Source: PVC group bacterium
Lineage (GTDB): Bacteria > Verrucomicrobiota > Kiritimatiellia > CAIKKV01 > CAITUY01
Direction: 5' to 3'
DNA: 44,921 nucleotides
Assembly (NCBI GenBank): GCA_945890715.1
Contig: CAMDCX010000013.1
Coordinates: 1 to 44,921 of the forward strand
The notes under the pieces are model-generated. The model did no database searches and was not told the DNA's origin. It was given only the letters and a program-made list of their open reading frames with translations. Position 1 is the first letter of the stretch. Every line of letters begins with the position of its first letter. A program made the translations under genes and the position numbers. Below, in pieces: positions 1 through 44,921 of the stretch.

Positions 1-113
1 GAGATGAGCGGCTGGTTCCACCACGCAAGATCCGCGTCAGGACTTTTTTGAATTCCGTCCTTAAACCGATCCCGTAAGCGCTGCGCCCTAAATTTTGACA
101 ACCATTGTTTCAT
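1..113 (-). CDS. Partial gene at left edge, unknown function
   Basis: An open frame starts at the ATG whose complement lies at 111-113 and runs without a stop off the left end of the window, giving 37 codons beginning MKQWLSKFRAQRLRDRF. AGGA stands five bases before the ATG, a reasonable ribosome site. The N-terminus is basic and rich in Trp and Arg, with no signal peptide or membrane segment. I do not recognise the family; only the start is here. It is divergent from holA and separated from it by a palindromic element. Confidence 0.45.
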   Translation of the reverse strand, partial: MKQWLSKFRAQRLRDRFKDGIQKSPDADLAWWNQPLI

Positions 114-126
114 AATAATCCTAAAA

Positions 127-285
127 GAAGAGTTTGAACAGAAGTCGCAAAGCTCGCGAAGGCTGGTGCGGCGAGTACGCCTCACCAGCGTGAATTAATA
201 TCTCATTCAAAACGACGGCGTTTGCGCCGCAGGCAAAACAATTTTCTTCTTCGCGGGCTTTGCGACTTCTGTTCAAATTCTCTTC
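127..285. repeat. Palindromic MITE-like repeat with ~35-bp terminal inverted repeats
   Basis: The arm at 127-161 (with core GAACAGAAGTCGCAAAG) is repeated inverted at 249-285 (core CTTTGCGACTTCTGTTC) with only a few differences. Inside, 162-173 pairs with 178-189 (11 of 12 bases) around an AGTA loop, and a smaller GC-rich palindrome lies near 210-222. The whole can fold as a long hairpin with side arms. It holds no convincing gene; the 67-codon minus-strand frame through it is a product of the palindrome. Elements with a GCAAAG/CGCGAAG core occur as dispersed repeats in many environmental bacterial genomes (general knowledge, not checked). Confidence 0.75.
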
Positions 286-367
286 CGTTCCCATCCGTGG
301 AATCATGTGACAAACCAGGGCCAAACTGATAGAAGCATTAATACATTTTTGGAGCCGACTGGCAAGG

Positions 368-1459
368 ATGACTAACCGGAAACAAGCCTATCTATTAATG
401 GGGGATGACGAGTATCCCCTGACCACCGCCGCCCGCGAGTTGGTGAACCAGCTGGTTCCCGCTGCGGAACAGGCCTTTGGGCTGGAAATCATCGAGGGTC
501 GGTCGGATTCGGAGGATGAGGCGGTGGCGATCATCAAACGCTGCCACGAAGCGTTGGTGACCCCGGGTTTTCTCATGGTTCGCGGAAAGCTCGTCTGGTG
601 GCGATCCGTCACGTTTCTCGGAGATGTGAAACTCTCTGCAAATGAGGCGGTTAAGGCGGCCCTGAAGGAGCTGACGGGGGCGCTGGAGACCGGGCGTGCG
701 GGGGATGCCACGCTTCTCATGACGGCCCCCAAGCTGGACAAGCGATCCGCCCTCTATAAACTTTTTTCCTCCCGGTTCGAAGTTCGTGAGTTCATGCTGC
801 CTGAGAAGGCGTACCAGGTTGAGCAGATGGCGAGGGAGAAGATTCCGCGGGCGTTGAAGGATCGGGGAATTACGGCCGATGCCGATGCGTTGGAACTGAT
901 GCAGGCGCGGGTGGGGGCCGATTCAAGGCTGATTGAAATGGAGGCGGAAAAACTCGCGCTGTTTCTCGGGGAGCGCCGCCGTGCGACCCGGCAGGATGTG
1001 CAGGCGGTGGTATCGGCCACTCCGACCTCGGCAATGTGGGATCTTCAGGACGCCGTGGGTGAGCGTAATTTAAAGGAAGCTCTGGAGATTGTCGGGGAAT
1101 TTCTGGCTGGCAAGGAGAACCCGATCGGAATTGTGATTTCACTCATGAACCGCGTGCGGGATTTGATGCTTTACCGGGAAGCGTTGGATCAGGGCTGGTT
1201 GCGGCTCGGGGGGCGACAGGCGGAGTGGGGAGGGATGCCGGAGGAGGCAGAAGCTCTTCTGGCGGCGGTTTTCAAGCGCGACCCGCGCTCAATTCATCCC
1301 TTTGTTGTGGGGAAAATGGCCGGACAGGCCCGGCTTTATACGGCCGCCGAACTGAAGCGTAACCAGAGCCTGCTAATGGAGGCTCATGAATCCCTGGTGT
1401 CCAGTCGTGTCTCAGGCCAGACCGTTCTGGAGCTAACCCTTGTCCGGATGACTCGTTGA
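368..1459 (+). CDS. holA: DNA polymerase III subunit delta
   Basis: This is the delta subunit of the replicative clamp loader, which opens the beta sliding clamp so that it can be loaded on primed DNA. The 363 residues match the usual length (about 330-350). The N-terminal part (from YLLMGDDEYPL) is the delta-type AAA+-like fold without a functional Walker A, the middle has the family's VGADSRLIEMEAEKLALF region that precedes the helical lid, and the C-terminus (about 225-355) is the helical collar domain with ENPIGIVISLMNRVRDLMLYRE. ATG at 368 is the first in frame. Its last 27 bases overlap the 3' end of the convergent DUF1844 gene. Confidence is high on the family pattern. Confidence 0.93.
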   Translation: MTNRKQAYLLMGDDEYPLTTAARELVNQLVPAAEQAFGLEIIEGRSDSEDEAVAIIKRCHEALVTPGFLMVRGKLVWWRSVTFLGDVKLSANEAVKAALKELTGALETGRAGDATLLMTAPKLDKRSALYKLFSSRFEVREFMLPEKAYQVEQMAREKIPRALKDRGITADADALELMQARVGADSRLIEMEAEKLALFLGERRRATRQDVQAVVSATPTSAMWDLQDAVGERNLKEALEIVGEFLAGKENPIGIVISLMNRVRDLMLYREALDQGWLRLGGRQAEWGGMPEEAEALLAAVFKRDPRSIHPFVVGKMAGQARLYTAAELKRNQSLLMEAHESLVSSRVSGQTVLELTLVRMTR

Positions 1460-1780
1460 ATCGTCCTTCTTCGCCTCCGGCGCGGGCTCAGCGGGTTTAG
1501 CGGCTGGTGCGGAGGACGCCGTTTCCACATAGTTCATCTTCAAGGAGGTCAGGGTTGTTTTCAGCAGGCGTTCCTCATCCCGGTCGAGATTTCCCCTGGT
1601 CTTGGCCTCGATCATCTCCACCATATCAATGGTGGCCTGGGCGGCGTCCAGGTTCAGTTCCGTTTTGCCGGTCATCGGGTTGATGATTTTTCCCAAATGC
1701 TGCATGGCGGAAGAGGACAGCATGATGACCAGTTGCATGAACATGGCCTTGTTCATTTCAGCAGGGGCAGGATCTGACAT
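1433..1780 (-). CDS. DUF1844 domain protein
   Basis: A 115-residue protein. Residues about 5-85 fit the DUF1844 pattern: FMQLVIMLSSSAMQHLGKI, then NLDAAQATIDMVEMIEAKTRGNL and a final EERLLKTTLTSLKMNYVE. This family is small, predicted helical, widespread in PVC and delta-type bacteria and of unknown function. The last 30 residues are an Ala/Pro/Lys-rich tail, probably disordered. AAGGA lies ahead of the ATG at 1780. It follows the HARE-HTH gene by nine bases and is probably co-transcribed with it; it overlaps the end of holA tail to tail. Confidence 0.8.
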   Translation of the reverse strand: MSDPAPAEMNKAMFMQLVIMLSSSAMQHLGKIINPMTGKTELNLDAAQATIDMVEMIEAKTRGNLDRDEERLLKTTLTSLKMNYVETASSAPAAKPAEPAPEAKKDDSTSHPDKG

Positions 1781-1789
1781 GAGGGGTCC

Positions 1790-2167
1790 TTACTTCGCGG
1801 GGTTACGCACGACGAACAGGCCGGGTGATGCCTTTTTAAAGGTCCGGTCGGTGTACATCTTGACGTTCAGGGCGTTGATGGGTTCCTGTGAACGCCACTG
1901 ATAGCCCTCGCCGAGGCTGGCTTCGTAGAGATCCTGAACAGACATGGGTCGCTCGGACTTCGTCAGAATGGTGGTGATCAGTTCCCGGAGGCTGGGCTGG
2001 GCCTTGCGCGGCAGGCGCATATTCCGGATGGACACGCTCAGGGGCGGCTCGCGCTTCTGTGCTTTTTTCAGAATCTCCGCCATTTCCACTTCCAGAACTT
2101 CAATCTTCCGGCGGATGTTCATGATTTTCTTCAGGTCGTCAGCTCGCAATTCATTCAAATTGATCAT
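1790..2167 (-). CDS. HARE-HTH (HB1/ASXL-type) small protein
   Basis: The start is set at the ATG at 2167 because AAAGGAG lies five bases upstream; a longer frame to 2206 lacks such a site. The 125-residue product has an N-terminal coiled-coil-like helix (about 5-40, KKIMNIRRKIEVLEVEMAEILKKAQ) and a C-terminal winged-helix-like domain (about 58-122, SLRELITTILTKSERPMSVQDLYEA ... NALNVKMYTDRTF in part). The second part resembles the HARE-HTH domain, found in chromatin proteins and in bacterial restriction or transcription proteins, where a DNA-binding or DNA-state-sensing role is proposed. The exact role here is unknown. It is followed by the DUF1844 gene. Confidence 0.62.
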   Translation of the reverse strand: MINLNELRADDLKKIMNIRRKIEVLEVEMAEILKKAQKREPPLSVSIRNMRLPRKAQPSLRELITTILTKSERPMSVQDLYEASLGEGYQWRSQEPINALNVKMYTDRTFKKASPGLFVVRNPAK

Positions 2168-2323
2168 GGTCACTCCTTTGTCGTTATTTAAACGGGCATT
2201 ATACATAGAGATAATGATGGATCAACTAGTATTTTGCTGATTATAGAAGGGTCTTATGTCTATGCGGGAATGCAGGGGGCATTTGGGCGCATGGCGCTTT
2301 CCGTTGGGGTTTATCTAAATAAT

Positions 2324-2394
2324 AATCGTAATCATAATCGTAATCGTAATCGACTGCCCCGGAAAGGATTACGATTACGATTATGATTACGATT
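2324..2394. repeat. AATCRT hexamer palindrome, copy 1
   Basis: The arm at 2324-2351 is made of AATCGT and AATCAT hexamers and is perfectly complementary, over 28 bases, to 2367-2394; the 15-base loop is GACTGCCCCGGAAAG. It lies inside the MITE-like element. Near-identical hexamer palindromes occur at 16107-16183 and, shorter, at 21871-21894. Confidence 0.85.
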
Positions 2395-2494
2395 ACGAAA
2401 GGAAATTTCAATAATCACAATCTCGCAAACGATTCTAAAACACCAGCAAATACAGGGTATTGTGCTCGTGAGACGGTGCCTATGGGATGACAGT

Positions 2495-2520
2495 GATTAG
2501 GATTACGATTACGATTAGGA
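2495..2520. repeat. Single-sided hexamer run (GATTAS type)
   Basis: A run of GATTAG/GATTACGATTACGATTAG units in the same orientation as the downstream arm of the neighbouring palindrome. It sits close to the right inverted repeat of the MITE-like element. Confidence 0.6.
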
Positions 2521-2631
2521 TGGGTGTTGCCCCTTACGGAAGTGCCATGCGCCCAGGGGGCATTTGTCCCGCGTTATGACCCTTGGATTCCGGTGAGGCG
2601 CCTGTTATGATCCGACAAAAGAGGAGAGTCC

Positions 2632-3075
2632 ATGAGTGCGCTCGATAAACTTCGGATTCGTGATTTGAGGGTTCGGTGCCGGGTTGGGGTGACGGCCGAG
2701 GAGCGGCGTCTGCCTCAGGATGTGGTGATTACGGTGACGATGCATGTCGACCTTCAGAAGGCCTGCCGCAGCGACAGGCTGGGTGACACGGTTGATTATA
2801 AAGCGGTGAAGAAAGCCGTTCTGGCGGAGTGCGAGAAGAAGACCTTCCGGTTGATTGAGCGAATGGCCCAACGGGTGGCCGAATTGGCTCTGGTGGATTC
2901 TCGCGTCCTGCAGGTCGATGTGATTGTTCAAAAGCAGGGGGCGCTCCGGTTTGCCCGGTGTAGCGAAGTGGAGATCAGTAGGGAAAAGAATCCAGAAGTC
3001 AGAATCCAGAATCCAGAAGTCAAATCCAGAGTTCGGAAGATGGGGGCGGGAGAACGGAGGAAGCAGGATGAATAA
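2632..3075 (+). CDS. folB: Dihydroneopterin aldolase
   Basis: FolB cleaves 7,8-dihydroneopterin to 6-hydroxymethyl-dihydropterin and glycolaldehyde in folate synthesis. The core (residues about 1-118) shows the family's [17 protein letters not shown] start with the pterin-binding Glu region, [12 protein letters not shown] with the conserved Tyr, and [14 protein letters not shown] with the conserved Lys. GAGGAG lies eight bases before the ATG. The family is normally about 120 residues; here a charged tail of about 30 residues follows, encoded by a short tandem repeat (2989-3029), so it is probably a recent read-through extension. The stop overlaps the folE start by eight bases, indicating translational coupling. 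Confidence 0.88.
2989..3029 (+). repeat. Short tandem repeat inside folB 3' end
   Basis: Two near-identical units of about 21 bases, AATCCAGAAGTCAGAATCCAG and the next starting AATCCAGAAGTCAAATCCAG. The repeat is translated as the NPEV-type tail of FolB. Confidence 0.8.
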
Positions 3076-3625
3076 GAAACGGGTAGCGGCGCTGGTCAGG
3101 GAATTAATTCAGGAAATCGGGGAGGATCCGACGCGGGAAGGATTGATCAAGACGCCCGAGCGGGTGGCCGACGCCTATGACTTCCTGACCTCGGGCTATC
3201 GAACCACGGCGCGGCGTGTGATCAACAACGCGATGTTCAATGCCGAGGCCAACAACATGGTGTTGCTGAAAAACGTGGAAGTGTACAGTCTGTGCGAACA
3301 TCACATGCTCCCGTTTTTCGGGTCATGCCATATCGGCTATATTCCCCGAAAAAAAGTATTGGGCGTGAGCAAGCTGGCGCGGATTGTGGATTGTTATTCC
3401 CGGCGGCTTCAGATCCAGGAGCGGCTGACCGCCCAAATTGCCCACGATATCATGGATGCGATCAACCCCGAGGGGGTGGGGGTGGTGATAGAATGCCGCC
3501 ACCTGTGCATGATCATGCGGGGTGTCGAGAAGCAGGATTCCGTCATGGTCACTTCCTCGGTTCTCGGTAGCTTCCACAACGACACCTCAACCCGTGCCGA
3601 ATTTCTCAGTCTGGTCGGAAAGTAA
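3068..3625 (+). CDS. folE: GTP cyclohydrolase I (FolE type 1A)
   Basis: FolE opens and rearranges GTP to dihydroneopterin triphosphate, the first step of folate (and queuosine) synthesis. The start is [10 protein letters not shown] at 3068; upstream codons in this frame lie inside the folB tail. The 185-residue product has the zinc site: Cys and His in [12 protein letters not shown] and the later Cys in [35 protein letters not shown] and the [10 protein letters not shown]-terminal motif are typical. Length is normal for the decameric bacterial enzyme. It overlaps folB, which acts two steps later in the pathway, so the pair forms a folate operon. Confidence 0.95.
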
Positions 3626-3641
3626 TCTTTAAGGTGATCCC

Positions 3642-5012
3642 ATGTCGCGCATCGAACATGATCTGCTGGGGGAACTGGCCATTCCAGACGGGGTGCTTTA
3701 CGGGATTCAAACCCAGCGGGCGCGTCTGAATTTCAAGGCCGCCGGCCGACCGGTTCATCCGGCCCTGATTGCCGCTCTCGCGCAGGTCAAGCTGGCGTGT
3801 GCCAAAACCAATGCGGAATGCGGGTTTCTTCCCCGGGATACGGCTGATGCCATTATTTCGGCATGCGAGACGATACTCCATGGCGGGCATCAGGAGCAGT
3901 TTGTGACCGATGCCCTTCAGGGCGGAGCCGGAACCTCGACCCATATGAATGTCAATGAGGTGGTTGCCCGGCTTGCCTCCCAACAACTCGGCCGTCCTGT
4001 GGATCCGTTTGATCATGTCAATCTACACCAATCCACCAACGACACCTATCCGACCGCCCTCCGGGTGGCGGCCATCACGCTGCTCCGTCAGTTGGAGCCT
4101 GTTGTGGTGGGTCTTCAGGAGGCCTTTCAGGCCAAGGAGCGTGAGTTTGCGGATGTGGTCAAGTTGGGGCGAACCCAGCTCCGGGATGCGTTGCCAGTCA
4201 CACTGGGCCGGGAATTCGGAGCTTATGCCAATGCGCTGACCCGCGACCGGTGGAGAATTTTTCAATGTGTCGAACGCCTTCGCGTGGTGAATCTGGGGGG
4301 GACGGCCGTGGGAACGGGCATGAATGCCCCCCGGAAGTATATTTTCGGGGTGGTCGAAAAACTGCGGGACGTGACGGGCCTGAACCTCGCCCGCGCCGAA
4401 AACCTCATGGATGCCACCCAGAATCAGGATGCGTTGGTCGAGGTATCGGGGATTCTCCGGGCTCATGCGGTTAACCTGGTTAAGATCGCGCGGGATCTCC
4501 GCCTGATGGCGAGTGGACCGGAAGGGGGATTGGGCGAGATTGAACTGCCCGCCATTCAGCCGGGGTCAACCCTGATGCCCGGCAAAGTGAATCCCGTCAT
4601 CCCGGAGATGGTGATCCAGGCCGCCTATCGGGTTATGGCTCATGATCATGAGATAAGTCTGGTTGTGATGTCGGGTGAATTGGAGCTTAACGCCTTTCTT
4701 CCCCTCGCGGCGGATGCCCTTCTGGATTCCCTGGATTTGCTTCGCCGGGCGGATGCGGCCTTTGCGGAATCCTGTGTTATGGGGATCGTCGCCCGGGTTG
4801 ATCACTGTCGTCGGACGATGGAAAAGTCGCATGAGCTTCTGGCTGCGTTGATTCCGAAGATCGGGCATGAGAAGGCCGTCGAGGTCGCGCGCTTGATGAG
4901 AGAAGGGGCTTTGACGATCCGTGAGGCCGTTCGAAAAACCGGCGGAGTGCCGGATTCCAAACTTGATGAGTGGCTTTCGACCGAACGGCTTTGCGAACTT
5001 GGCTGGAAATAA
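3642..5012 (+). CDS. aspA: Aspartate ammonia-lyase (aspartase/fumarase family)
   Basis: It belongs to the aspartase/fumarase superfamily, which eliminates ammonia or water across fumarate as a homotetramer. The 456 residues have all three conserved regions: GGAGTSTHMNVNEVVA, LHQSTNDTYPTALR and the mobile loop GSTLMPGKVNPVIPEM with the catalytic Ser at about 309. The VNPVIPEM ending of the loop resembles aspartase (VNPVVPE) more than fumarase (VNPTQ), and TLGREFGAYA also fits aspartase. A fumarase or other ammonia-lyase activity remains possible. AAGGTG lies ahead of the ATG. It starts 16 bases after folE and leads the run of oxidoreductase genes downstream. Confidence 0.8.
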   Translation: MSRIEHDLLGELAIPDGVLYGIQTQRARLNFKAAGRPVHPALIAALAQVKLACAKTNAECGFLPRDTADAIISACETILHGGHQEQFVTDALQGGAGTSTHMNVNEVVARLASQQLGRPVDPFDHVNLHQSTNDTYPTALRVAAITLLRQLEPVVVGLQEAFQAKEREFADVVKLGRTQLRDALPVTLGREFGAYANALTRDRWRIFQCVERLRVVNLGGTAVGTGMNAPRKYIFGVVEKLRDVTGLNLARAENLMDATQNQDALVEVSGILRAHAVNLVKIARDLRLMASGPEGGLGEIELPAIQPGSTLMPGKVNPVIPEMVIQAAYRVMAHDHEISLVVMSGELELNAFLPLAADALLDSLDLLRRADAAFAESCVMGIVARVDHCRRTMEKSHELLAALIPKIGHEKAVEVARLMREGALTIREAVRKTGGVPDSKLDEWLSTERLCELGWK

Positions 5013-5015
5013 ACT

Positions 5016-5034
5016 CAAGGGCGGGACGCCCTTG
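5016..5034. repeat. Short stem-loop after aspA
   Basis: CAAGGGCG pairs perfectly with CGCCCTTG around a GGA loop, just after the aspA stop. It lacks a following T-tract, so it is more likely a REP-like palindrome or mRNA-end stabiliser than a rho-independent terminator. Confidence 0.6.
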
Positions 5035-5056
5035 CCACATAAAGAGACATGATGTC

Positions 5057-6619
5057 ATGAGCGTCCATCTATTCAAGCCTGATGTGGAGGGGCAGTATCC
5101 GGATTATCTGCGGGATGAGTCCCGGAGACGAGGTCAGGCGGATTGGATTTCCTTCGCTGCTTCCGAGGAGGATATCCGGAAGGTTCTCCTCTCGCGGCAC
5201 GCCATTACGACCCAGGGAGCCCGCACCGGCATCACCGGTGGAGCGGTACCGGATGGTGGACATATCCTGAACTTAAGCCGGATGACTCAGGTCACGGGAC
5301 TGCGGCTGGATTCTGCCCGGAATGAGCTGTTTATGACCGTCCAGCCCGGTCTCTCCTTGCTGGAATTGAGAAAACTTTTGCAGACCTGCGAATTTGATTC
5401 CACGGGATGGACTCAGGAGTCATTATCAGCCTTAAATCAGTTGAAGCGATTTCCTTGCTATTTTTTTCCTCCCGACCCCACGGAAACTTCGGCTTCAATC
5501 GGGGGGATGGTGGCCTGTAATGCCTCGGGAGCCTGCACGTTTCGATACGGTGCCACCCGTACCTATATCGAGGCGATGCGGGTTATGCTTGCCGACGGCT
5601 CTGTGATTTCGCTTCGAAGGGGGCGGGAACGCGCGACCGGACAGGCCTTTTTACTTCACACGACGGATGGGCGTGAACGATCCGGCCGGTTACCTGATTA
5701 CACCATGCCCGCGGTGAAAAATGCGGCCGGATTTTTCGTATCCAAAGACATGGACCTGATCGATCTTTTTATCGGTTCCGAAGGAACGCTGGGTGTCATT
5801 TCAGAGATTGAAATACGATTAATCCGCACCCCTGAGTGCCGTTGGGGGGTGATGGCATTTTTCCCCTCCGAAGCCACAGCTGTGGAATTTGTTAAAACCG
5901 TCAGGGCGCTTCCGCCAGGAGAACGCCCTGCCGCTGTTGAATATTTTGATTGTCATGCCCTTGATTTGCTGAGGAGGCAAAAACAGGAGAATCCCGGCGG
6001 TCTGGATATCCCCGCCCTGCCGCTGGAGTACCATACGGCGATCTACCTGGAGTACCATGGCGGGGAAGATCAGGTGAGTGCGGCGGTCGCTGAACTTCCG
6101 GAGAAGATGACGGCGGCGGGCGGGACTTCAGAGGCGTCCTGGATCGCCGATTCGGATCGGGAATTAGAGCGGTTTAAAGAGTTTCGACACGCTGTTCCCG
6201 AGCAGGTGAATCGGGTTATTGATGAGCGGAGAAAAAAAGAGCCGGAATTAACAAAACTTGGCACGGATATGGCTGTTTTAAATTCAGAATTGTCGTCAGT
6301 TATGGACTTGTATCGTAACGCTTTGAAATCGACAGGGTTGGAGTATGTGATTTTCGGTCATATTGGGAACAATCACGTGCATGTGAATATTCTGCCTCGA
6401 ACCCTGAGGGAGTATCAGCAGGGAAAGGAACTGTATCTGCAGTGGGCGCGCCAGGTTATTCAGTGGGGTGGGACGGTTTCTGCTGAACATGGGATCGGGA
6501 AGTTCAAGGTGGCCTTGCTTCGGGAAATGCTGGGGGATCAGGTTTTGGGAAAAATGAGGGAGCTGAAGCGGGTATTTGATCCGGATGCAATCCTGAATAA
6601 GGGAAATTTGTTCGCATGA
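5057..6619 (+). CDS. FAD-linked oxidase of the GlcD / D-lactate dehydrogenase family
   Basis: A 520-residue VAO-type flavoprotein that oxidises a 2-hydroxy acid. The FAD-binding domain (about 35-250) has QGARTGITGGAVPDGG and SIGGMVACNASGACTFRYG, the PP-loop-like segments that hold FAD, plus IGSEGTLGVISEIEIRL. The C-terminal FAD-oxidase domain has GHIGNNHVHVNI (about 434) and SAEHGIGKFK (about 475), the substrate/metal His motifs of GlcD, D-lactate and D-2-hydroxyglutarate dehydrogenases. The substrate cannot be told from sequence alone. ATG at 5057 is preferred over the frame's earlier start, which lies inside aspA. It overlaps the next gene by ATGA. Confidence 0.85.
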   Translation: MSVHLFKPDVEGQYPDYLRDESRRRGQADWISFAASEEDIRKVLLSRHAITTQGARTGITGGAVPDGGHILNLSRMTQVTGLRLDSARNELFMTVQPGLSLLELRKLLQTCEFDSTGWTQESLSALNQLKRFPCYFFPPDPTETSASIGGMVACNASGACTFRYGATRTYIEAMRVMLADGSVISLRRGRERATGQAFLLHTTDGRERSGRLPDYTMPAVKNAAGFFVSKDMDLIDLFIGSEGTLGVISEIEIRLIRTPECRWGVMAFFPSEATAVEFVKTVRALPPGERPAAVEYFDCHALDLLRRQKQENPGGLDIPALPLEYHTAIYLEYHGGEDQVSAAVAELPEKMTAAGGTSEASWIADSDRELERFKEFRHAVPEQVNRVIDERRKKEPELTKLGTDMAVLNSELSSVMDLYRNALKSTGLEYVIFGHIGNNHVHVNILPRTLREYQQGKELYLQWARQVIQWGGTVSAEHGIGKFKVALLREMLGDQVLGKMRELKRVFDPDAILNKGNLFA

Positions 6620-7659
6620 TGAAAACCGTTGTTTTGACAGGTATTGAGGCGATGGACTATCGCGAGGCGCCGATGCCGTGCATCGCCCGTGACTATGAAG
6701 TCTTGTTGAGGGTGGCTGCCGTCGGGGTTTGCGGATCAGATGTTCACTATTATGCCTCCGGACGGATCGGTAGCCAGGTGGTGAAGTATCCCTTTGTTGT
6801 GGGGCATGAATGTTCGGCTGTTGTTGAAAAGGTGGGCCGGTCGGTGACGCGGGTTCGGGCCGGGGATCGGGTGGCCGTAGAGCCAGCCATCTCCTGTTGG
6901 ACGTGTGATCAGTGTCTTCAGGGGCGCCCGCATACCTGTCGTAACCTCCGTTTTTTGGGATGTCCGGGGCAGGCCGATGGGTGTCTTTCCGAATTTATCG
7001 TCATGCCTGAGGATTGTTGTTACCCGATTCCGGCCTCCATGACATTTGAACAGGCGGCGATCAGTGAGCCGCTTTCCATTGGCGTATATGCCGTCACTCT
7101 GGCGGAGGTAATGCCCGGAGCACGGATTGGTATTCTGGGAGCCGGCCCCATCGGGCTGTCCGTCATGATCGCCGCCCGTGAGGCTGGAGCCGAAGCCGTG
7201 TACATGACAGACCGGCGTGATGCCCGCATTCAGGTTGCCCGCGCTGCCGGCGCCACTTGGGCGGGGAATCCCGATCAGGAGGATGTGGTCGGGGCCATCG
7301 TTTCCGCAGAGCCTCTTTTGCTGGATGTGGTCGTGGAGTGTTGCGGTCAGCAGGCGGCGGTAGATCAGGCGGCGGCGCTCTTGAAGCCTGGCGGAAAATT
7401 AATGATGGTGGGGATTCCTGAGACGGCTTGCATTTCGCTTCCCATCGATGTTGTCCGGCGCAAGGAGATCTGTTTCCAGAATGTCAGACGGCAGAATCAT
7501 TGCCTTCAGGTGGCCTTGAATCTGATTGCGAGTGGCCGGGTGAATATGGATTTCATGGTGACGCATCGGTTTCCGTTTTCAGAGACACAGAAGGCCTTTT
7601 CGCTGGTGCATGACTACCGGGATGGCGTGGTGAAGGCCATGGTGTCGCTCCACGGCTGA
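6616..7659 (+). CDS. Zinc-dependent MDR dehydrogenase (sorbitol/xylitol dehydrogenase type)
   Basis: Medium-chain dehydrogenase that oxidises a polyol or secondary alcohol with NAD(P). Catalytic zinc ligands are Cys39 in GVCGSDVHYY, His in VVGHEC and the Glu of AISEPLSIGVYAV. The four Cys of the structural zinc lobe are present in CWTCDQCLQGRPHTC. The Rossmann motif is GILGAGPIGLSV. Length (347) and the DVHYY motif match the polyol dehydrogenase branch; threonine dehydrogenase is less likely. Its ATGATG start overlaps the stop of the FAD oxidase, so the two are translationally coupled and may act on successive intermediates, for example a polyol- or hydroxy-acid-derived substrate (inference). 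Confidence 0.88.
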   Translation: MMKTVVLTGIEAMDYREAPMPCIARDYEVLLRVAAVGVCGSDVHYYASGRIGSQVVKYPFVVGHECSAVVEKVGRSVTRVRAGDRVAVEPAISCWTCDQCLQGRPHTCRNLRFLGCPGQADGCLSEFIVMPEDCCYPIPASMTFEQAAISEPLSIGVYAVTLAEVMPGARIGILGAGPIGLSVMIAAREAGAEAVYMTDRRDARIQVARAAGATWAGNPDQEDVVGAIVSAEPLLLDVVVECCGQQAAVDQAAALLKPGGKLMMVGIPETACISLPIDVVRRKEICFQNVRRQNHCLQVALNLIASGRVNMDFMVTHRFPFSETQKAFSLVHDYRDGVVKAMVSLHG

Positions 7660-7680
7660 AATTCCTAGGCAGGTACGCAT

Positions 7681-9105
7681 ATGAACCCAAAACCGGAACT
7701 GACGCCTGATCTTGACTCCATTCAGACAGAGCTCGCCCGGCTGGTTGTCCGTGACATGAAGATCCCCCTTGCCGGCTTGGCGAATCTTCTGGAGATGGCG
7801 GACCGGTCTTCTGCGAAGCACTTCAAGACCGAGGCCTCGCAATATGTGAACGATGCCTTGGGCGCCACAGAAACCCTCGAGGAATTGGTGGAGTTTTTAC
7901 TGGGCGTGCGCACCATGATGGCCGGGGGGGGGAGGTCCGACAAGCATGCCTGCGATCTGTTCAGCCTGGCTCGAACCATTTCCGATGGCCTCTCGCAAGC
8001 GGCTCAGGCTGGAGGAGGTGCCATGATAGTCACGGGAGAGCCGGTCACCATATTCTGCGATATCGGTCCGATGTCCCGGGTGATCCGTCATTTGATCCGG
8101 CTCGCCCTCAAGGCAGGAGGCATGGGGGGGGTGGCAACCATCCAGACGGGAGCGTGCAAGGGTAAGGCCTGTTTGTCGGTTGAATGCACCCCGGCTCCTG
8201 GAAAAATCGACGGGGAAGCCGAGGGGCTTGGCTTGACCTATTGCCGTCTCGTGTTGGAGTCCCATGGCGGGTCATTAAGCATCGAGTCAGAGCCGGGGAA
8301 AGCTTGTCGCTGGAACTGTCTTATGCCTGTGGCGAAGGGCATGATGGCGGAGATTGTGACAAGATCCGAGGCATCGGCCCTGGAGCCGTCCCGTCGCTAT
8401 CTCGGAGGCGGACATGACGCGGAAGAGAGCCCGGTGAGCGTGAAATCGCGTTCGATTGTCAGTCGGGGAACCCGTCACCAATTTGGCGTGGCGGTGGCCC
8501 TGATGTCCGCTATTCCGCTTCTGGCATTCTCCTATCTTCTCGGGGATGCCATGTCCTCCCGTTCTTTCGATATTGAAACCTTATATATGATGTTGCCCTC
8601 GGTTGTGGCGCTGATCTCCCTGGGTGTGGTTTTGCTGGCCCGGCATACGCTTGAAGTGGCCGCGCTCCGGAGCACAGTGGAGCGACTCTCCAAAGGGGAG
8701 TTGCCCCAGGTGGATCTCAAGGAGTTGAGCGAGGATTTTTCAGCCATTCAGCGGTGCCTGGGGTCAGTTATGAAGCAGACGGACGAGAAGGTGAGACTCA
8801 TTGAGGCTCAGTCGAAAGCGCTGGTTCAGGCCGAGCAACAGCGGGTGATGGCGGAGACGGTCGGAGCCGCCTGTCATCATTTGGGACAGCCGGCGACCGT
8901 GATTCGGGTTTATCTTGATCTGATGAAAAAGGTCGAGGCGTCGCCGGAGATGAAGGCGATGATCCAGGAATGCCAATCGGCTGTCGAGGAGGTGGCGGGG
9001 GTTCTGCAACGCCTCCAGGGAGTGGGTCAATACCAGACGGAGCCTTATCTGGGGCCTGACGTGCGGGGGAAGTCCCGTGCAGATGAACGGATTTTAAAGA
9101 TCTAG
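7681..9105 (+). CDS. Histidine-kinase-like membrane protein with reversed domain order
   Basis: A 474-residue protein. The N-terminal third resembles a kinase core: a DHp-like helix in which the phospho-accepting His is replaced by Arg24 (RDMKIPLAG where HELRTPL is usual), then an ATPase-like domain whose G2 box is kept (GLGLTYCRLVLESHGG, about 183-198) but whose N box is degenerate (SRVIRHLIRLALK, no Asn). Two hydrophobic segments follow (about 268-288 and 300-322), then a HAMP-like and coiled-coil region and a second DHp-like helix with a real candidate phospho-His, CHHLGQPATVI (His399). The protein ends there, without an ATPase domain. A GTG at 8434 could begin a shorter product. It follows the dehydrogenase by 21 bases and ends one base before a convergent gene. 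Confidence 0.7.
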   Translation: MNPKPELTPDLDSIQTELARLVVRDMKIPLAGLANLLEMADRSSAKHFKTEASQYVNDALGATETLEELVEFLLGVRTMMAGGGRSDKHACDLFSLARTISDGLSQAAQAGGGAMIVTGEPVTIFCDIGPMSRVIRHLIRLALKAGGMGGVATIQTGACKGKACLSVECTPAPGKIDGEAEGLGLTYCRLVLESHGGSLSIESEPGKACRWNCLMPVAKGMMAEIVTRSEASALEPSRRYLGGGHDAEESPVSVKSRSIVSRGTRHQFGVAVALMSAIPLLAFSYLLGDAMSSRSFDIETLYMMLPSVVALISLGVVLLARHTLEVAALRSTVERLSKGELPQVDLKELSEDFSAIQRCLGSVMKQTDEKVRLIEAQSKALVQAEQQRVMAETVGAACHHLGQPATVIRVYLDLMKKVEASPEMKAMIQECQSAVEEVAGVLQRLQGVGQYQTEPYLGPDVRGKSRADERILKI

Positions 9106-9106
9106 G

Positions 9107-9643
9107 TTAAGCGGGTCGCAGTGCGACAGGTTTCCCGAGCACTTCCATCGTTACGATCATTTTCCTGAGAGCCACCCGATCATGAAATCCCTCAAGCACC
9201 AGGGTCGGCTTGGGAACTTTGGGAATTGTGGGTACAGCGGCGGCCCGCTCCGCGGCCCTCATAAACACGCGGGCGGCTTCCTGGGCGGACTCGAGCGGCG
9301 ACGGATAGGCCGGAACAGACTCAACAGTGTGAGTATGCACGGCCACCGGGCGTTCCCGCCGAGGCTTGGCCTGAAGCGGCTTGGTCTGAAGGGGCGGTGA
9401 CGGAAGGGGCGGCGGAGGAACCGTCCTGGGTTGCTCCGCCGGCTTCAAGGTTTTCTCCATCTCCTCGAAGAACTTCCGCAATTCGTCCTGGGGGTTGTCT
9501 GGAGCCACCGTTTCGCCCGGCACCGGCTCGGTCTTGTCTCCCGCCTTCTTCTTACCCATGACCTGAGCCACAATCCACCCGATCACGGCAATGATGCCGA
9601 TGATCATATCCATATCGGAGGCGGCTATGGGTAGAAAATTCAT
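9107..9643 (-). CDS. Small single-span membrane protein downstream of floA
   Basis: A 178-residue protein. Residues about 10-30 (DMIIGIIAVIGWIVAQVMG) form one membrane helix followed by a Lys-rich stretch, so the rest should be cytoplasmic. Residues 70-100 are Pro-rich (PPPPLPSPP) and probably disordered. The last 15 residues (LRKMIVTMEVLGKPVALR) resemble a short conserved helix at the end of many small PVC proteins beside flotillin or NfeD genes. I do not recognise a function. It follows floA by 16 bases and is the last gene of the glyQS-floA operon, so a role as a flotillin partner is possible but unproven. Confidence 0.7.
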   Translation of the reverse strand: MNFLPIAASDMDMIIGIIAVIGWIVAQVMGKKKAGDKTEPVPGETVAPDNPQDELRKFFEEMEKTLKPAEQPRTVPPPPLPSPPLQTKPLQAKPRRERPVAVHTHTVESVPAYPSPLESAQEAARVFMRAAERAAAVPTIPKVPKPTLVLEGFHDRVALRKMIVTMEVLGKPVALRPA

Positions 9644-9659
9644 AAAAACAATGAGGCCC

Positions 9660-10700
9660 TTACCCCTGCTGTTTTTGTGTGTCGTGGCCTTCGCCGGAAA
9701 TGGTTTTGCGCATATCCGTATCAGCCTGGATGTTCTGCATGCGATAGAAGTCCATGACGCCTAGGTTTCCTTTTCGGAAGGCCTCGGCCATTGCCCGGGG
9801 AACCTCAGCCTGAGCCTCGACCACACGGGCCTGCATTTCTTGGACAAGGGCGCGCATTTCCTGCTCCCGTGCCACCGCCATGGCGCGACGACCTTCGGCT
9901 TCCGCCTGCCGCAGTTTCTTGTCGGCCTCGGCGCGTTCGGTTTCCAGCATGGCGCCCACGTTGGCCACATCCTTGGCACCGGTTCCGGCAACGCTGATGT
10001 CGGCGATATCAATGGAGACGATTTCAAAAGCCGTCTGGGAGTCCAGTCCGCTTGCCAGCACCCGGCGGCTGATGGCGTCGGGATTTTCCAGGACGTGCTT
10101 GTAGGAGGGGGATGACCCGATGGCGCTCACAATGCCCTGGCCGACGCGGGCGATGATGGTGTCTTCCCCGGCGCCGCCGACGAGTTGTTCGAGGTTGGTG
10201 CGAACCGTCACGCGCGCCTTGACGAGCATGCGAATCCCGTCCTTGGCCACGGCGTCCAGCATGGTCACCTGGCTCTTCTGGGGATCGGGGCAGTCAATGA
10301 CCTTCGGGATAACACTGGTGCGGACAGCCTCCTGCACATCGCGTCCGGCCAGATTGATGGCCGCCGCTTGCTGGAAGGTGAGCGCAATGCTGGCCTTGTC
10401 AGCGGCGATCAATCCGTTGACCACATTGATCACATCACCGCCTGCAAGGAAGTGGGCTTCCAGTGGGTCGGTATCCAGATTTAAGCCGGCCTTGATCAGT
10501 CGAATGCGGGCATCCACGATCAGCAGCGGCGGAACATGGCGCAGCTTCATGCCCACAAGGGACAGGATCGGCACCCGGGCGCCGGACATCAGTGCCCGCA
10601 CCCAAACCTTGATGAAATAGAAAAACACACCCAGGATGATGAAGGCGATAATCGCCGAGAGAATGAACAAAACCCCAACAATATTATTCACGACCCACAT
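9660..10700 (-). CDS. floA: Flotillin-like protein FloA
   Basis: FloA is an SPFH-family scaffold protein that forms foci in the membrane and organises lipid-microdomain proteins. The 346 residues have a hydrophobic N-terminal hairpin (about 5-32), the SPFH domain (about 35-220, with [23 protein letters not shown] in part and the CPDPQ segment typical of FloA/YqfA), then a long Ala/Glu-rich coiled coil (about 225-315, [19 protein letters not shown]). AAAAGGAG precedes the ATG by six bases. Neighbouring NfeD genes are the usual companions of FloA. Length agrees with Bacillus FloA (about 330). Confidence 0.94.
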
Positions 10701-10752
10701 ATTCGCTCCTTTTATTGACTCGACAGTTTACAGCTTGCATTACACATTTTTT

Positions 10753-11982
10753 CTACACCGCTCCCGGCGGAAAATTTCCCGGCAAAGGCGGCGGTTTGGT
10801 CGCCGGATCCTGGGGATAGGACACCATGACGGGTATCCGGCGATCCAGAATGGCTCCAACCAGGGCACCCATTCCCGCCAGCGTCATGATAAACCAGAAC
10901 ACAATGCCGAACGGAAACGGAAGGCTACTGGCGGCGTACAGTATCAACAACCCCAATGCCATGACAGGAAAAAGAAGATGGGGAGGGATCGGTGTTTTGC
11001 GGCGTAGTAACAGGTGTCCCACAAAGAGGCCGGTAATGATTTTGCTGACATACATCAGGAGGGTATAAGCCAGAATCAGCATGATGCTCAGGGGAATTCC
11101 GACCAGGGTGAACAGAAGGAAAAACGCCATCATGGGGACGAGGGCAAAGGTGACGAAACCAAAGAGGAGGCAGCGCCAGACGGATTCGGAGAGCTTGTGA
11201 ACGCTGAGGGCGACAACTCCGGGCATGAGCGAGACGAAGACCAGTCCCACTAGGATGGCCCCTGAAAGAAGGGCCAGTTGCACTATCAGGGAGGCGGTGG
11301 TTATGGGCGCCGCGGCCTCTGGCTCAAGGATTTCCTGCCGGATCATTTTTCCACCCAGCGCGACGCGGGAGTCCAGAACCAGATCCCGATCCATCCGGTA
11401 CACCAGATTGCCGGCAATTCGGGTTCCCGGCGTGACGGTGATATCGCTGGCGGTGACGTTCAGGTTCCCGTTGAACCGGCCAGCGAGTGTGACTTTTGTG
11501 CCAAGAATACGGGAATTTCCGGAAATGGTTCCGCTCACAATGATATCCTGGCCGACCAGAAAGAGATCGCCCCCCACGGTGGTATTGGTGCCCAGCACCA
11601 GAGTGGGGGCAAAGGCCATGAGGTTCCGGCCAATAGAGCCGTTGACGGTGCAGGATTTCAGGGCCGCCAGCCGCGCATGGTTCGACGTGACCCCAGTCAT
11701 ATCTACGCTTTCCCCGGCCGCCCAGAGATCGGATCGGAAGGTGCCCGGAAGCCGCACAGTGGCAGGATTGGTCGAGGTTGTCTGGTTAACGCTGTCGGCG
11801 AGCAGGAAACAATCGTCTTCGGCCAGTCCGGAAAAGGTTACGGTACGCCCTTGCGCCCAGAGTTCATTGGTGGTCGTCTGGTTTTCGGCAACGAGGACGT
11901 TTTCGACCGATTGAAAATCAATAGCCGTGCAGGTGGATGCCAGCAGGATGAGGGAGAGAATGGCCGCGGCTCTGAAACTCAT
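10753..11982 (-). CDS. Bactofilin-like beta-helical envelope protein with C-terminal membrane domain
   Basis: A 409-residue protein. Residues 1-20 form a signal peptide. Residues about 25-215 are repetitive short strands with Gly/Asn/Thr turns (for example VNGSIGRNLMAFA, TVGGDLFLVGQDI, GRFNGNLNVTASDI), the pattern of polymer-forming bactofilin-type (DUF583) beta-helices. From about 228 there are four to five membrane segments with short loops, including VGLVFVSLMPGVVALSVHKL and a final LPFPFGIVFWFIMTL. The C-terminus is Pro-rich. The helix would therefore be exported and membrane-anchored, unlike cytoplasmic bactofilins. Its ATGA start overlaps the short NfeD gene, so a role in the same membrane module is likely. 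Function unknown. Confidence 0.72.
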   Translation of the reverse strand: MSFRAAAILSLILLASTCTAIDFQSVENVLVAENQTTTNELWAQGRTVTFSGLAEDDCFLLADSVNQTTSTNPATVRLPGTFRSDLWAAGESVDMTGVTSNHARLAALKSCTVNGSIGRNLMAFAPTLVLGTNTTVGGDLFLVGQDIIVSGTISGNSRILGTKVTLAGRFNGNLNVTASDITVTPGTRIAGNLVYRMDRDLVLDSRVALGGKMIRQEILEPEAAAPITTASLIVQLALLSGAILVGLVFVSLMPGVVALSVHKLSESVWRCLLFGFVTFALVPMMAFFLLFTLVGIPLSIMLILAYTLLMYVSKIITGLFVGHLLLRRKTPIPPHLLFPVMALGLLILYAASSLPFPFGIVFWFIMTLAGMGALVGAILDRRIPVMVSYPQDPATKPPPLPGNFPPGAV

Positions 11983-12452
11983 GCGTTACCCTTCCGGACG
12001 ACAATGCGGTTTCCCTCGACTTTGACAATCGTCACCGGCTGATCCGGCTCAATGATTCCGCTTTCGGCGACCACATCCAGCCGCTGGCCGTCAATCAGGG
12101 CGAATCCGGCCGGCCTGAGTTGGGATACGGCGGTTCCGGATCGACCCATGAGCGCCTGCTTGGAGTCCGAGGACTTGAAAGACTTTCCATCCATATTGAG
12201 GGTCATTTTCTGGCCGATTCCGGAGCGTGGAAATAACTTGATCCAGGCTGCGACGGTGATGACCATCAGGATGAGCACTCCGAACAGGGTGTAAAAGCCG
12301 CAGGCATTGCTGATTCCGAACGCCACGATGACGGCGGCGAACAGGGCTATGCCTCCGAGGGTTCCCAGAACGGCGCCCGGCACAAAAATTTCAGCCCCGA
12401 TCAACAGCGTGCCGGCGGCGAGAAGAACGATCAGCAGGGTAGTAGTGTCCAT
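11979..12452 (-). CDS. Short NfeD protein (NfeD1b type)
   Basis: A 157-residue protein with membrane helices at about 5-22, 30-47 and 52-70, followed by an OB-fold domain (about 90-155: LMGRSGTAVSQLRPAGFALIDGQRL in part and VKVEGNRIVVR). This is the short NfeD type that lacks the protease domain and is commonly encoded next to flotillins, where it supports microdomain assembly. It begins four bases after the long NfeD gene. The OB-fold ends of the two proteins are clearly related (PAG ... GNRIVV), suggesting an old duplication. Confidence 0.88.
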   Translation of the reverse strand: MDTTTLLIVLLAAGTLLIGAEIFVPGAVLGTLGGIALFAAVIVAFGISNACGFYTLFGVLILMVITVAAWIKLFPRSGIGQKMTLNMDGKSFKSSDSKQALMGRSGTAVSQLRPAGFALIDGQRLDVVAESGIIEPDQPVTIVKVEGNRIVVRKGNA

Positions 12453-12456
12453 AAAC

Positions 12457-13857
12457 TTAAGCTTTCTCGATACGGGTCACAATTATACGGTTCCCGCGGG
12501 CTTCGGCAATCACGATCGCTTCACCGGCTTCATAAAAATCACCCCGGGTGACCACATTCAGGCGCAGGGTGCCGAATCGTGCGGCTCCTGCGGGATTCAA
12601 ACGGGTTTCCGTGATTCCCTGACGTCCGACCAGTGAAGAGGTATCAGAAGCAGCCGTGAATCCGTCGGTACGAGAAGTGGCACTATCCAGTATCAGCTTC
12701 CTGAACAGCCGTGTTTGGGGGAGAAGCCCCGCCACCAGCGCAAAGCCCACGGCGGAAAGGAGCAGGGATTTTGAAAATTCGATGACGGAAAACGAAAGTT
12801 GGGGCAGGGAGGGATACCACGGATCTCCGGGATAGTGCTGGATCATGGCCATCAGGATCGACACGATGATGAGGGTGATTCCGATAATGCCGGGGAGCAG
12901 GATTCCCGGGAAGAGGAACAGTTCAACCAGGATCAGGAGGATTCCCAGGGCAAACAGAGTTATTTCTTCCAGTCCCGAAAGCCCCGCGATGTGGGAGCCC
13001 CAGAACCAGATGGCCAGGAGGAGTGCCCCCAGAATGCCCGGCAATCCGAATCCGGGGGTCTTGAACTCGATGTAAATTCCCAGCAGACCCAGTGCGAGAA
13101 TAATGATGGAAAAGGACTCGATGAACCGCGCGATTTCCTCGGCGCTGGTGACGGTGAGTTCAATCTGCTCGCAGTTCTCCTTGCCAATCTTTTTCAAGAG
13201 GGCGTCCAAATTCTCCACGGTTCCATCCGAGAGCAGGTTTTTTTTCAGCGGGCCGACCGGGCGTTCGGCGTCCTTGTTGGTCAGGGTCAGGAGCTGCCCT
13301 TTTTTGGAGATCACCTCATCGCCGATCTTGTATTCGGAATCGCGCCGAACCATGGCCTCGGCGAGTTTCGGGTCGTGGCCGCGGTGCTGGGCGGCGGCCC
13401 GGATCATGGCGGCAACATAGGAGACTGATTTTTCCTCAACGGATTCGGGCATGGGCTGAACCTCGCCAGTCAGACCCAGCATGATGGGCATGGCGTCGCC
13501 GATCTTGCTGCCGGGGGTCATGTAAATGTGGTCGGTGGCCATGGCGATGATGGCACCGGCCGAGATGGCGTTGGGGTTGACCAGCGTGTAGGAGGGAACC
13601 TTGAGACCCCTCAGCAGGGTGAGAATTTCCTCGGCGGAATCAACCCGTCCCCCGGGGGTGTCCATATCAAAGATGATGGCCTCAGCTCCCTCGTTTTCGG
13701 CCTCGATGAGGCCCCGGCGGATCACATACACCAGGGCGGTGTCAATGACATCGTGGATCGGGATGATGTACACCTTGCCGGGAACGGCATTCGTCGCAGC
13801 CCCGGCGGGCAAGGACAGAAGAGATAGTAATAGCGCCAGAAAACGGATGAATTTCAT
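12457..13857 (-). CDS. Long NfeD membrane serine protease (NfeD1a / ClpP class)
   Basis: A 466-residue protein in three parts. After a signal peptide (1-20) comes a ClpP-type Ser-Lys protease domain (about 28-220): FDMDTPGGRVDSA is the oxyanion-strand motif, the nucleophile is Ser99 in NPNAISAGAIIAMA, and Lys143 (EEKSVSYVAAMIR) fits the catalytic Lys. Next is a membrane domain with four to five helices (about 235-400), then the OB-fold (about 405-465, VGRQGITETRLNPAG). In the archaeal relative this protease cuts the C-terminus of a stomatin/flotillin partner, so FloA, encoded three genes on, is the likely partner (inference). ATGA overlap with the LolA-like gene upstream. Confidence 0.9.
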   Translation of the reverse strand: MKFIRFLALLLSLLSLPAGAATNAVPGKVYIIPIHDVIDTALVYVIRRGLIEAENEGAEAIIFDMDTPGGRVDSAEEILTLLRGLKVPSYTLVNPNAISAGAIIAMATDHIYMTPGSKIGDAMPIMLGLTGEVQPMPESVEEKSVSYVAAMIRAAAQHRGHDPKLAEAMVRRDSEYKIGDEVISKKGQLLTLTNKDAERPVGPLKKNLLSDGTVENLDALLKKIGKENCEQIELTVTSAEEIARFIESFSIIILALGLLGIYIEFKTPGFGLPGILGALLLAIWFWGSHIAGLSGLEEITLFALGILLILVELFLFPGILLPGIIGITLIIVSILMAMIQHYPGDPWYPSLPQLSFSVIEFSKSLLLSAVGFALVAGLLPQTRLFRKLILDSATSRTDGFTAASDTSSLVGRQGITETRLNPAGAARFGTLRLNVVTRGDFYEAGEAIVIAEARGNRIIVTRIEKA

Positions 13858-14627
13858 GGGGTAGGGTCTCCTGAGGCCACGGCATCCCGGATTCGAAGGA
13901 TGGTGGTAATTTGACGAGAAAGATCTTCGACTTCGAGATCCTTGATCATCCAGTCGTGGTTGATTTTCTTGAAACTTTTGACAGACATCCGGCGGGTGAG
14001 GTTGGCCAACTTGTCGTAGCCGTGTGCCTGGAGCAGCATCGAGACCCCCTTATCCACCCAGATCCGGACACTCGCATAGGGCGCCATTCCGCCGACGGGG
14101 GCATGACGATCGAGAACATAACAGGGTTGCCCGCGATTTTTCTCTTCGCCGATGATGTGTCCGCCCGTCCACCAGAGGAAGCCGAGAGTGAGATCCATCC
14201 AGGACAGCCCGGTATTCTGGATGGCCTGATCAAGGGAAGGCGCCGGAGCGCCCCGCATCGGATCCCCTGTCAGGTAGAGGAACGAGACCCGTCCCTTATC
14301 CCGGAGTACGGTTAACTGTTCCAGCGGCTTTCCGAAGGCATCCCCGATGGTGTAGGTCGCCTCGCGCGGATAACGCAGTTGGATGGATATGGTGAGCCGA
14401 CTCTTATTGCCTTCTTCCGGAGTGGTGAGGAGGTCGCCGGAGAGGCGGATGGGTTTGGAGGGCAGCCGGGCCAAAAGGTTGCTCATGAGGGCGTCCACCG
14501 AGGGCAGTTCGGCGACAGCCGCAGTAGGCGCCGTGATTATCGCCGGGGCCGGGTTGGTCTGGGCGACGGCGGAAAGCACCGCGACCACAGACCCCAACCC
14601 ACAGACCATGAACCGGAATTTCATCAC
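13854..14627 (-). CDS. LolA-like outer-membrane lipoprotein-sorting protein
   Basis: A 257-residue exported protein with a signal peptide (about 1-22, cleavage after SAVAQ). The mature part is a LolA/LolB-like half barrel: the central WMDLTLGFLWWTGGHIIGEE and YVLDRHAP segments, then YASVRIWVDKGVSMLLQA and KKINHDWMIKDLEVED are the pattern annotated as outer membrane lipoprotein-sorting protein. It would carry or sense lipids or lipoproteins in the periplasm; the exact ligand is not known. It overlaps glyQS and the long NfeD gene by ATGA on both sides and is therefore embedded in the operon. Confidence 0.72.
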   Translation of the reverse strand: MMKFRFMVCGLGSVVAVLSAVAQTNPAPAIITAPTAAVAELPSVDALMSNLLARLPSKPIRLSGDLLTTPEEGNKSRLTISIQLRYPREATYTIGDAFGKPLEQLTVLRDKGRVSFLYLTGDPMRGAPAPSLDQAIQNTGLSWMDLTLGFLWWTGGHIIGEEKNRGQPCYVLDRHAPVGGMAPYASVRIWVDKGVSMLLQAHGYDKLANLTRRMSVKSFKKINHDWMIKDLEVEDLSRQITTILRIRDAVASGDPTP

Positions 14628-16054
14628 CCCATCCTTGAAAGGAGTTCCGCCTCGAGCTGGTCGATCGGAATCCGGATTTGCTTCATGGAGTCGCGTTCCC
14701 GGAGGGTGACGGTGTTGTCCTGAAGGGTATCGAAGTCAACGGTCACACAGAACGGGGTTCCGATTTCGTCCTGGCGGCGGTAGCGTCGGCCGATGGCGCC
14801 GGTCTGATCGTAGAAGCAGGGCCAGTGACGGCGCAGGGTGTTGAAGAGAGTTCGCGACTTATCCACCAGTTCGGGTTTGTTCTTCAGGAGCGGGAACACG
14901 GCGACTTTGATGGGGGCCACGCGCGGGGCGAATCGCATCACGGTTCGGGCCTCGAAGCCTTCCGGAGGCTGTTTCCCGGGCTCGGCCGGAATCGCCGGGC
15001 CGTCCTTGGGAATCCATTCCTCATGATAGGCGTTGCAAAGCAGCGCCAGGGCGATGCGATCTACGCCGGCGGAGGGTTCCACCACGTGCGGAATAAACTT
15101 CTCGTTGGTTTCCTGATTGAAGTATTCCATGGATTTTCCGCTGAATTCCTGGTGGCGGCTGAGATCGAAATTGCCTCGTGCGGCAATGCCCTCGAGTTCC
15201 TGGATGCCGAAGGGAAAGGCATACATGATGTCCACGCAAGCGCTGGCATAATGGGCCAGTTCAGCTTTGTCGTAGACATATTGGGTGATGCTCTCCTTGG
15301 GAAGTCCGATGGACTGGTACCACTTGACCCGTTCGGCCACCCAGTAGTTGTGCCATTCCTGATCGGTGCCCGGCTTGATGAAGAATTCCAGCTCCATCTG
15401 CTCGAATTCGCGTGACCGGAAGGTGTAGTTGCGCGGATTGATCTCGTTGCGGAAGGCCTTTCCGATCTGGGCGATACCGAACGGGACCTTCTGGCGGGAC
15501 GTTGCCAGCACATTTCCGAACTGGGCGAAAATGCCCTGGGCGGTTTCCGGGCGCAGGTACGCGACGGACGATTCATCCTGAAGGGGGCCGACAAAGGTCT
15601 TGAACATCAGGTTGAAGGCGCGGGGATCCGTCAGTTCCTTGGAGCCGCAGGTCGGGCATTTGGTTCCCTCGGGAACCTTGAACTTTTCCTCAACCTTGGT
15701 GCTCTCAGCGGGTTTAAGGCCCAGTTCCTCGAACAACTGGTCGGCGCGGAATCGTTTTTTGCAGCCGCGGCAGTCAATCATGGGATCGGTAAAGCCGCCG
15801 ACATGGCCTGAGGCTTCCCAGATGCGGGGGTGCATGATGATGGAGCAATCGAGACCCACGACATCCTCGCGGTCGCGAACCATGTCCTGCCACCAGGCGT
15901 CACGGATGTTACGCTTCAATTCGCAGCCGAGCGGACCGTAATCCCAGAACCCGTTGATCCCGCCGTAGATTTCAGAACTTTGAAAGATAAATCCCCTCCG
16001 CTTACAAAGCGAGGCGAGGTGTTCCATGGATAAGATTGATTCTGCTGTGCTCAT
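14624..16054 (-). CDS. glyQS: Glycyl-tRNA synthetase, alpha2 type
   Basis: Charges tRNA-Gly with glycine. This is the single-chain class II homodimer type, not the alpha2beta2 type common in many bacteria. Class II motif 2 is FRNEINPRNYTFRSREFEQMELEFF in outline and motif 3 is EPSAGVDRIALALL. A zinc-ribbon-like insertion has Cys pairs in DCRGCKKRF and KCPTCGSKEL. The C-terminal anticodon-binding domain starts near VMRFAPRVAPIKVAVFPL. The second ATG (16054) is preferred: AGGA lies eight bases before it, while the first ATG (16063) has none. It leads the operon; no T-box was recognised in the short upstream region, which holds a hexamer palindrome. Confidence 0.95.
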   Translation of the reverse strand: MSTAESILSMEHLASLCKRRGFIFQSSEIYGGINGFWDYGPLGCELKRNIRDAWWQDMVRDREDVVGLDCSIIMHPRIWEASGHVGGFTDPMIDCRGCKKRFRADQLFEELGLKPAESTKVEEKFKVPEGTKCPTCGSKELTDPRAFNLMFKTFVGPLQDESSVAYLRPETAQGIFAQFGNVLATSRQKVPFGIAQIGKAFRNEINPRNYTFRSREFEQMELEFFIKPGTDQEWHNYWVAERVKWYQSIGLPKESITQYVYDKAELAHYASACVDIMYAFPFGIQELEGIAARGNFDLSRHQEFSGKSMEYFNQETNEKFIPHVVEPSAGVDRIALALLCNAYHEEWIPKDGPAIPAEPGKQPPEGFEARTVMRFAPRVAPIKVAVFPLLKNKPELVDKSRTLFNTLRRHWPCFYDQTGAIGRRYRRQDEIGTPFCVTVDFDTLQDNTVTLRERDSMKQIRIPIDQLEAELLSRMG

Positions 16055-16106
16055 GCGGGACATCCTGTAGGAGGGGGGCGTGAGGGGTCAAGGAATTTCA
16101 AACAAT

Positions 16107-16183
16107 CATAATCGTAATCGTAATCATAATCCTGATCCTGCGCCTGGGAAGCGATTACGATTATGATTACGATTACGATTATG
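16107..16183. repeat. AATCRT hexamer palindrome, copy 2
   Basis: The 25-base arm at 16107-16131 (AATCGT/AATCAT units) is perfectly complementary to 16159-16183, with a 27-base loop containing CCTGATCCTGCGCCTGGG. It lies in the divergent gap between glyQS and the site-2 protease gene, where promoters for both should lie. No flanking duplication like that of copy 1 was seen. Confidence 0.85.
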
Positions 16184-16241
16184 AGGCTTGCTGACGGATA
16201 GTTGCATTTTTAGTGAAGGGTTGTGTATAGTCCCGCACATT

Positions 16242-16826
16242 ATGGATATTGGAATGATGCTGATATATCTGATCAAGGGAGTTATTCTTGTTTTCTCCAT
16301 TGTGGTTCATGAGGTGGCTCATGGTTATGCAGCTTACCGATTGGGAGACCCTACAGCGGCTCATGCGAACCGGCTGACTCTAAACCCCATAGCTCATGTT
16401 GATATATTTGGATCCATCATCCTGCCTGCAATAATGATCTACTCTGGTAGTCCCGTTGTCCTGGGGTGGGCAAAGCCGGTCCCTTTCAACCCCTATTATT
16501 TCAGGAATTATAAAAGGGGTGTCATGATTACCGGTGCAGCCGGCCCGATCTCCAACTTTGTTCTGGCCATGATTGGGGGGATATGCCTGTTCCTTGTTTC
16601 TTATGTCTTTCCGCAGTCCCCGGAAATTGTTGCTTGGAGTTTGGGTAGGTTTATATCCATAAACATCAGCTTGGGCGTTTTTAACCTGATTCCCATTCCG
16701 CCACTTGATGGCTCGCGTATTCTTTATGGTTTATTACCATCGCAGTGGGCTGATAAATACATGAGTATTGAGCCCTATGGCATATATATACTAATCGCCC
16801 TTCTGTTCGCCCTTCGTTATCTCTAA
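16242..16826 (+). CDS. Site-2 protease family (M50) membrane metalloprotease
   Basis: A 194-residue intramembrane zinc protease. The start MDIGMMLIYL at 16242 is chosen because upstream codons run into the hexamer palindrome. The zinc site is HEVAHGY (His23, Glu24, His27) in the first helix, and the third ligand is Asp156 in NLIPIPPLDGSRI. AAGPISNFVLA between them is typical of the short group of S2P proteins without PDZ domains. About five membrane helices. The substrate is unknown. The gene is visibly more AT-rich than its neighbours, with ATA and TTA codons that are rare elsewhere in the window. Confidence 0.88.
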   Translation: MDIGMMLIYLIKGVILVFSIVVHEVAHGYAAYRLGDPTAAHANRLTLNPIAHVDIFGSIILPAIMIYSGSPVVLGWAKPVPFNPYYFRNYKRGVMITGAAGPISNFVLAMIGGICLFLVSYVFPQSPEIVAWSLGRFISINISLGVFNLIPIPPLDGSRILYGLLPSQWADKYMSIEPYGIYILIALLFALRYL

Positions 16827-16853
16827 CCACTTCCCTGCCTACTGTACCCTGAT

Positions 16854-17333
16854 CTATTTTCTCGCCTGTCTGACGGGTTTTTTCATAGCCGGGACGAGTT
16901 TACGTTTGGCCAGAAGGTCATGAATTTTCTGCGGGGATTCGCCGGTCAGATCCCGATCCCATTCCTGAATGGCCAGACCATTGGTCTTGATGGAGGACAG
17001 CGTTTCCCGGATCAGGCCCAGAGTTTTTCGTCCGGCCACCAGAACCAGAGAATGCGAATCCGCCTTACGGGTTTGTTTCAGGGCTTCCTTGATGACTAGC
17101 CCCGTGAAATGACGCTGCCCCTCCAGGGCATGCCGTTCGCGATGATCCTCGAACCCCCGTCCGTTATTTGACTTTTCCCGGCGCTGGGCGCTGGTTTTTG
17201 TTTTTTCAGGGTTTACCAGACATTCCCGCTCCATCAAGCGGGGACTGGATTCGACCTCGGGGGTTATTGAATCTTGCAGGGAAAAAAACCGTGCGCAAAG
17301 CGCATCGGCAACCACGACGGTGTATTTACTCAT
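16854..17333 (-). CDS. Host attachment protein family (PF10116-like)
   Basis: The start MSKYTVVVADALCARFF at 17333 is chosen because GGAGG lies about ten bases upstream. The 159 residues follow the family pattern: an N-terminal VVVADALCARFF strand-loop, a basic middle with RHALEGQRHF, SLVLVAGRKTLGLIRETL and a C-terminal QEWDRDLTGESPQKIHDLL. The family was named for a plant-attachment protein and is structurally related to release-factor-like (baeRF) domains; its biochemical role is uncertain. The C-terminus is rich in Lys and Arg. It is convergent with the site-2 protease and divergent from the ABC-F gene. The gap 17334-17600 shows nothing I can name. Confidence 0.78.
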   Translation of the reverse strand: MSKYTVVVADALCARFFSLQDSITPEVESSPRLMERECLVNPEKTKTSAQRREKSNNGRGFEDHRERHALEGQRHFTGLVIKEALKQTRKADSHSLVLVAGRKTLGLIRETLSSIKTNGLAIQEWDRDLTGESPQKIHDLLAKRKLVPAMKKPVRQARK

Positions 17334-17600
17334 GGTCGCGTCCTCCTGAGGGGCCGTGTTCAAGAGTTCCTAAGTTTCGCTCCGGCATCTTGCCGAACCC
17401 CGCGAACCTCGCCGCTCTATCCCGTCCAATCCCTCTAAGCAGTATTGAAGCACTTTGCCAGACGGTTTGCAAATGGTGAATGCGCCTTTTCAGGCCGGTG
17501 TGACTGAAAATCATCGAAGAACTTGCGGAGAGCCCTTCTGTCTGGCAGTATCCCCCGCCGTTGTAAGGGACATCAGCCTTTTTGAGATGGGAATGAATGC

Positions 17601-19163
17601 GTGATTGCGACATCAAAACTGACCAAGCGATTCGGGCAGGATATATTGTTTGAGGACGTCAGCGTCCAATTTACACCCGGGAACTGCTATGGCCTGATTG
17701 GCGCCAATGGATCGGGAAAATCCACCTTTATCAAAATCCTCGCGGGCCTGATTCCCGCGAGCCAGGGTGACGTTGTCATCGGTCGGGACTGTACACTGGG
17801 GTATTTGCGTCAGGATCATGCCGAATTCGATCATGTTTCAATTCTGGATACGGTTTTCATGGGGAATAAGAAACTTTGGGATCTTCATCTGGAGCGTGAA
17901 ACCCTGTACTCCAAGACGGATCTTACCGATGCCGAGCATGACCGCAGTGGCGTTGTTGAGGATGAATTCGGCCAGGCGGGCGGCTACACCATGGAGGCGG
18001 ATGCCGCCAAATTGCTGGCCGGTCTTGGATTCACGGAAGACGTATTTACCCGGGAAATGAGCACGCTACAGGGCGGCTTCAAGCTCCGGGTTCTGCTGGC
18101 CCAGGTCCTGTTCGCTCATCCCGATGTCCTGCTGCTGGATGAACCCACCAACCATTTGGATATGGAATCCATCGAGTGGCTGATCGAATTGTTGAAACGG
18201 TATGAGGGCACCGTGGTCGTCATCTCGCATGACCGTTTCTTTTTGAATCAGGTGTGTACCCATATTGCCGACTTGGATTATCATGAAATCCGGATGTTCA
18301 CTGGCAATTATGATGATTTTACCATCGCCAGCCTGGAAGCGCGCGAGCTGCGGGAAAAAACGAACAAGAAGCTGGAAAAGCAGATTCATGACCTGAAAAC
18401 CTTTATCAGCCGGTTCAGTGCGAACGCCTCCAAGGCTAAACAGGCCACCTCCCGTCAGAAGTTGCTCGGTAAAATCGAGTTGGAGGAAGTGAAGCCCAGT
18501 TCGCGGGTCTCTCCCTATATCCAATTCAATCCAAAACGACGACTGGGTGACAAAGTCATTTCGGTTAACCATATCGCCAAGGGCTATGCGACCCCGCTCT
18601 TCTCGGATTTTTCGTGCAAGATCAAGCCGAAGGAGAAGATTGCGATTATCGGAAAGAACGGAGTTGGCAAGACCACGCTTCTGAAAATCCTGTGCGGGTT
18701 GCTGCCTCCGGATTCCGGTTCCGTGGTGCTGGGCGATACCCTCCAGTTCAGCGTCTTTCCCCAGGATCCCGGGGAAATCCTCGATCCCGAGAGTCAGGCG
18801 ATTACCTGGCTTCGGCAATTTTCAGACGACAAGGATATTTCCGAAACGGAACTCAGATCCTTTATGGGTCGGATGCTTTTCAGCAAGGATGATGTGTTTA
18901 AGCCCATCCAGGTCCTGAGTGGCGGTGAGAAGGCCCGGCTTATGCTGGCCAAGATGATGCTGGAGGGCGGAAATATGGTCATTCTGGATGAGCCCACCAA
19001 TCATCTGGATCTGGAGTCCATTGAAGCGCTGAACTTCGCCCTTTCGAAGACCGAAAGCACCATTATCTTCGTGTCCCATGATCATCGGCTGATCGGCTCG
19101 CTCGCGACGCGGATCCTGGAAATTAAGGACGGAAAGATTCTCGACCGTTCCTGCGAATCATGA
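17601..19163 (+). CDS. ABC-F family ATPase (YbiT-like)
   Basis: A 520-residue protein with two ATP-binding domains and no membrane part; ABC-F proteins act on the ribosome as translation factors. Domain 1 has Walker A GANGSGKST and Walker B VLLLDEPTNHLD, with a degenerate signature (TLQGGFKLR), as in YbiT. The linker (about 235-310, EKTNKKLEKQIHDLKTFI) is the P-site-tRNA-interaction motif. Domain 2 has GKNGVGKTT, LSGGEKARL and ILDEPTNHLD. The start is GTG at 17601; upstream ATGs are out of frame. It is followed after ten bases by the TSUP gene. Confidence 0.9.
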   Translation: MIATSKLTKRFGQDILFEDVSVQFTPGNCYGLIGANGSGKSTFIKILAGLIPASQGDVVIGRDCTLGYLRQDHAEFDHVSILDTVFMGNKKLWDLHLERETLYSKTDLTDAEHDRSGVVEDEFGQAGGYTMEADAAKLLAGLGFTEDVFTREMSTLQGGFKLRVLLAQVLFAHPDVLLLDEPTNHLDMESIEWLIELLKRYEGTVVVISHDRFFLNQVCTHIADLDYHEIRMFTGNYDDFTIASLEARELREKTNKKLEKQIHDLKTFISRFSANASKAKQATSRQKLLGKIELEEVKPSSRVSPYIQFNPKRRLGDKVISVNHIAKGYATPLFSDFSCKIKPKEKIAIIGKNGVGKTTLLKILCGLLPPDSGSVVLGDTLQFSVFPQDPGEILDPESQAITWLRQFSDDKDISETELRSFMGRMLFSKDDVFKPIQVLSGGEKARLMLAKMMLEGGNMVILDEPTNHLDLESIEALNFALSKTESTIIFVSHDHRLIGSLATRILEIKDGKILDRSCES

Positions 19164-19173
19164 GGGACAGCCC

Positions 19174-19971
19174 ATGATGGTCTGGCTTTTTTATTGTCTT
19201 CTGGGGAGTGTCGCCGGGGTATTGGCTGGATTATTGGGAGTTGGCGGCGGTCTCATCATTGTGCCCGCTTTGGTGACATTGTTCATCAAGCAATCGTTTC
19301 TGGCCGACCAGATCCAGCACCTCGCGGTGGGAACGTCGCTGGCGAGTATTGTGTTTACCTCCCTTTCCAGTATGCGGGCGCATCATCAGCGTGCGGGGGT
19401 GGACTGGGACATGGTTTGGAGGCTGTCGCCCGCCATTGTCATCGGTGCCCTTTCTGGCGCCTGGGTGGCCTCCCTTGTTTCCACCCGGGGGCTTCAGTGG
19501 ATTTTTGTGGTGTTTGTCTACGGGGTCGCCGCACAGATGTTTTTCAAGGCAGAGGTTCCGCAAACCCATGCCCGATCACGGCAGGGAGTTCTGCTAACCG
19601 TGTTGAGCGCCCTGATCGGGGGAGTGTCGAGTCTGGTGGGGGTAGGTGGCGGGAGCCTTCTGGTGCCCCTGTTGTCCTGGTGCAATCTCCCGATGCGCCG
19701 GGCCATTGGCACCTCGGCGACCATCGGTTTTTTTATCGCCACTGCCGGAGCAGCGGGAAGCATGATGGCTGGATGGGGAGTGGCCGGATTGCCGAAATAT
19801 TCCATCGGCTATGTCTATTGGCCTGCCGTGGCCGGCATTGCTCTTCTGAGCACGCTGACTGCGCCGTTGGGAGCGCGCCTTGCCCATCGCGTGCCGGTGC
19901 CGATGTTAAAGAGGTTCTTTGCCGTTTTGCTGTGTGTCATTGGCCTCAAAATGACCATGGGACTTTTATAG
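19174..19971 (+). CDS. TSUP (TauE/SafE) family permease
   Basis: A 265-residue membrane protein with about eight helices in two related halves. Each half starts with the family's glycine-rich motif: GLLGVGGGLIIVPAL (about 19-33) and LVGVGGGSLLVPLL (about 158-171). The family exports or imports sulfite, sulfoacetate and other small organic anions; the substrate is not predictable here. The start is 19174 or the next ATG codon (19177). It ends at the edge of the accessory island, and a diverged copy of residues about 47-78 lies about 700 bases downstream. Confidence 0.87.
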   Translation: MMVWLFYCLLGSVAGVLAGLLGVGGGLIIVPALVTLFIKQSFLADQIQHLAVGTSLASIVFTSLSSMRAHHQRAGVDWDMVWRLSPAIVIGALSGAWVASLVSTRGLQWIFVVFVYGVAAQMFFKAEVPQTHARSRQGVLLTVLSALIGGVSSLVGVGGGSLLVPLLSWCNLPMRRAIGTSATIGFFIATAGAAGSMMAGWGVAGLPKYSIGYVYWPAVAGIALLSTLTAPLGARLAHRVPVPMLKRFFAVLLCVIGLKMTMGLL

Positions 19972-20013
19972 TCCCTTATGAATGGTTGGTAAAATCAAGG
20001 TTCTTATTATTTT

Positions 20014-20062
20014 GTGTACGAGTGTACGAGTTGCGCAAACTTGATTAGAAGGTTTGCGCAAC
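20014..20062. repeat. Inverted repeat and small tandem repeat at island left end
   Basis: GTTGCGCAAAC (20030-20040) is perfectly inverted as GTTTGCGCAAC (20052-20062) around an 11-base spacer, just after a tandem duplication of GTGTACGA (20014-20029). It could be a stem-loop terminating the TSUP transcript or a recombination site; no T-tract follows. Confidence 0.55.
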
Positions 20063-20088
20063 CTGAAACGAGACAGAATCAATCACAT

Positions 20089-20379
20089 TCATGCCAACCA
20101 TTTTTCAGGGGACTGAGCAACATGAAACACAGCATAGACTGTAATTATGCCGCCTCCATGTTCATAAAAAAGGGCGAAAGGAAATCGGCGCAAGAGTGCA
20201 CGGCGGTAACGCTCATGAACCATTTGATGTATCAGGGGATGACGCTGGATCAACTGGACACAAGCTTCTACAGCTCGAAGGAAATCCAATCCCAAGCCCA
20301 ACGATTGATCCTCATACCATTCATAGGCGGTTCGGATATCGTCCCGAGCCTCCTGTAAAAAAATCAATTCGTTACACAT
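20089..20379 (-). CDS. RelE/ParE-family toxin
   Basis: A 96-residue type II toxin. The pattern fits ParE: FLQEARDDIRTAYEWYEDQSLGLG, then FLRAVEACVQLIQRHP, then YRRALLRRFPFALFYEHGGG and a short final strand with VYAVFHVAQSP. ParE toxins poison DNA gyrase and RelE relatives cut mRNA on the ribosome; sequence alone does not decide. The ATG overlaps the end of the antitoxin gene by eight bases, the usual antitoxin-first arrangement. It is complete, with no sign of decay. Confidence 0.88.
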   Translation of the reverse strand: MCNELIFLQEARDDIRTAYEWYEDQSLGLGLDFLRAVEACVQLIQRHPLIHQMVHERYRRALLRRFPFALFYEHGGGIITVYAVFHVAQSPEKWLA

Positions 20380-20593
20380 TGTGGCCCAGGACTGACATTT
20401 TCACGGCGTCCCAAGTCATTGCAGATTGTGGGTTATTGAGAAACAGGGCTTTCCGTCTGGTGAGCTCCTTTTTCTGCCAATCCGGCACAGGCATGTCGTC
20501 CCCATCCTTGGCAATACTATCCCACAAATCCTCGACGAGCAGAATCCGCTCGGGAACCGAGAGTTCTTCTAACGTGTCCAGTGCTGCATTCAT
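20372..20593 (-). CDS. Addiction-module antitoxin (TIGR02574-like)
   Basis: A 73-residue antitoxin of the putative addiction-module component family. LSVPERILLVEDLWDSIA, then VPDWQKKELTRRKALFLNNP and a final MTWDAVK are diagnostic. It would bind and neutralise the ParE-type toxin encoded next on the same strand. No Shine-Dalgarno sequence precedes the ATG; a good promoter lies so close upstream that the message may be leaderless. Confidence 0.87.
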   Translation of the reverse strand: MNAALDTLEELSVPERILLVEDLWDSIAKDGDDMPVPDWQKKELTRRKALFLNNPQSAMTWDAVKMSVLGHNV

Positions 20594-20600
20594 GCTGTAA

Positions 20601-20628
20601 TTATTATCGCTCTATTCCGTAAATGCAA
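20601..20628 (-). promoter_or_regulatory. Candidate promoter of the ParE-type TA operon
   Basis: On the minus strand, TTGCAT (20623-20628) and TAATAA (20601-20606) are separated by 16 bases. The expected transcription start falls at or one base before the antitoxin ATG at 20593. Confidence 0.45.
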
Positions 20629-20916
20629 CTTGATTTCCAGCAAGAGGAACCAGGTCTCGTTTAACGGAAACTTCCCCCTCCCCAGATTCAGCACCTCGCC
20701 GTGGGAACGTCGCTGGCGAGTATCGTGTTCACCTCGCTTTCGAGCATGCGCGCGCATCATCAGCGCGCCGGGGTGGATTGGGGGGGGCGCACGGGACATG
20801 CTTTTTGTCCACATCAGGGACAAGGGAAAAGTACTGGGGACAGACTTCTACAATACTGCAAGTTGTGAATTATATTTAGCTATTGATTTCCTATATCGGC
20901 ACGGTATGGTTGTCTC
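20629..20916. other. Gene-poor stretch holding a TSUP gene remnant
   Basis: It contains the 99-base TSUP fragment (20683-20781), a run of seven or more G after it, and then AGTACTGGGGACAGACTTCT (about 20831-20850), a sequence resembling ends often seen around REP-associated transposases; no transposase is present. An AT-rich segment before 20917 could hold the promoter for the ORF6N genes. Confidence 0.5.
20683..20781 (+). pseudogene. Fragment of a second TSUP permease gene
   Basis: This segment aligns without gaps to 19311-19409 of the intact TSUP gene. Its reading IQHLAVGTSLASIVFTSLSS and on to GVDW is identical in protein to residues about 47-78 of that permease, yet eleven bases differ, all in third codon positions. 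Nothing on either side matches the gene. It is therefore the remnant of a diverged, once functional homologue rather than a fresh duplication. Confidence 0.85.
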
Positions 20917-21183
20917 ATGAATTCCATCCAGCGCCCCGCCCAGCCAGAACCCCGGGAAGCCATCATTCGCCTTCGCGGCCAGGCCGTCATCCTTGATTCT
21001 GACCTTGCCGCTCTTTACGGTGTCACGGTCAAGCGGTTTAACGAACAGGTAAAGCGCAATGTGGATCGGTTCCAGGATCATTTTATGCTCCGCCTTACCG
21101 AGGTGGAGTGGACGCAGCGGAAGAGACTTCTAATTCCCCTGCCCCATTGTCTGGAGAATAAAACGAGGAAGGTTTCACCATGA
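20917..21183 (+). pseudogene. Truncated ORF6N-domain gene
   Basis: Residues about 13-62 (AIIRLRGQAVILDSDLAALYGV and NVDRFQDHFMLRLTEVEW) are the N-terminal half of an ORF6N/KilA-N-type domain, usually found in phage and island proteins of about 170-190 residues. After LTEVEW the match stops and 26 unrelated residues lead to a stop at 21181-21183. The conserved [15 protein letters not shown] half is missing, so the gene is broken by a deletion or by fusion to the next one. It overlaps the intact ORF6N gene by ATGA. The two proteins differ substantially, so they are not a recent tandem copy. Confidence 0.7.
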
Positions 21184-21725
21184 GACATGAATTAATCCCC
21201 CTAGAGCGAATCGAAAGAAAAATCCTGTTGCTTCGAGGACAAAAGATTATGCTCGATCGGGATTTGGCCGAACTGTATGAAGTGCGTACCAGTCTCCTCA
21301 AACGAGCGGTCATGAGAAATGTCGATCGCTTTCCGAACGACTTCATGTTTGTGCTTGATAATCAAGAACATACAACTTTGAGGTGCCAATTTGGCACCTC
21401 AAAACCTGACACGAGAGGGGGTACTCGCTATTTACCTATGGCATTCACAGAGCAAGGTGTTGCGATGCTTTCCAGCGTGCTGAACAGCCCTCGGGCCGTC
21501 CAGGTAAATATCACAATCATGAGGGCATTCGTGCGTCTCCGGCACATTCTGGCAACACACGCTGATTTAGCGCGAAAACTGGGCGAACTGGAACAGAAAT
21601 ATGACGAACAATTCCGAGTCGTGTTCGATGCGATGCGCAACTTAATGTCGCCGCCTGACTCGCCGAAGCCTCCTATCGGATTCAACGTCAACGAACCACA
21701 CGAGGCCTACCGAACCTCTCAATAA
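21180..21725 (+). CDS. ORF6N domain-containing protein
   Basis: A complete 181-residue ORF6N protein. The domain covers about 10-120: [21 protein letters not shown], then [18 protein letters not shown], then [19 protein letters not shown] and [13 protein letters not shown]-like ending ([16 protein letters not shown]). A C-terminal coiled coil follows ([23 protein letters not shown]). The domain is thought to bind DNA and is common in phages, plasmids and genomic islands, where it often occurs as isolated accessory genes. It lies in the island between two TA pairs. The function is unknown. Confidence 0.85.
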
Positions 21726-21741
21726 GTGACGGAAAGGGACA

Positions 21742-21763
21742 TTGTCTCATGAATTCTATCCAA
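21742..21763 (+). repeat. Repeat of the ORF6N-gene start
   Basis: TTGTCTCATGAATTCTATCC and the next two bases match 20910-20931 (start region of the truncated ORF6N gene) in 20 of 22 positions, including the ATG and the codons for MNSIQ. The frame here stops after about 20 codons, so it is another remnant, directly after the intact ORF6N gene. The remainder of 21726-21902 shows no gene. Confidence 0.6.
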
Positions 21764-21870
21764 TTGCAGATCGACAATGTTTATGTCCCTGTTGGCCCCT
21801 TTTTTCGGTAACGCTACTAATGCCAGTCGCCGTCTACGATCCGCCCTTTCCGACCCCACCACGCTTTGAG

Positions 21871-21894
21871 TCATAATCATAATTACGATTATGA
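21871..21894. repeat. Short hexamer palindrome, copy 3
   Basis: TCATAATC and GATTATGA are separated by eight bases. The motif is the same as in the long hexamer palindromes at 2324-2394 and 16107-16183 but with only one to two units per arm. Confidence 0.6.
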
Positions 21895-21902
21895 TGGGGA
21901 GT

Positions 21903-22028
21903 TGGCTAATACTCGCGATTTTTAAGGCTTCGGATTCCCAGCCATAACGGAAGAGACACCATTAGGCCGGATAGCAGGATCACCCAGAGGCCGGCGATGA
22001 GGTTGCCTTTGATGAAGAGAGACTGATT
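21903..22028 (-). pseudogene. 3'-end fragment of the ABC-export permease gene
   Basis: About 125 bases match the 3' end of the intact permease gene (about 23062-23188) at roughly 92 percent by eye, including the TAG stop and the codons for the last 40 residues (for example WLGIRSLKNREY). Differences include both silent changes and Ala-to-Gly or Val-to-Ala changes. The match ends abruptly on the 5' side. Same strand as the intact gene. It lies 1.16 kb from that gene, with the HigBA-type pair between. Confidence 0.85.
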
Positions 22029-22126
22029 GGGGAACCTGTAAGACTCAACTTTTCGGGCAAATGCGGTGACTGCTGTCGTTCGCTCAGATTACCCGTCGCA
22101 ATCTTTTTGTTAAACCATGTTATTTA

Positions 22127-22155
22127 TTGACTATATAAATTAATTTAGATATTTA
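22127..22155 (+). promoter_or_regulatory. Candidate sigma70-type promoter upstream of the HigBA-type pair
   Basis: TTGACT and TATTTA stand 17 bases apart in a strongly AT-rich stretch (22115-22165) unlike the rest of the window. Transcription would start near 22162. Confidence 0.4.
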
Positions 22156-22164
22156 GTTTTTTTT

Positions 22165-22593
22165 ATGAACATGACGCACGGCAACCGACACAGGCGAACA
22201 GGCCTTGACAACTGCACCATAAATGGTACATTTCGTGACATTGCAGACAATACATTGAGGCTAACGGTTCATTTCTTCCGAACCGGAACGGGGGGTGAGC
22301 CGGTTCGAGAGTGGCTGAAGGGGTTGTCCACACCCTGCAAGAAAGTGATCGGCGAGGATATTAAGACCGTTCAGTTCGGCTGGCCACTCGGAATGCCTTT
22401 AGTGGAGAAGATTGAACCAGGATTATGGGAAGTACGAACCAGACTCAAAGACGGCATCGCGCGAATCTTGTTCAGCGTGGATGGATCGAACATGATTCTG
22501 CTTCATGGTTTCATCAAAAAAACGCGTCGGATTCCCCTTCAGGAACTCGACACGGCAAGAGCCCGAAAACATCAATATCAGGAGTCCACATGA
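22165..22593 (+). CDS. HigB/Gp49-like toxin
   Basis: A toxin of the phage-derived Gp49-like/HigB family, a RelE-fold ribosome-dependent mRNA nuclease. The conserved part begins near RLTVHFFRTGTGGEPVREWL and continues through KTVQFGWPLGMPLVEKIEPGLWEVR, a run typical of the family (LWELR in most), then ARILFSVDGSNMILLHGFIKK. The family is about 100-115 residues, but this frame has 30 extra N-terminal codons with no conserved look. A TTG at 22255 would give 112 residues and lies just after a promoter-operator-like site, so the true start may be there. It overlaps the antitoxin ATG by four bases. Toxin-first order is typical of HigBA. Confidence 0.85.
   Translation: MNMTHGNRHRRTGLDNCTINGTFRDIADNTLRLTVHFFRTGTGGEPVREWLKGLSTPCKKVIGEDIKTVQFGWPLGMPLVEKIEPGLWEVRTRLKDGIARILFSVDGSNMILLHGFIKKTRRIPLQELDTARARKHQYQEST
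22205..22232 (+). promoter_or_regulatory. Candidate promoter with overlapping operator palindrome
   Basis: TTGACA (22205-22210) and TACATT (22227-22232) are 16 bases apart. Between and over them lies an 18-base imperfect palindrome, TGCACCATAAATGGTACA (22213-22230), with 7 of its 8 outer base pairs complementary. Such an arrangement suits autorepression by the HTH antitoxin. Confidence 0.45.
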
Positions 22594-22874
22594 TGAAGAA
22601 CAAACACAAGGGCAGTAGTTTCGATGAATACCTTGCCGAAGAGGGACTATTGGCGGAAACGGAAGCCGCTGCCGCCAAACGCGTAATTGCCTTTCAAATT
22701 GAACAGGAAATGGCTAGGCAGCAACTCTCCAAAAGCTCTTTGGCAAAGATCATGCAAACCAGCCGGTCGTCCTTGGATCGTCTTATGGATCCGCGAAACA
22801 CCTCAGTCACGCTTCTAACACTCGAGAATATTGCAACAGCCCTAGGCAAGCGGCTGAGGATTCAGCTTGCATAG
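22590..22874 (+). CDS. HigA-like XRE-family antitoxin
   Basis: A 94-residue antitoxin and DNA-binding protein. GGAG lies six bases before the ATG at 22590, which overlaps the toxin stop. The HTH domain occupies about 45-92: QLSKSSLAKIMQTSRSSLDRL then VTLLTLENIATALGKRL, the pattern of XRE/fis-type antitoxins paired with Gp49-like toxins. The N-terminus (SFDEYLAEEGLLAETEAAA) is the usual toxin-binding segment. It probably also represses its own operon through the palindrome at 22213-22230. Confidence 0.87.
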   Translation: MMKNKHKGSSFDEYLAEEGLLAETEAAAAKRVIAFQIEQEMARQQLSKSSLAKIMQTSRSSLDRLMDPRNTSVTLLTLENIATALGKRLRIQLA

Positions 22875-22951
22875 CACTTTGCCCTTGCCCGGTCTCGTGG
22901 GCGGGCGTGGCTTCGTGGGACTGAGAGGGGAATAGGCAATCTGAAAACGGT

Positions 22952-23004
22952 TGGTGTACCGCCTTCAGGCGGCTAAGAGAAGGCCGGCTAAAGCCGGTAC
23001 ACCA
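22952..23004. repeat. Cloverleaf-like palindromic repeat
   Basis: TGGTGTACC (22952-22960) is inverted as GGTACACCA (22996-23004). Inside are two more small hairpins, CCGCC-TTCA-GGCGG and CCGGC-TAAA-GCCGG, so the element can fold as a three-armed structure. It lies between the HigA-like gene and the ABC permease. The rest of 22875-23064 shows no gene. Confidence 0.75.
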
Positions 23005-23064
23005 GCGTCAGGAATCAGACTTGGACCGAAGTAACCCACTCCTACTGGCGCCAGATTCATTGGG

Positions 23065-24726
23065 CTAATACTCGCGATTCTTAAGGCTTCGGATTCCCAG
23101 CCATAACGGAAGGGACACCATTAGGGCGGATAGCAGGATCACCCAAAGGCCGACGATGAGGTTGGCTTTGATGAAGAGGGAGTCCGCAAGGCCTTCCGAA
23201 ACCCGCCAATGCCAGATCAGGCCGAAGGGAAGAATCGACCCCAGCATCATGCCCAGGCTGAGCACGAGATTCAGGGTGCCGCCAAATCCGGAAATGATGG
23301 CGGCAGGGTTCGGTTGCTTGAGATCAATGAACAGAGCGCCAAGGCCCGTCGATAGCGCCGAGACCGAGAGGGAAATGGCCACGGCCAGTCCGATGGAGAT
23401 GAGGCTCAAGGCCGACCCCGCCTGAAGCATCCAGGTGGCCAAGCCCATCAGACCTGCACTGATGGTGACCATGGCGAGCGCGGCCAGGAAAAATTTGGTC
23501 AGAAGAATTCGCCGCATACCGGTGGGCGCCAGCCCCAGAATCCAGAAGCTGTGTCCTTCCAGGCTGAGCTGGGGGAAGACGAACCGGGCGGCGAGCGAGC
23601 AAATCACCGACGAGACACTGAAAATATTCAGGAATACGACCAGGTTCCGCCAGATCGGGGGCATCTCGTTGTAATGGAATGACCGGAAGCTGGAGAAGTA
23701 CAATCCCAGTAAGCCGAAAAAGATCAATGCTTGCGACCACTGGAGGGGATCGCGCAGGAATGACCGGATGTCTTTCATGATCATACCCCGGATGTCATGG
23801 GGAAGAAAGGCCAGTAGTCGATCCAGCCAGCCCAGCAGTTCATCCCTTCGTCGCCGGATTTTGGGCGAGCCGGTCACTTGCTGGTAGGCGGTATAAAATA
23901 TCCGCCGTCCGAATTCCTGAATCAGCAGGAACAGCAGGGCCGTATTGGTCACCAGAACCAGCCACAACATCCCACCTCGCAACCACTGCCCGTTCGTCAG
24001 AGCCATGATTCCTTCTGCCGTCCAATTATTCGGCATCAGGGGATGGGTGGCCAATTGCAGGCCCGGCAGGAACCGGTTGAGGATGAATGTGGCCTCCTCC
24101 TGTATGACCGGGCGGATCTGGAGGATGGCTCGGATGGCGAAGATTAGCAGGATGACGGCCGCCGCGCCCCAGACGAGACGACTCCGGGGAAACCACCGGA
24201 CGGCGGCGAGGCTGATGAGGCTACCGAGGGCGCCGCTCAAAAAGACGAACGGCAGGGAAAACACGACCGTCCAGAGGGCAAAGATAAGCCCCAGTTTTTC
24301 ATGCCAGGCATAGGCGGCTGTAAAGGGAATCATCAGGAAGAAAAACGCCCAGGAACTCAGCAGGGTAGACTCGATGAATTTGTAGGTAACAAAGGTTCGG
24401 GTGTCGAGGGGGGCGGTTAATAGAAAAAGGGTTTCGCGGGATCGAAAGAGGGTGGAGTAAGAGGTGATGATATTGGACATCACCAGCATGGCGCCCAATC
24501 CGAGAAAAAAGAGGGAAAAGAGGCGGCGGGTGATCATGAAGCCTCCACCGCCCAGGTTCGCGAGAAATTGAAAGCCGTTCAGGAACATCATAAAGAATCC
24601 ACCGACCATTCCCGCCGCGAAGAGAAGAATGAAGACGGTTTTGAAGATGGATTCCCGCTGGAGAATGCGCCGCAGATTGCAGAGCGTATTCCAGTTCTTG
24701 ATCCAGATGGCAGTAAGGGGGTGCAT
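23065..24726 (-). CDS. Putative ABC exporter membrane protein
   Basis: A 553-residue polytopic membrane protein with about 12 hydrophobic helices. It fits the large bacterial putative ABC-exporter permease type (YhaP/ABC_export-like): the N-terminal IWIKNWNTLCNLRRIL, the conserved SRETLFLLTAPLDTRTFVTYK, a cytoplasmic loop with DIRGMIMKDIRSFLRDPLQWSQ, and FPQLSLEGHSFWILGLAPTG in the second half. The substrate is unknown. ATG at 24726 is 18 bases after the ATPase gene. A diverged copy of its last 40 codons stands 1.16 kb downstream at the island end. Confidence 0.82.
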   Translation of the reverse strand: MHPLTAIWIKNWNTLCNLRRILQRESIFKTVFILLFAAGMVGGFFMMFLNGFQFLANLGGGGFMITRRLFSLFFLGLGAMLVMSNIITSYSTLFRSRETLFLLTAPLDTRTFVTYKFIESTLLSSWAFFFLMIPFTAAYAWHEKLGLIFALWTVVFSLPFVFLSGALGSLISLAAVRWFPRSRLVWGAAAVILLIFAIRAILQIRPVIQEEATFILNRFLPGLQLATHPLMPNNWTAEGIMALTNGQWLRGGMLWLVLVTNTALLFLLIQEFGRRIFYTAYQQVTGSPKIRRRRDELLGWLDRLLAFLPHDIRGMIMKDIRSFLRDPLQWSQALIFFGLLGLYFSSFRSFHYNEMPPIWRNLVVFLNIFSVSSVICSLAARFVFPQLSLEGHSFWILGLAPTGMRRILLTKFFLAALAMVTISAGLMGLATWMLQAGSALSLISIGLAVAISLSVSALSTGLGALFIDLKQPNPAAIISGFGGTLNLVLSLGMMLGSILPFGLIWHWRVSEGLADSLFIKANLIVGLWVILLSALMVSLPLWLGIRSLKNREY

Positions 24727-24744
24727 GGGGGGTGGGGTTCAGGC

Positions 24745-25515
24745 CTACTTCGCCAAGGCTTCGAAGGCCATAGGGGTTGAGGGGTTTAGCGGTTCGGGGG
24801 AGGCGGTTAGGTTGAGGAAGATGTCTTCAAGGGAGCCTTTGTCGCCGGATTGGGTGCGAAGATCCCCGAGTTTCCCGAGGGCGATGAGGCGGCCGTCTGA
24901 AATGATGCCAATCCGGTCGGCAATGTCCTCGGCCAGGGCGAGAATATGGGTGGTCAGCAGAATCGTCATGCCGTCGCGAACTTTTGCCCGGAGCAGGTTT
25001 TTGATCATGCGGATAGAGTGGGGGTCGAGCCCGATCAGGGGCTCGTCGATGAAGATGACCTTAGGGGTGTGGATGAAGGTGGCAATGTAGAGCAGGCGCT
25101 GTCTCATGCCGTGGGACAGTTCGCCAATCAGGGCATTACGTGCCTCCTGCAGTCCGAACTGTCTTAATGAAGACTCGATATGTCCAGACAGGTCGGGAGG
25201 GGCGACATTGTAAAGTCCGGCAACAAACTTGAGGAATTCGACCGGGGTCAGTTTCTCATAGAGGAAAGGCATATCCGGGATATACCCCATGATGCGCTTG
25301 GCTTCGACGGGTTGCTTCTGGACATCGAAGCCGCCGATGCGGATCGTTCCGCTGTCCGGACGCAGCAGACCGGTCATCATTTTGATGGTGGTTGTTTTTC
25401 CCGCGCCGTTCGGCCCGAGAAAACAGAATAATTCACCGGCCGGGATTTCAAGCGACAGGTCATTCACCGCCTGGACCGTGCCGAAACGCTTGTTGAGATG
25501 TTGGATTGAGATCAT
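24745..25515 (-). CDS. ABC transporter ATP-binding protein
   Basis: A 256-residue ATPase with Walker A GPNGAGKTTTIKMM, signature LSHGMRQRL (a common LSxGMxQR variant), Walker B KVIFIDEPLIGLDP and the switch His in LLTTHIL. It is the DrrA/CcmA/NatA type used with ABC-2 style exporters and will energise the permease encoded next. Its ATGA start overlaps the upstream envelope-protein gene. Confidence 0.92.
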   Translation of the reverse strand: MISIQHLNKRFGTVQAVNDLSLEIPAGELFCFLGPNGAGKTTTIKMMTGLLRPDSGTIRIGGFDVQKQPVEAKRIMGYIPDMPFLYEKLTPVEFLKFVAGLYNVAPPDLSGHIESSLRQFGLQEARNALIGELSHGMRQRLLYIATFIHTPKVIFIDEPLIGLDPHSIRMIKNLLRAKVRDGMTILLTTHILALAEDIADRIGIISDGRLIALGKLGDLRTQSGDKGSLEDIFLNLTASPEPLNPSTPMAFEALAK

Positions 25516-26312
25516 GGACTCTCCACTTTAGACAGGGCTTCCTTTGCCGTGCAACTTTCCATCGCCAGACCGAACGGGGCTTGCTGCCGGATCATCGTCC
25601 CCTCGGCATCCATCCAGAAGAGGGTCTCCATGCTGTCCAGTTTGGCCGTCATGACGATGGTCTCATTCGTGCGATTACGTAGAATCAGGGTTTCGCGGCG
25701 CAGGGCCCGCACGGTCATATCCTGAGCCGCGAGGGTGAGGGGGTTAAAGATCCGTATCGTGATCTGCTTGCCGGGGGAGAGGGCTTTGAGAGACATTTCG
25801 GTCAGGGGAGAATAGATCACGGCGTCATCGGGGATGATAATCGTCATGTGCTGAAGGGAGCTTGCGCTTTTAATGTCGACATCAAAGGTGTTGCCTTGAA
25901 GGCGCTTGCCGTCCACGGTGATCGTATAGCCTGCGGAAGAGAGCGAGAAGTGGAGCCGTTGCAAGTTGTACTGGGCATCCACGGTGGCCTCCGAAGTGAC
26001 CGAAATCCGGTGGCGAGTGCCCATGAAGGTGAGGGAGAGCAGGGTTCGGTTTTTCAGGCGGTATTGGCAACTGGCGTTTTTTTCGTCCACATCCACCGAG
26101 GTATGCGTGTAACCGATGGGTTGGTTCTGGTGGGTAATGATCATCCATCGATCCATGACCATCATGCCGCGATCGAGGACAGTCCGGTACCCGGGGGACG
26201 TGTGATTCCAGAGTCCCGGATAGACCTCGCTCAAAATCAGCCAACTCATGGCACCAAGCCAGAGCAGAATGACGGCACCTGTGGCAATCAGGCGTTTTGA
26301 GGGGGATTTCAT
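25512..26312 (-). CDS. Membrane-anchored periplasmic protein of the ABC exporter operon
   Basis: A 266-residue protein with one N-terminal membrane helix (about 8-27, LIATGAVILLWLGAMSWLIL) and a large, beta-rich exported part. QPIGYTHTSVDVDE (about 64-77) and NLQRLHFSLSSAG, TITVDGKRLQGN resemble the periplasmic domain that often precedes a transglutaminase-like domain in PVC genomes, but no Cys-His-Asp triad follows. I do not recognise a named family. It lies between the HAD phosphatase and the ATPase with ATGA overlaps on both sides, so it is probably an accessory part of the exporter. Confidence 0.62.
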   Translation of the reverse strand: MKSPSKRLIATGAVILLWLGAMSWLILSEVYPGLWNHTSPGYRTVLDRGMMVMDRWMIITHQNQPIGYTHTSVDVDEKNASCQYRLKNRTLLSLTFMGTRHRISVTSEATVDAQYNLQRLHFSLSSAGYTITVDGKRLQGNTFDVDIKSASSLQHMTIIIPDDAVIYSPLTEMSLKALSPGKQITIRIFNPLTLAAQDMTVRALRRETLILRNRTNETIVMTAKLDSMETLFWMDAEGTMIRQQAPFGLAMESCTAKEALSKVESP

Positions 26313-26959
26313 GGGTGTGTGAGAATAAACTGCAGGACGCCGTCAAGGGTGGTGGCTATCGGGCCGTGAAGGGTGGCCAGTTTTGCCTCCGACTGATGTC
26401 CACCGGTCATCAGAAGGCAGGGGATTCCCATGGCTTGGGCAACCTCATAATCATGGGTGGTATCCCCCACCATCAGTGTGTTCTCCCGGGGAAGCCCGGT
26501 TTTTTTCAGGAGGGAATGACCCAGATCCACTTTTGAGGCGGCATAAAGATCGTCCAATCCGTAAATATGCTCGAAGTAGTGGATGATGCCCCGTTCCTTC
26601 ATCATGCGTTTCAGGAGGCCTTGTTCACAGGCGGAAAGAATGGAAACGCCGATATCGTTGGCTTGCAGACGGTCTAACGCGGCTTTGGCACCCTGGCGTA
26701 AGGGCGCTGCAAGTGAGGTTGTGGCATAGGCCGCATGATATTCGACGGCCACGTCGTTCCAGTTGTCCCGGGAAAAATCGAAACCGAGTTTGAGGTAATA
26801 GTTCCGGACGGGAAAATCAAAGACATCCAGGTATTGCTGAACCGTTACCCTCGGTAAGTGGCGGCGGGTGAGAAGGATGTTGATGGCGTCAACGCAGGCC
26901 TGAAGGTCGTCCAATAGCGTTCCGTTCCAGTCCCAGATGATGTGGTTGTAAGTCGCCAT
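26309..26959 (-). CDS. HAD-superfamily phosphatase (Gph-like)
   Basis: A 216-residue HAD hydrolase. The start MATYNHIIWDW (26959) is chosen; the longer frame begins with TTG and adds nothing conserved. Motif I is DWNGTLLDD with the Asp nucleophile and general acid region (Trp at the position before Asn-Gly-Thr is common in this subgroup), motif II is SILSACEQG, motif III is the Lys in AASKVDLG and motif IV is MVGDTTHDYEVA. It resembles phosphoglycolate phosphatases; the substrate is not certain. It heads the minus-strand exporter operon and is divergent from the Tad operon; the short 67-base gap must hold both promoters. Confidence 0.88.
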   Translation of the reverse strand: MATYNHIIWDWNGTLLDDLQACVDAINILLTRRHLPRVTVQQYLDVFDFPVRNYYLKLGFDFSRDNWNDVAVEYHAAYATTSLAAPLRQGAKAALDRLQANDIGVSILSACEQGLLKRMMKERGIIHYFEHIYGLDDLYAASKVDLGHSLLKKTGLPRENTLMVGDTTHDYEVAQAMGIPCLLMTGGHQSEAKLATLHGPIATTLDGVLQFILTHP

Positions 26960-27026
26960 GGCTGACGAAAGAATGCTCAAACTGAACGACTTGCGCGAGA
27001 GATTTTTGCGATTTGCTTAAAATAAA

Positions 27027-27269
27027 TTGAAGCGTATAGTCGTTTTGTTATTGGACATCATGATTATTGGAACACAATCAAAATGCGGGCAGGCCCTTCG
27101 ACGCCGCCCCTTCGGCGTTGCTCAGGACAGGTCAGGGCAGGCCATGGTTGAATTCGTGGTGGTGGCGGGGATTTTGCTGGCGACGGTGGCGATTATGACT
27201 ATTTTTCTGAATACGTTTCAGAGCTATGGGACACGGGTGTTGAATCTGGTCGGGTCGGAATATCCATAA
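27027..27269 (+). CDS. Type IVb prepilin-like small protein with in-frame insertion
   Basis: An 80-residue protein. SGQAMVEFVVVAGILLATVA (from residue about 36) is the type IVb prepilin pattern: a Gly before the cleavage site, Glu at +5 and a hydrophobic helix. The start is TTG at 27027 without a good ribosome site. The leader is unusually long because 48 bases (flanked by GGGCAGGCC at 27087 and 27135) are inserted; without them CGQAMVEF would join directly. It is first in the Tad operon and is probably a minor pilin or TadE-like pseudopilin. Confidence 0.7.
   Translation: MKRIVVLLLDIMIIGTQSKCGQALRRRPFGVAQDRSGQAMVEFVVVAGILLATVAIMTIFLNTFQSYGTRVLNLVGSEYP
27087..27143 (+). repeat. 48-bp in-frame palindromic insertion in prepilin gene
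   Basis: GGGCAGGCC occurs at 27087-27095 and again at 27135-27143. Between them lies CCTTCGACGCC, a GC hairpin and GCTCAGGACAGG, the core of a dispersed palindromic repeat family often translated as RPFGVAQDR. It adds 16 residues (LRRRPFGVAQDRSGQA) without breaking the frame. Confidence 0.75.
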
Positions 27270-27279
27270 GGAGGCGAAT

Positions 27280-27492
27280 ATGAAGCAGAATCGGAAGAGC
27301 GGACAGGGAATGGTTGAGTACATTATTATCGTGGCGGTGATTGCTCTGGCGGCCATCGCGATCTTCGGCGTGTTCGGCGACACGATCCGAGCCAAGATGG
27401 CGGGCGGTGTGAAGCAGTTGGATAGTGACAGTAGTGCTGCGGATGCCGCCGTGTCGACCAAGTCCGAGGCCTTTTTGAAAGATTTGAAGTAA
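27280..27492 (+). CDS. flp: Flp-type major pilin
   Basis: A 70-residue type IVb pilin. KSGQGMVEYIIIVAVIALAAIAIFGVFGDTI in outline gives the cleavage site after the Gly, Glu at +5, Tyr at +6 as in Flp pilins, and one hydrophobic helix; the mature subunit would have about 61 residues. The small size and the Ser/Asp/Ala-rich tail fit the Flp filament subunit. AAGGAGG lies ahead of the ATG, the strongest ribosome site of the pilin genes, as expected for the major subunit. The prepilin peptidase that would process it is not encoded in this operon. Confidence 0.86.
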   Translation: MKQNRKSGQGMVEYIIIVAVIALAAIAIFGVFGDTIRAKMAGGVKQLDSDSSAADAAVSTKSEAFLKDLK

Positions 27493-27516
27493 GCCATTCG
27501 CTTTACATGGCAAGCC

Positions 27517-28071
27517 TTGAACCGTAATCAATCAATTTCCGGATCCCGTTCCGGGCAGGGATTAATTGAATCCTGTATTGTGGTCGCCTTGGTTTGCCTG
27601 ATTTTTTTTAGTGTTTTCCAGCTTTCGCAACTATTTGCCGCTCAGGAAGTTCTGGACTATGCCGCCGGGCGGGGTGCGCGTGCCCGGACGGTGGGATTCA
27701 ATCATTTCATGGTTGAAAAAACCATTCGGGTCGGGGCCATACCCAATGCCGGCCGACTCGTCAATCCCGTTCATTCCGGTGGGCCTTCCGGCCAGCATGC
27801 GATTGAGTCGGCGCGAATTCCGCTTTATCTCGGGGGTGAGAACGAAGGCCGGTTAAGGGCGATTCTGGATTATGATGCCTGGGAGACGATCATTTTTGGA
27901 GCCTCTTCCTCACTGGGTGACGGAACGTTGCGACAGAGCATTGAACAGAAAGTCTCTCTTACGAATAATCCCTTTCATCGCGCCTTTTATGATTCTGATT
28001 CCATTACGCTGAACGGGGAATGTACTCTGGACGAGCATTACACTCTTTATCTGGATGAGGCGGGATGGTGA
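27517..28071 (+). CDS. TadE-like pseudopilin
   Basis: A 184-residue protein with N-terminal SGQGLIESCIVVALVCLIFF, a type IVb prepilin leader with Glu at +5 followed by a hydrophobic helix; TadE proteins have this form. The rest is an exported domain with no cysteine pair and no recognised family. The probable start is TTG at 27517 since upstream ATGs are out of frame. Its last seven bases overlap the next gene. A minor pilin or pseudopilin role in the Tad machine is inferred from leader and context. Confidence 0.72.
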   Translation: MNRNQSISGSRSGQGLIESCIVVALVCLIFFSVFQLSQLFAAQEVLDYAAGRGARARTVGFNHFMVEKTIRVGAIPNAGRLVNPVHSGGPSGQHAIESARIPLYLGGENEGRLRAILDYDAWETIIFGASSSLGDGTLRQSIEQKVSLTNNPFHRAFYDSDSITLNGECTLDEHYTLYLDEAGW

Positions 28072-29462
28072 ACCGGATGTCAAATCGTTCAGGGCAGGCC
28101 CTGATTTTTATCATCATGATTCTGGTGATCCTGGCGTTTGTGGCGCTGTGGAATTTTGATCTTCATAAAATCATCTATGTCAAATCGTTGAGTCAGAATG
28201 CGGGTGATTCGGCTGCACTGGCGGGGGCGCGATGGCAGGCGACTTCACTGAATCTCATAGGCGATCTGAATGTGATGCAGGCGGTGGCGTTGACCCGGGG
28301 TGACACCAATGAGGCGGCGGCCATCAGTGAATTGCAGGCCCGGTTGTGTTATGTCGGCCCCATGATCGGCCTCGAGGCCGCCCAGCAGGCTGGAAAGAAT
28401 AATGGGCTTTTCAACAATGACCGGTTTACCGCCCGTCTGATGAAGCATGCCGATACGGTGCTAACGGATTACAGGGCGACGGGACCCGATGGGCGAATGT
28501 TGTTCCAGGAGCCCTTCCCGGGGTGCTGGAACGAGTATGCCCAAATGATTCAGGCGGTTGCCGCGAACGGGGTGGCGGTGGGGCCAGACAATGCCCGGTA
28601 CTATTCCGATTATTCCGGAGGAAGTTTGCTGCTGATTCCTGATTTCTATGACGCCGTGGCAGGAACCGATTGGTGTTGGTTCTACCACCATGCCTATGAT
28701 TTTCTAAAAACATACATCGATTACCAGTCCTGGCCGCCCCTGCCCGAAATCATTCCGACGCCGGAGCCCTTGAATTGCGAGTATTTCGGACTTGGTCTCA
28801 GGCGGCTGGATCTGATTGGGGATGCCCGCGCCCTTCCGGCGATGGACTCTGTGAGAGTGGAGCGCGGCCTTTCACCGGATCCCCTCAGTCCCTCCCTGGG
28901 CTCCATGATGTCAGCCTGGTATTGTTATGATGAGTCGATCTGGGGCCCCTGGGTTTCAATATCACCGGATGGCGAAAATAATTTCCCCGCCACGGGGCCG
29001 GTTAAATCCTGGTATGACTACGCCGGAGGCGATGCCGTTACCCGGGTTATGGCCACATCGCCCCGTCTGTCTCCCGGGGCGGGAACCAGCAAGATTACCT
29101 GGACTGCAGCCGCCAAACCGTTTGGCTATCTGGAGGGTGGGGGCAAGCAGATTAAACCCAACGAATATGGGTTGGTTCTTCCGGCGTTCCGGGAAGTCAG
29201 GCTTATTCCCACGGATGCCTCCTCGGCCCCTGCGGGCGGCTCGTTCAATTTGGATTGGCGGGATCATATTGAGGGACATCTGGATGATTATCTGGCCACG
29301 GGAACGACCGTTGCGGGGTGTTATTATTGTATGGCGCTACTGGTTTGGGGAAACCCGGTCTTCCGGCAGACGGGCATTGACTGGCTTGAGGACAACAAGG
29401 GGTCCTGTCAGACCTACGGTGGCCCGGGGCGGCATGGTGGCGGATCGCGGCGGGGGCATTGA
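28065..29462 (+). CDS. TadG-like pilus protein
   Basis: A 465-residue protein. RSGQALIFIIMILVILAFVAL near the start is a Tad-type leader helix, but position +5 is Phe, not Glu, so it may be uncleaved, as in TadG-like proteins (PF13400). QNAGDSAALAGARWQATSLN after the helix is the typical D-S-A-A-L-A-G-A run of TadG N-domains. The large exported part contains several Cys and is rich in Trp and Tyr; no von Willebrand domain is clear. The start ATG overlaps the preceding gene. Function: probably a minor or structural pseudopilin. Confidence 0.75.
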   Translation: MVNRMSNRSGQALIFIIMILVILAFVALWNFDLHKIIYVKSLSQNAGDSAALAGARWQATSLNLIGDLNVMQAVALTRGDTNEAAAISELQARLCYVGPMIGLEAAQQAGKNNGLFNNDRFTARLMKHADTVLTDYRATGPDGRMLFQEPFPGCWNEYAQMIQAVAANGVAVGPDNARYYSDYSGGSLLLIPDFYDAVAGTDWCWFYHHAYDFLKTYIDYQSWPPLPEIIPTPEPLNCEYFGLGLRRLDLIGDARALPAMDSVRVERGLSPDPLSPSLGSMMSAWYCYDESIWGPWVSISPDGENNFPATGPVKSWYDYAGGDAVTRVMATSPRLSPGAGTSKITWTAAAKPFGYLEGGGKQIKPNEYGLVLPAFREVRLIPTDASSAPAGGSFNLDWRDHIEGHLDDYLATGTTVAGCYYCMALLVWGNPVFRQTGIDWLEDNKGSCQTYGGPGRHGGGSRRGH

Positions 29463-29482
29463 AGAGTGAGATGTAAAGAGTG

Positions 29483-30007
29483 ATGAAGACCGACGACATA
29501 AATTGGGGTGAGCGCTCAGGGCAGGCCATGGTGGAATTTGTGGTGGCACTGGTGTGCATTTTGGTGCTGGTGGCGGGAATCATCCAGATTGCCGTGCTCG
29601 GGTTTAAGCAGTCCAGGCTTATGAGCGAAGCGAGACGGGAGGCGGGGCAAAAGGCGATGCTTGAGGCCTCCTCCTTTGCAGGGCCCCAGTTCATTTCCGC
29701 CTGTACCGTTGGGTCTGATGAAATCGCCTATTCTCTCGATGATGGGAAGACTGACGGGGATGTGTCGGAGCTGACGGTCGGGGTGGCCAGCCACGCGAAG
29801 CCGGAGGCCCTGAATGACCTTTGTCCGGATAATCCCATCTCGACGGTGGCTGGAAGCGCCTTTCCTCATTTCTCCTTTGGCCTTGTGGAAAGCGAAAAGA
29901 CTGAACGTGTGGATCTCATTCCCATCATCCGGGAACTGGTTTACGGGAAGGATTCGGTTGAGCTGAAGGGAACGGTCTGGATGACCTGGACAAAGGGGCT
30001 GTATTGA
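29483..30007 (+). CDS. TadE-like pseudopilin
   Basis: A 174-residue protein with RSGQAMVEFVVALVCILVLV, again a Gly-QAMVE prepilin leader (Glu at +5) and a membrane helix, followed by AVLGFKQSRLMSEARREAGQ, a segment commonly following TadE helices. The leader is nearly identical to that of the first prepilin-like protein in the operon. The rest is an exported domain of unknown fold. GTG at 29480 directly before the ATG is an alternative start. Confidence 0.78.
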   Translation: MKTDDINWGERSGQAMVEFVVALVCILVLVAGIIQIAVLGFKQSRLMSEARREAGQKAMLEASSFAGPQFISACTVGSDEIAYSLDDGKTDGDVSELTVGVASHAKPEALNDLCPDNPISTVAGSAFPHFSFGLVESEKTERVDLIPIIRELVYGKDSVELKGTVWMTWTKGLY

Positions 30008-30681
30008 TGAGGAGTCTTGCACGATCACTTCAAATCGGGATTCCCGCACTACTCGCGGGTCTGTCCGCCTTTCTGGTGCAGGCGGCAGTCTTTCAAACGG
30101 GCGGGAAAACGGGCGGCGATCTCCTGAATCCAGACTCCTATGGGCGTTGCTTTTACCGGGCGGCGATGCAGATCAATGGCGGCCGGGCCGAGGTGAGCGT
30201 GATCGCCTGCGAGGGGGGCGTGGATTCCCTTCGCGCCGCGTTCAGAGTTGAACAGGCGACCGGGGAGGGACGAACCCTGTGCAAGGTCATTTTGAAACCT
30301 TCCCCCGACGCCCCTCCGCTGATGGTCGCCGTGGCGCAATCGGTCAGCGAGGCGAAAGCCTCCCGATCTGCTGAAGGGCGCCATCGAATTGATGACATTC
30401 CCATTCCCTCCGGGGCACGGGTGTTGAGTTTTCAGAGAAATGAAGAGTCCCGAACCTCCCTGGAACGATTGGCTGTCAGGATGCCTGCGGACGGGTTACG
30501 CGGGTATTTTGATGCCATTCTGGCTCGAAATGGCTGGTCGCGGCTGTTTCCCGAATCGCGGGAAAGCGGACTCATGGTTTTCGTGAAGGGGGCGACAGTG
30601 TGTTGCGTCGGAGTCGGCGCCGCAGATTCATATGGAGAAAGCCGCGTCACCCTGCTACATAAGCAGGGTTCCGTGAAGTAA
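30007..30681 (+). CDS. Exported protein of the Tad operon, unknown
   Basis: A 224-residue protein. Residues about 8-26 (SLQIGIPALLAGLSAFLVQA) form a signal peptide or anchor. The C-terminal part holds ARMPADGLRGYFDAILARNGWSRL-like sequence, resembling the short domain often found in Tad or secretion operons where a helix and strand pair is used for protein contact. I do not recognise a named family. The ATG overlaps the preceding stop, and cpaB follows after 19 bases, so it is clearly part of the pilus operon. Confidence 0.62.
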   Translation: MRSLARSLQIGIPALLAGLSAFLVQAAVFQTGGKTGGDLLNPDSYGRCFYRAAMQINGGRAEVSVIACEGGVDSLRAAFRVEQATGEGRTLCKVILKPSPDAPPLMVAVAQSVSEAKASRSAEGRHRIDDIPIPSGARVLSFQRNEESRTSLERLAVRMPADGLRGYFDAILARNGWSRLFPESRESGLMVFVKGATVCCVGVGAADSYGESRVTLLHKQGSVK

Positions 30682-30700
30682 GCGACAGGAGTGTGTAGTC

Positions 30701-31519
30701 ATGAAACAACGCATGGTGTTGATCCTATCGGTGGTGATCGGTTTATTGGCGTTCTGGATGACGCGGAGTTATTTCCAGGCGCGACTGGCGGAAATTGACC
30801 GGGAACGGGAACGGCTGTTTTCCAGCGAGAAACGCGTGGATGTCCTGGCGGCCAAGCGGGATCTGCCCGCCGGCACCGTGCTGATCAAGAAGGATCTCGC
30901 CGCCAAAAGCATTCCCGGCCGTGATGTCAGCAAAAACACCATTACGGTTGAGGATGCTGAGCGGATCTTCAATAAGAAGCTCAAGTACAGCCTGGATGCC
31001 GAAGAAACCCTCATGTGGTCGTATGTGGATGTGCCCTTCCGACCCGGTTCCGGCCTGGCGCCCGTGATTCCCCAGGGAATGCGCGCCATATCGCTGGCCA
31101 TCAGCGGTGCGGCCGGAGTCAGCGGACTGCTTCAGCCCAATGACCGTGTGGATGTGCTGGGCTCTTTCACCTTTCCCTCCCGCAAGGATCCTGAAAAAAC
31201 GGAGTGGGTGACGTTGACCATGTTGCAGGATGTTACCATCCTGGCCACCGGCCAGACGCTGGGCCGGACCGATGCGGGAGACCGGGGTCGTGCAAATACC
31301 GGGTACAATACGGTGACTGTTGCGGTGACGCCCCGTGAGGCGGAGTTGCTGGTGTTCGTGGAGAATATGAGAGGGCATCTGACCTTGTCGCTCCGGAATC
31401 CGGAAGATATCAGTTATGAGAAGAATCTCCCCGAAGTGAACTTTGACCGGGTGGAAACTGAATTGCCGGCATTGAACACTTACCGTCAGCAGATCATCCG
31501 GAACAAGAGCGGTCGATAA
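30701..31519 (+). CDS. cpaB: Flp pilus assembly protein CpaB/RcpC
   Basis: A 272-residue inner-membrane-anchored periplasmic protein. A membrane helix covers about 5-22. The SAF domain is at about 47-115 (VDVLAAKRDLPAGTVLIKKDL) and the RcpC domain follows (GMRAISLAISGAAGVSGLLQPNDRVDVL in outline, then VTVAVTPREAELLVFVENMRGHLTLSLRNP). CpaB normally works with the outer-membrane secretin, which is not encoded here. AGGAG lies ahead of the ATG. It overlaps the ATPase gene by one base. Confidence 0.93.
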   Translation: MKQRMVLILSVVIGLLAFWMTRSYFQARLAEIDRERERLFSSEKRVDVLAAKRDLPAGTVLIKKDLAAKSIPGRDVSKNTITVEDAERIFNKKLKYSLDAEETLMWSYVDVPFRPGSGLAPVIPQGMRAISLAISGAAGVSGLLQPNDRVDVLGSFTFPSRKDPEKTEWVTLTMLQDVTILATGQTLGRTDAGDRGRANTGYNTVTVAVTPREAELLVFVENMRGHLTLSLRNPEDISYEKNLPEVNFDRVETELPALNTYRQQIIRNKSGR

Positions 31520-33204
31520 TGTATCTTGAAATACGAAAACCTGATGACAGCGTAAAGGTGACGGAATTGCCTGCCGGGCTTTATTCGGTCGGCTCCGAGC
31601 CCGAGAACCAGATTATGCTTCCCGGATCGGGGGTCTCCGGTCGTCATCTGATCCTGAATCTCAGAGGCGGCACGTGCTGGATTGAAGACCTGACATTCGG
31701 GGGGACGCTTCTGGAAGGTGCGGTCATTCATGGCCGGTGTGAACTTCTGGAAGGACAGCGTCTGAAGGCAGGGGGGTATACGCTCCGGCTTTTTTCGGAG
31801 ATTCCCAAGCCGGTTCCAGTTCGTGCTGAACCCGAGCCGGTTCCGGCTACGCCCATCCCGACGCCCGTGCCGCCTGTCCCGCCTGTGCGTGTGCCGTTGC
31901 GGGTGGAGCGTGATGAACGTCTGGTAGCCCGCCGACAGGCGGTCAAACAGCAGATTCATAAGGAATTGCTGGACCGCATGGATATCAAGCGTTTAACGGC
32001 CTCCCATGTGGAAGAGGGGGAGTTGCATCGACGCGTGCTCGCTACGGTGGAGGGGATTGTCAAGGAAGTGGCGCCCCGGTTGCCCCCTGAAATTTTGCCC
32101 CAAACGCTGGTCAAGGAAGTCTATGACGAAGCCGTGGGACTGGGAGCCATAGAGGATTTTCTGGCCGATCCGGATATCACGGAAATCATGGTTAATGGAG
32201 CATTGCGGGTCTATGTGGAGCGTAAGGGTCGGATTGAGCTGACGGATCGTACGTTTCTGGATGACAAGTCCGTGCTCTCGGTGATTGAACGTATTGTCTC
32301 GCCCCTGGGCAGGCGCATTGATGAAAGTCAGCCCTATGTGGATGCCCGCTTAAAAGATGGGTCCCGTGTCAATGCCGTCATTCATCCGCTCTCGCTGATC
32401 GGGCCCTGCCTGACCATTCGGAAGTTTTCAAAGATTCCTCTCACCTCCGATGATTTTATCCGGATGGGAACCTGGACCGAAGGGATGCGGGATTTTCTGA
32501 AAGCGTGCGTTGAGGCTCGGAAGAACATCATCGTTTCGGGCGGAACAGGTTCAGGAAAAACAACCCTGTTGAACGTCCTGAGTAGTTTCCTTCCCGAAAA
32601 CGAGCGGATTATCACCATTGAGGATGCGGCTGAACTTCAACTCAAGCAGGATCATGTGATTTCCCTGGAGTCCCGGCCCCCGAACATCGAGGGGAAGGGT
32701 GCGGTAACGATTCGGGATTTGGTCCGGAATTCCCTGCGTATGCGGCCTGACCGGATTGTGGTGGGGGAATGTCGTGGCGGAGAGGCGCTGGACATGCTCC
32801 AGGCGATGAACACCGGGCATGACGGCTCCCTGACCACGGTTCATGCGAATACCCCGCGGGACGTCATTTCCCGCATGGAAACCCTTGTGCTGATGTCCGG
32901 CATGGATCTTCCCATTCGTGCTATCCGGGAACAGATCACGGCGGCTGTGGATTTGATTATTCATGAGGCGCGGTTGAGTGACGGTTCCCGGCGGGTGGTG
33001 AATGTCACCGAGGTGGTTGGCAGCGAGGGGGAACGTACCACCATGCAGGATATTTTTGTGTTCGAGCAGAAGGGCTTGAATGCGGACGGCAAGGTGATGG
33101 GACGGTTTACCCCGACGGGCGCCATTCCCACGTTTTTGGATGATCTCCGGGCGCGGGGTGTGTCGATTGATCTCTCCCTTTTTGATCCGAAACGGCAGGG
33201 TTGA
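31519..33204 (+). CDS. cpaF: FHA-CpaF (TadA) pilus assembly ATPase fusion
   Basis: A 561-residue fusion. Residues about 5-95 form an FHA-like domain ([22 protein letters not shown], then GGTLLEG) whose usual GR is GS, so phosphothreonine binding may be altered. A Pro-rich linker (about 96-125, [17 protein letters not shown]) follows. The rest is the hexameric secretion ATPase: ITEIMVNG, Walker [10 protein letters not shown] (341-349, Lys347), the acid-rich [31 protein letters not shown] in outline (Walker B) and [16 protein letters not shown] with the catalytic His box. It powers pilin assembly on the cytoplasmic face with TadB and TadC. Confidence 0.93.
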
Positions 33205-33212
33205 TTCAAATC

Positions 33213-34100
33213 ATGAGTTCAGTAGTCATTTTATGGGTGGTGCCGGGGTTGTACCTCCTTTGCCTGGGCGGGTTGACCTACTTTATTCTTCAGTCATTCC
33301 GGACGGCGGCATCGGATTACGCCACCGCCTATTCCGAGACAACCTCGCGCCAGATGGAGGATCTCTTTCTGTTCATTCCTGCCCGGCGCGTTTTGGAGTT
33401 GGCCTCCGCCTCGGCGGCAATTTGTTTTCTTGCCGGTTTTTTGTTGTTCGGGGGATTTGACGGGAGTTCCTTTACGGTGGGATTGGTTCTGGGCGGCGTG
33501 TGCGCCGGATTCGGGTGGACTATACCCAGGACTGTTCTGGCGGTCATGCGGAAACGGCGACTGCAACGGTTTAATATTCAGTTGGTGGACAGTCTGGTCA
33601 ACATGAGCAATGCCCTGAAGGCGGGGTTCAGTATTCAGCAGGCAATTGAGTTGGTGGTTCGGGAAGGGCAGAGTCCGATTGCCCAGGAGTTTGGTATGTT
33701 TCTTCATCAGACGCGGGTTGGAATGCGGATGGAAGAGGCGATGGAAAGTATGCAGACACGGGTGGGGAGTGACGACCTGGCCCTGATGATCGGCGCCCTG
33801 GAGACCGCCCGCCAGACGGGGGGGAATCTGACCGAGGTCTTTGAGAAAATCGCGCATACCATCCGGGAGCGGATGCGGATTGAAATGCGCATCCGAACCC
33901 TGACCGCACAGGGGCGGTTGCAGGGTCTGATTGTGGGGGCTATGCCCCTTCTCCTCGGGGTAGCATTGTTTTTCCTGGATCCGGGGATGATGCTGGCCTT
34001 TCTGCGATCCGGATTTGGAATCAGCCTTCTGCTGGGGGTTCTTGTTCTCGAAACCATTGGAGCGCTGGTGATCCGGAAGATCATCAAGATTGACGTGTAA
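33213..34100 (+). CDS. tadB: Tad pilus inner-membrane platform protein TadB
   Basis: A 295-residue protein of the T2SS GspF/PilC type. ATG at 33213 is preferred to an upstream TTG. Two N-terminal helices, then the cytoplasmic F-domain (about 125-250): LVDSLVNMSNALKAGFSIQQAIELV, FGMFLHQTRVGMRMEEAMESM, ALETARQTGGNLTEVFEKIAHTIRER, and two more helices at the end. It forms the platform with TadC that couples the CpaF ATPase to pilin extraction. It follows the ATPase gene and ends two bases before tadC. Confidence 0.92.
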   Translation: MSSVVILWVVPGLYLLCLGGLTYFILQSFRTAASDYATAYSETTSRQMEDLFLFIPARRVLELASASAAICFLAGFLLFGGFDGSSFTVGLVLGGVCAGFGWTIPRTVLAVMRKRRLQRFNIQLVDSLVNMSNALKAGFSIQQAIELVVREGQSPIAQEFGMFLHQTRVGMRMEEAMESMQTRVGSDDLALMIGALETARQTGGNLTEVFEKIAHTIRERMRIEMRIRTLTAQGRLQGLIVGAMPLLLGVALFFLDPGMMLAFLRSGFGISLLLGVLVLETIGALVIRKIIKIDV

Positions 34101-34102
34101 TC

Positions 34103-35026
34103 ATGAATGCGGCGATTGAAATAATAGTTTGCCTTCTCTGGGCTGCGTTTGCAGGGCTTTCGACCTGGTATTGCGCCCAGATCCTGAGGCAGGTCACCTA
34201 CGTGACGTTGGCTGATGGACGTCGCCAGGAACGACGGTTGCCGTTTCTTTTCCGCCTGCTGATTCCCCTGGCTCCGAATCTCAATCCGGTTTTCAGCCGA
34301 CCGACTTTTGAAAAGACCAATGCCGAACTGTCCCGTAAAATCGTTTCGGCAGGGTACGGCGGGCTGCTGACCTCGGAGGAACTTCTGGCCTTGAAGGTGC
34401 TGCTGCCGTCGGTGCTGGGGATCCTGCTGGTGGCTCTGATGTGGGCCCTGTTGTCCATGGTGCCGGGAAAGGCAGGACTGGTCTTGCGCAGCCATGAGGC
34501 GTCCTTTATGGGGATCATCCTGCTCTGGTTTTATGCCTATCCCGGGCTTTGGTTGCGAGGCGAGCTTAATGAGCGGCACCGGAAGATTCAGAAATCACTC
34601 CCGTTTGTGCTGGATCTTCTCACCTTGTCGGTCGAGGCGGGTCTTGATTTCATGAGTGCCATGCAACGTATCGTGGAGCGGGGTAAAATCGACGCGTTGG
34701 GCGAGGAGTTGGTGCGGGTGCTTCGGGAGATCCAACTGGGAAAAACCCGGCGGAATGCCTTGCGCGATTTGGGCGAACGGGTGAACCAGAAGGATTTGCG
34801 GTCGGTGATCAATGCCCTGGTGCAGGCGGATGAACTGGGCGTGGGGATCGGGTCTATTTTAAGGATTCAGTCGGATCAAATGCGCCAGCGCCGGTTTGAG
34901 CGGGCGGAGAAAATGGCGAATGAAGCGCCTGTGAAAATGCTCTTTCCCTTGGTCGCGTTTATTTTCCCCGCCGTTTTCCTCGTCCTGTTGGGTCCCATTG
35001 TGTTACAGATTCTCAAGCAGATGTAG
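34103..35026 (+). CDS. tadC: Tad pilus inner-membrane platform protein TadC
   Basis: A 307-residue protein. Helices near 5-22, 92-112, 130-147 and 280-300; the F-domain is at about 165-285: RKIQKSLPFVLDLLTLSVEAGLDFMSAMQRIVER in outline, LVRVLREIQLGKTRRNALRDLGER and SVINALVQADELGVGIGSIL, QRRFERAEKMANEAPVKMLFPLV. These are the TadC signatures. It pairs with TadB. It begins two bases after the tadB stop, with the same reading order found in tad loci elsewhere. Confidence 0.92.
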   Translation: MNAAIEIIVCLLWAAFAGLSTWYCAQILRQVTYVTLADGRRQERRLPFLFRLLIPLAPNLNPVFSRPTFEKTNAELSRKIVSAGYGGLLTSEELLALKVLLPSVLGILLVALMWALLSMVPGKAGLVLRSHEASFMGIILLWFYAYPGLWLRGELNERHRKIQKSLPFVLDLLTLSVEAGLDFMSAMQRIVERGKIDALGEELVRVLREIQLGKTRRNALRDLGERVNQKDLRSVINALVQADELGVGIGSILRIQSDQMRQRRFERAEKMANEAPVKMLFPLVAFIFPAVFLVLLGPIVLQILKQM

Positions 35027-35040
35027 GGTGTGGTTTCGTT

Positions 35041-36327
35041 ATGGCGAAAACAATTCATTTATCGGTTGTGAAGGGACCGGGCGATATCCGGGAAATTCAC
35101 GTCCCCCTCGAAGGCGTCCGGATTGGCCGGTCATCCCGCAACGACATTTCCATCGTCGATAATGCCATGTCCCGGTTTCAATGCCGGTTTTTCTTCAAAC
35201 CCGGTGAAGGGCTTTGGCTGTCGGACTTGGGGAGCGCCAATGGCACTCTGGTCAACAACGCGGTTGTTCAGGAACAGCAATTGAAGGTGAATGATGAGGT
35301 GCTGGCCGGCGACACCCTTTTCCGTGTGATGTGCGCGACGGAGGAGGCTGTCGAGTCCTCTGTCGACCTGGGGCTCAAAAAGGGGGCGGGACTGTCCGAA
35401 TCCTCCGGCGCCCCGGGTATGCGCCGTAAATTGATGGCGATTGCCGGCATGTTGGTGTTGCTGATTGTGCTGATCTGGACCCCGTGGAATAAACTGGCGG
35501 GTGTTTTGACGTGGGAAAAAAAGCCGCTCGTTGAAGCGCCGCGTGAAGTGTTTCCGGATCTGGAGATTGCCTTGGAGCGGGTGGAGGGCTCTGCTTCCAA
35601 TATTTTCCGGTATGCCCTTGAAATCAGGGGAGGCCGCCTGATGGTGCAGGTGGATGATTTGGACAGTAACCGGCACGTGCGACGCGAAAAAAAGGTGGCG
35701 CCAGAATTGCTACGGGATCTGGCGCGCTCCCTGGAAGCCGGTGGTTTCTTTGAGCTTCGGGAGGAGTATATGGGCTTGGCACCGGGCATCCACGAGGCCT
35801 TTGATCTGGCAGTGACCATCGGGGTGAAAACGCGACGCGTCAAGGTGGTCAATCACCTTGAGCCGGAAAGTTTTGCCTCCGTCCGGGCGATCATAGAGGA
35901 ATTCGGAAAGAACGAACTGGGTCTGGCCGCCCTGGCCATTGATCTGGCCACATTGCTGGACAAGGCGCGTGAGGCGTTATTGCAGGGTAAGAAAATGTGG
36001 GATGAGCGCGAGGTGCGAGACGGGAATCTTTTCAAGGCGATCCGGAGTTACACGGAGTGCGAGTGGTATCTTGAAACCATTGAGCCGAAACCCGGATTTT
36101 ACGGGGAGGCGGTTAGCGCCAAAGCCGATTGCCAGCGTGAACTTCAACGCCGGTACGAGGATCTTCTGTTTTTGGCAGAACGGGCGGTCAAACTGCGGGA
36201 CTGGAAAGAGGCGGATCGTCAGTTAAAGGTGATGCGGGATATGATTCCCGATCCGTCTGATGAGCGGTATCGCAATGTGGATAAAAAAATGGTGGATGTG
36301 GGTCGGCATCTTTCGGTGGAAAAATAA
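35041..36327 (+). CDS. Membrane protein with N-terminal FHA domain
   Basis: A 428-residue protein. The FHA domain (about 20-95) is well conserved: VRIGRSSRNDISIVDNAMSRF, then LSDLGSANGTLVNN; the usual His after SR is Gln. A membrane helix is at about 132-150 (LMAIAGMLVLLIVLIWTPW). The exported or distal part has a domain of about 130 residues with paired strands (VQVDDLDSNRHVRREKKVAPELL in outline) and a C-terminal TPR-like helical region (about 315-420). It begins 14 bases after tadC. It may recruit phosphorylated partners to the pilus base (inference); a Ser/Thr kinase is not in this window. Confidence 0.8.
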   Translation: MAKTIHLSVVKGPGDIREIHVPLEGVRIGRSSRNDISIVDNAMSRFQCRFFFKPGEGLWLSDLGSANGTLVNNAVVQEQQLKVNDEVLAGDTLFRVMCATEEAVESSVDLGLKKGAGLSESSGAPGMRRKLMAIAGMLVLLIVLIWTPWNKLAGVLTWEKKPLVEAPREVFPDLEIALERVEGSASNIFRYALEIRGGRLMVQVDDLDSNRHVRREKKVAPELLRDLARSLEAGGFFELREEYMGLAPGIHEAFDLAVTIGVKTRRVKVVNHLEPESFASVRAIIEEFGKNELGLAALAIDLATLLDKAREALLQGKKMWDEREVRDGNLFKAIRSYTECEWYLETIEPKPGFYGEAVSAKADCQRELQRRYEDLLFLAERAVKLRDWKEADRQLKVMRDMIPDPSDERYRNVDKKMVDVGRHLSVEK

Positions 36328-36328
36328 C

Positions 36329-37654
36329 ATGGCACTCCAGGCTTTAAAATTTGGACTAGCGTTTTTGTTATTTGCCTTCAGCCTTCCGGCGGGCGCGCAG
36401 GAGTTGCCCTGTCGCCTGAGTCTGGCGACCATCCCGGACAAGGCGACCGTGACTTGTGATGGCATTTTGCGGGAAGAGACTCCCACAACGATCAATGGCT
36501 TGCGGCCCGGACTTCATTTAATCGAAATTGAAAAGGCCGGCTTTCTTCCGGCCAAGCGAACCCTTACTCTCACGGCGGGTCAGCGCTCATCCGTGGAGAT
36601 TCCCCTGGAACGGTTGACGGGGTTGATTCTGGTGCGATCCATTCCGGACGGAGCCGATCTTGAAATCAATGGGGCACATCGAGGGAAGGCACCCCTGATG
36701 ATCACGGATTTGCCGCCAGGTCGCTACCGGATCAAGGCGTCCTCAGCGGGATATCTGAGTCGCGATGTTGAAATGGAGGTGGTGGATCGTGTTCCGAAGG
36801 CCGTGTTGGTCTCCCTGGTCTCTGATTCCGCCATGCTGACCATTGGGTCTACGCCTCCGGGAGCGGCTGTGACGATCAATGGGCTTTCCAAGGGCGTTAC
36901 CCCCTGCAAATTGGACCGGTTGCCGGCCGGCGAGAACGAGGTCATGGTGTCATTGCCGGAATATGGTGTCTACCGCGCTCGCATCAAATTGCAGGCCAAT
37001 GAGGAACAGACGCTGGATATTCCGCTCAAGGCGTTGCCGTCAGTCTTGACGGTGATCTCAACCCCGGCCGGGGCACGGCTTTTTGTGGATGACACGCTCC
37101 GGGGACAGACGCCTCTCACGCTGGACAGTCTGGAGGCGGGGAGTCATGTTCTCCGCGCGGAACTGGACGGATACGAGACCCAAACCCGACCTGTTGAACT
37201 CAATAAGGCTGAGAAAAAAGTCGAGGGATTTGAGCTGGTCCGGAACGTGGGCGTTGTGTCGATCATGGCTCGACCCAATGGCGTGAGTGTGCTGGTGGAT
37301 GGAGTCGAGAAAGGCACGATCGTGCCGGCTTCCAATGAGTCGGTTGGAAAACTGGATGTGGAGTTGCCGGTCGGGGCCCATGTGGTGTCCCTCCGTTATA
37401 AGGGATATGGCACCGTTGAAAAGCGGGTGACCATTTTGAAGGGGGAGACTGTCACGCTGAAGGAAATCCTGAAACGGTTTTTTGTGGCGGATACCCGTAT
37501 AACCCTGACGACGGGGGAAGTGTTGACGGGCGTACTGAGCGAGAAACTTCCCTCCGGGGATGTAAAGCTGGAAACCCAGCTGGGTATCTACAAGACCCTT
37601 GAATCCTTCCGGATTAACACGATTGAACCTCTGAAGCCGGAAGCGGCAAAGTAG
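36329..37654 (+). CDS. Secreted protein with five PEGA repeats
   Basis: A 441-residue protein starting MALQALKFGL (36329; the upstream part of the frame lies inside the preceding gene). Signal peptide about 1-24 (cleaved after AGAQ). Five PEGA-type repeats of about 70 residues follow: each has a strand with P-x-G-A, a V-D/N-G motif, a G-x-T-P motif, L-x-P/A-G and a Y/H-G-Y end. Examples are SIPDGADLEINGAHRGKAPL, STPPGAAVTINGLSKGVTPC and STPAGARLFVDDTLRGQTPL. The last 60 residues form a separate beta-rich domain (TLTTGEVLTGVLSEKLPSGD). PEGA domains occur in surface-layer and envelope proteins; a role in anchoring the pilus is possible. Confidence 0.82.
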   Translation: MALQALKFGLAFLLFAFSLPAGAQELPCRLSLATIPDKATVTCDGILREETPTTINGLRPGLHLIEIEKAGFLPAKRTLTLTAGQRSSVEIPLERLTGLILVRSIPDGADLEINGAHRGKAPLMITDLPPGRYRIKASSAGYLSRDVEMEVVDRVPKAVLVSLVSDSAMLTIGSTPPGAAVTINGLSKGVTPCKLDRLPAGENEVMVSLPEYGVYRARIKLQANEEQTLDIPLKALPSVLTVISTPAGARLFVDDTLRGQTPLTLDSLEAGSHVLRAELDGYETQTRPVELNKAEKKVEGFELVRNVGVVSIMARPNGVSVLVDGVEKGTIVPASNESVGKLDVELPVGAHVVSLRYKGYGTVEKRVTILKGETVTLKEILKRFFVADTRITLTTGEVLTGVLSEKLPSGDVKLETQLGIYKTLESFRINTIEPLKPEAAK

Positions 37655-37669
37655 CCCACTCACAAAAGA

Positions 37670-37703
37670 AAAACCCGTTCGGCCAGTGACCGGAACGGGT
37701 TTT
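37670..37703. terminator. Bidirectional rho-independent terminator
   Basis: AAAACCCGTTC pairs perfectly with GAACGGGTTTT around a 12-base loop, with A-rich and T-rich flanks on each side. It lies between the end of the Tad operon and the end of the convergent EF-hand gene, and should stop transcription from both. Confidence 0.85.
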
Positions 37704-37728
37704 CCATCAAGCCTTTAGGTGGCTCGAA

Positions 37729-38061
37729 TTACTTTGCAACCGCAGGAGCAATCGGAGCATCGGCAGGCTTGTCGCAAGCCGCTTTTGCGCACTTCTTAGC
37801 ATGAGCCGGCTTGGCCGCCTTGAGTTCTTCAGGAGTCAGAAACCCATCCTTGTCGGTATCAGCCGCTGTGAACTTGGCCTCGCCCTTGGCAGGATCCTTG
37901 CAGGAGGCCTTAAATTCAGCCAAAGACAGCTTGCCATCCTTGTCAGCGTCGGTTTTGGCGAAGAAACCGCCCTTACCCTTACCCTTTTCGCCCGCCATAG
38001 CCGCACCAGCCACCATCAACACCACCGTCGCACATACCACCATCGATACAATCTTCTTCAT
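37729..38061 (-). CDS. Exported EF-hand protein
   Basis: A 110-residue secreted protein. The second of two adjacent ATG codons (38061) is chosen because AAGGAG then stands five bases away. Signal peptide about 1-23 (cleaved after AMA). Two calcium-binding loops are complete: residues 38-49 (DADKDGKLSLAE) and 68-79 (DTDKDGFLTPEE). The tail is Lys/Ala rich with three Cys. It probably binds calcium in the periplasm or outside; the partner is unknown. It ends at the shared terminator and has its own 93-base upstream region. Confidence 0.85.
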   Translation of the reverse strand: MKKIVSMVVCATVVLMVAGAAMAGEKGKGKGGFFAKTDADKDGKLSLAEFKASCKDPAKGEAKFTAADTDKDGFLTPEELKAAKPAHAKKCAKAACDKPADAPIAPAVAK

Positions 38062-38157
38062 CATAACTCCTTGTTGTTTGTCCCTTTATTGAGACATGAT
38101 TGATAAAACGATTGAAGTAGGCTGTTTATTGTGCCCGGCGAAACTTTTTTTAATTTT

Positions 38158-38472
38158 TCAGGGTAGCCAGCCGGATTCAACCTCGAGGACGGAGCAGGCT
38201 TTTCCACCTCCCCAAGCCAGACGCCACGGCTTGAGGTTGCGAATGATCTTAACGGGTCGGTGGTGTTCATCCAGAAAGACCCCATCAATCGGAAACCGCA
38301 TAAAACAGGTATGAATGGAACGGCAGCGGGGAATCAGCAATCCCCGGCCGACTTCAAGGCGGGGTTTTCCCATGAGGCCAAGAGCCCGTTTCCAGAAGGT
38401 GTCGGCCCGGTCGACGTGGGTCAACATCGGGAAGCGCTCCTGAAGCGAGACCGCCATGGCGTCAGGTTTCAT
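38158..38472 (-). CDS. DUF192 domain protein
   Basis: A 104-residue protein with the DUF192 pattern: THVDRADTFWKRALGLMGK, then GLLIPRCRSIHTCFMRFPIDGVFLDEHHRPVK in outline, with the conserved C-x-F-M-R-F-P-I-D-x-x-F-L-D core. The family includes stand-alone small proteins, usually of unknown function. The 5' end overlaps the end of the upstream glycosyltransferase gene by 11 bases, so it is probably transcribed with the polysaccharide cluster. Confidence 0.87.
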   Translation of the reverse strand: MKPDAMAVSLQERFPMLTHVDRADTFWKRALGLMGKPRLEVGRGLLIPRCRSIHTCFMRFPIDGVFLDEHHRPVKIIRNLKPWRLAWGGGKACSVLEVESGWLP

Positions 38473-39472
38473 ATCCCGAAATGGTGCGGCAGGTGCGGCG
38501 ACGGATGTGAGTGAGACCCCAGCGAATCAACTGGAAAAACGAGGGCGGCGTAATCGCGATCAGCCGGGCAAAAAACTTATGGAGCGGGGGGTGAGACGCC
38601 TGGTGAACATGTTTGTGGTAGGCAGCCAGCGAAAAGGCACGGTCGGCTCGCAGATAGCCGTACCAGAGCAGGGTGCCGGTGCCATGGGCGGTGTCCATGG
38701 ACTCATTGGAATTTTCACAGGCCTCCGTGCCGTAAATCGGTTCCAGCGCCCGGGTCATCCGCGACCAGCCGGACATGACCTCAAAGGCGGAATGCGTCCA
38801 GGTAAAAATCCGCGCGGTTCCGCACCGGTTGAGGACAAGCGGTTTGGCAATCAAATGAATTGTCTGTCCCTTGAGGCTTTCCAGAATCATCCCCACATGG
38901 GCGAAGTAGGAGTCAAGGTAGGGTTCCCGTTTTGCTGTCGCCCAAAGTCGGCGGTTGATGACACAGGCTCCGATAAACCCGATGGACCATGCTTCGGTCT
39001 GAAAAAATTCCTCCACCGGCTTTGGGACATCCTGTTTCAGAGGGAGCGATTGTTCATGCAGGACCAGAGTCAGCGTTTCATCCACCGAGGCGTAGTTGAC
39101 GTAGACGAAGGGTAACTCGACAGAGGCGTTTTCAAGAACAGTCAGTACGGTCGATACGGCTTCGGGAATCATCCGGTCATCTTCGCCGATCATCCAGGCA
39201 TATCGGCAGGGGCAAAGATCCACCGATTTGAGGATGTTCCGGTCAATTCCCAGATTGACCGGGTTCCGGTCATGGAGGATGTGGGGATACTGGGTGCGAA
39301 GCCGGGTGACGACCTCCACATTGGTGTCATCAGTCGAGTCGTCGGATAAAATGATGGGAATTTTCCGGTCGCCAATGGAGCGGATGATGGACTCCACGCA
39401 GGCTGAAAGCTGATCCGGCCGTTTGTAGGTCGGAATGCAAATACCCAGTAGATCAGAAGGTGTAGAGTCCAT
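38462..39472 (-). CDS. Glycosyltransferase family 2
   Basis: A 336-residue GT-A transferase. GICIPTYKRPDQLSACVESI is the N-terminal strand-loop, LSDDSTDDT gives the nucleotide-binding region, and GEDDRMI (about 96-102) is the Asp-x-Asp-like metal motif. It would add a sugar from a nucleotide sugar to a growing surface glycan on the inner face of the membrane. Donor and acceptor cannot be predicted. It lies last of the five transferase genes, six bases after the preceding one. Confidence 0.88.
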   Translation of the reverse strand: MDSTPSDLLGICIPTYKRPDQLSACVESIIRSIGDRKIPIILSDDSTDDTNVEVVTRLRTQYPHILHDRNPVNLGIDRNILKSVDLCPCRYAWMIGEDDRMIPEAVSTVLTVLENASVELPFVYVNYASVDETLTLVLHEQSLPLKQDVPKPVEEFFQTEAWSIGFIGACVINRRLWATAKREPYLDSYFAHVGMILESLKGQTIHLIAKPLVLNRCGTARIFTWTHSAFEVMSGWSRMTRALEPIYGTEACENSNESMDTAHGTGTLLWYGYLRADRAFSLAAYHKHVHQASHPPLHKFFARLIAITPPSFFQLIRWGLTHIRRRTCRTISGYET

Positions 39473-39477
39473 GCGGG

Positions 39478-40248
39478 TTATCTCTTAGCGTAAGGCGGGC
39501 GCCCTTTCCAGCCCAGTTTTCGCAATCCTCTGCCCCCCAGCGTAATCGCGGAGCGCCACAGGGCGACCGGCCAGGGGAAGTGACGCCAGAGAAGCCTGAG
39601 ATAGTCGCGCTCCAAGGCCAGATCACGCCGGGTTGAACTGATCCCTGACGCATCATTGTAATTGGCGATGGTTTTGGGGAGGTATTGGAACCGGAACGCC
39701 GGATCACTGAAACATCGCATATTTACCTCCCAGTCGGCCTGAGTGGGATACTTGAGATTGAAGGGGTGATTCAGCAGGGCCTGGCGGGGATAGAAGACTG
39801 CCTGATGACAGAGGTTGGTTAAGGCGAGTTTGGACGCGGAGAACGGCCCGTCATAGGTGCGGCTTGACTGGCGCCACCAGGCGTTTCCATAGTAAATGGT
39901 TCGCTTGTCCTGAAGGAGCGGGAGGATGGCTGCAAGATCGACAGCCAGGGTGTCGTCGCTTCCCAGGAAAAGGATCCAATCCCCGGCCGCCCGGCGAACG
40001 CCTTTGTTCATGGCGTCATAGATTCCCGTATCCGGCTCACTGGACCAGAAGGCAATCTGGTCCTCATACCGGCGAAGCAAATCCACCGTGCCGTCTGTGG
40101 AGCCTCCGTCGATGACCCCATACTCCACACGGGGAGCCTGATGGGCGATTACGCTCTGGATGCAGGCGTCCAGCGTGGAGGCGCCGTTCCGGACAACGGT
40201 GATAATGGTGAGAATCGGGGCGTCAGCCCCCGGTAAGCAGGTGTTCAT
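39478..40248 (-). CDS. Glycosyltransferase family 2 (WcaA/EpsE-like)
   Basis: A 256-residue GT2 enzyme. The start MNTCLPGADAPILTIITVVRN (40248) is chosen; the long frame upstream lies in the neighbouring gene and has no family match. TIITVVRNGASTLDACIQSV, YGVIDGGSTDGTVDLL and FLGSDDTLA (the DxD region) are clear, with HQAVFYPRQAL typical of colanic-acid-type transferases. It overlaps the next gene's 3' end by 26 bases, an unusually long overlap that implies tight coupling. Confidence 0.88.
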   Translation of the reverse strand: MNTCLPGADAPILTIITVVRNGASTLDACIQSVIAHQAPRVEYGVIDGGSTDGTVDLLRRYEDQIAFWSSEPDTGIYDAMNKGVRRAAGDWILFLGSDDTLAVDLAAILPLLQDKRTIYYGNAWWRQSSRTYDGPFSASKLALTNLCHQAVFYPRQALLNHPFNLKYPTQADWEVNMRCFSDPAFRFQYLPKTIANYNDASGISSTRRDLALERDYLRLLWRHFPWPVALWRSAITLGGRGLRKLGWKGRPPYAKR

Positions 40249-41485
40249 AAAGTGAAAGGGTTTTTTGGGTAATGAGGGGCGTGTCAAAGGCATGCTCGAT
40301 TTTAAGACGGGCGGCCTGTCCGAGCCGGATCCGATGGGAATCGTCGGACAGAAGTTTTGCGATTCCCGCCGCCAGGTCGGTACTGTCGCCCGGAGTGGCG
40401 AGATAACCGGTAACATTGTGTTCCACAAGCTGGGGAATCCCGCTGGTGTTAAAGGCGACCACCGGGGTTCCGCAGGCCATCGACTCCATGATCGAGTTGG
40501 GAAGATTTTCCTGAAGGGATGGCAAAACGGTGAGGTCAGCGGCCGAATAGGCCTGGCGCATGGAACGCTCATCCGGAAATACCCCCAGAAAACGGGTCGG
40601 AACTCCGGTATTGATCGGGGTGGGCGGCGCCTGCTGGCCGACAACCATGAGCTCAAGCTTATCCCGCCAGCCTGTTGCGGCCAGTTGTTGGAGTGCGCCC
40701 GCCAGGAACCGGAATCCCTTGTTGGGGTCCTGAGTTGCATTCATGGCTGAAATGAGAATCAGTTTTCGATCGTGTGGAAGCGCCATGGCGGTGCGCGCCT
40801 CGTGGCGGGGAATGCCGCAATAGTGGCTGGCCTGAATGCTGTTGGGAATCACCTCGATCCGCTGTTCCCGGAACAGGGAACTGCTCCGGGTGCACTCTGC
40901 CAGCCACTGGCTGGGCGTGATGATCGTGATCCGGGCCTTTTGCCAGGCGCGCTGTTTACGTTCCCAGATCCAGCGGCTCAAATCGTCTTCCTCGATAGAG
41001 GCCAGTTGGGGGCATTTCCCGCACTGTTTCTGGTAAAGCGTACAGGAGCCGGGCACATGACATCCTCCGGTAAAAGCCCAGGAATCATGCAGGGTCCAGA
41101 CAATCGGAACGCGCACTCGTGACGCCAGAGCGCCGATGTCGGCGATGGACATGAAGCCCCTGCAGATCCAGTGAAGATGAATGAGATCCGGGTTGAGTGC
41201 CGCGATTTGACGGTTGATCCGGGTGGGCAGCCACTCCGTCGCCCAGTGGGTTGGAGGACGGCCCCGATAGGCAAGGAGGGGCAGGATTTCCGCGTAGGGT
41301 CTGAGTTTCCCGAGTCCCCGTGCCAGTTCAGAATCCCGCTCGACTACGCTGGAATCCCCACTGGTCTGGGTCTGAACCAGCATACGGGAGTCGGTGCCGA
41401 GTGCGCGCAGTCCCTGATGCAGGCGCCAGGCGGCTCGCGCGGCGCCGCCTTCGATGTCAAACGTGTTGAGATGAAGAATTTTCAT
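40223..41485 (-). CDS. Glycosyltransferase family 4
   Basis: A 420-residue GT-B transferase. MKILHLNTFDIEGGAARAAWRL is the typical N-terminal glycine-rich loop, TLHDSWAFTGGCHVPGSC and the Cys pair that follows (KQCGKCP) are found in WcaC-type enzymes, and the C-terminal donor site has LPSLQENLPNSIMESMACGTPVVAF with the E-x7-E pattern. Start ATG at 41485 overlaps the preceding gene's stop by four bases. Sugar specificity is unknown. Confidence 0.9.
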   Translation of the reverse strand: MKILHLNTFDIEGGAARAAWRLHQGLRALGTDSRMLVQTQTSGDSSVVERDSELARGLGKLRPYAEILPLLAYRGRPPTHWATEWLPTRINRQIAALNPDLIHLHWICRGFMSIADIGALASRVRVPIVWTLHDSWAFTGGCHVPGSCTLYQKQCGKCPQLASIEEDDLSRWIWERKQRAWQKARITIITPSQWLAECTRSSSLFREQRIEVIPNSIQASHYCGIPRHEARTAMALPHDRKLILISAMNATQDPNKGFRFLAGALQQLAATGWRDKLELMVVGQQAPPTPINTGVPTRFLGVFPDERSMRQAYSAADLTVLPSLQENLPNSIMESMACGTPVVAFNTSGIPQLVEHNVTGYLATPGDSTDLAAGIAKLLSDDSHRIRLGQAARLKIEHAFDTPLITQKTLSLYEHLLTGG

Positions 41486-42495
41486 GTCAGTTTCGCCTTA
41501 AGCGCCGCCAGCCGGATCAGCCACTGGCGTCGGCATCGCCGGGTATCCGTGGAACTCAACGAGGAGCCAGCATAACACCTGGCGACCTCAAAGCCAAGCC
41601 GGGCACTGTGCAGGCAGGTTCGTGCCCAGAGGTCGCCCAACAGTGATTCCAAGGCCTTTGAGGGCAAGAACTGAGTCTTCTGGTTGGCCGCCAGTAGGCT
41701 AAGCAACCAGGCTTCGGCCTGATCCAGAAGGGGCTTTGTCAGGGTCAGGCGCCCCATGGCCAGTTGCCGGTGAAATCTCAATTCATCCGGCGTGGGGTCA
41801 AGGCCCAGGAGCCGGAGTTGGTTCCGGATAATCCGGACGGCCTGTTCATCCATGGTGGACCAGCCGGAGCCGGTCAGGCTTTTTGCGTGAACGCGGTAGT
41901 GGAGGAGGACTTCGGGCAGATTGGCCGCCTGGGTGTGACGCAGGATCCGGGTCCAGAGTTCAAAGTCCTCGGTGGGGAAATAACTGCCGTCGAAGCGGAG
42001 CGGGTGTCGCTCCATCAGATCCCGGCGCAGCATGACCGAGGGGTGGGCGAAGGGAGTATCGAGTAGAGTGAAGGCCTGGATTTCCTCATGATGAATCGGG
42101 CGTTCAAGCAGAGCGGATGAGACCCCGAAATACCGGATCCAACTGCCGCAAATCCCGATTTCGGGATGACCGTCCAGGAACTGGACCTGACGTTCAAGCC
42201 GCTTGGGAAGACTGATGTCGTCCGCGTCCATTCGGGCAATATGCCGGCCTTTCGCCTGGTCGAGGCCGAGGTTCAGGGCGCCCGATAGTTTCAGGCGTTC
42301 CCGGCTTTGAATAAGTCGAATCCGTGGGTCTCGATACCCCTGAACAATACTGGTGGAAGAATCGGTGGATGCATCATCCACAATCAGGAATTCGAAATCC
42401 CGGAGGCTTTGACAAAGCATGCTGTCAATAGCTTCGACCAGGAATTCAGCGCCGTTGTGGACGGGCATCAGGATGGTCACAAGCGGGGAATTCAT
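41482..42495 (-). CDS. Glycosyltransferase family 2
   Basis: A 337-residue GT-A transferase with VTILMPVHNGAEFLVEAIDSM, LIVDDASTDSSTSIV and ARMDADDISLPKRLERQ, in which DADD is the metal-binding motif. After the catalytic domain (about 1-225) comes a 110-residue C-terminal helical tail rich in Leu and Arg. It overlaps the neighbouring genes by four bases on both sides. Part of the surface-glycan cluster. Confidence 0.9.
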   Translation of the reverse strand: MNSPLVTILMPVHNGAEFLVEAIDSMLCQSLRDFEFLIVDDASTDSSTSIVQGYRDPRIRLIQSRERLKLSGALNLGLDQAKGRHIARMDADDISLPKRLERQVQFLDGHPEIGICGSWIRYFGVSSALLERPIHHEEIQAFTLLDTPFAHPSVMLRRDLMERHPLRFDGSYFPTEDFELWTRILRHTQAANLPEVLLHYRVHAKSLTGSGWSTMDEQAVRIIRNQLRLLGLDPTPDELRFHRQLAMGRLTLTKPLLDQAEAWLLSLLAANQKTQFLPSKALESLLGDLWARTCLHSARLGFEVARCYAGSSLSSTDTRRCRRQWLIRLAALKAKLT

Positions 42496-43589
42496 AGACT
42501 GAGTTTTTGAAAGAGGAGGGAATGGCGGTGTTGCCAGGTTTTGACATCGAGGAGCGTGACGGCGCGATGGCGGGCGGCCGCGGACATGGCGGTCTGGTTT
42601 GATAAGACGGTTTCCAGGGCGACGGCCAGGGCGTCGGGTTGTGGGGGATGAAGAGTGTCCCAGTCGCGGGGCGCGGGGAGGCCGACCCCGGCCTCGGGGC
42701 CAACCAGTTCAGGGACGCCGCCGGATGCGGAATAGACCACGGGAAGGCCGCAGGCCATGGCTTCGACCACCAGGCGGGGACAGGCGTCGTTATAGGTGGG
42801 ATGCAAGAGACTATCGGCTTCCCGCAGAAGGGCGGGGGCTTCGGCCTGAGTATAGGTGCCACGCCAGTCAATGCCCTCATCGACCCCGGCCTGAAGGGCG
42901 ACGTCGCGGATTTCCCGGCGGCAGGTTGCTTCATCAGGCCCCCAGCAATACCGGCCGGCCACGATCAGGCGTGAGGCGGGGTGGCTTTTCCGGAACCGGG
43001 CAAAGGCGAGAATGGCGGATTCAAGCCGGAACCGGTACAGATGACTTCCTGAGACCAGGATAACGGGAGCGCCGGCTGGTCGGGTAGTGGCGCGGGGCGT
43101 AAAGACTTGCGTGTCGACCGGATTGAAGAGGATTTCCCCGGCTCCCTCGCGTGAACCCAGGAAACGATCGGCGCTGATCCGGCAGAATTCGCTTTGCCAG
43201 AAAACGTAATCGGCGGCGTGATAGGCGGCGGCGAGCGGGCGATTCGCCTCGGCCCAGCCTTGGGGATGCCAGGCGGGGTAGGCCACACCATTTTGGTTCA
43301 GCACAATGGGACAACCCGCGTGCTTGGCGGCCCGAAGTAGAACCGGCAGGTGCGGAGGCAGGGCACTGCTGACCAAGTAGAGAAGAGTGGGGGAGGTCGG
43401 ACTGTTTGGGAAAAGATCCGCCAGATCCTGGCATTTGATGATGCCGCCTGAGGCGGAGTCCGTGCGGGCGGGAAGTCGATCCTGTCCGTAGAAGACACGG
43501 GGAGTGCCGCCGCGCGGATGGGGCCGCCAGCGCCGGTATTCAATCATCGCCATTTTCATCAGCCAGAGCGTTTTGAGAAGGTGTTTCAT
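42492..43589 (-). CDS. Glycosyltransferase family 4
   Basis: A 365-residue GT-B protein. The start MKHLLKTLWLMK (43589) is chosen because it overlaps the upstream stop by ATGA, as other genes of this cluster do. The C-terminal donor domain shows LLHPTYNDACPRLVVEAMACGLPVVYS with the E-x7-E motif, and VSGSHLYRFRLESAI is the phosphate-binding strand-loop. The N-terminal acceptor domain is more divergent. Specificity is unknown. Confidence 0.88.
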   Translation of the reverse strand: MKHLLKTLWLMKMAMIEYRRWRPHPRGGTPRVFYGQDRLPARTDSASGGIIKCQDLADLFPNSPTSPTLLYLVSSALPPHLPVLLRAAKHAGCPIVLNQNGVAYPAWHPQGWAEANRPLAAAYHAADYVFWQSEFCRISADRFLGSREGAGEILFNPVDTQVFTPRATTRPAGAPVILVSGSHLYRFRLESAILAFARFRKSHPASRLIVAGRYCWGPDEATCRREIRDVALQAGVDEGIDWRGTYTQAEAPALLREADSLLHPTYNDACPRLVVEAMACGLPVVYSASGGVPELVGPEAGVGLPAPRDWDTLHPPQPDALAVALETVLSNQTAMSAAARHRAVTLLDVKTWQHRHSLLFQKLSL

Positions 43590-44710
43590 GCCTCCTCCAC
43601 AAACCCATTCAGAAACGTTTTCCACAGCGGGGCTTGCATGCTGTACGCATTTTCACGTGCGGTCAGAAGTCCGGCGGAAATGATGCGGGTTTTGTCAGCG
43701 GAATGCTCCAAACACTCGTGTGCCCAGTGGGTGAGGCCCTCGACATCGTCCACAGGAGTCATCCAGCCGTTTTCCCCGTGGCGCACCAGATCCATGGCCT
43801 GGCCGACCCGCGTGGTGACGAGCGGGATGCCGCTGGCCATGGATTCGAGGATCGCTTTGGGCCCGCCTTCCTGGCGTGAGGTGACCATGTAGAGGTCGAG
43901 GGTCTGGAAGAGTTCCCCGATATCCGCATAGCGCGGCAGGTTGAAGTGCAGAAAGGGGATGCCGTGCCGGGCCAGGCCGGCCTTGACGTAGCCGCGGGCC
44001 GGGCCGGAGAGCACGACAAGAAGTTCGGGAACGCGGGATTTCAGGGCCGCCATGGCCTGCACAAAGGTGTCCGGCCCCTTGATCAACTTGGGTTCCAGGC
44101 CGTCGCCCCAGCCGACTCCATCCTTCTGGAAGGAGCCGATTACGGTGGCGGATTGCGGAATGTTGTACTGGGCGCGGAATTGGCTTTTCAGGGCAGGCGT
44201 CTGGGGGCGGAAGAGTGAAAGATTGATGCCGATGGGAATCAGGTGGAGTTTTTCCGGGGCGATTCCGGTGGTCAGTAGACACTCCCGCATTTCGCTATGG
44301 CTGACCTGGACGCGGGCGAGGCGGTCATGATGGTGCTTCACCTTGGCAAAGAGATCGTCGAATTCCTGGACGCCGGTTCCCGGTTTACCGTGGAAATAGG
44401 CTACGGCGATCCGGTGCGAGGAGCGAAGCCATTCATCGGAAAAAAGGTAGAACTGGCTTCCGTAGAAGATGGATTGTCGTTTTGAGCCCGGGTTCCAGTG
44501 GGGTGGAACCACCCGGATTCCGAGGGCGGCGGCGATATCGGCAAGGGCCCGCATTTCCTCGTCAATAACCCAGGAGGCGGCATCGTTGACCAGGATCAAC
44601 CGGGAATACGGGCGCCAGGCGGCGGAGCGCACGCGCCGCCCCACTGTCAGCGGGATTTGCGCCAGTGTCCGGAGCCTGTTTACAGCCTGTGTGTGTGTCA
44701 TGAGCGTCAT
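43586..44710 (-). CDS. Glycosyltransferase family 4
   Basis: A 374-residue GT-B transferase and the first gene of the cluster. The N-terminal domain includes VSHSEMRECLLTTGIAPEKLHLIPIGIN in outline, and the C-terminal domain has VVLSGPARGYVKAGL, DLYMVTSRQEGGPKAILESMASGIPLVTT with the E-x7-E motif, then GQAMDLVRHGENGWM. The ATG at 44710 or the one at 44701 could be the start; no clear ribosome site decides. The cluster promoter should lie upstream, in 44711-44860. Confidence 0.88.
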   Translation of the reverse strand: MTLMTHTQAVNRLRTLAQIPLTVGRRVRSAAWRPYSRLILVNDAASWVIDEEMRALADIAAALGIRVVPPHWNPGSKRQSIFYGSQFYLFSDEWLRSSHRIAVAYFHGKPGTGVQEFDDLFAKVKHHHDRLARVQVSHSEMRECLLTTGIAPEKLHLIPIGINLSLFRPQTPALKSQFRAQYNIPQSATVIGSFQKDGVGWGDGLEPKLIKGPDTFVQAMAALKSRVPELLVVLSGPARGYVKAGLARHGIPFLHFNLPRYADIGELFQTLDLYMVTSRQEGGPKAILESMASGIPLVTTRVGQAMDLVRHGENGWMTPVDDVEGLTHWAHECLEHSADKTRIISAGLLTARENAYSMQAPLWKTFLNGFVEEA

Positions 44711-44786
44711 GGGTTATGGGAGGCATTATCTTGCACAACGGAGGCCGTCAGGCAAGGTGCGAATTTTCACGGAGGTCGATGGACAA

Positions 44787-44817
44787 AGTAAGTTAGCTTT
44801 TGGCGGAGTAAGTTAGC
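44787..44817. repeat. Direct repeat near right edge
   Basis: AGTAAGTTAGC occurs at 44787-44797 and again at 44807-44817, twenty bases apart. Paired short direct repeats of this kind occur at the ends of some insertion sequences or at regulator sites; no transposase is visible in the remaining 100 bases. Confidence 0.5.
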
Positions 44818-44860
44818 CTGGGGGCGCGGTTAGTCTGTCCGAAAACGGTGCCGAGTGCAG

Positions 44861-44921
44861 GTGTTTGCGGTGGATATGGGCATGAAGGCATGGTTTGTGG
44901 AGTCCGGGGTGCCGAAAAAGG
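44861..44921 (+). CDS. Possible start of an open frame at right edge
   Basis: From a GTG at 44861 (or ATG at 44876 or 44882) a frame stays open to the end of the window: VFAVDMGMKAWFVESGVPKK. It is too short to assign. It may be the start of a gene or of an insertion sequence whose end is marked by the direct repeat just upstream. Confidence 0.25.
   Translation, partial: MFAVDMGMKAWFVESGVPKK

Follow-up and report, generated by a model that had tools for sequence, protein, structure and literature searches.

DivL has a Tyr in place of the phospho-acceptor His, RetS heterodimerizes with GacS, and Spo0B and ChpT are both soluble proteins, of which Spo0B also keeps a degenerate C-terminal ATPase-like domain. 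RcsD is a membrane protein that combines an inactive histidine kinase-like ATPase region with a His phosphotransfer module (PMC7418988), and PhyT/PhyP, from the general stress response of Sphingomonas, have been shown to act as phosphotransferases (PMC5898713). Spo0B and ChpT descend from kinases and are dimeric histidine phosphotransferases of the DHp type (PMC3433190; PMC5898713); in DivL, a kinase core has come to serve as an input sensor for a response regulator (PMC4211667).

The window analyzed here, the whole stretch of 44,921 nucleotides of contig CAMDCX010000013.1 from a PVC group bacterium of the Kiritimatiellia (GCA_945890715.1), encodes a protein that can be set against each of these (Table 1). 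From N- to C-terminus it comprises a degenerate HisKA domain, a degenerate HATPase_c domain, a linker, a membrane hairpin, a HAMP-like region and a DHp with His399, after which the chain stops. A preliminary description made from the letters alone had read the C-terminal part in this way; hairpin, HAMP-like region, terminal DHp and chain end were all borne out by sequence and model, and its numbering of His399 is exact. The search it proposed for genes of the same order found orthologs in seven other genomes at 48–84% identity and, since the order is kept in eight genomes, it is not due to chance.

Like RcsD, the fusion protein joins an inactive kinase-like ATPase and a putative phosphotransfer module in one membrane chain, but RcsD has a large periplasmic region and ends in a monomeric HPt, whereas the fusion protein has a short loop, ends in a DHp-like module (Pfam found no Hpt domain in it) and carries its dead kinase before the membrane segment. 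Like PhyT/PhyP, with their phosphorylatable His, it has a membrane-anchored DHp with a predicted acceptor His and no working ATPase; PhyT/PhyP, however, have a DHp of the HWE/HisKA_2 type (HRxxN) and a degenerate ATPase of their own, whereas the DHp of the fusion protein is HisKA-like (HHxxQ) with nothing after it. The modeled DHp-type helical hairpin, the conserved His and the lack of a usable ATPase recall Spo0B, ChpT and PhyT together, but ChpT keeps a degenerate C-terminal ATPase-like domain, of which the family of C-terminal halves described below has none, and members of that family are mostly linked to the membrane or to PAS or REC domains, unlike Spo0B and ChpT. As proposed for the fusion protein, DivL uses a kinase core as an input, and it is the best fold match of the model in the PDB; the acceptor His is replaced by Tyr in DivL and by Arg24 in the fusion protein, and DivL has its kinase core at the C-terminus and no second DHp. 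RetS–GacS offers a parallel for the proposed pseudokinase-like control of another DHp, by direct contact, but between two proteins, where here pseudokinase and DHp lie in one chain. Set beside a HisKA sensor kinase, in which a DHp with its acceptor His precedes HATPase_c, the fusion protein has Arg24 and no C-terminal ATPase, and it is without the N-box Asn, the ATP lid and an acidic residue after the His. Our best reading is that it would work like RcsD, PhyT, Spo0B and ChpT while belonging to the same family as none of them.

Table 1. Features of the fusion gene and its product, with positions in the window.
Feature	Position	Strand	Basis
Whole gene, pseudo-histidine kinase plus TM–HAMP-like–DHp module	7681..9105	+	ORF, 474 aa plus stop
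Pseudo-DHp, HisKA-like, without acceptor His, residues 10-80	7708..7920	+	Pfam HisKA, dN/dS
Arg24 at the phospho-acceptor His position	7750..7752	+	ortholog alignment, intact relatives
Pseudo-ATPase, Bergerat-like fold, residues 89-218	7945..8334	+	Pfam, AlphaFold2, PDB match
N-box remnant, His137 and Leu141 replacing two Asn	8089..8103	+	alignment with intact REC-histidine kinase
G2-box remnant GLGL, residues 182-185	8224..8235	+	sequence
Linker	8347..8451	+	low model confidence, near-neutral dN/dS
First membrane helix, about residues 268-289	8482..8547	+	sequence; model helix 259-292
Second membrane helix, about residues 301-320	8581..8640	+	sequence; model helix 298-337
HAMP-like region, residues 323-372	8647..8796	+	LR...G..P...D..AI pattern, conserved across the C-half family
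C-terminal DHp, residues 378-449, no ATPase after it	8812..9027	+	Pfam, family of 98 ORFs, model
His399, predicted phospho-acceptor	8875..8877	+	family conservation
His400, +1 place (Glu/Asp in autokinases)	8878..8880	+	family conservation
Gln403, +4 place, predicted phosphatase/phosphotransfer residue	8887..8889	+	invariant in alignments A6 and A7
Conserved C-terminal tail YxTEPYL...RILKI	9028..9102	+	Tyr456 invariant; two short strands in model

A dead N-terminal DHp with Arg for His, and an N box without its Asn, had been proposed from the outset, and both stand. The best stretch for Pfam HisKA is residues 16–73 (E 4.7e-8, above cutoff), the acceptor motif reads VRDM against VHDL in intact relatives, and Arg24 is invariant in all eight orthologs aligned. 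HATPase_c matches residues 132–211 (E 3.2e-5) with 24.8 bits, just below the cutoff of 26.4, and AlphaFold2 gives a confident CA-like fold at residues 90–222 (pLDDT mostly 85–97). With His137 and Leu141 in the fusion protein, the N-box Asn is absent at both positions from all eight orthologs. Compared with an intact relative, the protein is about 19 residues shorter from the G1 strand to the G2 box and thus has no ATP lid, a region absent in most orthologs; the G2 box is partly lost in L016 and L019, and broken in L016. Searches with NCBIfam returned partial kinase matches only, all below cutoffs. The full-length AlphaFold2 model, from 27 homologs, is moderate (pLDDT 71.5, pTM 0.42), with pLDDT <50 at residues 223–260, and its best PDB matches are the DivL pseudokinase (4q20) and HK853.

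The two halves come from different sources. In orthologs L017–L020, REC, DHp and CA are colinear, and L019, the REC-bearing ortholog from genome G007, is 37% identical over 372 residues (E 9e-69) to an intact REC-histidine kinase of another Kiritimatiellia genome, which has VHDL and an Asn-Asn N box; the bacterium's own genome also encodes an intact REC-histidine kinase (L003). Judged by these alignments, the N-terminal half appears to be a decayed REC-histidine kinase. The C-terminal half has a counterpart in a stand-alone protein of 236 residues in the same genome (L013, G000:C23, match 27831-28499), which aligns to residues 252–473 and consists of hairpin, HAMP-like region, DHp and chain end, with no ATPase; the N-terminal DHp was not picked up by a model of the C-terminal DHp at E 1e-3. 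Given these different sources, the gene is a fusion of a REC-histidine kinase with a TM-DHp protein and not a permutation, which leaves the circular rearrangement suggested in the preliminary description unsupported, while the pseudokinase fused to a built-in phosphotransfer partner that it offered instead holds as an architecture. Its further expectation, that homologs split near residue 252 into two genes of normal architecture would mean a local fusion, proved half right: the split exists, but the stand-alone C-terminal half, lacking an ATPase, is not a normal architecture, and the fusion is not local, as it is present in single copy in eight of the nine genomes examined of the GTDB family, in three of four genera. 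This distribution rules out a local fusion or an assembly error; the fusion is old.

Receiver and ATPase have decayed to different degrees among the orthologs, decay being confined to this end of the protein. The catalytic Asp and Lys of REC are both intact in G007, the Lys is lost in G008, and in G002 and G004 the Asp is changed to Asn and the Lys lost; REC is unrecognizable in G001 and wholly absent from the protein at 7681-9105 and its two nearest orthologs. The HATPase_c scores are 93.8 bits for the intact L003, 51.6 for L019, 24.8 for the protein at 7681-9105, 22.3 for L017 and 19.4 for L020. These are states of decay set side by side, and the sequence in which they arose is not proven. 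Within one bacterial family, a histidine kinase seems to have been turned step by step into a regulatory pseudokinase: one ortholog has the REC catalytic residues and an above-cutoff ATPase, others have dead receivers and weaker ATPases, and the 7681-9105 clade has no receiver.

Both halves are under purifying selection. Over four pairs, with dS saturated for the L017–L018 pair, dN/dS was 0.06–0.15 for the pseudo-DHp (0.10–0.15 in pairs from the 7681-9105 clade), 0.13–0.28 for the pseudo-CA, the fastest-evolving folded part, 0.40–0.87 for the linker, 0.07–0.13 for the hairpin plus HAMP-like region, and 0.04–0.11 for the terminal DHp (0.05–0.11 in pairs from the same clade); the row for L019 in alignment A2, which was out of frame, was left out of later work. 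The low values in its folded parts indicate that the dead N-terminal half is being kept and is not rotting.

Pfam HisKA recognizes the C-terminal DHp of the fusion protein alone only weakly (E 0.013). Modeled alone with AlphaFold2 (54 rows), the C-terminal half reached a pLDDT of 84.7, with the DHp helices mostly at 84–96. Among solved structures it came closest to DHp domains of kinases, those of GacS and ERS1 among them, albeit weakly (E 0.006 or worse). Given the hairpin topology, both halves of the protein are cytoplasmic. A true HAMP identity for the region after the hairpin was rejected: Pfam HAMP recognizes one of 97 family members, and the likeness is one of resemblance only.

Relatives of the C-terminal half were sought by scanning for the motif ACHH[LI]GQP over 84,980 bacterial and archaeal genomes (GTDB r220), which gave 91 relatives, of which 80 were kept; their records are labeled Kiritimatiellia or other PVC, or are MAGs without such a label, and the cultured Pontiella sulfatireligans is among them, with a TM-DHp gene (L093). 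Across the phylum, members were found in 41 of 289 genomes, all 41 in Kiritimatiellia. In the searches made, the family is apparently confined to this class, a limit that rests on the motif scan and the 289 genomes, so that diverged members elsewhere could be missed. It is apparently also undescribed so far, there being no description of it in the literature searched (open-license PMC papers on DHp-only, split and Kiritimatiellia kinases).

None of the 98 distinct family ORFs has an ATPase after the DHp; in 97 the chain ends 11–42 residues past it, and the remaining one (L088) carries a REC domain. HATPase_c was matched in only seven of the 97 members scanned, and lies N-terminally in the fused proteins looked at. 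Architectures include TM-DHp, REC-DHp, PAS-PAS-DHp (about 40 members), REC-TM-DHp, REC-HDGYP-TM-DHp, REC-pseudoHK-TM-DHp, pseudoHK-TM-DHp and TM-DHp-REC. What precedes the hairpin can be nothing, REC, REC-HDGYP, REC-pseudoHK or pseudoHK, and degenerate receivers are also present in L022, L026, L068 and L074; being exchangeable, and dead more than once, this part would be the input and the DHp the output. Together these proteins make up a group of ATPase-free DHps specific to the class.

Of the 98 ORFs, 97 retain the acceptor His, as do more distant members, and the exception is a REC-DHp paralog (L047:6507-7358) with the motif CRRLAEP. At +1 there is His in 96 ORFs, Lys in one and Arg in one, with Ala or Leu in distant members, and no acidic residue was found there in any of the 98 or in the more distant members. 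Gln at +4, Pro at +5 and the Tyr of the tail are near-invariant; conservation of the motif is partly built in, since the 80 GTDB loci were found by it, and the same residue conservation is seen in loci L014–L062, which were found by whole-protein similarity. The Gln at +4 may be mere inheritance from FixL/DctB-like ancestors (HELNQPL). Several histidine kinases depend critically on the acidic +1 residue for autophosphorylation (PMC5231405), but HisKA_2/HWE kinases work with Arg at this position (HRxxN; PMC5898713), and because of this the missing acid does not alone prove the loss of kinase activity. At +4, where HxxxT has its T and DxxQ its Q, stands the residue responsible for phosphatase activity in HisKA and HisKA_3; in HisKA this activity is carried by that residue and the His, NarX has Gln there, and the isolated DHp of HK853 has been reported to have kinase-side and phosphatase activity (PMC5727384). 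With His and Gln +4 kept and the acidic +1 residue absent, the family appears to have retained what dephosphorylation or relay needs and to have lost what a kinase needs.

We lean, at slightly better than even confidence, toward the fusion protein being a membrane-anchored DHp that dephosphorylates response regulators or relays phosphoryl groups on them, gated by pseudokinase input. Having no functional ATPase, it cannot start signaling; its working end would be the C-terminal DHp. A receiver domain carrying a phosphoryl group would meet His399 and Gln403 of the DHp dimer, which would act either as a phosphatase, hydrolyzing that group, or as a phosphotransferase, with His399 accepting it and handing it on; the analysis does not distinguish the two. 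Gating would come from the cytoplasmic pseudokinase, which on binding a response regulator, another kinase or possibly nucleotide would act on the DHp by way of the hairpin and HAMP-like coil. For the fusion protein we infer this chemistry, the gating and the partner; C-half modules in general probably remove or relay phosphate in signaling and do not start it. More tentatively, and a little short of even confidence, the family may represent a Kiritimatiellia-specific branch of two-component signaling in which transmitters never have an ATPase after the DHp and serve as dedicated response-regulator phosphatases or relays. Such a branch would have DHp-only outputs fused to PAS, REC, HD-GYP, hairpins or dead kinases, would include the common PAS-PAS-DHp proteins, some of them in a type IV pilus cluster near a PilR-like regulator, and would count the protein at 7681-9105 as the member that captured a whole REC-kinase as its input, which then decayed. 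As dedicated phosphatases or relays, the modules would offer a natural experiment on the residues that a DHp requires for phosphotransfer and dephosphorylation when selection for kinase function has ceased: His, Gln +4 and Pro +5 have been retained, the acidic residue at +1 has not.

It is unlikely, though worth weighing, that the protein is a decoy or scaffold whose DHp-like parts heterodimerize with active kinases, as RetS does with GacS, inhibiting or localizing them without phosphoryl chemistry at His399. A scaffold sequestering kinases was among the options of the preliminary description and stays a rival. Constraint on the pseudo-DHp is almost as strong as on the C-terminal DHp, the full model finds its closest solved structure in a pseudokinase, DivL, the RetS–GacS DHp complex turns up among the C-terminal half's weak matches, and histidine kinases with a homologous hairpin in relatives (L043, L044) could form mixed dimers; a decoy would, however, leave the near-invariant His and Gln +4 unexplained across members that differ in everything N-terminal. 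Less likely again is that His399 is phosphorylated in trans by the ATPase of an active kinase, so that the two would form a split kinase signaling to a response regulator. Genes for kinases with a hairpin and HAMP-like region of this kind stand beside REC-DHp genes (L044, L045, L046), so that mixed dimers are conceivable, but in HisKA kinases the His is activated by an acidic +1 residue, which every member lacks, and no separate ATPase gene adjoins the fusion gene. A weakly active or circularly arranged kinase, whose N-terminal ATPase reaches and phosphorylates His399, is very improbable: the CA-like model is confident and the membrane does not come between the two halves, both being cytoplasmic, but the N-box Asn is found in none of the eight orthologs, the lid is deleted in most and the G2 box broken in L016, the CA evolves fastest among the folded parts, and the hairpin separates the halves. 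An intact or conditionally active ATPase was rejected on the N box, the lid and the decay of the Pfam match. The dead catalytic residues might suggest a recently broken gene or assembly artifact without function, which can be practically dismissed given an open frame and the same order in eight genomes, with dN/dS well below 1 in all folded parts.

The surroundings of family members vary. Six of the 37 PAS-PAS-DHp loci examined (L100, L106, L115, L130, L132, L137) have an NtrC/PilR-type regulator within 5 kb; these genes are inside type IV pilus or pseudopilin gene clusters, and no PilS-like kinase was seen in the six stretches. REC-DHp proteins, which are like Spo0F and Spo0B in one chain, are encoded beside histidine kinase and REC-HDOD genes in L044, L045, L048, L055, L056 and L061, and that in L061 adjoins flagellar genes. 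REC-HD-GYP-TM-DHp proteins occur in two different families (L052 and L143), joining the membrane DHp module to an HD domain resembling those of c-di-GMP phosphodiesterases. Stand-alone TM-DHp genes directly adjoin a NarL-type response regulator in L053, L054 and L059, with a sensor kinase-like gene close by, and lie near a heavy-metal-efflux-like (RND) cluster in L013, of the bacterium's own genome, and L057 (G005), where no regulator gene was seen nearby. In L145 and L148 a short DHp-like ORF end (CHALGQP) has nothing else recognizable attached, and its frame, though open further upstream, looks non-coding there. The fusion gene itself has an ADH-type dehydrogenase and a FloA/NfeD cluster as neighbors, and no response regulator gene was found adjoining it, which counts against the reading favored here. 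The downstream stretch at 9660-13857 holds a FloA flotillin-like gene (Pfam), two NfeD-like genes and one for a polymer-forming-like membrane protein, the last two labels being assigned by eye; FloA also lies close to the fusion gene in G002, G003, G005 and, probably, G004.
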